From Antedon bifida (lineage: Eukaryota; Echinodermata; Crinoidea; Comatulida; Antedonidae), in contig OY727096.1 of NCBI GenBank assembly GCA_963402885.1, positions 30,919,820 through 30,983,819 of the forward strand: a stretch of 64,000 nt of DNA, in the 5' to 3' direction. The translations under genes and the position numbers were made by a program. Under the pieces are notes generated by a model, which searched no databases, had not been told where the DNA came from, and worked only from the letters and a program-made list of their open reading frames with translations. Of the stretch, positions 1 through 64,000 are shown in pieces. Within the stretch, counting starts at the first letter, position 1, and the number at the start of each line of letters is the position of its first letter.

Positions 1-1326
1 AGCAGATCTATTCTTATAAAACACTGCCTTGTCTTTGCTGCCAGCTGGGCTTATCTTAAGTGCCTTTGTATAGCATGCTAGGGCTTCATCATACTTGCCA
101 GCCTTGAAGAAATCATTGCCCTCTTGCTTAATATGCAATGTTTCTGAAACCTAAAGACAATTTATAAATTATTATTATTATATCTTATTTCATTAATCTG
201 AAATATTCAGACAAATTGTTCATCATAACAGTATTAATTTGTTTTGGAAGAGAGGAAAATTGGGAGAGGGGTAAGTTGGTGGAAGGAGAACAAGTAAGTG
301 TACACTTCATTTTAAATGCAAGAACAAGAAAACAAATGTTTATTTGCCAGGTTTAAAAAAATTCTAATTCTGTACAATTCATAATTCTTTATTCACCAAA
401 GGCAAAACGGTATAAACAAATAGCTTTCGCTAGTCAATGGTTTACACCTGATTAACAAATATAATACTGTTCAGTGCAAACGATTTTGATAATATAATAT
501 TATACAATAATGTAAAAAAAAACACAATAATGACAAAAAGAAAGAGGTGGGCCAGCATTAATCAGTATCTCGATAATAGTATCGTTTTCGTTACAACAGT
601 ACATCCTAAGTAACAAAACAAAAATACACACAACAATCCTACATACATGCTTACCTTCATATTTAATTCAATAGGATATTATCCAAATAATTGTTGACAA
701 AAAAAATTAAAAAATGAGTTACAGTAGATGATTGTCTCTCAGTCTGTCTATAGATTTATTTAGATGGCAAAAAAATGCATACAAAGATTTGCCTCAAGGA
801 TTCTAGCATTCATCAGCTCTTCATAAGTCAAGTACACACTCATGCTCTGGTGTCTCAAGCAAGAAGGAGTATCTTTACATTGTTTCGAGTTGCCTTGGTG
901 GTTGGAATGTCTGGAATTCCTAACTCAGTTTCCAGAATCTTCCACTTAATTAAGCAGAGAAGCCTGACACATACATTGCAGGATCAGATGATCACCTCGG
1001 ATCAACAATACAATAGTTGGTCCTTAAACAATGGCAGTTTTTTTAACAGATTGTTTGGGTACCAAAATCCTAGGCCTGACTAAGTTTACTTTCTTCGTAT
1101 AAACCACAGGAACGCCTACGCACCTCCTTCGCACGATCGTGGAAAGGCGAGAGCTAGGCTAGGCCTAGGTTAGCAACACACGGCAATATGCTCAACAAAC
1201 TAAATTGTCAACTACACTGTAATGTTTTTTAATAATAACCATGTTTTTTTTATTGAAGAAATTTTAATTTGGTTTGTTGTTAACGTAGTTAAAAAGTTAT
1301 AAACTTACCCCATTTTCTGTCGCCAT
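1..1326 (-). CDS. UNC45: UNC45 myosin chaperone, N-terminal TPR region (partial, 5' end)
   Basis: Two coding exons are visible. Exon 1 (1309-1326) encodes MATENG and ends phase 0 at a GTAAG donor. Exon 2 (1-150, continuing off the left edge) follows a TTTAG acceptor and reads VSETLHIKQEGNDFFKAGKY, DEALACYTKALKISPAGSKD, KAVFYKNRSA. This is the first TPR helix pair plus the start of the next. The pattern K-EGN-FFK-G-Y--AL--YT-AL, a loop, then DKAV-YKNR-A is typical of UNC45, the UCS-domain co-chaperone. UNC45 uses its TPR domain to bind Hsp90/Hsp70 C-termini and helps fold myosin heads in the cytosol. The central and UCS domains lie outside the window. Other TPR co-chaperones (STIP1, TTC families) are less likely but not excluded by 56 residues. 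The gene is transcribed away from ADAT2, whose start codon is 142 bp away. Confidence 0.75.
151..1308 (-). other. UNC45 intron 1
   Basis: A 1.16-kb intron bounded by GTAAG and TTTAG on the minus strand. It is AT-rich and contains a TAGGCCTAGG-type cluster near 1157-1168. A 102-codon plus-strand ORF at 775-1083 has no family resemblance I recognise and is probably chance. Confidence 0.6.
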
Positions 1327-1468
1327 TCTGATCAAATAAGGTAATGTTGAAAAAATCACATTGTTGTTGTTTATTTGCCGGTGCGCCCTCAATGACAATG
1401 TCGATAAAGGACCTTTAATTTTTCAACTTTTTAGGCTTTTTATATCACCAAAAAATGGAACAAAAAAC
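1327..1468. promoter_or_regulatory. Shared UNC45/ADAT2 head-to-head promoter region
   Basis: Only 142 bp separate the UNC45 start codon (1326, minus) from the likely ADAT2 start codon (1469, plus). Core promoter and both 5' UTRs must lie here or overlap the first exons or introns. I see no TATA box in a convincing position for either gene. The divergent layout itself is the evidence. Both genes are broadly expressed in animals, which fits a bidirectional promoter. Confidence 0.6.
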
Positions 1469-3715
<2,247 letters not shown>

Positions 3716-3800
3716 ACTATATTGACAGGTAAGCATATCTGTTTTGCAGGATTCATATCGGTTTTGGAAATATTAAAAAATGTAATACAGTATTTGAATG

Positions 3801-3806
3801 AATAAA
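3801..3806 (+). terminator. ADAT2 polyadenylation signal (AATAAA)
   Basis: The first AATAAA on the plus strand after the ADAT2 stop codon, 86 nt downstream. A GTAAGC donor at about 3729 and a TTTTTCAG acceptor ending at 4055 suggest an alternative spliced 3' UTR that would end near the AATAAA at about 4718. Confidence 0.4.
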
Positions 3807-4055
3807 TGTTAATTTTACTCATTTGTTCTTGTATGTTCTTGTATTGTGAATGGTTTCATAATCGTTCCGAAACTTCAATCTTTTTTGTCATTAAATTTTA
3901 TTTTGAAAATAAATGCAAATTATGTCTGCAAAATATTATTATGCATTATTAACCTGTGTGGGAAATTTGTTTTGAAAAATTACATTTTTGCCTCTTGAAA
4001 AAATCTTTTTAAGTAAATTGGTTTCACTCAAAGTGTATGTACTCTGGTTTTTCAG

Positions 4056-4423
4056 TGTTCTGTGAATATTGCCCTGGAAGCACTAGCAGAGGACGAATAT
4101 GCAAAACTAAAGACAGCTTTTATGGTCTTCAATTCAGACATCCCAACCCTCCCGATTTTTTTTATTCCAATCTCTGAACAATTTTTTACAGAATTAAACA
4201 ACAATAATTTTCGGAAAATGTTGGTACAAGTATCGAAGTGGTATGACGAGCAGCACGGTTCACATGATATGCTGAAGGTTTTGTGCAAAGACCTCATAAC
4301 ATCTTACTGGGAGCATGAGTCGTTCATTTATTGAAACATGCTGGCCAACTTTACACCAATGGTCTTATGGAAGTCAACAAACTGCGAAAGGACACATTTG
4401 AAAAATCTGACCTCTAAATGTCA
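4056..4423 (+). pseudogene. Decayed or frameshifted coding fragment downstream of ADAT2
   Basis: After a good acceptor (TTTTTCAG, 4048-4055) a frame runs to 4334: SVNIALEALAEDEYAKLKTA, later NNNNFRKMLVQVSKWYDEQH and LCKDLITSYWEHESFIY, then a stop. In another frame the text continues immediately as LLKHAGQLYTNGLMEVNKLR, then KDTFEKSDL and a stop (ending about 4421). The balanced amino-acid composition across the switch suggests one former protein of about 120 residues broken by a small indel. I do not recognise the family. It could be a transposon-derived exon, a relict duplicated gene end, or coincidence. Confidence 0.35.
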
Positions 4424-4916
4424 TCTCATCTGCCACAGCGTACTATTGGAAAAACCTGATACATTTTGGTGAAACACACCCTGTAGGCCATTTAAAAATG
4501 ATCACTATTCCATTCAATTTGGATGTAACTAATTAATAACTATTTATTTATTCATTTATTTTTAAAAAATTCTTTTTTATATGTCTTGTCCTATTCATTA
4601 TCATTTCTTTTTTTAATGTTCGCCCAACACAAGATGTTTTACTTCATCTGCCTTCAAACTCTGATCTTATATCATTATTGCATTGTACTGTATTATCCTT
4701 TATGTCAGATTCTGTAAATAAATATTATGAAACTTGAAAAATTAATTGATTTGAATATAATGTATATAATTATAACAGCAGCTTCACTGGCCACTTCTTT
4801 TAGTTGAGATAACACATGAAAGAGCACAGAAGGGGCGTAATCATGCCAAAATAGTGATGATTTATTCTATAACTTCTAAATCTATAGTACAACATAACAT
4901 GTATCAATCGCAACAT

Positions 4917-5043
4917 TAAAGCTCTGTCTACACTATCAAACTTTTTGTGACAACAACATGTGATGTGCCCGTACATGGACACGATGACATCATATTACCA
5001 TATTTTGGTACATTTTTTTTTTGATAACGTAGACAGAGCTTTA
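4917..5043. mobile_element. MITE family 1, copy 1
   Basis: A 127-bp inverted-repeat element. The left end TAAAGCTCTGTCTACACTAT mirrors the right end GATAACGTAGACAGAGCTTT. The interior has the family word ATGTGATGTGCCC followed by a run like GACACGATGACATCAT. The TA at each edge could be a target-site duplication as in Tc1/mariner-type elements. Confidence 0.8.
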
Positions 5044-5241
5044 GACCGATGTATATCCTGCGTCGTCTTTACAAACGTACGCCAACGTCACATGGCATTT
5101 TATGCAAATCAATCCAGGTATTAGAATACCATCAACGACGATTACATAATCAGTTACATACATGTTATAATATATAGGTATAGCATACACTTTTACTAAT
5201 ATACGGCATAAATAAACAAGCTGGCTTGTGCGCTTATTTTC

Positions 5242-5247
5242 TTTATT
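5242..5247 (-). terminator. Amidase polyadenylation signal (AATAAA on minus)
   Basis: TTTATT on the plus strand, 28 nt past the amidase stop codon on the minus strand. Confidence 0.5.
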
Positions 5248-5274
5248 TCTGAGAATTTTCCTTGATAATAATTA

Positions 5275-8200
5275 TTAATAAGAGGGTGTGGTATTCGATA
5301 TTTTTTCATACGCATGAGCGACCTTCAGCAATGTAACTTCATCAAACATCTTTCCAACCAACATCATTCCGATTGGCAGGCCATCAATATAGCCAGCATT
5401 GATGGTTATGGCTGGATGTCCTGTCGTGTTGAAAACCATGGTGTTTGTGACAGGGCCGAATGCTTGTGCTAAAAGATCTGAAACAAAGGAATTCAATTTC
5501 ATTTCATCACTTTATTTATTCGTTGTGCACAACCTCTTGCCCGGCACTAACCACCTTTAACCTCGTCCATTTCCACCAACGCACAGGTGGAAAATATGCA
5601 AATAAGTCACCACAAAAGACTAGACGTCACAACAAATTAATTACCACAAACCTGGTAGTCCTGTATCGTTTGTCGGAAGTTTTTTGGGAGGATATGGAAT
5701 TGTGGGCATCACTAGTACGTCGACCTCTTGAAAGACTTTATCAAACTCCGCAACCAAAAGTCTTCTTAGATTCTGAGCTTTACCATAATATCTTCCGCGA
5801 TATTCATGCTTCATGTACTCTCCAATCATCCAACAAAGCTGTAGAAGTATTAAAAAAGGTTTGATAATCATTGGTATTTTTCAAGAAAACATTGAGACTG
5901 AGAGTGGTTAGTGCGATAAATTTGAGTTGTCTATGTAGCCTCGGAATTCGACAAATAAAACCGTCATCAAATACATGATGAGCTTTCAGTCAGAAAATCT
6001 TGTAGGCCTATTGCGCTACATATTCTGAAATGGTGTAGTCGGAAAAGTTATCACAAGCGTTTACAGGCAATGCGTATCCTCTGGTCTAGAGTTTCAATCA
6101 ATGTCAACGTATTACCTTTAGTGCTCCAGAAAGATCGTTTGTTTGTGTCTGAACTCCTCTTCCGACAGCATCAATCAAACTGGTCGGATAAAACCCCTTG
6201 TAACCACCACCGACAGCTGTAAAAACGCAGTGGATTAAAAAGCTATATTGTGGGTGTAGGGTAGTGAAGGCATAAGCTCTGTCTACACTATCAAAAAAAA
6301 AATGTGATGTGCCCATATGGACATGATGATGTCATATCACTACCATATTTGGGTAGTCTATATCATTACCATGTTTGGGCACATCACATTTCTTTTGTCA
6401 AACTAGTTTGATAGTGTAAGACAGAGCTTTAGTGATGTTTACCACACACATAATAAAAAATGATATCTATGTTCGGGAATTGTAATGATGTTTCTATTTC
6501 TTAAATACAGTACCATCGTTTCTTTGCCTCAACCACCCATTTCTCCCCACGCCACACAAAATCAATCAATCAACGCTTCAAAGTTACGCTGAATTCCCCA
6601 ATTTATTTATTAATAATAAACATATTAATATTTCTTACAGCAGCCCCGCATCATTGTATCGGTAAGACCTCTGTATCCAAAGCAAAACCAAATGTTCGTA
6701 CCTGCAAACAATAATCGTACATTTTTAAATAATTTGGTCTGAATTTCATGAAATTATTTTATCAACGTCAGTTGGTTGGAGTACTAGAAGTTGACTGATT
6801 ACGGTACTCAGCCAGTGGTCACAGCGGGACGATCACAAATGTATGTTTTGTACCAGAATTTAAACGTCCAGTCATATTCATGTGTCTATTAAATTTCGGT
6901 GACAGTGACAGACAGAAGTTTTACTTTACCATCTTTATGCATCGGCACAGATACATTCTGTAAAAGTATACTGTCGTCGTCACCAGCTAATTTTGCAGCT
7001 TCATTTTTAATCAACTCTGTAACTCTTGGATCTGACTCTTTGTGGTCAAACCCCTCTTTCAGAATACCAATTTTAATGAAATCTAAATTTCCAATTTCCA
7101 ACTGAAAAAAAAACAAACAAAAAAATACATTTCATTAAATAAAATAATAATAATATTTAAAATCTGTCATAATTTGTTGGCACCATGCAACCAAGGAAAT
7201 TAACAAGATTTCCTTGATGCAACACACTGATTCAATAGGGCGGAACGCATGGTGTATGCGGACATACGTACTCAAGTAATTTGACCAATTAAAAGCGACT
7301 GATCATAAACCTGTCGCTTGATTGGTCAAGTACAAAGTACGTCCGTGCGTACAAAGGTTTTTTAAGTCACTTCGTTTTGTTGAAAATCAGCTCCTTTACA
7401 ATTTGGCTATTTAATATTTGGCATGACTGAAAGAAGAGGAAGGGATAGGCTAATGCTTTTCTTGAAATGAGTAAAAATCAGACGTCATACCTCTCTTGAA
7501 TATTGTATAGGTTTTATTTTAGCCTCATTCTGTCTGGGATCCAACCCAGCATCATATCCAGCAATCGCCTAATAAAAAATTATACAAAATTATTTTACCC
7601 AGTCATTTCATTTAAAAAAAATGTCGGTGACACTAATCGAAGTCTTCATCATAGGCCTATACAGTATTATGCTATGATCTTCGGTTCTCTTTAACTGACA
7701 GATATATTTCAGAGTTAGATCCATGGATTCTGAAATAGGATGCGGGGCCCAGTGGACTAAAAGTGGTGATCTTTTCGTAGGTAGAGGCTATACCCTACCC
7801 GCTGGACCCGCATATTGATTTACTTTAGTTGCATAATTGCCAAGAGGATTCAAATTAAACCTATGCTGATTTTTTTTACACACATGAAATTTACCGAACA
7901 TAGCCTACGCAATGCAGAAGAAGTTATATGTCAATGTCAACCCAGCCTAAAGTGTCCTACAATTTCCTTACTTCCAATAATAATGCGCAGTCAGATACTG
8001 TCTTCGCTATCGGACCAAGATGATCAACTGTAGTCTCAATACACTGCGCTCCTGTATATGGTACAAGTCCAAAGGTTGGTTTTAGTCCGACAACACCGCA
8101 CACGCTTGAAGGAAGACGAATAGAACCACCCTGATCACCACCAATAGCCATATCCACCTCGCCTGACGCAACCTGATAATATGTAAATAAGTTTTAAAAC

Positions 8201-10702
8201 ACATTTGTGCAATACAAGTGGGCTATCCCCACAAAAAAGATATAGCAAAAAACAAATGTCTGTGATGATAAATGCTTATGGTTCCCACTAGAACGCAACG
8301 CAGCGACGTATCGACGCAAAGTGCTGTATTGCGTAATCACAAGTGGGAACTGACGACGCAACACTGCATGCTGCAAACATCGCAGGTTTGATTTCACGCA
8401 GACGGAGGCAAACACAATTGAAAGGGCATTTTCTTACGTTGCGTAGGTTGCGTTACGTTGCGTCTCTAGTGGGAACCAAGCATTACCATTGCAGTGCCTT
8501 TAGATGGATCTATGACATAATGGTGTAAAACATACTAACCAATGCCGCACTTCCAGAACTTGAGCCACCGGCATCACACGTAGGGTTAGTAGGGTTTAAA
8601 ACTGGTCCCCTCGCTCCAAAGAAGCTACTTCCAGACAGACAGAAATCTTCACAGACAGCCTTTCCCTTTATTAGACCACCTAAGAAAGTATTAAAGCTCA
8701 GCTACTGGCATGATTTTCAGATACCGAAAACCTAGAAAGAAGCTCGTCTCGAAAAAAGCCCTATTATACGGTATGGTTTGAAAAAGTAATTTTGAAAAGA
8801 ATTCCATCTCGGAAAGAAGCCCGTCGAAGAGTCTGTGGGCTTCTTTTCGAGGTTTTACGGTGCATTTTGTACCTATAGCCTATGATAACTAAGAAAAAAA
8901 AATTTCTCTTAAAATTATCGAATACAGACATTTCTAAAATTCTGCTATAAAAACATGTCATATTTTTTGACTGTAAGAAGTTCAATCAAGTTATCATATC
9001 AAAAATAGACTAGAAAATTCTCAACGCGGATCTGTTGCTGATTTTCTATCTCCTCTCAGTGCCATAGTATCGTCCGGTTTTTAAACTGTTCGCGTTCCAT
9101 ACAATTTTAGATATATCACTGTTTAAATATTTATTTAACACTAACCTGCATCGAGAATTCGGGTCACCACAGTCGCATCGAATTCTGGTACATACCCTTC
9201 AAGTACCCACGAGCCACCCATCATAGGAACACCATAGACGGCAACATTGTCTTTGATGGCTACTTTTTTACCTTTCAAAATACCATCTGGCGCACCTTGA
9301 ATTGATGTTTTCCAGTACCTTTCATTCACATAATATGAAACAAAAATACGTTTTTACATTTAACTCTGATGTAATTTATTCGAAGTAATTCAGCTTTTCA
9401 CTGTCGCTGTCGATCCAATTTCATCTACAATAGCATAGGACGTCCAATGTCATCTACCATGCATAATATTTAAAAACTGATCGTACATTTATAAGGCGAT
9501 CGGAAATAAGGAAAATTCGAGATCTTTACTTTCTTTCTGTACTAATTCAGATATTTGCCAGATTCTTACCAAGCATTATGAGGATTCTCTGCTGAAGATG
9601 GTCTATATCCTGGAAGACGTGGATACTTCACCGGGAGGGTAGGCTCGGGTATCTTCTCAATTTCGGCAAAACATTGTAAAGAGGATTTCATTAACTCGCA
9701 ATACGTCTGTACTTCAGTTTCATCAAGATCAATTCCTATGCGTTTGGCAAGCTCTTCAACTTTCTTTGGCTTTGGCGCCCGAACAGGTGAAGACTTGAAC
9801 AATTCTTCTAAAAGGAAAGTTTATTCAATACAAATAAGAACAGAATAAGTACTAATCGAAAAAAATAATAATTTATAAATTTCATAAACAGAAAAAATTA
9901 TTATTTCTATCAACTGAATGTAGGCGCGCCTACATCGAGATCTTTATCAAGCTGAATGGCTTATTCATTGTAGTGCTGGTTGGAAACCATGGGCCAATGG
10001 CCCCAATGCCATCCAACACAGAATAGGAACCTATAACTCTTGTTTTATAACTTAGCCTAATTCTTATACCTCCTCCGTGTTTCAATAGGCCTTTTCACGA
10101 AACGGAAGACATCTTCGATCGACTCACAATGTTGTGCAGGGAAGCGTAACTAACAGAAATAACATAGCGCGGCGAGCATATTTTCGGAAAAGAATAAGTT
10201 ACTTTAAAATTCGTAATTCCTTATGGACAACATTTTTACTGTAAAATGTTCCTACATCACTGTACGATTTGAATAAAACATTTTGATAGCATTGTTCGAT
10301 CGATCGAAGATGTCTTCCGTTCCGTGGAAAAGGCCTATTAAGGCATATTATTGGCCTATATGCCTACGTTGTTTAATATGAAGTACAGTACATGACTTTT
10401 GAGGTTCTACAAAAAATTAAAAATGCTTTCTGTCTGGTACCATTGTGTTCAAATCGGGTGCATTCTATTCAAGAATAAATACATAAAATGAATATAATTG
10501 AAGGTCGGTAGTAGTGCAGTCGAGTGGAACATCTTTTGTATGAGTGTGCTTAAAATAATATTATACTGTATATGCCTACACGATATATTAACCACATATC
10601 TATACATACAAATCATTATAGACAATTAGGAAGAGTGAAATGAGGCTTAAAAATGATGATATACTTACGTTTGGTAGTCGATTCGGGATCCTGATCATTC
10701 AT
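5275..10702 (-). CDS. Amidase-signature family enzyme (complete, 11 exons, 529 aa)
   Basis: Exons, 5' to 3': 10669-10702, 9570-9807, 9146-9318, 8540-8679, 7972-8172, 7491-7568, 6930-7101, 6639-6701, 6116-6216, 5652-5838, 5275-5477. All phases agree and all introns are GT-AG. The protein starts [19 protein letters not shown] and ends [10 protein letters not shown]. The amidase-signature triad is visible with family spacing: K113 (VAIKDN), cis-Ser S188 (GGSSSGS), nucleophile S212 (GDQGGSIR). The 75- and 24-residue gaps equal those of FAAH. The [33 protein letters not shown] and [18 protein letters not shown] blocks resemble Rhodococcus-type amidases that hydrolyse small or aryl amides. There is no N-terminal membrane helix, so it is probably soluble, unlike FAAH. 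The substrate cannot be inferred. Several introns carry small inverted-repeat transposons. Confidence 0.93.
6273..6431. mobile_element. MITE family 1, copy 2 (in amidase intron)
   Basis: Left end TAAGCTCTGTCTACACTATC, right end GATAGTGTAAGACAGAGCTT, 159 bp. The interior has ATGTGATGTGCCC, a repeated ATATCACTACCATATTTGGG-like word and a palindromic AACTAGTTTGATAG near the right end. Confidence 0.8.
7187..7222. repeat. Short stem-loop in amidase intron
   Basis: AAGGAAAT and ATTTCCTT arms, flanked by TGCAA and TTGATGCA, form a perfect small hairpin. No known function. It may be the core of a tiny foldback element. Confidence 0.4.
7239..7350. mobile_element. Foldback element with TTGACCAAT/ATTGGTCAA arms
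   Basis: GCGGACATACGTACTCAAGT and its imperfect complement GTACAAAGTACGTCCGTGCG enclose AATTTGACCAATT and CTTGATTGGTCAAG. The inner words recur in elements near 12843, 50488 and 52068, so this belongs to the same loose family. Confidence 0.5.
7739..7814. mobile_element. Miniature inverted repeat of about 76 bp
   Basis: ATGCGGGGCCCAGTGG at the left edge and CCCGCTGGACCCGCAT at the right edge are near-perfect reverse complements. It lies in the intron between amidase exons 5 and 6. I see no second copy in the window. Confidence 0.5.
8271..8484. mobile_element. MITE family 2 (GGTTCYCACT ends), copy in amidase intron
   Basis: A 214-bp element. Left AATGCTTATGGTTCCCACTA, right TAGTGGGAACCAAGCATT, with ACGCAACG repeats just inside each arm. 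The GGTTCCCACT-type end recurs as AGTGAGAACC at 12955, 50613 and 52175. Confidence 0.75.
8717..8862. mobile_element. MITE with AAAACCTCGAAAAGAAGCCC ends
   Basis: The left arm ACCGAAAACCTAGAAAGAAG is the imperfect complement of the right arm GGGCTTCTTTTCGAGGTTTT. A related segment recurs at about 17007-17100 inside the 3.1-kb transposon, with the same AAGTAAT-CGAAAAGAA-TCCAT core and right arm. Confidence 0.6.
10084..10339. mobile_element. Inverted-repeat element of 256 bp in amidase intron 1
   Basis: Termini of about 40 bp: AATAGGCCTTTTCACGAAAC then GGAAGACATCTTCGATCGA on the left, and the reverse complement with few mismatches on the right (…GATGTCTTCCGTTCCGTGGA, then AAAGGCCTATT). The interior has no coding potential. 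This is a typical MITE. Confidence 0.75.
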
Positions 10703-12842
10703 GGTTGGTTAGTGTCTCAATTCAACAATTTGAACTCAATAGGCCTATACGGATACGCTTGATTTAATCAAATTACCTGTACAGTAACCCCAGGTACGTG
10801 AAAATATGAAAGGCCAATGTCGCCAAAAATGTATTTAATATAATTCTATTTTACCCTGATCCAATCAATCAATCGTTTTCATAGTAATAGCGTGATATTT
10901 CTCAACGTTACCATGGATTTAATAGTATTAAAATTAGGCCTTAGATTATTTGTATTTTGACCCTATACAAATAATTGTTTATCCTCATATTTTCTCAGTA
11001 GTAGTCCTAGTAGTCGGTTGGCGGGGAGGTGTTCTTTTTGTAGATCCAATGTGTTACGTTTATGCGCATGGAACTGGAACTTATTGGTAGGCCTAACCAA
11101 TGTAATGCTCACCATCTGACATCTGTCAATCGGTTTTCAATAGATCATGTTAGCAAGTTTGAGCGGATTGAAAAAGGTGACAATAAAGAACAAATATATT
11201 AAATAATTAGTGGTATATAGAAGTGTCAATTAAAACTGGAACTCAGACTTCTTCAGAAGTTGGTGGCAAATTTCAATTGAAATTTACAACAACAATAATT
11301 AACATCCCATGCGAATAATACATGCTTCTTTCCCGGGCATTCTGTTCGAAACGAGCCAATCTTGTAAACCAATCGAATAGTTTCTGACGATTAATATTCT
11401 GTATCCCATTGTCGGAAGGAAGAATTAAGTTATAGTCATGCAATCCCATCTACATTCCCTACAGTAATGGGATAATTAGAAAACCAATTCTATATTAGAT
11501 GTTGTATAATATAATTTCTACTGAAGTGGGCATCCCCTGTGTTTGTTCCATCTGTTTGCAAAATATCATGCTTTGATTGTTTCTCTTTGATTAACATAAA
11601 TATAGGTCTACCAAGCATAGTCCTATTATGATGGATAATCATTATGAAATATTTTCCAATCGAAAGGTTAGAAGTACGTGCACTTGTCTCTAAGTTAAAA
11701 TACATTACAATGTAGGCCTATAATACAAAACTTGTTTATAGTGTATGGCCTGCTAAAATACGTTATATTGTTTTTTTTAAATAAAGGATAAATAACTGTG
11801 CATTGTTATTTTGTATGCTGAAGTACTGTAGTGGTTATTTTAGACACGTGATTTAGGCCTTTACAAAAAGGTACCATTAGTTTACTTTTACCAGTATCTG
11901 CAGCATTTTTTAATTTTTACCACTTACATTTGCATTTCAGGAGACAACACTTCAATTATTTTTTAAAGATTTTTTTCTTTAATTATTTTCAAATGCAAAC
12001 ACAAATATTCAAGATCAACTTTACACAAATAAACAATGGTCACATGTCAACGTTTTAATGTATTATTTTGTATTATTTAAATTGATATGACAAAATATCA
12101 CAACAATTGCATTTTACATTATGCAATCTAGGCTAAGAACAGGAAGTAAATTGCTGTTAACATCCTCTGGGTTTTAGTTCCAAAAGAACATACAAATATT
12201 CCCATACGAGGTTGGAACGTTTCCAGACACTTTGTCAACATTTCACAATATTTTTCAGTCTATTATTTTGAATTACCGGTAATTATCCTACTCTTTAAAA
12301 CATGTTTCAAGATCACTATAGACAGATACTGAGGGATATATCTTCAATAAAAAAAAATTATATATTGCAAAAATCAATCGAATGTAATGCTCTTAAACAA
12401 TTACTATGTTGTTCGATATTCTCAGACTATAAAGTAAGTCTAAATTTAGTAATTTGTAAATTGTAAATAAACCCATCAAAGTATGGATGTTGAATACGGT
12501 CAATGTGAACATCACATCTCAATTATGAGATTTTCCATAAAAAACTAATCATTTCACTTAAATTAAGAATTTCCCCTTGCATTTGTAGTACAATAGTAAA
12601 ATGTTAAAGGTGTTGCCCAATAGTATAATGAGTTATATAACCAGTAGAATTTTTACTAAATACGTTCATAAAGTGGCATGCATCGTAAGAAGTTGATGGC
12701 TCTCTGAAGAGAGGTAGTCCTATCTTTTATTAAACCACTTTAGATTTAACAATTCAACAAATTAATCTAACTTATCGATCTGAAGTGAGAAATATAAACA
12801 TTCTAACCATCGTACATTGCAAATTATTTCTAACTAACTTCC
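10703..12842. other. Intergenic region between the amidase and Ly6-like gene
   Basis: AT-rich sequence with several TAGGCCTA words. It must contain the amidase promoter (upstream of 10702, minus) and the 3' UTR of the Ly6-like gene. No other gene seen. Confidence 0.5.
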
Positions 12843-12956
12843 TTAGGACGCGCAGCGCAAGTGAGTTGAGCAATCACAGGTGACAGCTGGTAATATACAT
12901 CTTGAGATTGGTCAAAGTTGCTGCTCGTACGTCCTACTAGTGAGAACCAAACTTAC
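12843..12956. mobile_element. MITE family 2-like element in the Ly6 gene 3' flank
   Basis: It contains GTGAGTTGAGCAATCAC, GAGATTGGTCAAAGTTGCTG, then GTACGTCCTACTAGTGAGAA-CC. The layout (CAAT-box-like inverted arms plus an AGTGAGAACC end) matches the copies at 50488-50619 and 52068-52186. It sits just 4 bp past the Ly6-like stop codon. Confidence 0.5.
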
Positions 12957-12960
12957 GCGA

Positions 12961-14506
12961 CTACAAAACAAAGATAAACCCAGCAACAAGACCTGCGATC
13001 AATGGACCAACAAACGGTACCAACGTTAAACCAGAGTTGCAGAGGTCGGTACCGCAACAATAGGAGCACATTTCCCCGCCTGGAGTGGGAGAACATACTT
13101 CAGTGCAAAGTGGAATACACATCCGAGTGAAGAATTCATCAGAATGGTCTCCGATTTGAATGTTTGCATCTATTTTCTATATCAAGAAAACAAAACAAAA
13201 CATATTTTTATCTCTGACATTGTTAATGTTTTTTCTTAAATTGTTATTGCAATATGAGACGCATTATGATCTTGATTTCTTTTTTTAAGTTCCATGATTT
13301 TTATGAATTTTATATCAAATTTGTTAAGTAAACAACTTTTCTTATTTATATGGTTTTATAGTTATTGATTGAAGAATCGCAATGGAAATACGTTTCTTTA
13401 CTTTTTTTCTGGTAATCATTGCTATCAGAGTTTTTAATTGTGCTACATTTTCAATCATTTAAAACAATTATCTTATGTATACGTAACTCTGATAGCTAAA
13501 TACTAAGTCAAATAAAATCAAATACAAAAAAATATAATCAAGCAAAACTAAAGCAATATTGACCTAACAATTAGGCCTAAGTTTAATCAGAAAAGACTAA
13601 ATTTACGGTTAAAAGTTTAGGCTACTCTTGCCTGGCACATATTGTATACTCACAGCGCACTGTCCACCCGAGCCACAATCTACTGTTTGTACAGACTTTT
13701 TATTTGTAAGAGTTTCTCCACAGTTACCGGTACTGTCTGTTTTGCTTGTGCAATTGTAGCACTTTAGAGCGTTAGTCCCCGCTGAAAAATAATAATATTA
13801 TTATTTTTTTTCTTATTGAAAAAATTTCACTATTTTAGGCCTAAACATGTATCGCTTAGATCTATTCCAATCCTTACCGAACATATCATATTGGATATGC
13901 AACAGTATTGACCAAACTGCCAATGAGTTTAAGTGACGAAAGAATTAGAGTGTCACGAAATAGAGTTTTAAATGTTTTGTATCAGAATTAGATTAGATAG
14001 ATTACGGTAGATCATTCCAACTGTGGTCTCTTTAGAAGTGCCAAACTCTGTTATTGATTCGGGAAGTAACTCCATCCAGCAATAATATACAGTTAATAAT
14101 TGAAAATGTATTGATCAAAAATGCCAAATCTCAATCGAACCCAATGCCTATTTCTAAAATTGTTCTGATTAAATATACATGAGTAACACATTAGTGGTCT
14201 TTTAGCTGTAAGAATCTTCTCTTATCAATTTGACACTTATATTAATCTGCGATACACAATTCACCAAAAATACAATCGCAACGAATTTAACTATTAACTA
14301 TTATTACCATTATTTTATTATTGTAACTATTGAGATAGGCCTAATTGCTTTTGAAGACATGCGTTTTATAAAACCAAGACACACTGATTTCTTAATGTAT
14401 TAGTAAAATTAGTATAGAAATAGGCATAAGATAAAATTAATACTTATAACAACTTACCAAAACATATAAAAACTGTTATTAAAACTAAACACGTTTGGGT
14501 CGACAT
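12961..14506 (-). CDS. Ly6/uPAR-like three-finger protein, probable GPI-anchored (complete, 3 exons, 130 aa)
   Basis: Exons 14458-14506, 13654-13781, 12961-13176, with phases 1 and 0 at GT-AG junctions. The protein begins MSTQTCLVLITVFICFAGTN, a signal peptide probably cleaved before ALKCYNC. The mature part has the Ly6 hallmarks: CYNC at the N-terminus, spaced cysteines (GNC, VDC, GGQC, RMC, PLC, EVC, EMC), then YCCGTDLCN, the CC-x(4)-CN ending of the fold. A hydrophobic tail (GLTLVPFVGPLIAGLVAGFI, then FVL) follows and fits a GPI-attachment signal. I count 12 mature cysteines, more than the usual 8-10, suggesting an extra disulfide. Such proteins act at the outer cell surface as receptors, channel modulators or adhesion/fertilisation factors; the role here cannot be told. 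The three-exon layout is the common Ly6 one. Confidence 0.88.
13417..13496. repeat. Short inverted repeat in Ly6-like intron 2
   Basis: GCTATCAGAGTT and AACTCTGATAGC form 12-bp perfect arms about 50 bp apart, around an AT-rich interior. Possibly a very small MITE. Confidence 0.45.
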
Positions 14507-14768
14507 CTTATTGTTTGATGTTTATCACTTAAACGTCAAACCGATTAAAAGATCCACCCTCGTATACAAGCTGTTATAAAGTTAAGGATTATTATGTGAC
14601 AATCTTTAGGGAGAAAGAATATCCTTTCCCACTTGTAAGTGAATGGATGTAATGTGTTTATAATCCATTATCCTTCTGTGTGATCCTCCTTATTGTAGGC
14701 TCGTTTAACGAAGTTAACGTAATACGACATGAACACTGTCATTCGGCAGACTATCAACTTGGTAAGAA

Positions 14769-14816
14769 CATGGAGGAAAAAATAAAATAATAATAAAATA
14801 TTTTTTCCTCCATGGT
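14769..14816. repeat. CATGGAGG palindrome 1
   Basis: ACATGGAGGAAAAAATA on the left is mirrored by TATTTTTTCCTCCATGGT on the right, around an AT loop. Confidence 0.55.
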
Positions 14817-15762
14817 AAGAATAACAGGAGTATATAACTTCATTCTTTATTCAATAAAACATTTAACATTTACCAAGAATGTAACAAAAAAGTTCCAATC
14901 CAATAATATCTGTAAGCCAAAAGTTTGTAATTTATGTTTAATCGAATTAAGATGAATTTTATTTGATGTTAATTTGTCCTTTTATAGAAATCTCCCCGAA
15001 CTAAATTGATTAGATTGAGCATGGAAAAGTTCATTAGTCCATGGTTTGATTAGGCCTACTACATTTTCTTATACAGTTTATACTATTAATAATTAACGTA
15101 ATTCAAGAGATAGCAATTTTTTTTAATAGTTATTTCGGAAGCGAAATTTTGTTATGCAACAAATGTAAACATTAATTAAAGATATATTGTCCCCCTAAAA
15201 AAGTTTTACTTTTTTTTTAAATATGCCATTTTAATATTACATAATAGTGATTCACTTTGACCAAAAACTTGATTAAAAAAAAACATTTTCCCCTCAAAAC
15301 ATTTAATTTAAATCAAAATATACCTAAATTGTCTGGAAGACAATGGTTTTTGGTTGATATTAACCACTTTTTTTGTCTTTTTATAAGTGAAATAATTATT
15401 TTTTATGATTTTTTTTTCTACAGAAGTGAAACACTTTATTAAAACTGTGAAATTGCCTATTCAAAATCTAATTTTATTAATCTTTATTTGTCATGTTTTG
15501 GGTTACATCTTTAATATTATTTTATGATTATGGTAAAATATAAGAGAGTCATATTTTTTTGTATGTTTGATATAAAATCCCTGAAAAATAACAAAAAAAA
15601 CCCAATTAATTAACATTTAACAATTAATTTTGGTTTGCTTTATATAGGCCAAAGAAAAATGTAGGCCTAGGTGTTTATCTATTATCGTCGATCGTATCGT
15701 CCTAGTGTAAATGGGCCTTTAAGCGGAATTCTTCACGGTACATAGGCCTAAGTACATTTTAA

Positions 15763-15840
15763 ACATGGAGGTAGAAATATTATTAGTTTCTACTTCCATG
15801 GTTTATGCATAGAGGTATACAATGTTATACCTCCATGGTT
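15763..15840. repeat. CATGGAGG palindromes 2 and 3 (adjacent)
   Basis: The first hairpin joins ACATGGAGGTAGAAAT to GTTTCTACTTCCATGGT (15763-15803). The second joins AGAGGTATAC to GTATACCTCCATGG-like sequence (15810-15840). Both end in the same CCATGGT as palindrome 1. Confidence 0.5.
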
Positions 15841-15959
15841 ATGTAGAGTCTAAAAGTTGTAATAATATTCGAGGTATATTCAGAGCGTCATTTCGATGAT
15901 GGAGCATTCTCTACTTCTCTATTTATGCCTTTATTTACTTCCGAAATAGAAATACTACT

Positions 15960-16330
15960 ACGGTAATTGCTGAAGTGGATCACATTTGGCACCGGTGGAG
16001 CACAGTGATATAAAATAGAAATACATCAATAATTTAAATATATTTTCATATATTAATACACTGTGCTCAAGTGAACCAAATTTGGCACCAGTGGAGCAGT
16101 GATATAAAATAGAAATAAGTCACTACATTTCAATATCTTTTCGTATGTTAATAAACTGTGCTCAAGTGGACCCAATTTGGCGTCAGTGGAGCACACTCAG
16201 TGATATAAAATACAAATAAAGTCACTGAATTTTAATATCTTTTGTATGTTAATACACTGTGCTTAATTGAACCCAATTTGCCGGGGAGCACAGTGGTATA
16301 TAGAAATAAAGTCACTAAATGTTAATACAT
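15960..16330. repeat. Left subterminal tandem repeat of the 3.1-kb element
   Basis: About 3.5 units of roughly 105 bp. Each has GTGGA/GTGAA, a CCAATTTGGC-like word, GGAGCACAGTGATATA, AATAAAGTCACT and ACACTGTGCT. It is inverted relative to the right-end array at 18595-18900. Confidence 0.75.
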
Positions 16331-17280
16331 TTAAGAAACAACAATATCCTTTGTGTTTGTGTTCCCGTTAAGCAGAGTCAATGTTCTTTAAAATGGTTAG
16401 GCCTACATCAGTAGATTATGTTTATCTTATAATAGTTTAGTCCAGGCCCATTCCCATATCGACATTTTTAATTCCAATCTTTATCTGTTTCGCCGTAATT
16501 TAAGTGTTTCTGAGTTGTTGTAATTGTTTTGTATCTGTTAAACCAAGCTGTAAGTGGCGGATTTGTTTCTGCTGTTGTTTCTGGTTTAAAAAACTAGAGA
16601 TTTAATATTTAATTTCATATTTCAATGAATAGGTGCACTTTCTGGAGACAAGCTCTATTGTCCTGGTGAGGTTACAAATCATGTAAAGTGCCATTTTTCG
16701 GGGCGGGAACCTATACAGTTCTATTTTTCAAAATTGTCTTTGCTCTGTACTGAAGATTCTTATATATGTTGTTAAAAAAAATAATAGATGTCATTTCCGG
16801 GGACCTTGCAGCTAAAGTTTGGTATGCCGTGCGTTGTTATGCAAATGAGTTTGTGCAGGTGTATTATGGGGAAGATTCGCGGTAAACACGCCACACTGTT
16901 AAATTTGATGTTGTTAATCTTTACATTAGAAAATTATTCATTCAAATCATCTAAATAAAACATTTTCCGGGCGGGAACCTAGCAGCTCTTCTCTTTTAGT
17001 TTGCAAAAGTAATCTCGAAAAGAACTCCATGTGGAAAAGAAGCCCACCCAAGAGTACTAAAAATGAAGGAGCATATGGGCTTCTTTTCGAGGTTTTGTGG
17101 CAGTCTATTTAATGGAAAATAATGCCATGCAACTTTGTTTTTTATTTAAAAAAAGGTCCACTTTGTTTAGGCCTGACATTTACAACCCTCAAAATATCTC
17201 TCTTTTAAAATAAAAGAAAAACAATATTCATTATTTTATTTATTTTTTATTTATTTTTTTTTTATTTCAAAAAAAAAAAA

Positions 17281-17356
17281 ATATCCGTAGTAGTTCGAAC
17301 CCAATCTACTAGAGCTGAGAGCACCTAAAGCTGAGCATTACCCGTTAGGCCACAAA
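17281..17356 (-). repeat. tRNA-derived SINE head, reverse orientation
   Basis: Read on the minus strand, TTGTGGCCTAACGGGTAATG resembles a pol III A box. GGGTTCGAACTACTACGG further on matches the B box GGTTCGANNCC core, and an A/T run follows. About 70 bp lie between the ends, as in a tRNA with a long variable arm. It is embedded in the 3.1-kb transposon. Confidence 0.5.
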
Positions 17357-17456
17357 GTAGTACATGACTGAACAGCTGATAATAGTCTATTTATACGTGT
17401 ATTACGTAATTCATCAGTACGTCATAACTATCATATTAAGCTTGTTACAACCAAAA

Positions 17457-17712
17457 TGATCAGTTAGCTCAGTCGCCTGAGCGTCGTGTTAACAACACGT
17501 ATGTCGTGGGTTCGATTCCCACGCTGGTCGGTGGAATAGAGTTAAAGGCATGCGGCCACTGTGTTTGGGGTTCACAGAATTATACGTCCCCCTTTCCACC
17601 ACACATCATGAGGCGACAACATCAATGCATCTGGTGATGTGCTGGAAACGACCCCAAAAGGCTGTGGCAGGGCCTTAGTGCTGAGGCAGGGAGAGCACAT
17701 TTAACATCTTTT
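17457..17712 (+). mobile_element. tRNA-derived SINE (about 255 bp)
   Basis: The head at 17459-17531 folds as a tRNA: acceptor GATCAGT with GCTGGTC, D stem GCTC/GAGC, anticodon stem CGTG/CACG around loop TTAACAA (anticodon AAC), T arm GTGGGTTCGATTCCCAC. The B box GGTTCGATTCC is perfect. A ~170-bp non-tRNA body follows (GGAATAGAGTTAAAGGCATG, later GATGTGCTGGAAACGACCCC), ending in a T-rich tail at about 17708. A functional tRNA gene is less likely because the body and tail continue as in SINEs and stem pair 27-43 is broken. Confidence 0.65.
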
Positions 17713-19000
17713 TTTTTAAATTTTTTTTTCAACCTGTATTTGATCTCGTAAATTTTATGTTTGCCGCCCTCAGTTTTAAAAGAAATTGAATTTATTATAT
17801 ATTCATCGCAGGTGTACGAAACGGTTTGGTATGCCGTGCATTGTTATGCAATGGTCACGTGCAGGTGTAGTGGGAAAGATGCTATTGTTAGTCATTCGCG
17901 GTCAACACGCCACACTGTTAAATTTTGATTTTGTTAATAAATGTTGCTACATTGGTAACGAAAATGTCCGATTCATGCAAGATATTGTATTGTAATATTA
18001 TGTTATGAATAAACGTTTAAGGTAGTTGGTGTGTTTGGCCAGAATCCCAGAATAAACATGTTTTTAACAGATAGTTTGTTTCCGATGGTTTTTGTATGGG
18101 GTTAATGGAGAGTGAAATAAGATAAAATATAGAACATTTGCAAAGATGCCGATTTCTAGACCAATTTCGGGCTAGGCCTTAGGCATATGAAGTCGAGTTT
18201 TTAGAGTAGAAAACTCCACCTAAAATTTTGAATGAAGTAGCATCTTGATAGTTGAAATTTTAACATTATCATAATTATCATAGGTATAAGTATATAAGTT
18301 CAATTCTAAGCTCTATTTTCATTATTAGCTCCATGGTGGGCTAGTACTACTGGAGACTTAATATTTAATTTCATATTTCAATGAATATGTGCACTTTCCG
18401 GAGACACTAAATAAGTGTTTATCTTAGACAAACGCAAGTTATTAAAATCACTGATATGACTTGAAACTAATTTTTCTTTTGCATTACGGATGGAGTAACC
18501 GATATTTAACATATATAGCAAGTTTGAAATATTTTTGAAGTATTTCCAGATGTACTTTTTCTCGATGTTTTAAATACGAAAGATATTAACATTCAGTGAC
18601 TTATTTCTAGTTTATATCACTGTGCTCCACTGGTGCCAAATTGTGTCCACTTGAGCACAGTGTATTAACATACTAAAATATATTCAATTCATTTATATTT
18701 ATAGTGCGCCGAATTCTTTCCAAAAAGATAAGTTCTAAGGAGCAACGCCAGAACCGCTAGCACTCGTAAATTTGTTGAAATAAATATGAACAGTGTATTA
18801 ACATACGAAAAGATATTGAAAGTAGTGACTTATTTCTATTATATCACTGTGCTACCCTGGTGCTAAATTGGGTCCACTTGAGAAGTTACCGTAGTACTAT
18901 TTATATTATTGAAGTTAATAAAGGCATAAATGGCGCTCCGTAGAGAAGTAAAGAATGCTCCCAGTCGTCAGAATGACGCTCTGAATATGCCTCAATATTC

Positions 19001-21394
19001 ATTCATTTATCATTCAATTCATGAACGCCCTCTACCTCGACTATTATGGCATGGTTTAATAGTGCTCTTCTTTCGAATTCGTTGAATATTATTTATATAT
19101 TACCTTTATTTTCTGTTACATAAATAGCTCTATTTTTCTCTATCAAACTAAACGTAACTATGCGTTATATAATTACTCGTATTTTTCAGACCAGGAGAGG
19201 CTGTTGATATACATGTGCGCAAAATTGGGCGGAGCTAATGTTCATTAAAAATTTAAATATTCATGATTTTCATATTGTGCGGTTTTTCGGTTTGGTTGAG
19301 CAATTTTATCGTGTGTGGCGGTATTCACGGTGGTCATTCAGGAATTTGACGTAAACAACTTAAAAACCCCGTAGAATATCCGTTATTTCACCACATTATT
19401 CAATATAACGTGCATAAGAAGGTATACAATTCACATATGTGTCAATTTTGTCGGTATATGTTGTCCTTTTAATTGGTAAGTGTTCGTAAAATAGTCTTGA
19501 AACTTTGACATTCGTGATCTCCATAAAAATGAAGCACGGCGGATGATGTTGTTGATTAGTTTGTATGGTAACTATACGCCGTGGAAGGCGGTGATCATCT
19601 GTCATAAAGGCTAGGCCTAGCTAGAGGAAAACTAAATGGTGAGGCAAATGCTGGTTTTCCAATAGAGAAAGGGATAAATAGGCGTAGACTAAACTAAGGC
19701 CTACTAGGCCTAACTACTGTTATGTAGTGTAGGCTTGGCTAGGATTTACCTTTTTAATTTTAGTCAGGTACGTAACGTGTGTAGGCCTAGTAGTCTGTAG
19801 TAGTGTAGGCAAATAAACACTGTGGTTAGGGTTCCGGCACTGTAACTCAACCGCCCAGCATTACAAAACAGGATCCAAATGAAATCGTGCAATTGAGTAG
19901 GCCTTTAAATAAGGTACTGTCCACAAACTAAATTTGCTGACCACTCGTTTTCCATTATTGGACCAAAAATCTGGAACAATTTACTTGTTACATTGAAAAT
20001 ATATTGTCCCACTGAAAAAGTAATTTTTTACAGTATTTTTTTATTTATTTTATTTTGATGTTTGACCAAAAATTGGATTGGAACAAAAAATATTTACCTG
20101 AAAAAACTGTAATTGAAAGCAAAAAACAGTCAAATTAGCTGCCATTCAATAACCCCAACCATTTGTCCTAAATTTAATTGGGACAAAACATCCAAGCTGT
20201 TTAGGGCAAAATGTTATTGGCCTGAAATATCCATAATTTTTATGCTGTTTTGTAAAACCATGCAGGTAAACTCGGTCGACACTATCAAACTAGTTTCACA
20301 AAAAAAGTGTGATGTGCCCAAATGTAGTGATATGACATCATCATGCCCATGGGCACATCACATTTTGTTGTCACATAAAGTTTGATTCTGTAGACATAGC
20401 GTTAGATCGGTGATTCTAGGCATGATAAATAACAGCATTTTGATGTTGAGAAAAAAAATGAGATTGGTGAAAGAATTGTTTGGTGCGTGGCAAAAATGTG
20501 AAAATGCAAAAGATGTGTGGGTCTTCTTGACATTTAATCAAATGAATTGTTTTACATGCAAAACAAGTTTTGTGAGCTATAATTAGCGTTGTCTGTCGTA
20601 TATGATACTGATGACACCCACACTTGTTTTTTAATAATTGGAGTTGTATCAAAAACAAGTTTTATGTGACAAGTAAATAAAATAATGCGATAAAAAAATC
20701 CTGTGAAAGAAAGCCTGTGTAGACTCAATTTTATGTTTATGTTATCCAAGAAAATGTTAGTGATTCACATGGCTCTTAATAATTTGCTCATTTGCTAGTC
20801 GCACATTAAAAGCTTTTAAGGTGTGAATTTCACTCATAATCAAACGTGTCAAACTACAGTATTAGTGTCATTTATTAGAGGCAAGAGATTCCTTGTTTTG
20901 TTTGCTTGTAATGTCAAGTTATCTTGTTTATGTTGTTTATTAGTCAAAATGTTTTATCTTGTCAAAATCTTATTGCCAGAGCTTGATTTCCAATTCCTGA
21001 CTTCTTTTTTTTTCAAAAAGTCTTTCTTTTTCAAAAGTTGTAACTCTGCTTTTAGTCATTATTTTCTTTTCAACATAAAAAATTCTTGCGTTTCGGATGA
21101 AGAGCAAAGAGCACCTGAGTAGCTAGTCTTTATCGACAATATTAAGAAGACCTAATTAATATAAAAACATAAGTAATTGGTAAATCTCTTGAAATAAGGT
21201 CAAAATTGTTCAAGCATCACTGGAGTTAGCTCTGTGGTGTAAGCTACATTAAGATGTGGTATAGTACATGTCGCTCATTAACGCCACTATCGAGCTCGCA
21301 CACAAAGTCTTACTCTACTGTAGCCTTACATTACATACTGTGTGCCTAATATCTTTGTTCAAATGAGCCTGCCCTTTCTTCACTTATCTATTTC
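19001..21394. other. Intergenic region, candidate IRS promoter and 5' UTR territory
   Basis: It is AT-rich but has a less AT-rich patch with GGGCGGAGC at about 19226-19234 and dense TAGGCCTAG words at 19610-19800. It also holds MITE family 1 copy 3. An untranslated IRS first exon could start here, but I cannot place one. Small ORFs (for example 20113, 20823) look like chance. Confidence 0.4.
20267..20404. mobile_element. MITE family 1, copy 3
   Basis: Left TAAACTCGGTCGACACTATC and right GATTCTGTAGACATAGCGTT are diverged versions of the family ends. The interior GTGTGATGTGCCC and GGGCACATCACATTTT form inner inverted arms. Confidence 0.7.
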
Positions 21395-21636
21395 GTGCCT
21401 AGCTTAACTGGATAAACCAACAATAGCCCTCCTGAAGACATGTTTACTCTCTCATGTCTCGAAAATAAATGATGATGGTGGTTAGTGGGGAGGCTCCGAC
21501 CTGAAGGCATAGTTCATTGACTATACCATTTGTGGAAAGGGGTGATCAGCGAAAATGTCTACTTTTCGAATTATACAGGTATCTCGCTCTTCGAGGAGAA
21601 AGGGCTATTGTTGGTTTATCCAAGTAAGCTAGCACT
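21395..21636. mobile_element. Inverted-repeat element just upstream of IRS
   Basis: GCCTAGCTTAACTGGATAAA then CCAACAATAGCCCT on the left match, inverted, AGGGCTATTGTTGGTTTATC then CAAGTAAGCTAGC on the right. The right half recurs at 36725-36840 in IRS intron 1 (AAAATGTCTACTTTT, TATCTCGCTCTT, GTTTATCCAGGTAAAGCTAG). The right edge is 136 bp before the IRS start codon. Confidence 0.7.
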
Positions 21637-21771
21637 CATAGACTACCAACACCACTGTTGGTTTGTGTAAACTTTTACATATTATAAATTTTGTAATTTT
21701 TCTTTTTAAGCAGAAAAGATGATTCGTTTTGGTAATAATATACAACTGTAGATTTTAAAGTAAAGGGCATT

Positions 21772-21861
21772 ATGACGGATAGTTCAACTACGTTGGTGAC
21801 AGTGCCACCGGAAAATGCTAAAGATAGCATCATCAAGACAGGCTATCTACTTAAGTATAAG
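21772..21861 (+). CDS. IRS: IRS coding exon 1
   Basis: Encodes MTDSSTTLVTVPPENAKDSI then IKTGYLLKYK, the first PH strand, and ends phase 0 at GTAAAT. A possible acceptor (TTTTTAAG, ending near 21711) suggests that an untranslated exon lies further upstream. Confidence 0.88.
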
Positions 21862-24800
21862 GTAAATATTGACAATAAACAAACAATAAATTAATTATCA
21901 TTATATAACTTTAAGTTTATATTGCAAAATCAACTTGCATGTAGCAAGGATGTTTGTCTAATTGTTGTTTGTACTGTGTGATTATAACTAATGGTTTACA
22001 ATGTCAAAGGTCATTGACAAATTCAAAACAAATTAAGAACAAACAGAAGCTGGAAGGAATACATTTTATTTTTATATTAAAGATTATCAACAAAACAATA
22101 TTGTTTTGTTCGTAATCTTCAATAATATTAACATTTATTTTTTTATATAAAACAAAACAAAAGAATAAAAGCATACACTGTTCAGAAATAGTTGTTTAAA
22201 CAGCAGTGCTATCTAATCACAGTAAGCCTGAAAAGTTTCTATTTTAGTAATACCCAAATTGTATGGATATTTTAGGTGAGATGTATGGTGCATATGAAAC
22301 TCAATATTTTGGGGATATCTCCAGAAACGCATCATTAATCATTCCTTAACACATTTGTAATGGCTGTCCATCTGGAGGTCACAAATCTCTACCTATTTTG
22401 TTAAGATATATTTTTAGTTAAAAAAAGTTAATCATAAATGTATTGACCTTGTTCTTCCATTAGGAAAATTAACTTTTACTAGTTGGCATGTTCAAATCCA
22501 TGTGTTTATGTCACTTAAATGGAAAATGCTTAAAAAGCTTTTCTTCACACAATTAACCTAGTACAGTGAAGGAATCCTTACAGCAGTTAGCCATACAGTA
22601 ACCACTGTATGATAATTGATTAAAACTCTACTTCTAAACAGTTCACTGGCCACTCTTCCGTTACTAATACTACAGTACATTGAATTGCGATGGAGGAGTT
22701 GATGGCCACCTTGGATCTAGTTGTGCTGGGTGGCGATATCCACCTTTATACAGTATTCTTCCACCAACCTTATAACTTGTTTAAGGGCCATCAATACTGT
22801 ACAGCACCCACCCAAGAACCCTGGGTACCTGAAATATGTTGTTTTCCAGCCACCCCTTAACTTTGTACAGTAGCCAACAGTACATGTAGCTATCAGAATA
22901 TCAATCCAATTTTATTTTGGACTGGCCCTAAAGAATTTTAAACAATAAGGCATCTTTAAAAATGTATTTTTAATGTATATTATAATATAATACTGTACTA
23001 TACTGTATAATGATAAGTAATAATCATATTCACCTATTACTGTACAGGCATCATGGGTCATTACCAAACATTGTCAAAATATCCAGTAATGTTGTTTTGG
23101 ACATTGTTGATGTAGGTATGTGGTGTAAAATATTTGGTCGTCCATTCATAAAACTACATTCCTCTAAACTATTAAATGTGTACAGTATGCATACTTTTCA
23201 CACTGGTTTGAATAGCTCTTTTAATGATACCCTAGCTTCTACTTAAAAAAATGTAATTTATGAAATGATATTATTATTATTTAACAAGCCTAGGAATGTA
23301 GGTCCATGAGTTTTCTTTTTAAAAGATGTACACATTTTTTTTTCATTCTGTATTATTTAAAAAAAAATTATTTACATGAATGTTAAAATTTGTTTTCCTA
23401 AATTGTATACATTTCTTTCTTTGTACTGAAGTAAAAGAATCAAAATTCTGTAAACAAATATAAATTATCAGTATCAGTATGTGCTGTTTAAATAACTTAT
23501 GGCCTTTTTGATTACAAAAAGATGTTTTTAATCAATTTTAACAATTCATTGTTATCATATAAAGTATGTCATTCTATAGTTTATAGAAATACTAATGCAT
23601 GTACAGACTATACCCTCAGCCAAAATCAATATTACTATTAATGTTCAATATAATTCATCTTTTATTGTTAATAAAATGTTAATAATTTGGTTGTAAACAA
23701 AGTACTTGACAATACTAAAACTACTGTAGCTGATAACTCTGGTAATTTGATTACATACACACCATCCATACTCGGTATGTTTTTTTATTGGCAACTCAGC
23801 TTAATTTTATTATGACATTAAATAATTACAAGTACCTAGTATAATACATTAACAAAAGTTTTATTGTTGTTAATGTTCGCCAGCTGCAACGATATTCAAC
23901 AATAGAAATTACTGTATGTATACTTTATAATATTTGAAAAATTAAATTAATTAAAAAATAATAAAAATGAATATTAAATAAAAGCATAAATTCCTAGAGA
24001 ATTGAATCTATTTTTTATTAATCAAATTTAATATGGTGTGAATGTGGGTGAAGCTTGCTGTGTAGTATTCATTTATTAATTTATAATATAATTTATTAGT
24101 TTTACACAATTTTTTTTCATATTAATAATAAACTGGTTTATAAAGGAAACAGTGAAGACAACAAAAGTAGAAAACTGACTAAAAAATGAAAGAAATTTTT
24201 TTGTTTGCAGTAAAGTGTAAATTATAATTAATTACTTACAGCAACATTTTTAAGAAATGCTTTGTAACATTCAACATTTCTTTTTCCATCTGGCAAATTA
24301 CAAATATTTTATACTTTCCGAAACCCAAAACAAAATTAACCATTAAATGTTGAAAAAATGGGAAATAGTGTTGAAATTTGCTTTTCCATCGCATTTTGTA
24401 TTTTCTCCTGATTTTTACAAAAAAAATGATTTTCTTTACCGTGTGCACTTTCCATGTTGACATGAATTAACAGTTGTCCTCAGTCAGTTGTTCAACTTTT
24501 AAAATGGATTATTAATGCATAGGCTGGAATAGCCTCCCATTTATTGTCAAAATAACTCTTATATTGGATTAAGGTAGATTTTCAGTGAAATATACATTAC
24601 TTTTTAAGCTCTAGATTATAGAATTTCTTGGTTCTTTAATTCTCGACCCATTAGGCAAAGACTCAATTCTCATGGTCATTGTAGAAAGTTAATTTTAGTC
24701 TTGTACAGTTTTATCATTGTAACCAGTCCTGTAGTGCTTCTGACTGGTAAAATATAAAGGTGAATACATTTTCTTTAGTACTAGTACTGTAACTTAAATG

Positions 24801-27800
24801 TAAAAAAAAAAAAAAAGCCAATGCTGAACACCCATTAAACCCCAATAAATGCATGTTGAATGACCCTAAAAACCCCCATAGGCTGTTGAATTGCCCTTAA
24901 TAAACTCCAATAAATAGCATTTAACAATACTAGTGGTTAACACTACAGCAAAACGCAAAATGATGGTTTGATGTAGGTGAAAAAAAGTTGTAGTGTTCTT
25001 CATTTCTTATTATCTTCATTCGTATGACCGCTACTGTGTTGTTTAGCAGGAAATGAGCAGGAATTAAACATTTTTCACAATTAAATTTTGAGAAAAACTT
25101 TTATTTCAGCCATGTTTCTGTCTATTTTTGTTTACAGTACATTTCTGTATTTCATTTCGTCATCAGTATAGTTAGATGTTGTACAGTATGTGACATACTT
25201 TTTTTTGTTATTGTTGTGTTAAATTATTCATCTCAAGTGACTGATTAGATAATAGATTACTCTTTACATTACAACATCTTACTGATGACGCTAATTACAA
25301 ATTAGGAATCTTCACAAACAACATGCTTCCTTTGTGGTAGACCTATATCTGGGGTTAAAGTTCAAATTAGAATATCATCACAAGCAACCTGGTTGTAAAC
25401 TTCATAATAAACTGTCTATCTGAGGGTATAGGTCAATTCTTTAGAAATACACAAACAACTACAGGACTGAGGAGAAAATTTGTACTATGTATGATGATTT
25501 CATTTTTACAGGCCTGGAGTTATATTATAGGCCTGGAATTATAGGCCTACTGTATGAGAGGTTAAAGGTGATAGTACTTGTGGATAGTCTAGGAATAGGA
25601 TGATGTTTGTTTGTTCTGGTGTTTGTTGCAGTGATGACATTTATATGATAGTGTTTAAACAAGGACAGATTCAGTAGCTTAATCAAATAAACGGAGATCA
25701 TTGAGATAAAGAATTAAGACAAAGACAAACTGCAAAACAATACTGGTGATTGTTGTTTGTAATATTATTAAATATTAATAAATAGTGTGTTGAACATTAT
25801 AAATAACAAAAGACTTGTAATAGATACAGTACATGTAGTTATTTTTTTCCTTATACCTATTTAATTTTAAGGCAAGACAAGATATGAGCACTGTATTTCC
25901 ATTATATTGGATAAAAGGGATTTATATTATTGAAAATATTGCTTTGAATTCTACTGTTTATACCATTTATTATCAATTTCTGCACACAAAATTACCAGTT
26001 ACCATTATGTATGACATCGTCATCAATAAATAAAGCTCTCTTAATTGATTTAATTTGAGGAGGGTTTTGGAAAAAACGCTAAAACAATAAAGAAGCAGCA
26101 GATGCTGGGTTTTATTTTTAAAAATAAAAATATTTTTTGATTATTTAATGTAATTTAAATTATTATCTGCTGTATTGATTAACTTAAATAACTTCCATGT
26201 GTTCCATGGATGGAAACTTATTTCAAATGTTGAAGTTTACCTTTGTGTTTTTAACATCATACATCTACAGTACTAAATTTAGAAAAAAAAAATCAGAACA
26301 AAGGGAAACTGATTAGACAACTATTATTATGATGTGGTTTTTATTTCTGTGAAATATGAGAAACTTTGGTTTTCTATCCCTTTTCCTGGTAAGCTCTCTT
26401 TGATCATGCTTTGGTAGAGTATAGTACAGTACTTAACTAGTAGCAGGAAGTCATTAAGTTTTTATTAGATTTTTATGTTTTTAAACATCTTTCACAGTAT
26501 TGCACTGTTATTGTTATACAGTAATATAATTTTACATGTCATGTATAATTGCACTGCAGTGCCAAAAACATAAAGTGTAGGCCTACAATATTGTACAGTA
26601 GTTCCTGGATAAAGTACAATGTTATTTAAATAAACATTTTTAAAGTAGTTTGACTTTATTGATGGCCTGTGGAGAGTTAGTTTTTATTCTTTTTATACCG
26701 CAGACCCAATTGTGTATACTTTGTATTATGTTGTATACAGTATGTACCCATTCTATTTGAGTAACCACAGCAGCTGAAACCATTTAACTGGCTAATTTTA
26801 TGCCCTTAAATTCTTGTTCCCAAAACATTCAAATGCGATAGTTACTGTGTTTGACGAGATGCTCAAGACTAGTTATGTTACGCCGTGTATGTCAATAAAG
26901 AGATACTGTAAATGAAGGGGAATGGTAATTTTCAGCGTTACGGTTGTACAAATCAATGTTGAGAAACTCGACGACAACCAACAGTACTATACTGTAGGTT
27001 GTAGACACATGGGTTTGGTTGGCATGCAAAGTTTCTGCATTAGTAAACAAAAATGCTTAAAACGTTAATAGAGGCTTACGAGAATGCTTTTTTATTTTAA
27101 TGAATTACAAGAATCAAAGTGAATTCACTGTCTAAACTAGTAGTATAGTATACATAAAATATGAAGTTTTAAAATAAAAAACGAAAGCCTACAATATGTG
27201 CATTCCCTTCGTACTGATCGACCATATTTTATTGTTAAAATGTTTCAACTTTGCTCCGTCTATCAGACCAATGTAGTAGTATTCCTATTTTTATCATTCT
27301 GGATGCTAAAATGATTTCTGAGCAATAGGAAACTATTGATTAGATATTTAATGAAGTGTATCAGTTTTATAGCTTTGATTTAATTGTATTTATTTCATGT
27401 TATTGTTAGTGTTACTTAAACCAACACAACAACACAAGGTTTTCGCAATTTTGCAATCCATAAATCCAAAACTTGATGCAATGTGTAACCCATAGGTTGC
27501 AAAATAGCTACCGTACTGTACTGTAGTGTACAATAGGACCAACGTGCCACATTCTTTTACACAGGCTATGAATTTTACAGTATCATTCCTATTGGCACCA
27601 GTTATTATTGAGTTGAGTCAGTCAACTGAACTTAAGCATTTAAAGGTAAATTAATCATGGAAACTGATAGTTGATTAATTTAACATCTCCCTGAACCTTT
27701 TATTAAATTATTTATTGTAGTGGTTATTTATTTGTTTATATCAGGACTTGGTGGATCCAGAATTTTGAAATTGTGGTGATGGAAAACAATTATAATTTTG

Positions 27801-30800
27801 ATCTATGTGTAAAGTTCAGAATCTATTAAAGAAAATTGCATGATATAAATACTGTGCCTTGTTGTTTGTCCTGGGTTTGTTATGTTTTTTTATACTGATT
27901 CACGAAGGAAAGGCACTTTGATTAAGTTGAAGAGGGCCTAGGTGTTTTGTTAAGAACCACATTGTCTAGCCTACTGTATGGTATAAACGTAGAGTACACC
28001 AGCAGTGAAGTCAACTGATACTATGTATCGATCAATGATGGCCATGTGTCTTCAGAAGAAGACGGCAACAAGAACAGTAACAGAAAAATGGCCTAATCTG
28101 AAAATTAAAAATGAATTGATTGCTTTGGTATAAGTATAGATATTTTTCTATTGATTATTAATATACATTTCTGCAGTCTACACATTCAACTTTACACATT
28201 AAATTGATAGTTCTACACTACAGTATGATGTGGACATATGATGTCATATCACCACCATATTTGGGCATAGCACTACCATATTTGGGCATAGCACTACCAT
28301 ATTTGGGCATAGCACTACCATATTTGGGCATAGCACTACCATATTTGAGGCCATCACACTTGTTTTCAGTGTTGTTTGATAGTGTAGACAGAGCTTAAAA
28401 ATTGTCTTTCTACTTAATAACCCAGCCATTTTTTAAAGCACAGCTGATAATATAGGCGCTCATGATGATTTCTTTAATTGTTTTCTCTATAAAAACATGC
28501 AGAGAGATTTTTTAATTAATTTCTAGTAGAGTTTATGGAAAGGTCATTTCAGGTTAATGCTGTCTAGAACGTGATTCATTTCTTCTTTTATAGAGAATAT
28601 TTTTATATATATGTTTTTATCTGACTCTGAGTCACCTCCTCCATAACTGCACCCATGGACTGGCATAACATTGCAATCTTGTAATATTGGGAAAGAATGG
28701 ATTTTTTTTAGAATAATAGTCCAGTACCATTTTGTGTCTGTTTATAATTTCGACCTTGTAAGCGATGCAATAAGATGAATTTGATCTCTGTAAATAATAA
28801 TAATGATCTCATAAAATTGTACCAACAAATACTAAACTAGACATGAAACTCGTCACTTTGACGAGTTAGTTATCCGCACCACGACAAACGCCACGTGCAC
28901 GTCATACGTTGGAATATTGCACACAGATAAAGATTATGGCATTATGACAAGAACTGAAGAATATGACATGCTGTTAGTGCTGAATTTTGTGTCATATAGT
29001 ATATACATGCAAACAGTATAAGCTCTATACATATTACATACAGTGTAGAATAGGTGAAATTACGGGACCCGCCATTTATTCCAATTTTTAACATGGCGAC
29101 GGTATCAAAATGAAACACTTAGATAGCAATTTCAGAAGGAAATTATCTCAGGAACAACATATTAACGTGTAGAAGAAATTTGAATACGTAAAATATAGAT
29201 GCGCACCCTTTTAAATGTGATGAACTATTACGCAAAATATGAAAATACAACTTTTTTTATTCAACTGGCCATATGATGACGTCACAACATCCGATTGGCA
29301 AAATGTTTACATGAATTCGTATCTACAATCCAATAGCTTCCAGAAAACGTTTTAATCGTGATTATCACATTTTATTCTTACGAGCTATTACAGATTAAAA
29401 TTTACTGTAAAGATGAAATTAATGACCCACGTAATTAAAATTTTTAGGCATGATGACGTCATAAAAATTAAAATATTTTTATCTCATGCTAAAGAAAGTT
29501 GATTGACCTACACAATATATAAATGTAGGAGAAAAAAGAATACAGATAAGCGCGATGCGCTCCATTGAATGTGATGAGCAATAACGAAAGAGACAAAAAT
29601 CCTATATTTTACATTCGTGTGGCCATACGATGACGTCACAATGTTTTTTTAGCCTTATTGATGCATGATCCGATATCTACAACTCATCAACTTCTAGATT
29701 TTGTAATAAAAATAAACGGTTAACGGTTTACTTTAGAAACTATGACTGTTTAAAAAAAGACATAATTTTGACGATTTTTTAAGCTTTTTCATAAAAAACG
29801 CGCACGAATTGTCTAATTCAACGTGTTCGTATGGCGTTATTTAAACTGGAAAAGGTCTAAATTGTTTTCAAAATCACTGGGAAAGGCTTGAAAAATATAA
29901 TTCAAGAGAAAAAAATATGTTTTTAACGCTATGTGCGGACCGCGCGCATAAAAAATTGCGCGCCCGTGGGAATTTTTGACATGCTCAAAATGACAAGAAA
30001 CGCGTAAAAAGTTGATTAGAAATTAATTTTGCGCATTTTGAAATTTTAAATGCGTGTGCGCGCGTAACTTCTTGTCAAACATGCCATTTTTAATCCGTAG
30101 AAAGTTTGCCGCTGATATGACTTAAATTTTTTCAAAGTGTCAATACTAAATGACTTTTGGTTTTTAATCTATGATCAATCATTGAAATTCATAAAATTGC
30201 GCATAAGTCACGTTGCACAACTATGACGTCATTCAAAAATAGGAGGTGCACAACTTCACGTAAATGCCCATATGTTGTCAAAGTTATGAAATGTTATGTT
30301 TACACATTTTAGAGGAACACGACTCACAAAAAGGAAGGAAGGAAAGAAGAACTAGACATGAAACTCGTCACTTTGACGAGTTAGTTATCCGCACCACGAC
30401 AAACGCCACGTGCACGTCATACGTTGGAATATTGCACACAGATAAAGATTATGGCATTATGACAAGAACTGAAGAATATGACATGCTGTTAGTGCTGAAT
30501 TTTGTGTCATATAGTATATACATGCAAACAGTATAAGCTGTATACATATTACATACAGTGTAGAATAGGTGAAATTACGGGACCCGCCATTTATTCCAAT
30601 TTTTAACATGGCGACGGTATCAAAATGAAAGACTTAGATAGCAATTTCAGAAGGAAATTATCTCAGGAACAACATATTAACGTGTAGAAGAAATTTGAAT
30701 ACGTAAAATATAGATGCGCACCCTTTTAAATGTGATGAACTATTACGCAAAATATGAAAATACGACTTTTTTTATTCAACTGGCCATATGATGACGTCAC

Positions 30801-33800
30801 AACATCCGATTGGCAAAATGTTTACATGAATTCGTATCTACAATCCAATAGCTTCCAGAAAACGTTTTAATCGTGATTATCACATTTTATTCTTACGAGC
30901 TATTACAGATTAAAATTTACTGTAAAGATGAAATTAATGACCCACGTAATTAAAATTTTTAGGCATGATGACGTCATAAAAATTAAAATATTTTTATCTC
31001 ATGCTAAAGAAAGTTGATTGACCTACACAATATATAAATGTAGGAGAAAAAGGAATACAGATAAGCGCGATGCGCTCCATTGAATGTGATGAGCAATAAC
31101 GAAAGAGACAAAAATCCTATATTTTACATTCGTGTGGCCATACGATGACGTCACAATGTTTTTTTAGCCTTATTGATGCATGATCCGATATCTACAACTC
31201 ATCAACTTCTAGATTTTGTAATAAAAATAAACGGTTAACGGTTTACTTTAGAAACTATGACTGTTTAAAAAAAGACATAATTTTGACGATTTTTAAAGCT
31301 TTTTCATAAAAAACGCGCACGAATTGTCTAATTCAACGTGTTCGTATGGCGTTATTTAAACTGGAAAAGGTCTAAATTGTTTTCAAAATCACTGGGAAAG
31401 GCTTGAAAAATATAATTCAAGAGAAAAAAATATGTTTTTAACGCTATGTGCGCACCGCGCGCATAAAAAATTGCGCGCCCGTGGGAATTTTTGACATGCT
31501 CAAAATGACAAGAAACGCGTAAAAAGTTGATTAGAAATTAATTTTGCGCATTTTGAAATTTTAAATGCGCGTGCGCGCGTAACTTCTTGTCAAACATGCC
31601 GTTTTTAATCCGTAGAAAGTTTGCCCCTGATATGACTTAAATTTTGTCAAAGTGTCAATACTAAATGACTTTTGGTTTTTAATCTATGATCAATCATTGA
31701 AATTCATAAAATTGCGCATAAGTCACGTTGCGCAACTATGACGTCATTCAAAAATAGGAGGTGCACAACTTCACGTAAATGCCCATATGTTGTCAAAGTT
31801 ATGAAATGTTATGTTTACACATTTTAGAGGAACACGACTCACAAAAAGGAAGGAAGGAAAGAAGAATAATACAGAAAAAAAATATTGATCTCATACAATT
31901 ACAAGGAGTTATCCGCTTGGTATACCAAGCGGATAACTAATAATACAGAAAACTAGATTTGAACTCGTCACTTTGACGAGTTCGGGTTATCCGCGCAAAC
32001 GCAACATGCACATACGTTTAAACTATATGAACGCCGACAATTATTATGCCATCCTATGACATGAATTAAATATGTTTACAGTGCTGAATTGTACCTATTT
32101 TGTAGCATACAGCAATTTACAGTATTTACAGAATACATTGTATGTTATATACAGTGTAGCATAGACGAAATTACGAGACCCATCTTTTAAATCCAATTAT
32201 TAACACGATGACGTCATCAAATTGACATATAAAGATAACTATTTTAGAAGATAATTATCTAAATAATTACATTAATACAAATTTGAAGAATTTTGGGCAC
32301 GTAAAAGTGAGATGCGCTCTCGTTTAAATGCAATGAACTTTTACGCAAGAGATGAAAATATGACTTTTTGAATTCAACTGGCCATATGATGATGTCACAA
32401 CATCTGATTGGCAAAATATTCACATGAATTCGTATCTACAATCCAATAGCTTCCAGAAAACGTTTTAATCATGATTATCACTTTTTATTCTGACGAGTTA
32501 TAACAGATTGAAATTTACTGTAAAGATGAAAATAGGTGACCCACGTTATTTACATTTTTAGACATGATGACGTCATAAAAGTTAAAATATTTTAAACTCA
32601 TGCGAAAGATAGTTGATTGACCTAGACAGTATTAAAATATATGAGGAAATGGAATACGTATAAGCGAGATGCGCTCTATTTAATGTAATGAGCAATAACG
32701 AAACAGTCAAAAATCCAATATTTTACATTTGTGTGGCCATACGATGACGTCATAACATCCGAGGGGTAAAGATTCTGCGTGAATTCATATCTACAACATA
32801 TCTGCTTCTATATTAAATTTAAAAAATTGGGGGTAACGGTTGATCCTGAGGAGCTATAATAGATTCAAAATAGGCATAATTTTGACAATATTTTGTCACT
32901 TTTGCAACTAAAACGCACGCAAATTGTCTAAATCAACGTGTTCATATGACGTCATTTTAATTTGAAATGATGTCAATCTTTTTTAAAATGACTACGATAG
33001 GCTGTAAAATCATAATTCAAGAGAAAAACACATGATTTTCATGCTCCGCGCGCACCTTACGCGTAATTTTTTCCGCGCGCGTGGGAATTTTTGACATGCT
33101 TAAAATGTCATGATCAGCGTAGAAAGTTGATTAGAAATTAATTTTGCGCATTTTGAAATTTTAAATGCGTGTGCGCGCGTAACTTCTTGTGAAACATGCC
33201 ATTTTTAATCCATAGAAAGTTGACCCATGATATGAATTATAATTTTATTAAGTTTCATAAAAGAATATTTGTTGGTTCTAAAGTTATGATCAGTTATAGA
33301 AATTCATAAAATCGCGCGTAACTTATGCAACGCGGATCTGACATCATCGAAAAGCTTGGCTGCACATCTACACTTCAATGTCAATCTTTTTACCAAGTTA
33401 TACAAAGTTATGTTCACAAGCAATAGGGGATATGCTGTAGACAAAAATCCGGGAAAGAAAGAAGAATAACAAAGAAGATGATGAAGAAAAAGATATTTAC
33501 AATCACATGGGTTATCCTGCAACTAAGTTGCGGATAACCAACTAGATTTGAACTCGTCACTTTGACGAGTTCGGGTTATCCGCGCAAACGCAACATGCAC
33601 ATACTTAACTATATGAACCTCAACAATTATTATGCCATCCTATGACATGAAATAAATATGTTTACAGTGCTGAATTGTACCTATTATGTAGCATACACCA
33701 TTACAGTATTTTACAGAATAAACTGTATATGTTATATACAGTGTAGCATAGACGAAATTACGAGACCCATCTTTTAAATCCAATTATTAACACGATGACA

Positions 33801-36800
33801 TCATCAAATTGACATATAAAGATAACAATTTTAGAAGACAAATTTGAAGAATTTTGGGCACGAAAAAGTGAGATGCGCTCTTGTTTAAACGCAATGAACT
33901 TTTACGCAAGAGATGAAAATATGACTTTTTGAATTCAACTGGCCATATGATGACGTCACAGCATCTGATTGGCAAAATATTCACATCAATTTGTATCTAC
34001 AATCCAATAGCTTCCAGAAAACGTTTTAATCATGATTATCACTTTTTATTCTGACGAGCTATAACAGATTGAACTTTACTGTAAAGATGAAAATAAGTGA
34101 CCACCGTTATTTACGTTTTTAGACATGATAACGTTATAAAAATTAAAATATTTTTAATTCATGCGAAAGATAGTTGATTGACGTAGACAATTTTAAAATT
34201 TCGGGAGAAATGGAATACGTATAAGCGAGATGCGCTTTGTTGATGAATGTGATGAGCAATAACGAAAGAGTAAAAAATCCTATATTTTACATTCGTGTGG
34301 CCATACGATGACGTCATAACATCCGAGTGGTAAAGGTTCTGCATGAATTCATATCTACAACATATCTGCTTACATATTAAATTAAAAAAATTGGGGGTCG
34401 TGGATGATCCTGAGGAGCTATAATAGAATAAAAATAGGCTTAATTATGACAATATGTTGTCACTTTTGACAAAAAAAAAAAACACATGATTTTCATGCTC
34501 CGTGCGCACCTTACGCGTAAATTTTTTCGCGCGCGTGGGAATTTTTTACATGCTCAAAACGTCATGATCAGCGTAGAAAGTTGATTAGAAATTAATTTTG
34601 TGCATTTTTAAATTTTAAATGCGCGTGCGCGCGTAACTTCTTGTGAAACATGTCATTTTTAATCCATAGAAAGTTTGCCCTTGATATGACTTAAATTTTT
34701 ACCAAGTGTCAATACAAAATGACTTTCGGTTTATAATCTATGACCTATCATTGAAATTCATAAAATTGCGCGTAACTTACGCTGCGCGACTCTAACGTCA
34801 TTAAAAATATGGAGGTGCACAACTTCAGGTAAATGTCCATATAATGACAAAGTTATACAAAGTTATGTCTACAAAAATTTGAGATATAGCTGCAACAAAA
34901 ATCCGGGAAAGAAAGAAGAATAAAGATGAAGAAAAAGAAACGTGACAATAACAAGGGTTATCCGCAACTAAGTTGCGGATAACCAAAAAATATTGATCTC
35001 ATACAATTACAAGGAGTTATCCGCTTGGTATACCAAGCGGATAACTAATAACAGTTTTGATTTCCAAATTGTTGTTATTAGATTGAACCTGTCTGTCTCC
35101 CAGTTATGATATGGCGATTGAACCATAATGCCCTGTCAACCATACTATAACAATTGTTGTTTTTTTAAATTGACCGAAATTTAAAAACAAACACAGTGAC
35201 CATGACCTTTGACCCACTGACATCCCATTGGCTCAGCTGTGACATCTGATATTCATAAGCAATTCTAAAGATATTTCTGTAAAAAAATCCATGTTCATAT
35301 CTTTTTCTAGATATTGATTATGTTATGCTATCTGACAATGTATTGATCTGTTTACGTCAAATTGTCCCGGAAATCGACGAGGCAATTACCATCGACACCT
35401 ATGAAAATTGATCTACCCGTCATTATAATTAACAAAATGCTTTATAATCTAATTCTATAATTATTACCATCTGTATGGTTAATTATTAATTAATTGTTTT
35501 TAATAGTTATTATACAAAGTCTAATAGTATTAGTTTCTTTAGTGATACTGTAAATTGTAGTTTTACATTTTAAACAGAAATATTCTGTTTGGAACCATGT
35601 GTTTTTATTGTATTGTGTATCATGTATGTCGATGTGTGTGCAATTATTTATTTTTTTTACATTTTATTTGTTCTTTTACTTTTAGTTTTAAAAAGAATTT
35701 TAAAAGGAGTATAACGTTCTATTTATTATAAATGGTAAATTTTGCTTTAAATGCAGTTAGAAACAGACAATCAAAATAAATCTAAATAAAAGAATAGAGT
35801 CGACAGTCTAAAAAGTTAGTGAGAAAGGGGAAACCTAAATGACCATCAGAAATGTGTTACACAGTCATGCAATAATTAAAGAAAAAACAAATTATATACA
35901 GTAGAGAAACGGTACTATACGGCATACTTTCTGCGGCATATCGTCAAACAAAAATATTATTTTCATATCGACTGCATTTCTGCTTCCAAATTACCATTTA
36001 AATCAGTAGTTGTAGTAGTTGGGTGGGTGGTTGTTGATGAAAACATTTAAAATACCCAAAATATCAAAAAGCTCTGATGTGACAGTAGTTGACTGAAGGT
36101 CAGTGGCAGTCAATCAAATAACAGTTGTTGTAATAACTGGTTAAATGGTGTTCTAACACAATTGATTGATTGTTTTTAACCATTATTTTCAGGCTGCCAT
36201 TTAATAACTGGTTATTGAAAATTTGTCCTGTTTCTGCTGCCAAATTAGTAGTGTTAATTTATTCACACGATTAATAATCGGTTATTCTTTTGCAGAAGAA
36301 ACATGACCCTAATAGAAACATTGCTAATATAATGCTTTTGTGACCTTTATCTGGGGTTGTATCCTCTGAAGCTTTCAGAGGCTTTAAAGATCCATCTGTA
36401 ATGTGCTTTTATTGCCTTACAATATGCTCACATGGCTTAAAATTGTATTTATTACACTTCAGGTAGCTTGACATCCCCTAGCAGTGCTTTTAAACTTTAA
36501 TTTATGTGCTATATGTTTAGGATATATTAGGCCTTGGCAAACTATTCTTTACTAGCAGGCTTAAAATTGATACTTTATGAGTATTTTGACATAAGAATGA
36601 CAATGACATTTTAATTTACTAGTCATAGGGTAATTTTTACTTGATGTCATGTCTTGCAATGTCTTGTTTTATAAGTGAAAATATGATTTTTACCTGAAAA
36701 GTAAATGATCTTTTTCTGGACTATACTATTTTTGTAGAGGGGTGTTAAATGAAAATGTCTACTTTTTTAGTTCTATCTCGCTCTTTTGAGGAAAAAGGCT

Positions 36801-39800
36801 ATTGTCAGTTTATCCAGGTAAAGCTAGCACTCATATAGACTACATTACCAGCACCACTGCTACAACAATATAACCTTGTGAATAAATGAACCCCAATATT
36901 CTGGCAGCAAAAACCGAACAAATTTAAAAAGTGGTTGATTGTCCTTCTCGATTTGGTGTTGGAACGCTACTTAACCGGTTATCGCTATCTAAATTTTATG
37001 CAAAATAACAGTTATTTGATTGACCATTATTCCTGCCTTAAAGTCTGTATCAACATTTTTCGTTAATGATGACCCATTGATAAACATTTTTTTACAAGTA
37101 TAAATTGGGCAGGATTAAATGCCATAAATACAATTATTCTGTTAATATGCAAAAAAAAAAATCTTGATGTAACATCCATTTATATAGTATGACATCACAA
37201 CATTTACTTTTCACATTTACTTTTCACATTTATACTTGATTTATATTTGTTTTATTAGGCCTTAGGAAAAAATGGTCCTGAAGGCTAAACATCATTAATT
37301 TTATACCTTTCTAATACCCTGACATCCCTCAGTTTACATGTAAATTATGCTTTTTTCTAGGTAATTTGTCTTTTCATTTTGGCCTTGAAAAAAAATGTTA
37401 CTTTTCTATCAAGAGATTACTTTCACTTGCAAAGATTTATTAGATTTCACTACTAGTAGTACACCATATTTTTACTATTGGCTATACAATTATAAATGAT
37501 ATGGTGATTAAGTTATGGATTATTTATACAGTGAATACTAAAGAGCTAGGCATCAAGGGGGTGGCCTAGCCACCTGCCCCACCCCCTCCCCTAGATTTTG
37601 AAAATTGTATTTCAAAAGATCTATGGGCATGTTAAGTTCAGTATATATCAATTAGTATAATCTTTATTCATCCCTCTAAAGAAGGAGGTGGATTACAAGA
37701 CATCAGCTTACAATAATAAAAAGTACACTTTTACACTATCCTGGTTGGGTAATCTAAGGGACTGTTCCATCTTTCAAAATAATAATAATATCCTGGATTT
37801 ATATAGCGCCTAATGTTGTGAAACCTCTAATAAAGTAACCTCTATTATTTTCTTTCCTTTAAATAAAACCAACATTAGATTTTAATATGTCTGTTTCAAA
37901 TTAATTTAATATTATTTTTATTGTGGTATTTTGTGGTAAATTTGTTTGACCCTTTAACTATTTAAAAAAAATGTAGTCATAGACTAATTAATGGACTTAT
38001 TTCAATTTAATTTTAGCTATGAAAATATAGTGAAATGTATTATTGAGGGTCATATTAGTACAGCAGTAAAAAGCATATTGCACAATTAGCAAGTTAGTTT
38101 TATTAATTTTGCACTTGCCTGCCAATAAATCAAAATAAAGCAAATTATCGAAAGTTGTGCACTTTAAGTTTTATAGGATTTTGTGTATTGCTTTCCTTTG
38201 TTCTAAATCATATCATGGTCAGAATAAATGTATAGTGACTGTAGAACTAGAAGCACCTGTTTTTTTAGGGGACCCAGGTTCAGTAATTGGTGTTGCTGAT
38301 TTGATAGAATTCTAAATTACATCAACAGCTTACATTTGACTAATCCCATTAAAACATGTCAGTCTATATTCAGGCATCGAACTGTGTAAAACAAAAAACA
38401 GTCATTTTGTATTTTAAGGATATCAAAATAGATGTATCCTTAATTAACATTAACTATACAATTTATTGTAATGTAAATGTTGCCAATTGAAAAAATAATT
38501 TGATGGTACAGTAAGCAAGGATCAATGTGATAATGTTGGTGACATGACTTGTGTATTGTTTGATCCACGACTTTTATATACTAATCATTACTGCTATCAC
38601 TGTAAATGAAAGCGTACAGTATGAAAGTTTTTGTTCCACTAATATTTCACACACTATACAAACTGTACAGTGTAACTCTGTCTGAACAGAGCCTTATCTG
38701 AAATATGGCTTCATACTGAACATATGTGCTGTGGTCTCTGAATCAAAGTATAGGCAGCAGGTGGCTGAATGAATGTACTGTCTTCGTGTTAGGACAGACA
38801 GTTAAATTGGTAATCCACAATGATTAAAGATAACAATACACTTACTGTAGCATAATTAACTCTGAACAAATGAATGTAGTAGATGTCAATGGTAAATCAA
38901 GTTGGAAAAACAATTTATAAACAGTTTAATATCTCCAAGTAAGACGTGACATGTTGAGAATTAAATAATAGATATTTGCAAGATTTGTTGAGTATTACAG
39001 TATATTTAATTTGTACTGTACAGTATTTTTTTGTAGCAGTTGTGGCAGAATAGTTGAAAATGTACATACCATAGCTAAAAAATAAATTGTATTTATTTCT
39101 TCACAGACTATGAAAAGAAAGTTCTTTGTACTTAGATGTGGTTCAACTGGAATATCCACTCTAGAATACTATGACTCCGAGAAGAAATTTCTATCTGGCT
39201 CTACCTCAAAACGAGCAATACAACTAAATTGTTGCTTTAACATCAACAAGAAACACGACGCAAAGCATAAGCATGTGTTGGCGCTATATACTCGTAACGA
39301 CTGCTTCTGTATTGTGCTGGAAAATGAACAAGTACAGGAGGAGTGGCTGGAAGCTCTTATACAATTGCAGCCAAATAGAGAATATAACAAGAGTGTTCCA
39401 GCGTTTGGTATTTATTATTTTGTTTTATATAACACCTAAATAAATTCCTGTCATTTGATTGGACGATTGTGAGTCACATGGCGTGCAATAGTACATACTA
39501 TTAAACGATCGTTTAATACTTTTTTTCATGTACGAAAAAAAAAACATTTTCTAATATTTTTTTATACTATTGCTTTTGAAATACAACAACGCCACCTATT
39601 TTGTACTTTCGTCATGAATGTTATTGTTATGACTGGTTTATTTTGTTTTATTGTACTTTACAATGTTACTGTATATCAAATAGAAATCAACCAATTACTA
39701 GGTAAAGCCAGTGGTGGTGCCGTTATTTGTCTGACCAGAGGGCCATGCGTACAAAGCTGGATGAGGCCGTCAAGGGGGGAAGTCTGGGGCGGACTACCAA

Positions 39801-42800
39801 AACCCTCTACAAAACTATACCTTCCTGATTTGTTTCTATAACATTGTACAGTACAATGCCACTTTTGGTGCAATTATCATCCACGTCAATTTTTTATAAT
39901 TCTATTTATAAAATATTCACAACACATATCGTATATACAAAATGATTGATTGTATACAACCTACCGCCATAAACATAATGAGACGTACTAATATCTTTTC
40001 CATGTAATAATCTGTCATTATTACCCAATGATAACATTATCAAGCATAAATTCTTTATTAATATCAAATATTCACAATAACAGACAAGGTACGGTATAGT
40101 ACTGTAAGGAAATTAATGATTGTATACAACCTAACTGCCATAAACCTAATGGGGTAACTAATGTCCGTTGCATGTAATAATCTATCATCATTATTAGCCA
40201 ATGATAACATTATCAAACACATACAATCTAGTAATAGAATGAAATATTCGAAATACAGTTAGTATAGAATGACAACATTGTAATTGTATAAAAACTTTCT
40301 TTAATAAGCCTATATAGGGTACAAATTTCACTTTATACTGTAGGTAAATAACCTATCATTATTAATATATAAGCCAATGATAAAACAAAAAAATTCTCTA
40401 AAAAATGAAATATTCACAATGTACAGTTACTAGAAGGAAATTAATAATTTTTGTAAACCACCTACAGTACGGTCATAAACCTACAGTATGTGGTATGAAT
40501 ATCAATTTCTAAAGTAATAATCTATCAATATTATAGCCAATGATAACATTATCAAACACATTAAAATTAATACAATTTACAGTGTGTAGAGAAGGAAATT
40601 ACTGATTGTAAACAACCTACTGTCATAAACCTAATGGAACTAATCACTGTCATAATCTATTATCATAGCCAATGACAATTTAGAACACATCCTTTCTGAT
40701 ACATAATGAAAATATGATTCACAATGCAAGCATATTGACAGTAGAATGAAATTAATGATGTGTATATTAACTACCACCTACACGTTTTATCATAACCTCA
40801 GGATGAAGTACATTTTACATTTTTTCAAGGTTGCGAAGATGAACGTGTTACACAAAGACATCTTCTTGACTCAGGAAGATTTAATACATTCTCTCTCATT
40901 CATTAAATGATAATAAAATACTCTATTCTTAGATAAAGAAAGCAAGTTTCAATGTATTAAAGCATTCAACGCAAATTAGACAATATTTGCGTCACAGCCA
41001 GTGTATGGATCTTGAAGAAAAACAAATCTTTAAATGTTCTTCAAGTGTTTTGATAGAATGAATTTGAGAACTATAGTAATTAATTATATTGTGATTATCA
41101 AACGATTTTATCAGAGGAAATTGCAAAACATGTTTTTAGAGAATATAGGAATAAAAAAAATATTTTATGAGATCTTACTGTAGACAAAATACTTAAAATA
41201 ACAAATCGGTATACGACACTGGCTATTATTAGTCAATGATAAAAAATACAAAACTGTATTTAAGTAAGATTTGAACTCGTCACTTTTGACGAGTTAGGTT
41301 TTTATCCGCGTAAACGCAACATGCACATACATACGTTGAAAGAAATACGAATGCAGAAATTTACTTTAGTTTATTCGCATCCCAGTGTAAGCCCACATTA
41401 AGCCCACACTCAGGTCTAAGCACACACCTTGGTATTATAAGATACACTTAAGTGCACCTCTAGTGTAAAAAGCCTGCACCTTTTGGGTTGAATAATTTTC
41501 ATGTAAATTATCCAAGTCCAATATTAACTTTGGTTTGATTTTATTCCTAAAAAAGACCCACAACACATTAAAGGCCATGTAAGACTATGTAGTGTACAGT
41601 ATTATAGGTACCCTGCTTTATGTACATAAGTCAGTGTGTGCCAATTTGATCTTAAAACAGCTGAGAGATACTGTACGTGCTAACGTCACACTGGTAAATT
41701 ACACCAGGTGAAAATGAATGAACCAGTAGGTGTCATTGTTTTAAGACCAACGTCCGTATTATTATGCTGTACGTGTTAATTTTGCAAAGGGCTCTGTCTC
41801 TTGTGGGTGTTATTTAATCATTCATCAGTTAATTAGTATAGTATAGTAGGTTATTTTGTCTCATCATAGAAATACAGGTACTGTACAGTAGGTATGTATC
41901 TATACAGAGGATATCCGTCATCATGGCAAATAAAATAATTTATAAGTTATTTTAATTTTCTTTAATTAGCATTTCATTTACAGTATTAACACAGTTACTG
42001 TACAGTAGGTATTTAAAAAAAAATCAAGACATTTTTGGCTCTCCCTCTATATGAAAGCAATCAATATTTCTGGTTGAATTGCTTTCACTTGTTCAATTTC
42101 AATTATATCAATTACTTTGGAAATGTGTGAGCGTATTTTGATTCAAGTATCACGATTTCCCCACTAGGTTTAAGAAGATTGCAATTATATCATAAGCGGA
42201 CTTCAATTCACAACCATCTTAAATTAAATGTGCATTTCCTTCACATACTTTTTCCATGACTATAATTGTACGTGTTTGTGGATGTTGTCTCTTTGGCGGT
42301 ATGTGATTATAGTATAAATAATCTAAAATCTTTAATTTTACTTAACACATTTTTCAAAAATTGTGGTACATACAGAAAATGAGTCAAATTATTTTAGTAA
42401 TTACCGTGTAGATGTTTTGACTTTTTATAAGTAAAGTACAGTAAAGTAGAAGTAGTAGATTCCAACACTTTTGTTTACTGTATCTTAAATGTAGGTCAGA
42501 TGTAAACATTGTGTTTGCCACTGTCAACTTTATTCATAATGAACACAATTTAGAATCGTATCAGCAATGAGATTTACTTTTCTAACATTTTAATTAACAT
42601 TTCAAGTAAAAGGTTAAATGATGATGCACGTCGACAAGTGTTTTTCATCCATGGTGAATAATTTCACGAGTCTAAAGTAGGTAAACTTTGGATAGATATA
42701 TTGCAATAGTTACCACTTACGTTTTATTGTTCTAGCTAAATATCACAGCGTGCTTTTTGCCATCAGAGTACTAGAAATTATGTTTGTATTCTCTTACTGA

Positions 42801-45800
42801 AATCACCAAGAATTACAGTATCTTAGTATCTTGACCATTGGATAAGAATAGAGTTAAGAAACTTAGCATACATCCATTCTGGCTATGGAGACTGAAAGGT
42901 TATATACAATCTAGGTTGACTCTGTTCAATTATGAACATAGAGATAAGCTATAACTGTATCTGATAAAAACCAATTTGTGCAGGTTTCAATAACATACAG
43001 TATTGGATTGTGTGCTATATTAATGTTAGGCACTTTTATGACTTCATGTGTAAGAAAATATATTATGTAGCCTTACTGTCAAAAGTTCCAGAGGCAATCT
43101 GTGTTTATCAGAGGGATGGTACTAGTGGGTTATTCCTGTGCTTCTGTGCGGCTTGGACGCTGGGCCTATCATTCTTAAACAGTCATTTGAGGGTTAGCTT
43201 TAAGTGGGGTTGGGTAATATGAAATGGTGATTTACAATATTAACACACTTTTATTTATAGAGGAAACAATACAACAACAACAAAAAAACAGAAAACAATA
43301 GAAATATATTTATAAATAAAATTAAAAGGCCACATTATACTGTTAATGTTTTAGAGCAGCACAACAAATGGCAGAACAATTAAAAAATTATAAACATTTG
43401 ACAATTAATATATAATATCAATTTAATCTTTTTTTCATTTTTTACATTCACATTTTGAAACTATTGTATTATTTTGTATTTTGATCTTCAACAAGAACAT
43501 TTGGGAAGTTTGGTTGAATTCCAAAAGCAAATCACAATTTGTTCATTTTACAGTTAAACGATGTAGCAAAAAAATGTTTAGTTTCAACTAAAACTTTTTA
43601 ACTGTTATTTTCATTTAATTTTAATCCTAGAGCATATTTGGCAGGTGCGGTTGAATTCCAAAGGCATTGGTTCGAGTCAAAATCGGATCGGAAACTACCA
43701 GCTATGTTTAACAAGCAAGACAGTTCATTTAGTGAAGATGTTAAGTGACGGAGATGGAGATTTAGAGTTTCCTGTAAGAATCCATTGTTAATCATTAAAC
43801 ATTGCAAACGAATGTCATATTGAAGATTAATTGGTTTGATTTGACGTGATAATAAATAATTTTTATGTATTATACTGTATTCACACACTCTAGATTTGGT
43901 GTACATTAGATGTTTTAAGCTGATCCGAATCATATCAGAGACCTGAAGTAGGGCTACTGTAGCTCTTTTATACTGTAATCCAATAAGACTCTGATGTACA
44001 GTAACTTTGTCAGTCCAGGGGAAAATGGCAAAAGGCTTCCTTTCCTATTTTATAGGAGTTTTATGTGGTATATTATCAAATAGTTTGTTTTGTAACATTA
44101 CCACAGTCATTTTTCCCCTAACTACTGTATGATGCGTTTCAGAGGTACATCCGATCTAATGTTACGGCCATAATGCGTTGAAACACCGGTTCGTTCTCGT
44201 CAGATCACCAGAGTTAAGCAACGTTGGGCCAAGTTGCATTCTTGGATGGGAGACAGTCTTGGAATATTGCATCTGGTGTTGTATAGACCGGAGAGAGTGA
44301 GAGAATCAGACTATTATGTGATAGGCATGGGTTCGAACCTGTGTATCATATTGATTATATAGGCAGATGCTTTACTCTCATTGTCTCGTCCTTCGGATGG
44401 GACATAAAGCTGTTGGTCCTGTGTGTGAATGCCTACAGTGCTTGTATTAGTACATATAATTCTTATATTAGAAAAGTTAATTGAATCTGCATGATGAAAG
44501 TGAAATACTACAAATTGTTTCCTTTACAAAAATAGAATTAATAAAAATTGTCAATCAATCACAGATTTGAAAAACTTTCCTTTGATACATTATTTAAAAA
44601 GTTGATCAAAATTGTTAAACAAATATTAACATGCATCATAATATTCTATACTGTAAATTAATTTTGGATTGTGAGTTATCCGAGTATTTGTGCTAATAAT
44701 TTTCACTTGTCAATTTTCAACAATAACGTATATACTGTAAATTAATTTTAGATGTGAGTTATTTGAGTATATGTGATATTTAACTTGAACAAATGTGAGT
44801 TATCCAAGTGTATGATTGCATTTGAAACACATAACTGGAAATGGTGAGATGGAAATTAATTATGCAAGTTATTAAACGGTTATTGCACCATACATTTTAT
44901 TCAATTACAGCCTATGTGAGCAATGTATAAAAGTATACAATTCAGCTACCTCCAATTAATGACCACTTTGATGAAAGATGTTTTTGTGGTCGTGTCACTA
45001 TTTTTTGTTCAGCTTTGGCAACAAACAGTGTATGACTTTCCGGACTAATGATTTTCATTTTAATGACTTTCATGATCTTTTTGTTTAGATCTTTACAAGG
45101 AGATTTACTCCTCGTTTGTCTTGCCAAATGAAGTTTTAATCTAAGGCCCTGTCTCTATTGAAAATATAATACCAAACAAAAAATCTTGTTTAAACCATTT
45201 TTATTGATTTTTTACGAAGATCAAAATGTATCCTCATTTTCACATTTTTCTTGTCATTATGTCAATCAGTCAGCAGAAACAGGTCCTGCATTTTTTTATT
45301 TCAAGACTTTTGTTTCCAATATTATTTGCAATTCAAAAATACAAATTTTTGATACAACAGATCAATAAATGAAAACAATTACAATAGCCAAATGTTTCAT
45401 AAAATCCAGATCACAGTTTGCTAGTGTGTAAACTCAGTGCCATACCTGTACTGCACACCTGTTTTCACTCAGAAAAAAGCTGATGGCAACAGACTACAGT
45501 ACTCATATAAGTTAAAACAAACATCCTACCAGGAGTTTGTCTGTACCTTTTTTTTACAAAGATTGTTAACGTTTTTGTTTTCCTTGGTTATTGTTTGAAC
45601 TGCAGTGTTTTCTTTTATGGATATTGAACATGAACTGTTATCATGTATTTAAACTTACTGTTTTATAACTACTGTTCACATGGATGTATATCTCCATGCT
45701 GAGCAGTAGTTTCTGTATAGCAAAACAGTTGCACTGTGCCATTGCTATACCGGTTGACTTAAACTTATGCCCTGCTTAGTCATGGAAATCCTAAAGTCCT

Positions 45801-48800
45801 ACTGAACCTCTTCCCATTGCATCATAATCACAATTTTTTCTTCAACAATTGTGTTTAATTCATTATTTTACTACTGATATGTTATATTCTATGGATTAAA
45901 GAGAGAATTTTAAAACTTCTCTTTTAATTGTAAATTTCAATTTCAACATTTTGCTAACAATTCTATGTGTTTGTGAATTGTGTCAAATTTAGCATGCATA
46001 GCATGTAGCCATACAGCTGTGCATTGAGTCTTAGTGGGTTTGTTAGGCTGCAACATAGTCTACCCTACAATCAATGAATATTTCATTTTTCTGTATTACA
46101 ATCAATGAATCTTTTTTTTTATTAATACAGTTGTCTACCATTCGCCGATGTGGTCATTCTGACTGCTTCTTTTTCATGGAAGTAGGACGTCAAGCACCGA
46201 CTGGTTCTGGAGAGCTCTGGATGCAAGTTGATGACACGGTAATTGCTCAAAACATCCATGAAGCCACTCTAAAGTAAGTAAAAACAGACAGTGTTTTACT
46301 ATGTGTTGCAGGGATATGGAAATTCAACAAGGGTGGATCCAAGATACTAAAGGAGAATGCAGCAGAACATAAAATTGGTTAAATAAAGTGCTGAACTTAA
46401 TACGATAAAATATTTTTGAAAATGACAGTTGTCTTGGTGGGGGTTGGAGGACAGGCCAACTGGGCCCTCCCTCCATATGGATTTGGGGTTCTCTCTATGG
46501 ATTTAGGGCCTTTCTCTTTATGGAAGATTTGCCTTTTGTTCACCTTTCAGCTAGTCCCATCTCTGATTCAGATTCACTTAGAATTGATTGATTATTATCT
46601 ACTACTAGCCAGGGAAATAGATTGTTTTTCACAGACAACTATTTTTAAAATAAATTTAATTTGAATAATATTTATCAAAATATGATTTTATCTATTCATG
46701 GACTGATTCTGAAATAAATGAATAAAGGAAACTATCCATTGTTCTGAACACATTGACAATCAATTCCATTCCTAATGTCTTGCCTGTATCCTTCTGCATT
46801 CTCTCTACACTCTAGTGTATTCCTAATTTCTTGATGTGTGTGTTCCCATAATAAATATAAATTACCTTTCATCATCATCTCAAGGATGCTATGTTTTTAG
46901 GTACTATATTAATTAAATTGTTGAATGTCCAATCAACACTTACACTTCAGTACATGTATTGTTGACCAGTATAGTCTGATGACCCCATTGGGATGTCAAG
47001 CACTTTATGCATACTGCAATAATAACATCCTAATGGTCAATACTTTGACCTTAATTTTGTCTGGATCATAGCAAAGGTCAGTTCCATACATTGATGAAGT
47101 CTACTGTATTATGAAAAGCAAAATAGTGTCATGTTCCATTCCTCAGGCTTGGAGCCGCATGACTTAAGAAAATATCATAATTGCTGTTAATAATTATAAT
47201 TGTTGTATTCTGGTCATATTATGTAGGACAGATGAAATAAATCATCAACATTACTATCAAATTTGAATGGTTGCAATCGTCAGTTAGTGATCATTATTTT
47301 TAGTTTGTCGATATTCAACCAACAAACCAAAATATAAGAACAAAATTTTAGTGTTGGGAAAAAAATGTCAAATTCTGAATAAGAAAATTTTTCTTGACCT
47401 TTTGTAATCATGAAAAATTATAATTGTATTATAAAATCATTTAATCTTATTAGCATGTTCACAATGCCTACCTATGTTACATATTATTCGTAATGTTCAT
47501 CATTTCGCTGAGGTCATCGACCTCAAGCTTGTTTGTGTACACTTAGTTGACCCAGTCTCAATGGGATGCTGTCCACACCACAGTGGGTGTTTCCAATGTA
47601 TTCATTCAGTTAGCAAACAAACCACAACATGCCTCCTATTCTTGTACTGACACCTCTTTAAACTAATCATTATCACATGTTGAGTATGTTATTGAACATT
47701 TTAAATGTGACCGGTTCATAGTCTAGTATACACTGTGGTGCTATTTTTACATTATAAACACAACCAAGAGGAGTGCCAGTGCTAACTAGAGTTAAACCTA
47801 CAACTAGGTCCAGTGAAGTGAAACTTACAGCATTCACAAGTATGAACTTAATTCCAAATTTGTAGAGTTTGTCTGTTGAGACAAAATGGTCTCCTAGTAG
47901 GATTTGTAGTGCTAAACTTATTTATAAAATAATGTGTGATAATATACACATAATGAATATGTTAGAGTGGAATGGTACAAGTAATTTCAAGAGGTGAAAG
48001 ATGAAATTCTATTTTCATGAGGCGATTAGTTAAACAACCAGAGTTAGAGTAGTTTCGGTCTCCCGCTGACAAAAATACACTCCCGAGCGTAGAATAGGGC
48101 ACTTGTTTTTCATCATGTGACCACTGATCATCCAATAAAATGAAAGGAATCTATTTATAAAATTAAGCCTTAACTTTGACCAAAATAAAAACAAGAAATG
48201 TTTAAAAAGCTGTCATGTGCTCAGTTTCTAAATGCATTTGGGAAGCACTTAGAATGTTTATATATCTAGTACAGTTGGCAGCTGTATGTTTACTGAAACA
48301 CTGTATGTAGGTAATATCAGATTCTGATATTTGTTTTAATGGTTTGTATTAAAACCAAATGGATAGCATAGCTTTCATAGATTCTGGTTGATGTTTTCCC
48401 TGCAACATGAAAACGTTTTACAATCAATGGCTATCATTGCTTTTGCATTATAAAAGTCTTGTTTTGATTTAAAACCAATGATAACTTTCTAGATCTAAAC
48501 TAATGCCTCAATGATTGAGAAAATCTTCAATTTCATATTTCATCATATCATCTAGGCCAAATATTTAATGTTTTCCATCAAATTTCAATATATTTCTGTA
48601 CAATTTATAATTTAATTAACAGAAAAACTATTTTTCATTTTCTATTCATCAGTTATACTACTATTATACAACAACTTTCAATTACTAAAATATTTTAATT
48701 GTTATTATGAATTAGTAATCATCGTCATGCTCTAAGTTAAGCTAAATCGCTTTCTTTAAAACTATCGTTTTAGCTAAATATATAGCTATATTACAGTAGG

Positions 48801-51800
48801 TCAATTATCTGTTGATGTTTATCGGTTATTTTTTTGCTGCAGAAACGCGGCCTTAGTGTCCTTTGTGCGGTAACTCAAAGCACAGTTGACCAAATGTATG
48901 CATACAGCAACTTTCATCTCCCCTGTGTTCCTTCGTGTCACTTTCTGCCTCTAAATGACACAGTCTATTCTATACCATAGAAACAGTATTGTGCATTACT
49001 TTATGTGATGATTCTATAAGCAGTGTATGTGTATTGTAGAGAACTACAGAAACAAAGTTATAACTGTATTTGGCATGATTCCAACATCTTTTGCAGCAGA
49101 TAAAATGTGTATAGATTCTATAACTTTTCAATTTCATACATTATTTTTATGTTATTAATTGTAAATTATATGATTTATGATTGTTGGGTCAGTCATAAAT
49201 CTACCATAGATATCCCCAAAGTATTATTATCTAATAAAGCTTTCATTATGAGTTTTAATCTGTCAGATATCAACTGTGAATTTGTCCTTTCTATACTAGC
49301 AAAACAAGTACAATTCCTGAATTGCTCATAGAGATATTTCTCTGTGGAGTAATTTATCTACAGATTTCAGATAATGTTAATTAATTCAAATACGGTTTTA
49401 GCCGCAAGCAAACTGCGGATGTTATAAAAAAAACACTGTCGTTGCGATGTCATTAACGCTCATTGTTCTATTCATCCTATGGAATTTTTTTCTCTTCAAA
49501 GTAATTACCATCATCATTTTCATCAAAATAGTAAGCACTTTTATGAGAACATTTCAGCTGAAACTGCTGGAAAATATTGCATAAAATATAAAAAACAGAT
49601 TGAATGAAGCTTCTGTTAAATACAGATTTGTTATATACATACTGAAAAACAAAACTATTTTTAGACAGAAACCTATAGCAAAAACTATGTGGTGTCACAG
49701 TCGGGAAAATTATAATTCAAAAGAATAGACATCAGGTTGAGTTCAGAACTTAATTTCATATTTTCATTATCATCATCTGTCATTTAAATTTTTCTTCTTT
49801 TTTTTTAATTTATTCATTTATTTATTGACTACTTATGAAACATTTATTATATATACTTTTTGAATTCTTTTTTTCTGGTGGAACTAGCCTTAAAGCCCTC
49901 TGGACTTATTTAAGTTTCTCCAGAATAAGTGCATTCTACTTTAAAAAAAACTCCCAGGTTATTACATAATGATGTATCTTATTCTTATGAGAATAAAATA
50001 GAATTGACTTGAAAATCATCATCTAATCTTTGTCTATTTCCATCATTTCATCACCATTATAGTCCTTACTTTTTTTTTCCACAACCAACAGTTATAATAT
50101 TTTCATATTTTTTAAAGAAAATTTCATCTTCAGTGTCAATGTTTGCCTTTGTTTTTCTGAGAAGCAATGTGGTACCTATTAAACCCAGACATTCCATTGT
50201 TCCCAAGGGGGTTTAAGCCATGTGAGCTAAATTGTGTAATATGCTGTATAATATCATAGCAAGGACATAGTTTTGTTGCCAAAATATTTTATTATTTGTA
50301 CCCAGTAAGCAATTGAGAAAGTGTTTTGTAATATTACAAAACCCTTTGAAAATACATTGTGAAGGGAGAATGATGTGTAGACGACATTTCTGCTATATTA
50401 GAATTATTTAAATTAGTTGTTGAAATTTGTCATTTACATGTTCCATTTGTATGCAAGACCAAGTCTTATTAAAGCTTGATCCTACTATAGGATGTAAGCG
50501 CAACACAAGTAATTTGACCAATCACAACACGATGACCATACGAACTGTTGCTTGTTATTGACCAACTCACTTGTGTTGTACCTATATCCTTGCATTGCGT
50601 TCCAAGTGAGAACCAACTTTTACATTCAGTCTGAAAGATGAGGCAGTATCTTTTCTAAAGACACAATACGGCATGCAAAACTGATGCCTTTTCACACAGT
50701 CTTTTATTAATACTACCATTCTAAGTTGATTTTTTTCCTTAATCTTATAGTGCCATGCAATCAATAAACCAGCTGGAGGAAATGCGACCACGCAGTCATA
50801 GCAACAATTCAAACGATAACAAATCTCACCGCAGACCAACAGGACCCTCTAGACGGAATCGGTGTGACAGTATGCCTGCTCACATCACACAATCACATTT
50901 GAACAGTGACCGTGAAGAATCGCAAAATTGGGAAGAACACGTTCCACACAGCCCATCAAGGTAAGCAATGTATACATTTATTATAATAAATTTAATGCGT
51001 AAAGAAAGAGAGAAAGATTATTATTATTTGAATCTTAAACTGAAGATTCTAATTAAAGACCGAAATCATTAAGAAACCACTAAAATATTTCTTAATGGTC
51101 TTTATTTGAAGGGACAACATTTATTTTCTTATAATAGTATGTCTCTGTAAATACTATCTTTAGAAACGTTGTGAGTCTCTAATCTTTTAAATGTGTTCCC
51201 ATAAAGTAATTTAGGTATAGATGTAGTACTTTATTTTCTATATTTACAATTTTAAATTTAAATTAGTTATTAGTACGATTAACGGAACCATATCTAATAT
51301 TAATTTTTTTTTGGATCTTTTTCTTACTACATACATGTTACGTGAAGAAAATTCAAACATTTTTAAACATTAATTTTTTTTTGTGTTCACTTTCAACGTT
51401 TCAAACAGACTATCATAAATTGCTTGCAGCAATGCATTTCCACATGCATTGAGCTAACGTTAAATGAAGTAACCTTTTACACAAGATCTCATTAATACTA
51501 ATTCACAGAAAAGTCTGTTGTTCAAGATTTAATCCAAGAAGTGGTGTTATGAACCGTTTAATGCGCTCACTAATCAATCTTTTCAACTACGGGAGAAAAT
51601 ATCTCCCGGTAATTTTCTAAACCGGTCGGAAGTGAGTTTCCACAATGTCGGTGAAGTAAAACATAATATGAAGTCCTTCAGTTTCATTAAAAAAGACTTG
51701 CCTATTGTGAAGATGGCTACCTCAAATGTCATCTTCAATTCTTTTCAATTAAATGTTACTACTAATTGACATTCTACTGAATTATTGAATATTATAAAAT

Positions 51801-54800
51801 CATTATATTCTATTTTGTTAATACTGTATCTCTATTCCTTTCTAAATTAATACAAATTTTCCTTTTTATTATTGCAAAATTGAGAACTTATTTACCAATT
51901 ATTAACTTCGATTACAAATTAATAATTTATTTAATTAAAAACCAAGACAAGGTAAAAATAAATCAATTAAAAACAAGAAATCTAAATAAACAAGCAAATT
52001 ATTCACCAACAATTAAACAAAATAGCCAACAAGTAAACAATAATACACCAATCTTTGAATGAAAACACAATTGAGTTGGCCAATCACAAGAACCAGTTTG
52101 GGTGATTCATTGTGCCGTGATTGGTCAAATTACTTGCTGTTCCCCTGTTGATTACATTGCCTTTAAGTGAGAACTAAGTTCAATGTAGTATAACTCTCAA
52201 CATCTCCTTTACTGCTAGTACCATGTCAATGAAGGTGTTAGGATGGCATGGGCTTAGATACAAATTACTAAATAATGTGGGTTGCAACATTCTAAAATAG
52301 TACATTAAATAGCTAATGTTGCTGTTTAAATGTCAGCTGAGCATTGATGAACTTATTAAACAAGTGATTATCAGGATGCTTGGCTTAAAACTAATAATAT
52401 GCTAGGCTGGGTAAATCCAACCCCTTTCTCTAGAGCATCGTAACAAAGATATGGATACTACACATAGGTGACATTAAAATGACTGTTGAATGTTGTTTGT
52501 TGAGCAGCTATGTGTGCTACTTTGCTAATGTATGAATGTTGCTATCTCCCTGAATGTGCTTTGCGTTTGGTCAACCATACCATTTTGCTTATTCTTTGTT
52601 ATTAAAAAAAACTGAGGATATTCAATAATACTGTAGTTTTTTAGTTCTTTTTTACAAAAGGGTTATTTACAAGAGTGAATTGAATTTTGTTGAATATTTG
52701 ACACATTAGTGGTAAGGGTAGGAAATATAAAAAAAGGATGATGAAAAAGAAAATATGAATCATATAAAGAAAGAGGAAAGGAACAAAGAATTAGAAAGTT
52801 GAAGAAATTAAAAAATTATAGATAAATAAGGATTGTAGAAAATAAAGGGAATGATTCAAGGAAGAAAATAAAAGATAAGTTTTAAGAAAAGCAGAGAGTT
52901 AGTTAAAAGTTAAGAGAGAACCAAATGAAGGCAGAGATGAGAAGAAGGAAAATTACAGAAAAGTACGAAGATAAAGAAAGAGTATAGTGAAAAGAGAAAT
53001 AGGAAGGAAAAAATGAAAACTTAAAAAAAAGTTAAGGAAGAAAAGGAAAGATGAATGTAGAGATGAGAGAAAGGAAAATTTAAGAGATGTACAGAAAAAT
53101 GAAAGGAAAAAAGAATAAAGGAAAGAGAAGAATGAAAATAAAATAGTGGAAAACTTGTGTGAGAAAATGATAACTTGAGATGAGAAAACAAGATTATAAA
53201 GAAAGAAAGGAAGTAAAAGAGAAAGAGAAGGAAATGAAATGAAATGGAAGTACTGTAAATATAGATGGGATGAAAAGAAAAGAAGAAAGGAATAAGATAT
53301 TATAGGGAGTAAATACTGTATGTTTTAAAAAGTTAAATTTCATCTTCACTCTTGAAGAAGATATGTTGTTATTGTCTTATTTCTGATAGATTAATGATAG
53401 TTAATCTGAAATGACATTTATAATTGATGAGTTTGTCTAGTGTTTAATCTATTTGCTTTGTCTTGCTTAAAACATTCAGAAAATTAATCCTACTGGACTT
53501 GATAGTATCTTGTCTTGTCAGGACAATACATCAATTCTTGATACATTGTTTTGTTAACATTACAATGAATAATATTGTTGTTTTCTTAAACATTGATTTT
53601 CACTGTAAGATAATTCTTTAAAATATCACATAATGTCACAGAGTTGTAAAATGATACATTTATAATCAATTTGGTTATTTTTAAGAAGAATTGCATGAAG
53701 CAATAGACAATAGTTTATTTGTATGAAAATTTAAATTGAAAGTTGTTTTGGTAGTATTTTAAACAATGATTTTTTTAAAGGATAATTTTTATTATTAAAT
53801 TCCATGTTTAGTAGTGAAAAACATACTACTATAGTTTATGACCCATTATTAACTACCCAATTCAAACATACAGAAATTGTAAAAAATATAACATTATTAT
53901 ATATAATTCTGTGTTACATTGATTTAATGGTCAGGTACATGCATGAATTTTTGTTAAAATACTATCTGGTTATTGTACATAAATCAAATATGTGCAATAA
54001 AAATTCTCTTAAAATGATCATACAGAATTTTGCAAAATTCTTCTATAAAAACCAGATAGACATTTTTCAGAATTTAATTAATTAAAGAATGGATTTTATT
54101 CTGTAATTTGAACTATCCCTCCACTGATGAGAAACTGCTTATTTACAACAAAATTGTGTAACACAAATAAAATCCAGAAAATTATGAAACGTTTGGGAAA
54201 CTATAGATAATTATTGGAATGTATAATCAATGTAAATATTTTGCCCGCACCTGGCCATTAAACTCTTTGAATGTCAGTAATCATCTGGCCTGAGTAAGGC
54301 CTTTAAAGATTGAAATCAATGGATACATAACAGGTCAATGGTATCTGCACAAACTAACATGTTTGACTGACAGCTACCATAACAAACGTGACAGAATACC
54401 GTATTAAAGGGTTATTTCGGGATATCTATGTACTGTACCATTTTTTTTTACATTTTTACATTGTTTTTTTTATTTTATAAATAATTTTTTTAGATGAACG
54501 TTAGACAAATTGGTTTATATTGTTGTAGTTAAAGTGATTACTTAACAGCAACATTTTTAAGAAATGTTTTGCTGTTATGAATGATTTACATCAGATTCGA
54601 ACAAACCTTGGATGGAGTTTTTCTTTCCAAAAATTCGGATTTGGTGTGCGTTTAAATTTAGTGAGGACTTTTTCTCTGTTGTTTGTTAATTGTTTCCGTG
54701 TTGTATTAAAAGCACCTTCAGAGAACGGACAAGGAGCGAAGGCGAGGGTCATCTTAGAACTCGCTGGGGGAAACTAAGGTAGTATCGTCTGTTAATTGCC

Positions 54801-57800
54801 ATGTCAAACTCATCTATTACAGTTACTGCAGTAAATATACAGTAGTTTTTATTTATTAGTGCAAACAAATAATCTAAAATTTTCAGAGATTTTGACCAAC
54901 CAAAATTATTTTGTAGAAAATTTTTGTGAAAGTCTTGATTCACTGACAATTCATAAGCTATTTTTCACTTTGCATTATATTCAGTTTTGCCTTTAAAGCT
55001 TCAACCACTTGATTTTGGACTAAATAATAAATGTTAACTTCTGCAGTAAACACGATGTACTGCAGCAACTGCAGTAGATTGATTTTGGTATGGTTTCTAA
55101 CACCATCTAAAAAAAGTATTGACTTCAATGGGAATTTAAAACGTGACTTTCCTTCATTCTCTTATCATAATTATTTTATATACCTTTATGCAGGGTTTCT
55201 TTAAAAAAATATTATATTTATAGCATGGTATAATGTTGTTCGCATTTTATTTACTCTTAAATTTATATTCATTTTACATTCCCATTGAAGTCTTTGAAGT
55301 CTGTGTGTTTGTTTCATATCACCGCAAGTATATAAAACTCACGACACTGTAGCTCAACTAACAAAATAGATCGATTCATAAAGTACTATTCATTTCCTTA
55401 TATTAATTCTTGTGTGTATTTGATCTTAGGATTTTTAGATAAAAGCACGATTACACGGATGGATTTATGATTTTAAAAGCATTTTTTTTCAGTGCATAGT
55501 GTGTTCTTAATTGTTTTGTAATACTGAAATATTTTAGATAAGTATGATGTCAAATACTAGAAGCACAAAATATAGGTATCATTCATTCAGTGATTTAAAG
55601 TCAACATAGCGTATGTGCATGTTTTATCTAGGCGGAATCAGCCAATTCAATTGTATGACATATTTATTTAATGAAAAATACATACATAAAACAACATTGT
55701 TGATTTAACGTGTCGGATTTTAAGCATTTTAAATACATCGCAGCACATCAATGGTTACCAGAAGTGCATCACAAATTTTACAGTAAAAACTAATCGGATG
55801 TAATTATGTATTAAATACAGAAATAACCTTCTAAAAACAGAATTCAGACAGTAAACGTGGGTTTAAAAATTGTTTTTCTTAATGTCTGTCTACACTATCA
55901 AACTTTATGTGACAAAACAAATGTGATGTGCCCATATATGGACATGATGATGTCATAGTACTACCGTTTTTAAGCATATCACTACCATATCTGGGAACAT
56001 CACACTTTTGATAGTGTAGACAGAGCTTTAATCCAAAATTTTGGGAGATTTTGTTAGTATTAGGAAGATTGAGAAAAAAATTGGGAGGCTCCTAAAGAAA
56101 TCACAAGGGTTGGAACGTACATCTGTGTGTAAACTAATTTAAACTAATGCAAAAAAACATATGGCTATTAAGTGATAAAGAAGGGTATGATGAAAATGAT
56201 TGTTTTATTGAAATTTTATTCATAATTTTAAAAGTTATTATTATTATATTAATGAAATATTGCAAATAAACAAAAAGAAAATGTTAACATATTAAACATT
56301 CAGAAATAATTTACACAAATTTCTTTTTTGCTGACATTAAGTCTCTTGAATGTGAGAAAGTTAATTTAAAATTGTCTAATCTAAAATATGGCCAGTCAAA
56401 AGGCAACAAGAAGTGAGCGATGCGCGCCCGAAGCCTAGTATCACGCATCGTTAAATTAGGCAACATATCCATTTATTTAATTACACTCTATTAAAAAAAC
56501 GGCTGTTCTCAGAGGTCAACAACTCCGAATTCTAAACCTCGGTTTATGGTAGAAAAACCGTAAATGATGTGCATCATGAATGATTTGTCTTATACATATG
56601 TTGGCTCAACAATTTGATAATATGTCACAATTTCAGACAAAGAAAACAGATTTCTTGAAATGTTGATGGCCAAATGTTTCATTGCCAGATTTATTGCAAG
56701 GTTTAGGATTTTAGAATTGATATATAGTCGATAATAATGTGTTGCTGCCCATGTATTAAGCCCCTCATTTTCACGTGTTGTGTTGAGAAATTGATCAGGT
56801 TCATCCATAAAAATGTGTCTATTATGATATTCATTCATTCAATCTTTTATTTCGGAATATGGTCCATAGAAAGTAAAATTACATATAAATTATAAACAAC
56901 ATTTTTTTGTAAAATACAAAATAAACTGTACTGGCTATAAATGAAGACACGCTCTCATCTCAGAATGGCATTCAACCCGGATAGCATCTTTGACTTATTG
57001 TAGCATTTCCTGAAGAGATCACAAGGTACCCTGATTATAGTTGCACCATGCAGCACAATACATATTTACACAATATGTTCTAAACACATTTCACATTGAC
57101 AGAACACATGCTAATTCTGACCAATGAGTTTGCGCTGATAACAAAGATCTGTATTGCCGCTTTATATCTTTAAACTCATTGACTTCCTGGAGTTTTTCCA
57201 GTAGATCTTTTTAAGAGATCTTTTCTAATTAAACTTTAAATTATTATTAATAGTATACATTAAGACCTACCATTAAATTTCATATTTTGCAGGTTCCACA
57301 AATTGAGTAGATTTAGCTCATAACAATGATTATATTATTGCAAAGATTTATTTTATTGTAGAATATAAGCCACATAAGAATTAACGGTTTTATTAGCAAT
57401 GATCAAAAGTAAAATAGGCTTTTACTATATTATTATTATAGAATTGTATTGTGTTTTTTGAGATGCAGTAGTGAAAATGCCTTTGTCTCAAAACTATAGA
57501 CACAAATTTAGCCTAAGATTTAAATGCAAAATAAAGTAAAAATTAAATATTCTTAGTGTGTGCGTGAAAATTATTTGGATTTAATACTTAAAATCATGTT
57601 ATTTTTACTCTACTCTACTGAATATGCACGTGGCGCGTCATGAAAACGGAAATGTACGTCACAATCTGATGCGAATCTAAACTTAAACCAGTGCAGGTGA
57701 AAGACCTTTAAAACTAGTATAGCTAGATTAAGTTGCAAAAATGTTGGCTCTCCGTTTTTCTAGTGGCCAACCACAAACCTCCCTTGAATGCATGTTAAAA

Positions 57801-60800
57801 CTATAGAGGATGTGCTATAATATTTAGAAAACAACCCCAAACTATATTATGGCGCTATTAAAAAATAGAAAGATATTGGCATAACAGAAACATCGGTATA
57901 TTTCATGGCGTACCAAAGACGGAAAATGTTGTATTTTAGCAGGAAATGACATGAAATATCTGGAGATTATCGCTATTATCGGAAGAGTTGGGAGGTTTGC
58001 AACTGTTTTTTTTTTGTGCTAAAAGTTTAGTGTCAGTATTTTGTTTCACTTTGTTTCAAGAAAATAGTAAAATAATGGAAGTTTGATTTGGGAGACACCC
58101 CATTCCTGGTGATAGTGGTTTCTCTACTCTCGGCACTCCCTTCCTATTGAACAGTTATCTACAGAAAATCTAATGTAATGTGGATTTGTGCTTAATCAAA
58201 TTGTAAATTGGATTTCCGTATTAGAAATGTGTTTAGTATGTAATACAATTCAATAAACAAACTGGTTTTTTTTCTTTCATGTATATTTTTCAGGTATTTT
58301 TTTTTTTAATTATTCTATGGAGATTTTATTTAAATTATCATATTTTAATCTTTTTTTAATTAAACTGAACTTTTCAACACAATTTTCTGTTGTCGATTGT
58401 ACATAAATATGTATGTAATTTGCAAATTTGTATTGTAAACTTGTATTGTAATTGCTGTGATACTCTGATCTTTGCTAAACTTTAAAAACACTATAGTATT
58501 TCATACTGTCATTCTTCCTGACCTTGGAGTATTTAATCAGATAATTTATTTCACCTTATTTTATTATTATGAATATACAGTACAACAGTGTGCTTCCATT
58601 TTATGATATCTTCATATTTTTTCATTTTCATAAAATCCCATGCGGCTATGCGGAGGGGGCCCTACAGTATGCAATTTATAATTTACAAAACCCTAACTCC
58701 AAAAAGTCTGAACAGGCCCTAACAAGATCATTAACAACAAACCAGTAGATTAAAATATTATTATATAAATAATTTTTTTTTTTTAATAATATTTTGTTTC
58801 CAATAATTATATCACCTATATTGTTATGGTTACTATATATTTCACTTTTGTAGTTTGAATTTTTATAAATATTTTGTTTAATAATTGTGTGCATCACTAT
58901 TTGTATTAGATTTCACGGTTGGTTGCACCTTGTTTCGAAAAGAAATAGAAAGAAAAAAATGTCTGCACATACTTGCAAACCAATACTGTTTGTGGCAGCT
59001 TCAAAGATACCATATTATACTATGGTACTAGTCACTGAAGCTATCACAACATAATTGGGGAGCAGACCTACAGATGTTTTTACATGCATTACATACAACA
59101 GAAATATATTTATATATTCGATTATAATTTATTCTAATGCCTGTAAATATATAATTATCTCTTCGGAGATCCTGATTTGTGAATTCATATACTGAGTAAC
59201 AAGGAACATTTTCGCCAGTGTAGCGTAGCAAAAAGCTATACAAAACAACCTTATTGCTACACATTTTGAAAATTGTGTAGCAAAAAATACAATACAAAAC
59301 TATGTTTCTTGACTTAAAAATCAGTTTGATTAGCAATATTGCTAAACAAAATTTTTAAATGAAAATTTTCCCTGAGTAAAGGTTGAGGGCAAACAGTATC
59401 TCCGAGAGTGTTAAAGAGTCGCTATCCAATCGAATCCCACTGCATATCAAGCAGAAGCTCTGTGTTTCAATCTCGGTTGGGGCGGCTTTTTCACATTCTC
59501 ACAAATTCTCTCATCTTTATTAAATTAGACACTTACCTTATGTATTTGGTATATCTGCAGTCACAAAATCATTTTCATGTCAATACAATATTCAAGTATA
59601 TCCATGCCCACATTTGTTCATTCAGTTTCTAATCTAGTAATAAAAAAAATGTTCATCCTTATTATCTTTTTAATAATAATTGAAAGTTAAATAAAAAAAC
59701 AGTTCTGTCTACACTATCAAATTTGATGTGCCAATATATATGGACACGATGATGTCATATCACTATCATTCAATATATATAATCTTAAATGTTAATGTAA
59801 TTAATGATGTCTTTATTTAGTCTTATGAGGATTAGCAGTATAGTTCGTCCAAGAACAGCAAGCGAAGGGGAATTCCACTATCGTGGAGGGCGAACACCCG
59901 ACAGGTTTGTCAGATTTACAAATATATGAAACCTTTGTCTCTTGCGCTTTATAAATGTTATTTATTATATTGGAACACTTTCGTCTGGTTAATAAGAGCA
60001 ACGTGCAACTACGTAGCTGTTGAGTCAAAAGGTCATTCTGCACACACTCAGAAACATGAGCACACAAAGAAATATATAAACACACTCAGAAACATATGAA
60101 CACACTCAGAAACATATGAACACACTCAGAAACATATGAACACACTCAGAAACATATCGAAACACTCAGAAACATATCAACACACTCAAAAACATATGAA
60201 GACACTCAGAAACATGAACACACTCAGAAACATAAGTACACTCAGAAACATATGAACACACTCAGAAATATATGAGCATACTCATTAACATATGAACACA
60301 CTTAGAAACATATGAACACACTCAGAAACATATCAACACACTCAGAAACATATGAAGACACTCAGAAACATATCAACACACTCAGAAACATATGAAGACA
60401 CTCAGAAACATATGAACACACTCAGAAACATATTGAAACACTCAGAAACATATGAACACACTCAGAAACATATCAACACACTCAGAAACATATCAACACA
60501 CTCAGAAATATATGAGCACACTCAAAAACATTAGGATGCACATGATTACATTGACTCAATATCTACACAGTTGCGCGACACGCTATGTATAATTGAAAGG
60601 TCGCTAATGTTGTGATAACAAATAACATTCCTTTTTTTTGACAAACAAAAACAAAATTTGAACTTTATTGGTTAGCATTTCATACTTCTTTAAGTGGTCT
60701 CTGGTTGACAATGTTTTAAATTGAGGCATTCTAATTTGTTTTTGTTTGCAAAAAAAAAAACTTTTATCTTTCTAAAGTATTATAGTATACATGTTTAACA

Positions 60801-63800
60801 CCATCTGTCAATAGTGCTTTCACCTATTTAGTACACCTAAATAGATTATTTATAGTTATGCTTTTAGAATATTACGCATATGTATCATATGTATTATACT
60901 GCATGATCCATTTTCATACTTCTATTAGGTTACAAATTAACATTGTTAAAGGTTGAGAGAAGGTTAGTGGTGCTGTGTGTCAACTTCTCCCTTTAATATA
61001 AAATGTTAAAAACAAATGTATTTGGTACATTGTTTTTTTTAATTTGACAAAACCGGTTCTTTCCTCTTAAATGAACAATGCAAAAGATTGATTTAAGTTC
61101 AGCTCTTTATATTACATAGGCTAAGACAGGGAATTGAGTTAGACTCAAATCAACAATATTAATACACCTAGACATGTTGTTCTTGATGGTAATGGTTAGA
61201 TTTGGATTTGAGTCAAATAAGCTGTTAACAGCATTAATAATATGATCATTCATATCACACATGAAACACACAAAATATCATTCGGAATGGATCATCTTGG
61301 CCTACAATTAACCAGAAACGACATTAAAACCGAAAATAGAACAATTTGTTCTGAACTCCTCTCCAAGAAAGTGGTATCGCCGGTGAAATTATATAGTTTT
61401 AATTATATTAAATGGTAGGAGAATATTTTCTATAATTTTTTTTAATTCAAATGTATCATCATTTTTGTACTTGTTGTCATAGGTGGTATAAAAGGCTTAG
61501 AAATGATCTGATCCACATTTACACTCTATATATGTATGTAATTATTATTTATCATTTGTCAAATTAACTATTCAATTCTATTTAATCTGAGTTTTTGTTC
61601 ATTTTTGATAAAAATAGTTAATAAAGAAAATGAATATTTATCATATAAAAATTATACTAATAATTAAGCCTTGATATTATTTTGTATTTAATCATTTTTT
61701 TTATTAAACTAGCATTCAGTTGTGTTTATATTCTAATCTGGGTTCTGTTTAATATTAACAATTACATAAATCAGTACTAATATTTATTTTAAAATCATGG
61801 TTTATAATATTTAATCTAACACGGCATAAGTGCCATTTGTTGATTTTTCTGATCAGTTATTTTGCCATATTCTGATGTAGTCCCACTATTAATATTATAG
61901 ATTTCGCTTATTATTATTATCGTGTAATATATAAATCCAAGGGCAAATTACTGAAAATAATGACAATGCAGTGGCTGGATTTCAATGGAGATACAAAAGC
62001 TAAAAGCTAATCAAAAGATAAAGTAAAACAGCCAGAAAAAGTAGCAGAGCTTTCGGGCAACACTAGCCCTTCATCATTGCAAGTCTATATAATGTAATAT
62101 AGAAAATGTGTTATAAGAGGCAACTGAGTGGTAACTGTTCCTTGGATGGGTGATATACTGTACTTACATTAAGTACTTTTGATAGCTTAACAAGTTCATA
62201 TTCTTGAAAGTCCGTCCTCATCACCAAAACATGATATTATAAATGTGCAAACTTAGGCATTTCCTGGTTTGTTTTTCCAAACCTTTCTTTGAGAAAAGTT
62301 TTAACTTTTATTTAAAAATATCAATGTACTGTATTAAAGTCTGCCACAAGCAACTCAACAGATGAATTGTGCTCTGCTTGCATCTAAGGCACTATCGTTT
62401 TGCTGTTTAAGTTATGTTTCTATTGTGATGGTTATTTTCTTACAGCACTTTGTGTTGATATGTTGCCTTAATGTCCTTGCGTTCTTTACCCACTATATAT
62501 CATAATACAATTTCAATGTTAAAACGTATTTATTTTATGCTATATGTTTATGAGATACTTTCCTTACAAGTACAACAAAATTAACCCATTTCATTATGCA
62601 TATATGTAAAGTATTATTACCCACCTGTAGAGCTTACGTTCTACTCAAAAAATGCATGCATCATTCTCAGACACCTTTATAAAACATTAATTTTATAGTT
62701 GCATTAGTTTTTAACATTTTCTTTTCATAAAGCTATATTTTTATTTATTTATGTTTTATGATAGTTTATATAATTTGTTACTTCCTGTTTTATGTCTTCA
62801 TATTTCTTTTTCTTTTAAAATTGTTTTTAATGTTTGGCTTTGGTGGTTGAAATATGTTTACCTTTTTAGATATTAATTCTGTTGTCACAAAACCACAGAA
62901 GAATTATTTAAAATATTTCTTTTGCTTTCTTTTGTTGTGACAGAATTAAATATGTCTGCATTGAAGCATGGTGAATAGTTGTAGTTTACTTGTATTGTAA
63001 CATGTATGTTTGTACAAATTTAGAACTTGAATTGATTGGTGTATACATAACATACACATACAAAAAAACTGTTGCAAAAAAATAAAAACAGACTTTGCAG
63101 TTGTAATTTATTAAACTGTATATCTGGAGCGATATTTCTAATCTCAACATTTCTAATCAATCGGGAGAGGTTTTTCTACTCATCATGGTCCTTGAAAATT
63201 AAGGTTTTAATTTTAATAAATATTTCCCTAGGTCTTATTTTTATGATAGAAAAATTAATTTATACAGTATATGAATTATTAAACATGACGATAAAAAACA
63301 TAGTAACTGTTGTGCTTGCGTATATACGCGATTTGCTGTTAATTTTCTGTAGTTGTTTCAATTTGCCTCCAAGAAACTACAACCATCTTTAAATGGTACA
63401 GTTTGCGAAAATGGGACAGAAGCCAAGCAATAAATATTTCTTTATTTGGTTAAAAAAAATGTCATAAACTGCTTGTGGCAATGCTTTAATATGTCAGATT
63501 CTGTTACATATATTTTTATTTGTTATAGTCCTTCAAGGAGTAGACAGAAGTATAGCCCAGCAACACGTTCAAATTCTAATGTATTTCGGCCACCAAATAT
63601 GTTTCCAAAGTCGGTGATTAAGGCTAATTCAGATTCTCCACCGATACCAAATAGTCCACTCAGGTAAGAGATTGATCAAGTATATTACAGAAGTTAAAGA
63701 AGACTGCTGTTGAAATCATATCAAACAAGATTCAAGAAATGTTATTGGTCCACATTAAAATGGAAATTTGTTTTGCTTGGCATAATTAAGACAATAAAAC

Positions 63801-64000
63801 AACAACAAAAATACATCAAATAGCAAAAGGCAATGTTAAAATACGGTGATGAATATAGCAGTAATCTCATAAATTGTTTATGATAAAATGCCTCTGACAA
63901 GATTCAAACCTGTAGTTTTACCGAGTAATGGTAATAAAAAATATAGAATCTATGTTATTCCTTTATGACCATTTACACATTAACTGGAAGTGGACATGTG
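21772..64000 (+). CDS. IRS: Insulin receptor substrate (IRS), 5' half: PH, PTB and start of docking tail
   Basis: Coding exons: 21772-21861, 39107-39407, 43631-43773, 46131-46273, 50751-50960, 59821-59904, 63529-63663. All junctions are GT-AG with matching phases, giving 368 residues before the window ends. IRS proteins dock to activated insulin/IGF receptors at the plasma membrane and, once tyrosine-phosphorylated, recruit PI3K and Grb2. The PH domain (about 24-128) has GYLLKYK, KRKFFVLR, LEYYDSEKKF and HVLALYTRNDCFCIVLENE. The PTB domain (about 131-235) has HIWQV, YQLCLTSKTVHLVK, IRRCGHSDCFFFMEVGR and GELWMQVDDTVIAQNIHE. The serine-rich tail follows. R183 and R198, spaced 15 apart, correspond to the PTB arginines that bind phosphotyrosine. 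The YxxM motifs would lie in exons beyond the window. Mammalian IRS1/2 code almost everything in one exon; here seven exons span 42 kb. Confidence 0.93.
28203..28397. mobile_element. MITE family 1, copy 4, with internal tandem expansion
   Basis: The right end GTTTGATAGTGTAGACAGAG is intact and the left end is eroded. The interior word CACTACCATATTTGGGCATA-G is repeated about 4.7 times in perfect 21-bp register from 28250 to about 28350. Other family members carry this word once or twice. Confidence 0.75.
28250..28350 (+). repeat. 21-bp tandem repeat inside MITE copy 4
   Basis: Nearly identical units of CACTACCATATTTGGGCATA-G start at 28250, 28271, 28292, 28313 and 28334. The repeating peptide PYLGIAL seen in one frame is only a by-product of the repeat. 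Confidence 0.85.
28836..30350 (+). repeat. Array unit A (1515 bp)
   Basis: It carries TGACGTCA at 29277, 29454, 29631 and 30224, and a GC-rich segment near 29938-30065 with CGCGCGCAT and GCGCGCCCGTGGG. It ends in GGAAGGAAGGAAAGAAGA, directly abutting unit B. Confidence 0.8.
30351..31865 (+). repeat. Array unit B (1515 bp)
   Basis: It differs from unit A at only a scattering of single positions, and its four TGACGTCA sites are at the same offsets (30792, 30969, 31146, 31739). This indicates a very recent tandem duplication or homogenisation. The 90-codon ORF at 30264-30536 spans the A/B join and is not conserved in C or D. Confidence 0.85.
31866..31951 (+). repeat. Array spacer with perfect 30-bp palindrome
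   Basis: ATATTGATCTCATACAATTA then CAAGGAGTTATCCGCTTGGT and the mirrored half ACCAAGCGGATAAC. The same segment follows unit D (34985-35048), so it behaves as the array's right terminus, present twice. Confidence 0.7.
31952..33540 (+). repeat. Array unit C
   Basis: Starts ACTAGATTTGAACTCGTCAC. TGACGTCA at 32209, 32568, 32745 and 32947. Ends with the 13-bp-stem hairpin at 33510-33539, whose left arm has one inserted T. Confidence 0.75.
33541..34984 (+). repeat. Array unit D
   Basis: Same start as unit C. TGACGTCA at 33951 and 34309, with other positions decayed (GATGACATCATC, GATAACGTTATAA). Ends with the intact GGTTATCCGCAAC hairpin. It is shorter than C because of deletions (for example around 33830 and 34470). 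Confidence 0.75.
36725..36840 (+). repeat. Half copy of the IRS-upstream inverted-repeat element
   Basis: Matches 21530-21660 in order: GGGGTG, AAAATGTCTACTTTT, ATCTCGCTCTT, AAAGGCTATTG, GTTTATCCAGGTAAAGCTAG, CACTCATA, CAGCACCACTG. Confidence 0.6.
39107..39407 (+). CDS. IRS: IRS coding exon 2 (most of the PH domain)
   Basis: Residues 31-130, TMKRKFFVLRCGSTGISTLE onwards. It includes CCFNINKKHDAKHKHVLALY, matching the SCFNINKRADSKNKHL-AL block of IRS1, and ends with the PH C-terminal helix QEEWLEALIQLQ. Phase 1 at the GTATTT donor. Confidence 0.93.
39890..40790 (+). repeat. Degenerate tandem repeat, ~165-bp unit, about 5 copies
   Basis: Units share, in order: ATTGTATACAACCTAC, GCCATAAACCTAATG, GTAATAATCTATCAT, AGCCAATGATAACATTATCA, AATGAAATATTCACAAT and AGAAGGAAATTA. 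Starts fall near 39945, 40118, 40280, 40440, 40597 and 40753. The third unit is the most diverged. Confidence 0.75.
41268..41345 (+). mobile_element. Solo 5' end of the array element
   Basis: GATTTGAACTCGTCAC then TTTTGACGAGTTAGG, ATCCGCGTAAACGCAACATG and CACATACATACGTTG match the first ~75 bp of units C/D and then stop. It is truncated. Confidence 0.75.
43631..43773 (+). CDS. IRS: IRS coding exon 3 (first half of the PTB domain)
   Basis: Reads (E)HIWQVRLNSKGIGSSQNRI then GNYQLCLTSKTVHLVKMLSD and GDGDLEFP. It aligns with WQVTVKPKGLGQTKNLIG, YRLCLTSKTISFVKLNSE and the residues before the IRRCGH block of IRS1. Phases 1 in and 0 out fit both neighbours. A 111-codon minus-strand ORF covers the same bases and is a shadow. 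Confidence 0.9.
43774..46130 (+). other. IRS intron 3
   Basis: Contains the 5S-rRNA-derived SINE-like element (44160-44470). The rest is AT-rich with nothing else recognised. Confidence 0.65.
44160..44470 (+). mobile_element. 5S rRNA-derived SINE-like repeat (SINE3 type), possibly composite
   Basis: 44161-44287 matches 5S rRNA along its length: CGGCCATAATGCGTTGAAAC, ACCGGTTC, TCTCGTCAGATCACC, AGAGTTAAGCAACGTTGGGC, CTTGGATGGGAGACAGTCTT, GGAATATTGCATCTGGTGTT. It has a small insertion and many substitutions, so it is not a working 5S gene. A non-5S body follows, containing GGGTTCGAACCTGTG (44330-44344, tRNA B-box-like) and CGTCCTTCGGATGGGACATA, a word common in SINE/LINE tails of marine animals. 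Confidence 0.75.
46131..46273 (+). CDS. IRS: IRS coding exon 4 (second half of the PTB domain)
   Basis: LSTIRRCGHSDCFFFMEVGR then QAPTGSGELWMQVDDTVIAQ and NIHEATLK/N. This is the most conserved IRS block, with both phosphotyrosine-binding arginines (R183, R198). Phase 0 in, phase 2 out. Confidence 0.95.
46274..50750 (+). other. IRS intron 4
   Basis: AT-rich with no recognised exon. A short G/C-richer patch at 46430-46530 repeats TATGGATTT and GGGCC-type words. One MITE family 2-like copy lies at 50488-50619, about 130 bp before exon 5. Confidence 0.65.
50488..50619. mobile_element. MITE family 2-like copy upstream of IRS exon 5
   Basis: GGATGTAAGCGCAACACAAG then TAATTTGACCAATCAC on the left; TTGACCAACTCACTTGTGTT then GTACCTATATCCTTGCATTG and CCAAGTGAGAACC on the right. 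The arms are imperfect reverse complements. Confidence 0.65.
50751..50960 (+). CDS. IRS: IRS coding exon 5 (end of PTB, start of serine-rich tail)
   Basis: Reads AMQSINQLEEMRPRSHSNNS then NDNKSHRRPTGPSRRNRCDS and MPAHITQSHLNSDREESQNW. The AM-S---EEMRPRS start matches the AMRAMSDEFRPRS helix end of IRS PTB domains. It has two Akt-type RxRxxS motifs (RPRSHS, RNRCDS). 210 nt, phase 2 on both sides. Confidence 0.9.
52068..52186. mobile_element. MITE family 2-like copy in IRS intron 5
   Basis: GAGTTGGCCAATCACAAG on the left, GTGATTGGTCAAATTACTTG on the right, then CATTGCCTTTAAGTGAGAAC. Same arms and AGTGAGAAC end as the copies at 12843 and 50488. Confidence 0.6.
52715..53305 (+). repeat. Polypurine (GA-rich) tract with degenerate tandem structure
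   Basis: About 590 bp of almost only A and G on the plus strand. GCAGAGATGAGAAGAAGGAA at about 52932 recurs as GTAGAGATGAGAGAAAGGAA at about 53057, suggesting an old ~120-bp tandem unit. Confidence 0.7.
55880..56030. mobile_element. MITE family 1, copy 5
   Basis: Left TAATGTCTGTCTACACTATC, right TTGATAGTGTAGACAGAGCT, 151 bp. The interior has ATGTGATGTGCCC, GGACATGATGATGTCAT and two ACTACC-type words. Confidence 0.82.
59701..59770 (+). mobile_element. MITE family 1, copy 6 (left half only)
   Basis: TTCTGTCTACACTATCAAAT then GATGTGCC, TGGACACGATGATGTCATAT, CACTATCATT, where it breaks off. It ends 50 bp before IRS exon 6, so it may have contributed to the branch-point and acceptor region. Confidence 0.7.
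59821..59904 (+). CDS. IRS: IRS coding exon 6
   Basis: Reads SLMRISSIVRPRTASEGEFH then YRGGRTPD. It resembles the FRVRASSDGEGT segment after the PTB domain of vertebrate IRS and contains an Akt-type motif, RPRTAS. 84 nt, phase 2 on both sides, so skipping it would keep the frame. Confidence 0.82.
59905..63528 (+). other. IRS intron 6
   Basis: Contains the 20-bp minisatellite (60041-60531) about 140 bp into the intron. The remainder is AT-rich with no exon or gene recognised. Confidence 0.65.
60041..60531 (+). repeat. 20-bp minisatellite, about 24 units
   Basis: Unit GAACACACTCAGAAACATAT with small variants (GAAGACACTC, TCAACACACTC, TTGAAACACTC, a few shortened units). The peptide repeat THSETYE-TQKH in one frame is a by-product. 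Confidence 0.9.
63529..63663 (+). CDS. IRS: IRS coding exon 7
   Basis: Reads SPSRSRQKYSPATRSNSNVF then RPPNMFPKSVIKANSDSPPI and PNSPLR. A Ser/Pro-rich segment consistent with the IRS tail. 135 nt, phase 2 on both sides, with a GTAAGA donor. Less conserved than the PTB exons, so it is accepted mainly on phase, splice signals and composition. Confidence 0.78.
63664..64000 (+). other. IRS intron 7 (partial)
   Basis: Begins GTAAGA and runs off the window. AT-rich, nothing recognised. Confidence 0.6.

Follow-up and report, generated by a model that had tools for sequence, protein, structure and literature searches.

The four related units at positions 28837-35048 of the window, the 64,000-nucleotide stretch of Antedon bifida DNA that we analysed, arose by separate insertions: element A came first, elements B and C entered its 5' leader, and element D was placed against the 5' boundary of C. 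The genome holds many joints of this kind, and those in the sample studied lie at the leader or 5' end of a resident copy and not in its body. Very probably, every unit represents a complete non-autonomous rolling-circle element of the HINE/Helentron-proto-Helentron type, and the array was built by self-insertion in or against resident 5' ends.

Anatomy of the window array

A sequence-only reading had described four units with CTAG at the joins, which was confirmed, and had interpreted them as tandem dimers inserted twice. It had named as the 5' end the hairpin AACTCGTCA-CTT-TGACGAGTT, which occurs four times in the array; this hairpin is the actual 3' end, whereas the GTTATCCGC/GCGGATAAC palindromes mark the 5' end, which puts the elements on the minus strand. 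Read on that strand, the array resolves base for base, with zero leftover bases, into four complete elements, A, B and C of 1589 bp each and D of 1445 bp (Table 1). A palindromic hairpin (5'-TTRGTTATCCGC...) opens each of them, and a hairpin followed by CTAG-3' closes it. The 5' end consists of TTRG, the palindromic subterminal repeat and then a T-rich leader, and the repeat plus the leader measure about 75 nt; at the 3' end, a second repeat copy (GCGGATAAC) precedes the hairpin, 5-6 nt of which the last is T, CTAG, and then T. A short TTCC run follows the leader.

Table 1. Elements and terminal structures of the array, in window positions
Feature	Position	Strand	Evidence or comparison
Element A, piece 1/3: 5' end with palindrome P1 and spacer through fourth T of T-run, 62 bp	34987..35048	-	Rejoined with pieces 2 and 3, equals B's leader, 114/114 bp
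Element D, complete, 1445 bp (TTGGTTATCC...CTAG), exactly 5' of C	33542..34986	-	82-90% to C; 95% to unit in L005 over 631 bp
Element C, complete, 1589 bp, in T-run of A's leader	31953..33541	-	93.7% to L056 unit, 93.8% to L058 unit
Element A, piece 2/3: rest of leader (TTTTCTGTATTA), between C and B	31941..31952	-	Parse of array
Element B, complete, 1589 bp, in A's leader at CTGTATTA^TTCTTC	30352..31940	-	Parse of array
Element A, piece 3/3: body and 3' end, 1515 bp; A total 1589 bp	28837..30351	-	Parse of array
A's 5' palindrome P1, 32-bp perfect palindrome	35015..35046		DNA fold -15.4 kcal/mol, z -9.9
B's 5' palindrome P1, same as A's	31907..31938		Sequence identity
D's 5' palindrome, P2 type	34957..34983		Sequence
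C's 5' palindrome, P2 type, imperfect, arms unequal	33510..33539		Position by eye
A's 3' hairpin; CTAG end at 28837-28840	28847..28867	-	Fold -8.3 kcal/mol, z -3.7
B's 3' hairpin	30362..30382	-	Sequence
C's 3' hairpin	31962..31982	-	Sequence
D's 3' hairpin	33551..33571	-	Sequence

After excision of B, C and D, the leader of A rejoins without duplication and with no net gain or loss, and is then identical to that of B. The T-runs on the left and right, less the element's own TT, add up by eye to the intact 8 both in the window and in the four C1 pairs whose sequence was read on both sides; at L060 they add up to 7 T's. The supposed length of 1515 bp for A and B holds as their exact spacing, and their near-identity holds as well (99.3%), but the full unit is 1589 bp, 1515 bp being A minus its split-off leader. 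Likewise, the palindrome thought to close both an A-B and a C-D pair does occur twice, as a perfect 32-bp palindrome within a 67-bp stretch that is the same at both places, but one occurrence belongs to the 5' end of A itself and the other to that of B. C and D are diverged, as had been noted. Two tandem dimers were ruled out by the parse into separate insertions and by the closer relation of C to units on two other contigs (93.7-93.8%) than to D (82-90%). A and B share 0 private variants.

The absence of an encoded enzyme was borne out: the units hold no long reading frame, with seven stop-to-stop frames of at least 60 aa, the longest 94 aa. No tandem repeat with a TRF score of at least 50 was found inside them.

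Ends, joints and split leaders across the genome

A pattern search found 3772 3' ends of this type genome-wide, as opposed to 7 in the control, and the exact hairpin occurred 2502 times, as opposed to 0 for the reversed control, so that its presence in the array is not due to chance. T was the next base after CTAG at 3751 of the 3772 ends. The 5' flanking base at 16 host-side junctions, read by eye, was A in 13, T in 2 and G in 1; these junctions read TTR and then a GTTATCCGC...GCGGATAAC-type hairpin. Insertion occurs immediately 5' of T, usually after A, without target duplication. The target can also be read as TT, since the element itself begins with T's. On the 3' side, the distance to the terminus is about 41-42 nt from the start of GCGGATAAC and 9-10 nt from the end of the hairpin. 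Host DNA was followed by a P1 module at 10 of 11 loci examined.

In 1456 joints, a 3' end is followed without a gap by the start of another copy or by its leader (205 at the body start, 599 at the exact 5' end and 652 in the leader; controls 0). The leader joints listed break at many different positions, always before T, which the joint search pattern itself required; the T rule comes from the 3751 of 3772 count. When 38 distinct 3' ends were examined, 17 led into a 5' end or a leader: BLAST showed 16 of them, and the other is the end of C in the window, where the leader is split a second time. None opened into the body of a copy, although bodies hold more than 90% of the T's.

Of 65 right half-leaders, 41 had a left half on the same strand no more than 10 kb upstream, whereas random placement gave a mean of 0.27 and a maximum of 3 in 500 runs; controls gave 2 on the wrong side and 0 and 3 on the opposite strand. 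A left half was not found for the other 24 of the 65. The halves were about one unit apart (1217-1624 bp) in 24 of the 41 pairs and further apart in the remainder. In 18 of the 41 the spacing was nearly equal (1589-1601 bp), which is what copies of a single composite would show; therefore neither the 41 pairs nor the 1456 joints are numbers of independent events. This equal spacing also fits a reading in which elements nest anywhere in copies and leader cases are over-represented only because composites were re-mobilised from their outer 5' end, chimeras of which kind are proposed for Fusarium in the part of PMC5148889 available to us. We regard that reading as unlikely, since spacings and T-run break points also vary, since at L056 a different leader type is split by a C-type element, and since 0 of 38 distinct ends fell in a body. 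Window-like anatomy was found both at L056 and at L060.

Growth of arrays

The preferred reading, self-insertion at resident 5' ends, was compared with two other ways of making tandem copies. In the first, the 3' terminator is passed during rolling-circle replication and the resulting tandem dimers are inserted at once; a skipped termination signal is the explanation of Helitron arrays cited in the portion of PMC4067079 that we could consult. Such multimers would account for the frequency of exact head-to-tail joints (599) and for their bias of like with like, mixed types making up 17 of 97 classed rows when about 46 were expected. (Classing was by eye and covered 97 rows among the 599 joints, one CAAG row being counted as A-type.) This excess could reflect either true multimers or cognate targeting. 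Multimers would not, however, yield split leaders with halves one or a few units apart, nor joints at many leader positions or across subfamilies, nor would they place D beside so diverged a neighbor as C. As the source of the whole window array they are already refuted, and as the general explanation we judge them very improbable.

The CTAG|TTCTTC joints in the window involve two units and two leader modules, one per unit. The C7 array has three A-type units and one leader module, and the C15 array has four A-type units and two. A strict Russian-doll origin of every such joint, with one module per unit, fails in these two arrays and was kept as the main process only; the shortfall of modules points to a further process by which units are gained or modules lost. 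Multimers could supply such arrays, and so could the second alternative, satellite-like growth by unequal crossing-over from an original tandem pair. Units within arrays hardly share variants, however: 0 of 9 were common within the C15 array, and the one in the C7 array is also present in older relatives. One-source multimers would also give this near-absence of common variants, but it speaks against satellite-like growth, as does the interleaving of different subfamilies at L056 and in the window. Satellite DNA is homogeneous, head-to-tail and of one period; here we found mixed subfamilies, split leaders and complete elements at different host sites. We consider satellite-like growth very unlikely as the general process. 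For the window array, the parse already refutes an origin by unequal crossing-over, a process that may have acted later in some arrays.

Relatives, candidate partner and mechanism

The proposal of a non-autonomous rolling-circle element of Helitron/Helentron type was upheld by the terminal anatomy, the near-constant T after CTAG, the rejoined site without target duplication and the presence of Helentrons in the genome. TIR-type insertion with target duplication was not seen; the asymmetric ends and the rejoined leader separate the units from TIR transposons and MITEs. According to the part of PMC4067079 available, HINE/DINE-1 elements (non-autonomous Helentrons) likewise have two copies of a palindromic subterminal repeat, one lying 2-4 nt from the 5' end and the other some 40 nt from the 3' end, a hairpin near the 3' end, T-rich targets without duplication, no coding capacity and known clustering. 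By the HINE criteria applied, the distance to the 3' end is about 38-60 bp for the second subTIR and 8-35 bp for a palindrome, and the target is TT or T-rich; the units have the 5' palindromic subTIR, the second subTIR and 3' palindrome at such spacing, and a T target without duplication. They differ in their defined TTRG...CTAG ends, mostly A^T target, lack of internal tandem repeats at the above TRF score, and an array traced to 5'-leader insertion. The proto-Helentron of Phytophthora infestans, as described in the same part of that source, shares the 5' TT, 3' CTAG and A/T insertion without duplication, all found in the units, but it is coding and about 14 kb long, whereas the units are short and gene-less with Helentron-type palindromic repeats at both ends. 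Canonical Helitrons (Helitron1) share the 3' hairpin and CTAG (CTRR) followed by T, but they begin with 5' TC, whereas the 5' ends that we read have TT and a palindromic inverted repeat. Cg_HINE of the Pacific oyster has subTIRs, a 3' palindrome and T-rich insertion sites, but its satellite-like tandem repeats lie inside the element, in the account seen of PMC7492417, whereas here whole elements are nested. In the available part of PMC5148889, FoHeli of Fusarium oxysporum shows terminal hairpins, asymmetric inverted repeats, self-insertion, and several 5' termini ahead of one 3' terminus, attributed there to nesting, in a limited number of cases; here there are thousands of ends, and split leaders pair genome-wide. 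As self-insertion and doubled 5' ends are already known from Fusarium, the novelty lies in scale and leader specificity.

The suggested search for a coding partner found Helentrons with Rep, helicase and endonuclease, one of which, when read through, carries an endonuclease domain; a Helentron is a candidate source of trans-acting enzymes for the units. A proto-Helentron would instead be expected to encode a Helentron-clade Rep/helicase that lacks the endonuclease, and further Rep families are present in the genome. In both copies of family F1 that were read, the 3' side ran into unit sequence, within reads that stopped short of the outer ends. F1 is at most a candidate partner: its Rep frame is antisense to the unit, and no matching 3' hairpin occurred in the 2.5 kb before the frame. 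A search with the unit's 3' end at the left side of F1 gave no clear match among the 40 of 1209 candidates that were scored. The C1:20898158-20898400 fragment beside CTAG resembled an F1 deletion derivative, but the 306 bases read there show that another short unit is joined at this place, and the fragment is no evidence for F1. On the 3' sides of families F2 (L070) and F3 (L072), no unit-type CTAG hairpin occurred in the 1.8-2.0 kb read, and L070 had only 25-31-bp matches to the window units.

We propose that Helentron Rep/helicase, supplied in trans, would copy the element by rolling circle, and that the machinery would be drawn to, or would preferentially cut, the 5' ends of resident copies, so that arrays would grow by Russian-doll self-insertion. 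Composites may be mobilised anew from stacked 5' ends, and in runs of several A-type units the numbers of units and modules may have been altered later by unequal crossing-over or loss of leader modules. More tentatively, and at somewhat less than even probability, the transposase might home actively to resident 5' ends through hairpin repeats common to donor and target, using the element's own leaders as landing pads and thereby producing ordered arrays with stacked 5' ends, from which composites are relaunched.

Tandem Helitron arrays are commonly ascribed to multimeric circles or to terminators that were skipped. In the present case, an array could be dismantled one insertion at a time and its signature counted across a genome, which opens the origin of such arrays to direct testing. 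Should the leader truly be preferred, target choice would be guided by the element's own 5' end, and this would help in understanding Helentron integration.

Terminal structure and orientation of the units

The presence of four units at 28837-35048 was confirmed, and they are repeated across the genome: in the 315.6 Mb searched (27 contigs), the exact hairpin AACTCGTCANNNTGACGAGTT occurred 2502 times and its reversed control not at all, and a looser 3'-end pattern was matched 3772 times, compared with 7 in the control. By simple arithmetic, 3772 copies of roughly 1.5 kb each amount to something under 2% of the genome. The units contain seven stop-to-stop frames of at least 60 aa, the longest being no more than 94 aa. 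On the minus strand at window 41264-41330 the family is represented by a solitary 3' end of 64-67 bp, a remnant ~90% identical to C and D in which CTAG is altered and the body absent.

At the 3' ends examined, the order was GCGGATAAC (at times with 1-2 changes), hairpin, 5-6 nt ending in T, CTAG, and T; this last T was found at all 38 distinct ends for which 70 nt of flanking sequence was read and at 3751 of 3772 ends genome-wide. At the 5' boundary, host DNA gives way to TTRGTTATCCGC...GCGGATAAC, a palindrome, and that of P1, the 5' palindrome module of the A/B type, has a predicted fold with a 14-bp stem. The base preceding TTRG was scored by eye at 16 junctions not abutting another copy: 13 have A, two have T and one has G. 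PMC4067079 describes Helentrons and HINEs as marked by a palindromic repeat by the 5' end, an inverted partner ~40 nt ahead of the 3' terminus and a hairpin immediately preceding that terminus, and proto-Helentrons by 5' TT, 3' CTAG and A^T. The elements here resemble the former in all three marks and the latter in their TT, their CTAG and a mostly A^T site. This terminal anatomy places the elements on the minus strand; the polarity assigned in the sequence-only reading was therefore the wrong way round.

Composition of the array

When the pieces of A were rejoined without B, C and D, the result was 1589 bp, the exact length of B, with a leader (the T-rich 5' stretch with palindrome) that matched B's at 114 of 114 bases. 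The 32-bp palindrome, which had been thought to close two dimer pairs, is indeed shared; its copies, however, are the 5' ends of A and of B and close no pairs.

Segments of the array in the window, in element orientation
Segment	Position	Strand	Ends
A leader, left half	35048-34987	minus	
D	34986-33542	minus	TTRG to CTAG
C	33541-31953	minus	TTRG to CTAG
A leader, middle	31952-31941	minus	
B	31940-30352	minus	TTRG to CTAG
A, remainder	30351-28837	minus	

In the 3' flank of A, 26 bp at window 28793-28818 resemble the P1 spacer (77-85%), which may reflect a decayed leader remnant or chance. Tandem repeats elsewhere in the window are a 21-bp repeat of ~5 copies at 28245-28347, on the 3' side of the array and 490 bp away from it, a 95-101 bp repeat of ~3 copies at 15968-16296, and the 20-bp repeat ACACACTCAGAAACATATGA, with ~25 copies, at 60042-60531.

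The proposal of tandem dimers did not hold, as C is nearer to units on contigs C1 (locus L056, 93.7% identity over 1590 bp) and C8 (L058, 93.8% over 1543 bp) than to D (82-90%); D itself matched a unit on C12 (L005) at 95% over 631 bp. Among 18 young A-type units, variants were nearly all private. Three were common to two units; two of these connect units from different arrays, and the third, in two units of the array on C7, is also present in older relatives. A multimer from one consensus source could give equally private variants, so the variant data alone do not speak against it.

Joints between copies across the genome

Joints of the same kind were found elsewhere: at L056 a C-type element lies inside the T-run of another leader type, with a leader remainder after its CTAG, and at L060 the leader so entered is P1. 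Genome-wide, 652 3' ends open into a leader (of types ending in TTCTTCTTTC), 599 into an exact 5' end and 205 into a body start, a total of 1456 of 3772 (39%); by eye, no site was shared between any of the three classes among the matches listed (at most 100 per class). BLAST matched a leader or 5' end at 16 of 38 distinct 3' ends, to which the window's C end adds a 17th. The 38 are a non-random set: many were reached through an A-type query, and others are the hairpins that come first on C1. At none of the 38 was a body matched, and opposite-strand matches were confined to the palindromes themselves. Identical joints were counted once, ends without an upstream repeat were dropped, and L009-L038 were excluded. 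B, C and D have 36-41 T's within the first 80 nt and 485-546 in the remainder.

Split P1 leaders also pair up. Genome-wide there are 191 left and 121 right halves; the pairing set comprised 100 listed left halves and the 65 listed right halves on contigs covered by them, omitting 35 listed right halves and, unlisted, 91 left and 21 right. Among the matches listed, 41 of 65 right halves were preceded by a same-strand left half no more than 10 kb upstream, whereas the wrong side gave 2 such pairs, the opposite strand 0 and 3, and 500 random placements a mean of 0.27 (maximum 3). Spacing among these listed pairs was below 2 kb in 24 of 41 (1217-1242 and 1579-1624 bp), and 1589-1601 bp in 18. Copying of a single composite may account for several pairs, so the 41 cannot all be taken as independent. 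Within that range, 24 of the 65 listed right halves lacked a left half, which may be due to other leader types or unlisted halves.

Insertion of new copies into resident leaders does not fit every array. The C7 array has three A-type units and one P1 module, and that on C15 four units and two modules; for this deficit, later unit gain, leader-repeat loss, or true rolling-circle multimers must be assumed. Exact head-to-tail joints were like-with-like in 80 of 97, as against ~51 under independence (classed by eye from 100 of the 599, 3 unclassed), an excess that would follow either from cognate targeting or from the presence of some multimers.

Among the C1 hairpin matches listed (up to 13.2 Mb), the longest array, at C1:9947669-9961821, packs nine 3' hairpins from mixed subfamilies into 14 kb. 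A further subfamily, with 3' ends 1146-1147 bp apart, recurs at C12:17458525/17459671, C8:26760668/26761815 and C8:28957733/28958880, and is possibly a copied composite. At L058 1540-1714 (minus orientation), 5' palindrome modules stand in tandem with a period of 72-74 bp ahead of a C-type unit.

A candidate partner and earlier reports

PF14214 (Helitron-like N) was matched 39 times across the genome. In one copy that was read through, the encoded domains are OTU, Rep, PIF1 helicase and exonuclease/endonuclease, and by this predicted content it is a Helentron. In both copies of this family read on the 3' side, that side runs on into unit sequence, and, given the orientation there, the Rep frame would be antisense to the units; PMC4067079 and PMC5148889 report an antisense Rep frame in a single Helentron of Drosophila and in some elements of Fusarium. 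The family is a candidate partner only, because its outer ends lie beyond the sequence read. By eye, a tandemly repeated segment of some hundred bases lies upstream of a Helentron frame and a second after its stop codon (L057 1-1000 and L058 3100-4600).

Among the titles listed for Helentrons in echinoderms or with inverted repeats, for HINEs and for Helitron tandem arrays, none was recognised as describing a genome-wide habit of nesting in leaders. The Fusarium paper (PMC5148889) describes nested Helitron copies, 5' termini that are repeated, and a single Metarhizium case of three tandem copies, for which it offers either a 5' end entered repeatedly by new copies or rolling-circle replication.
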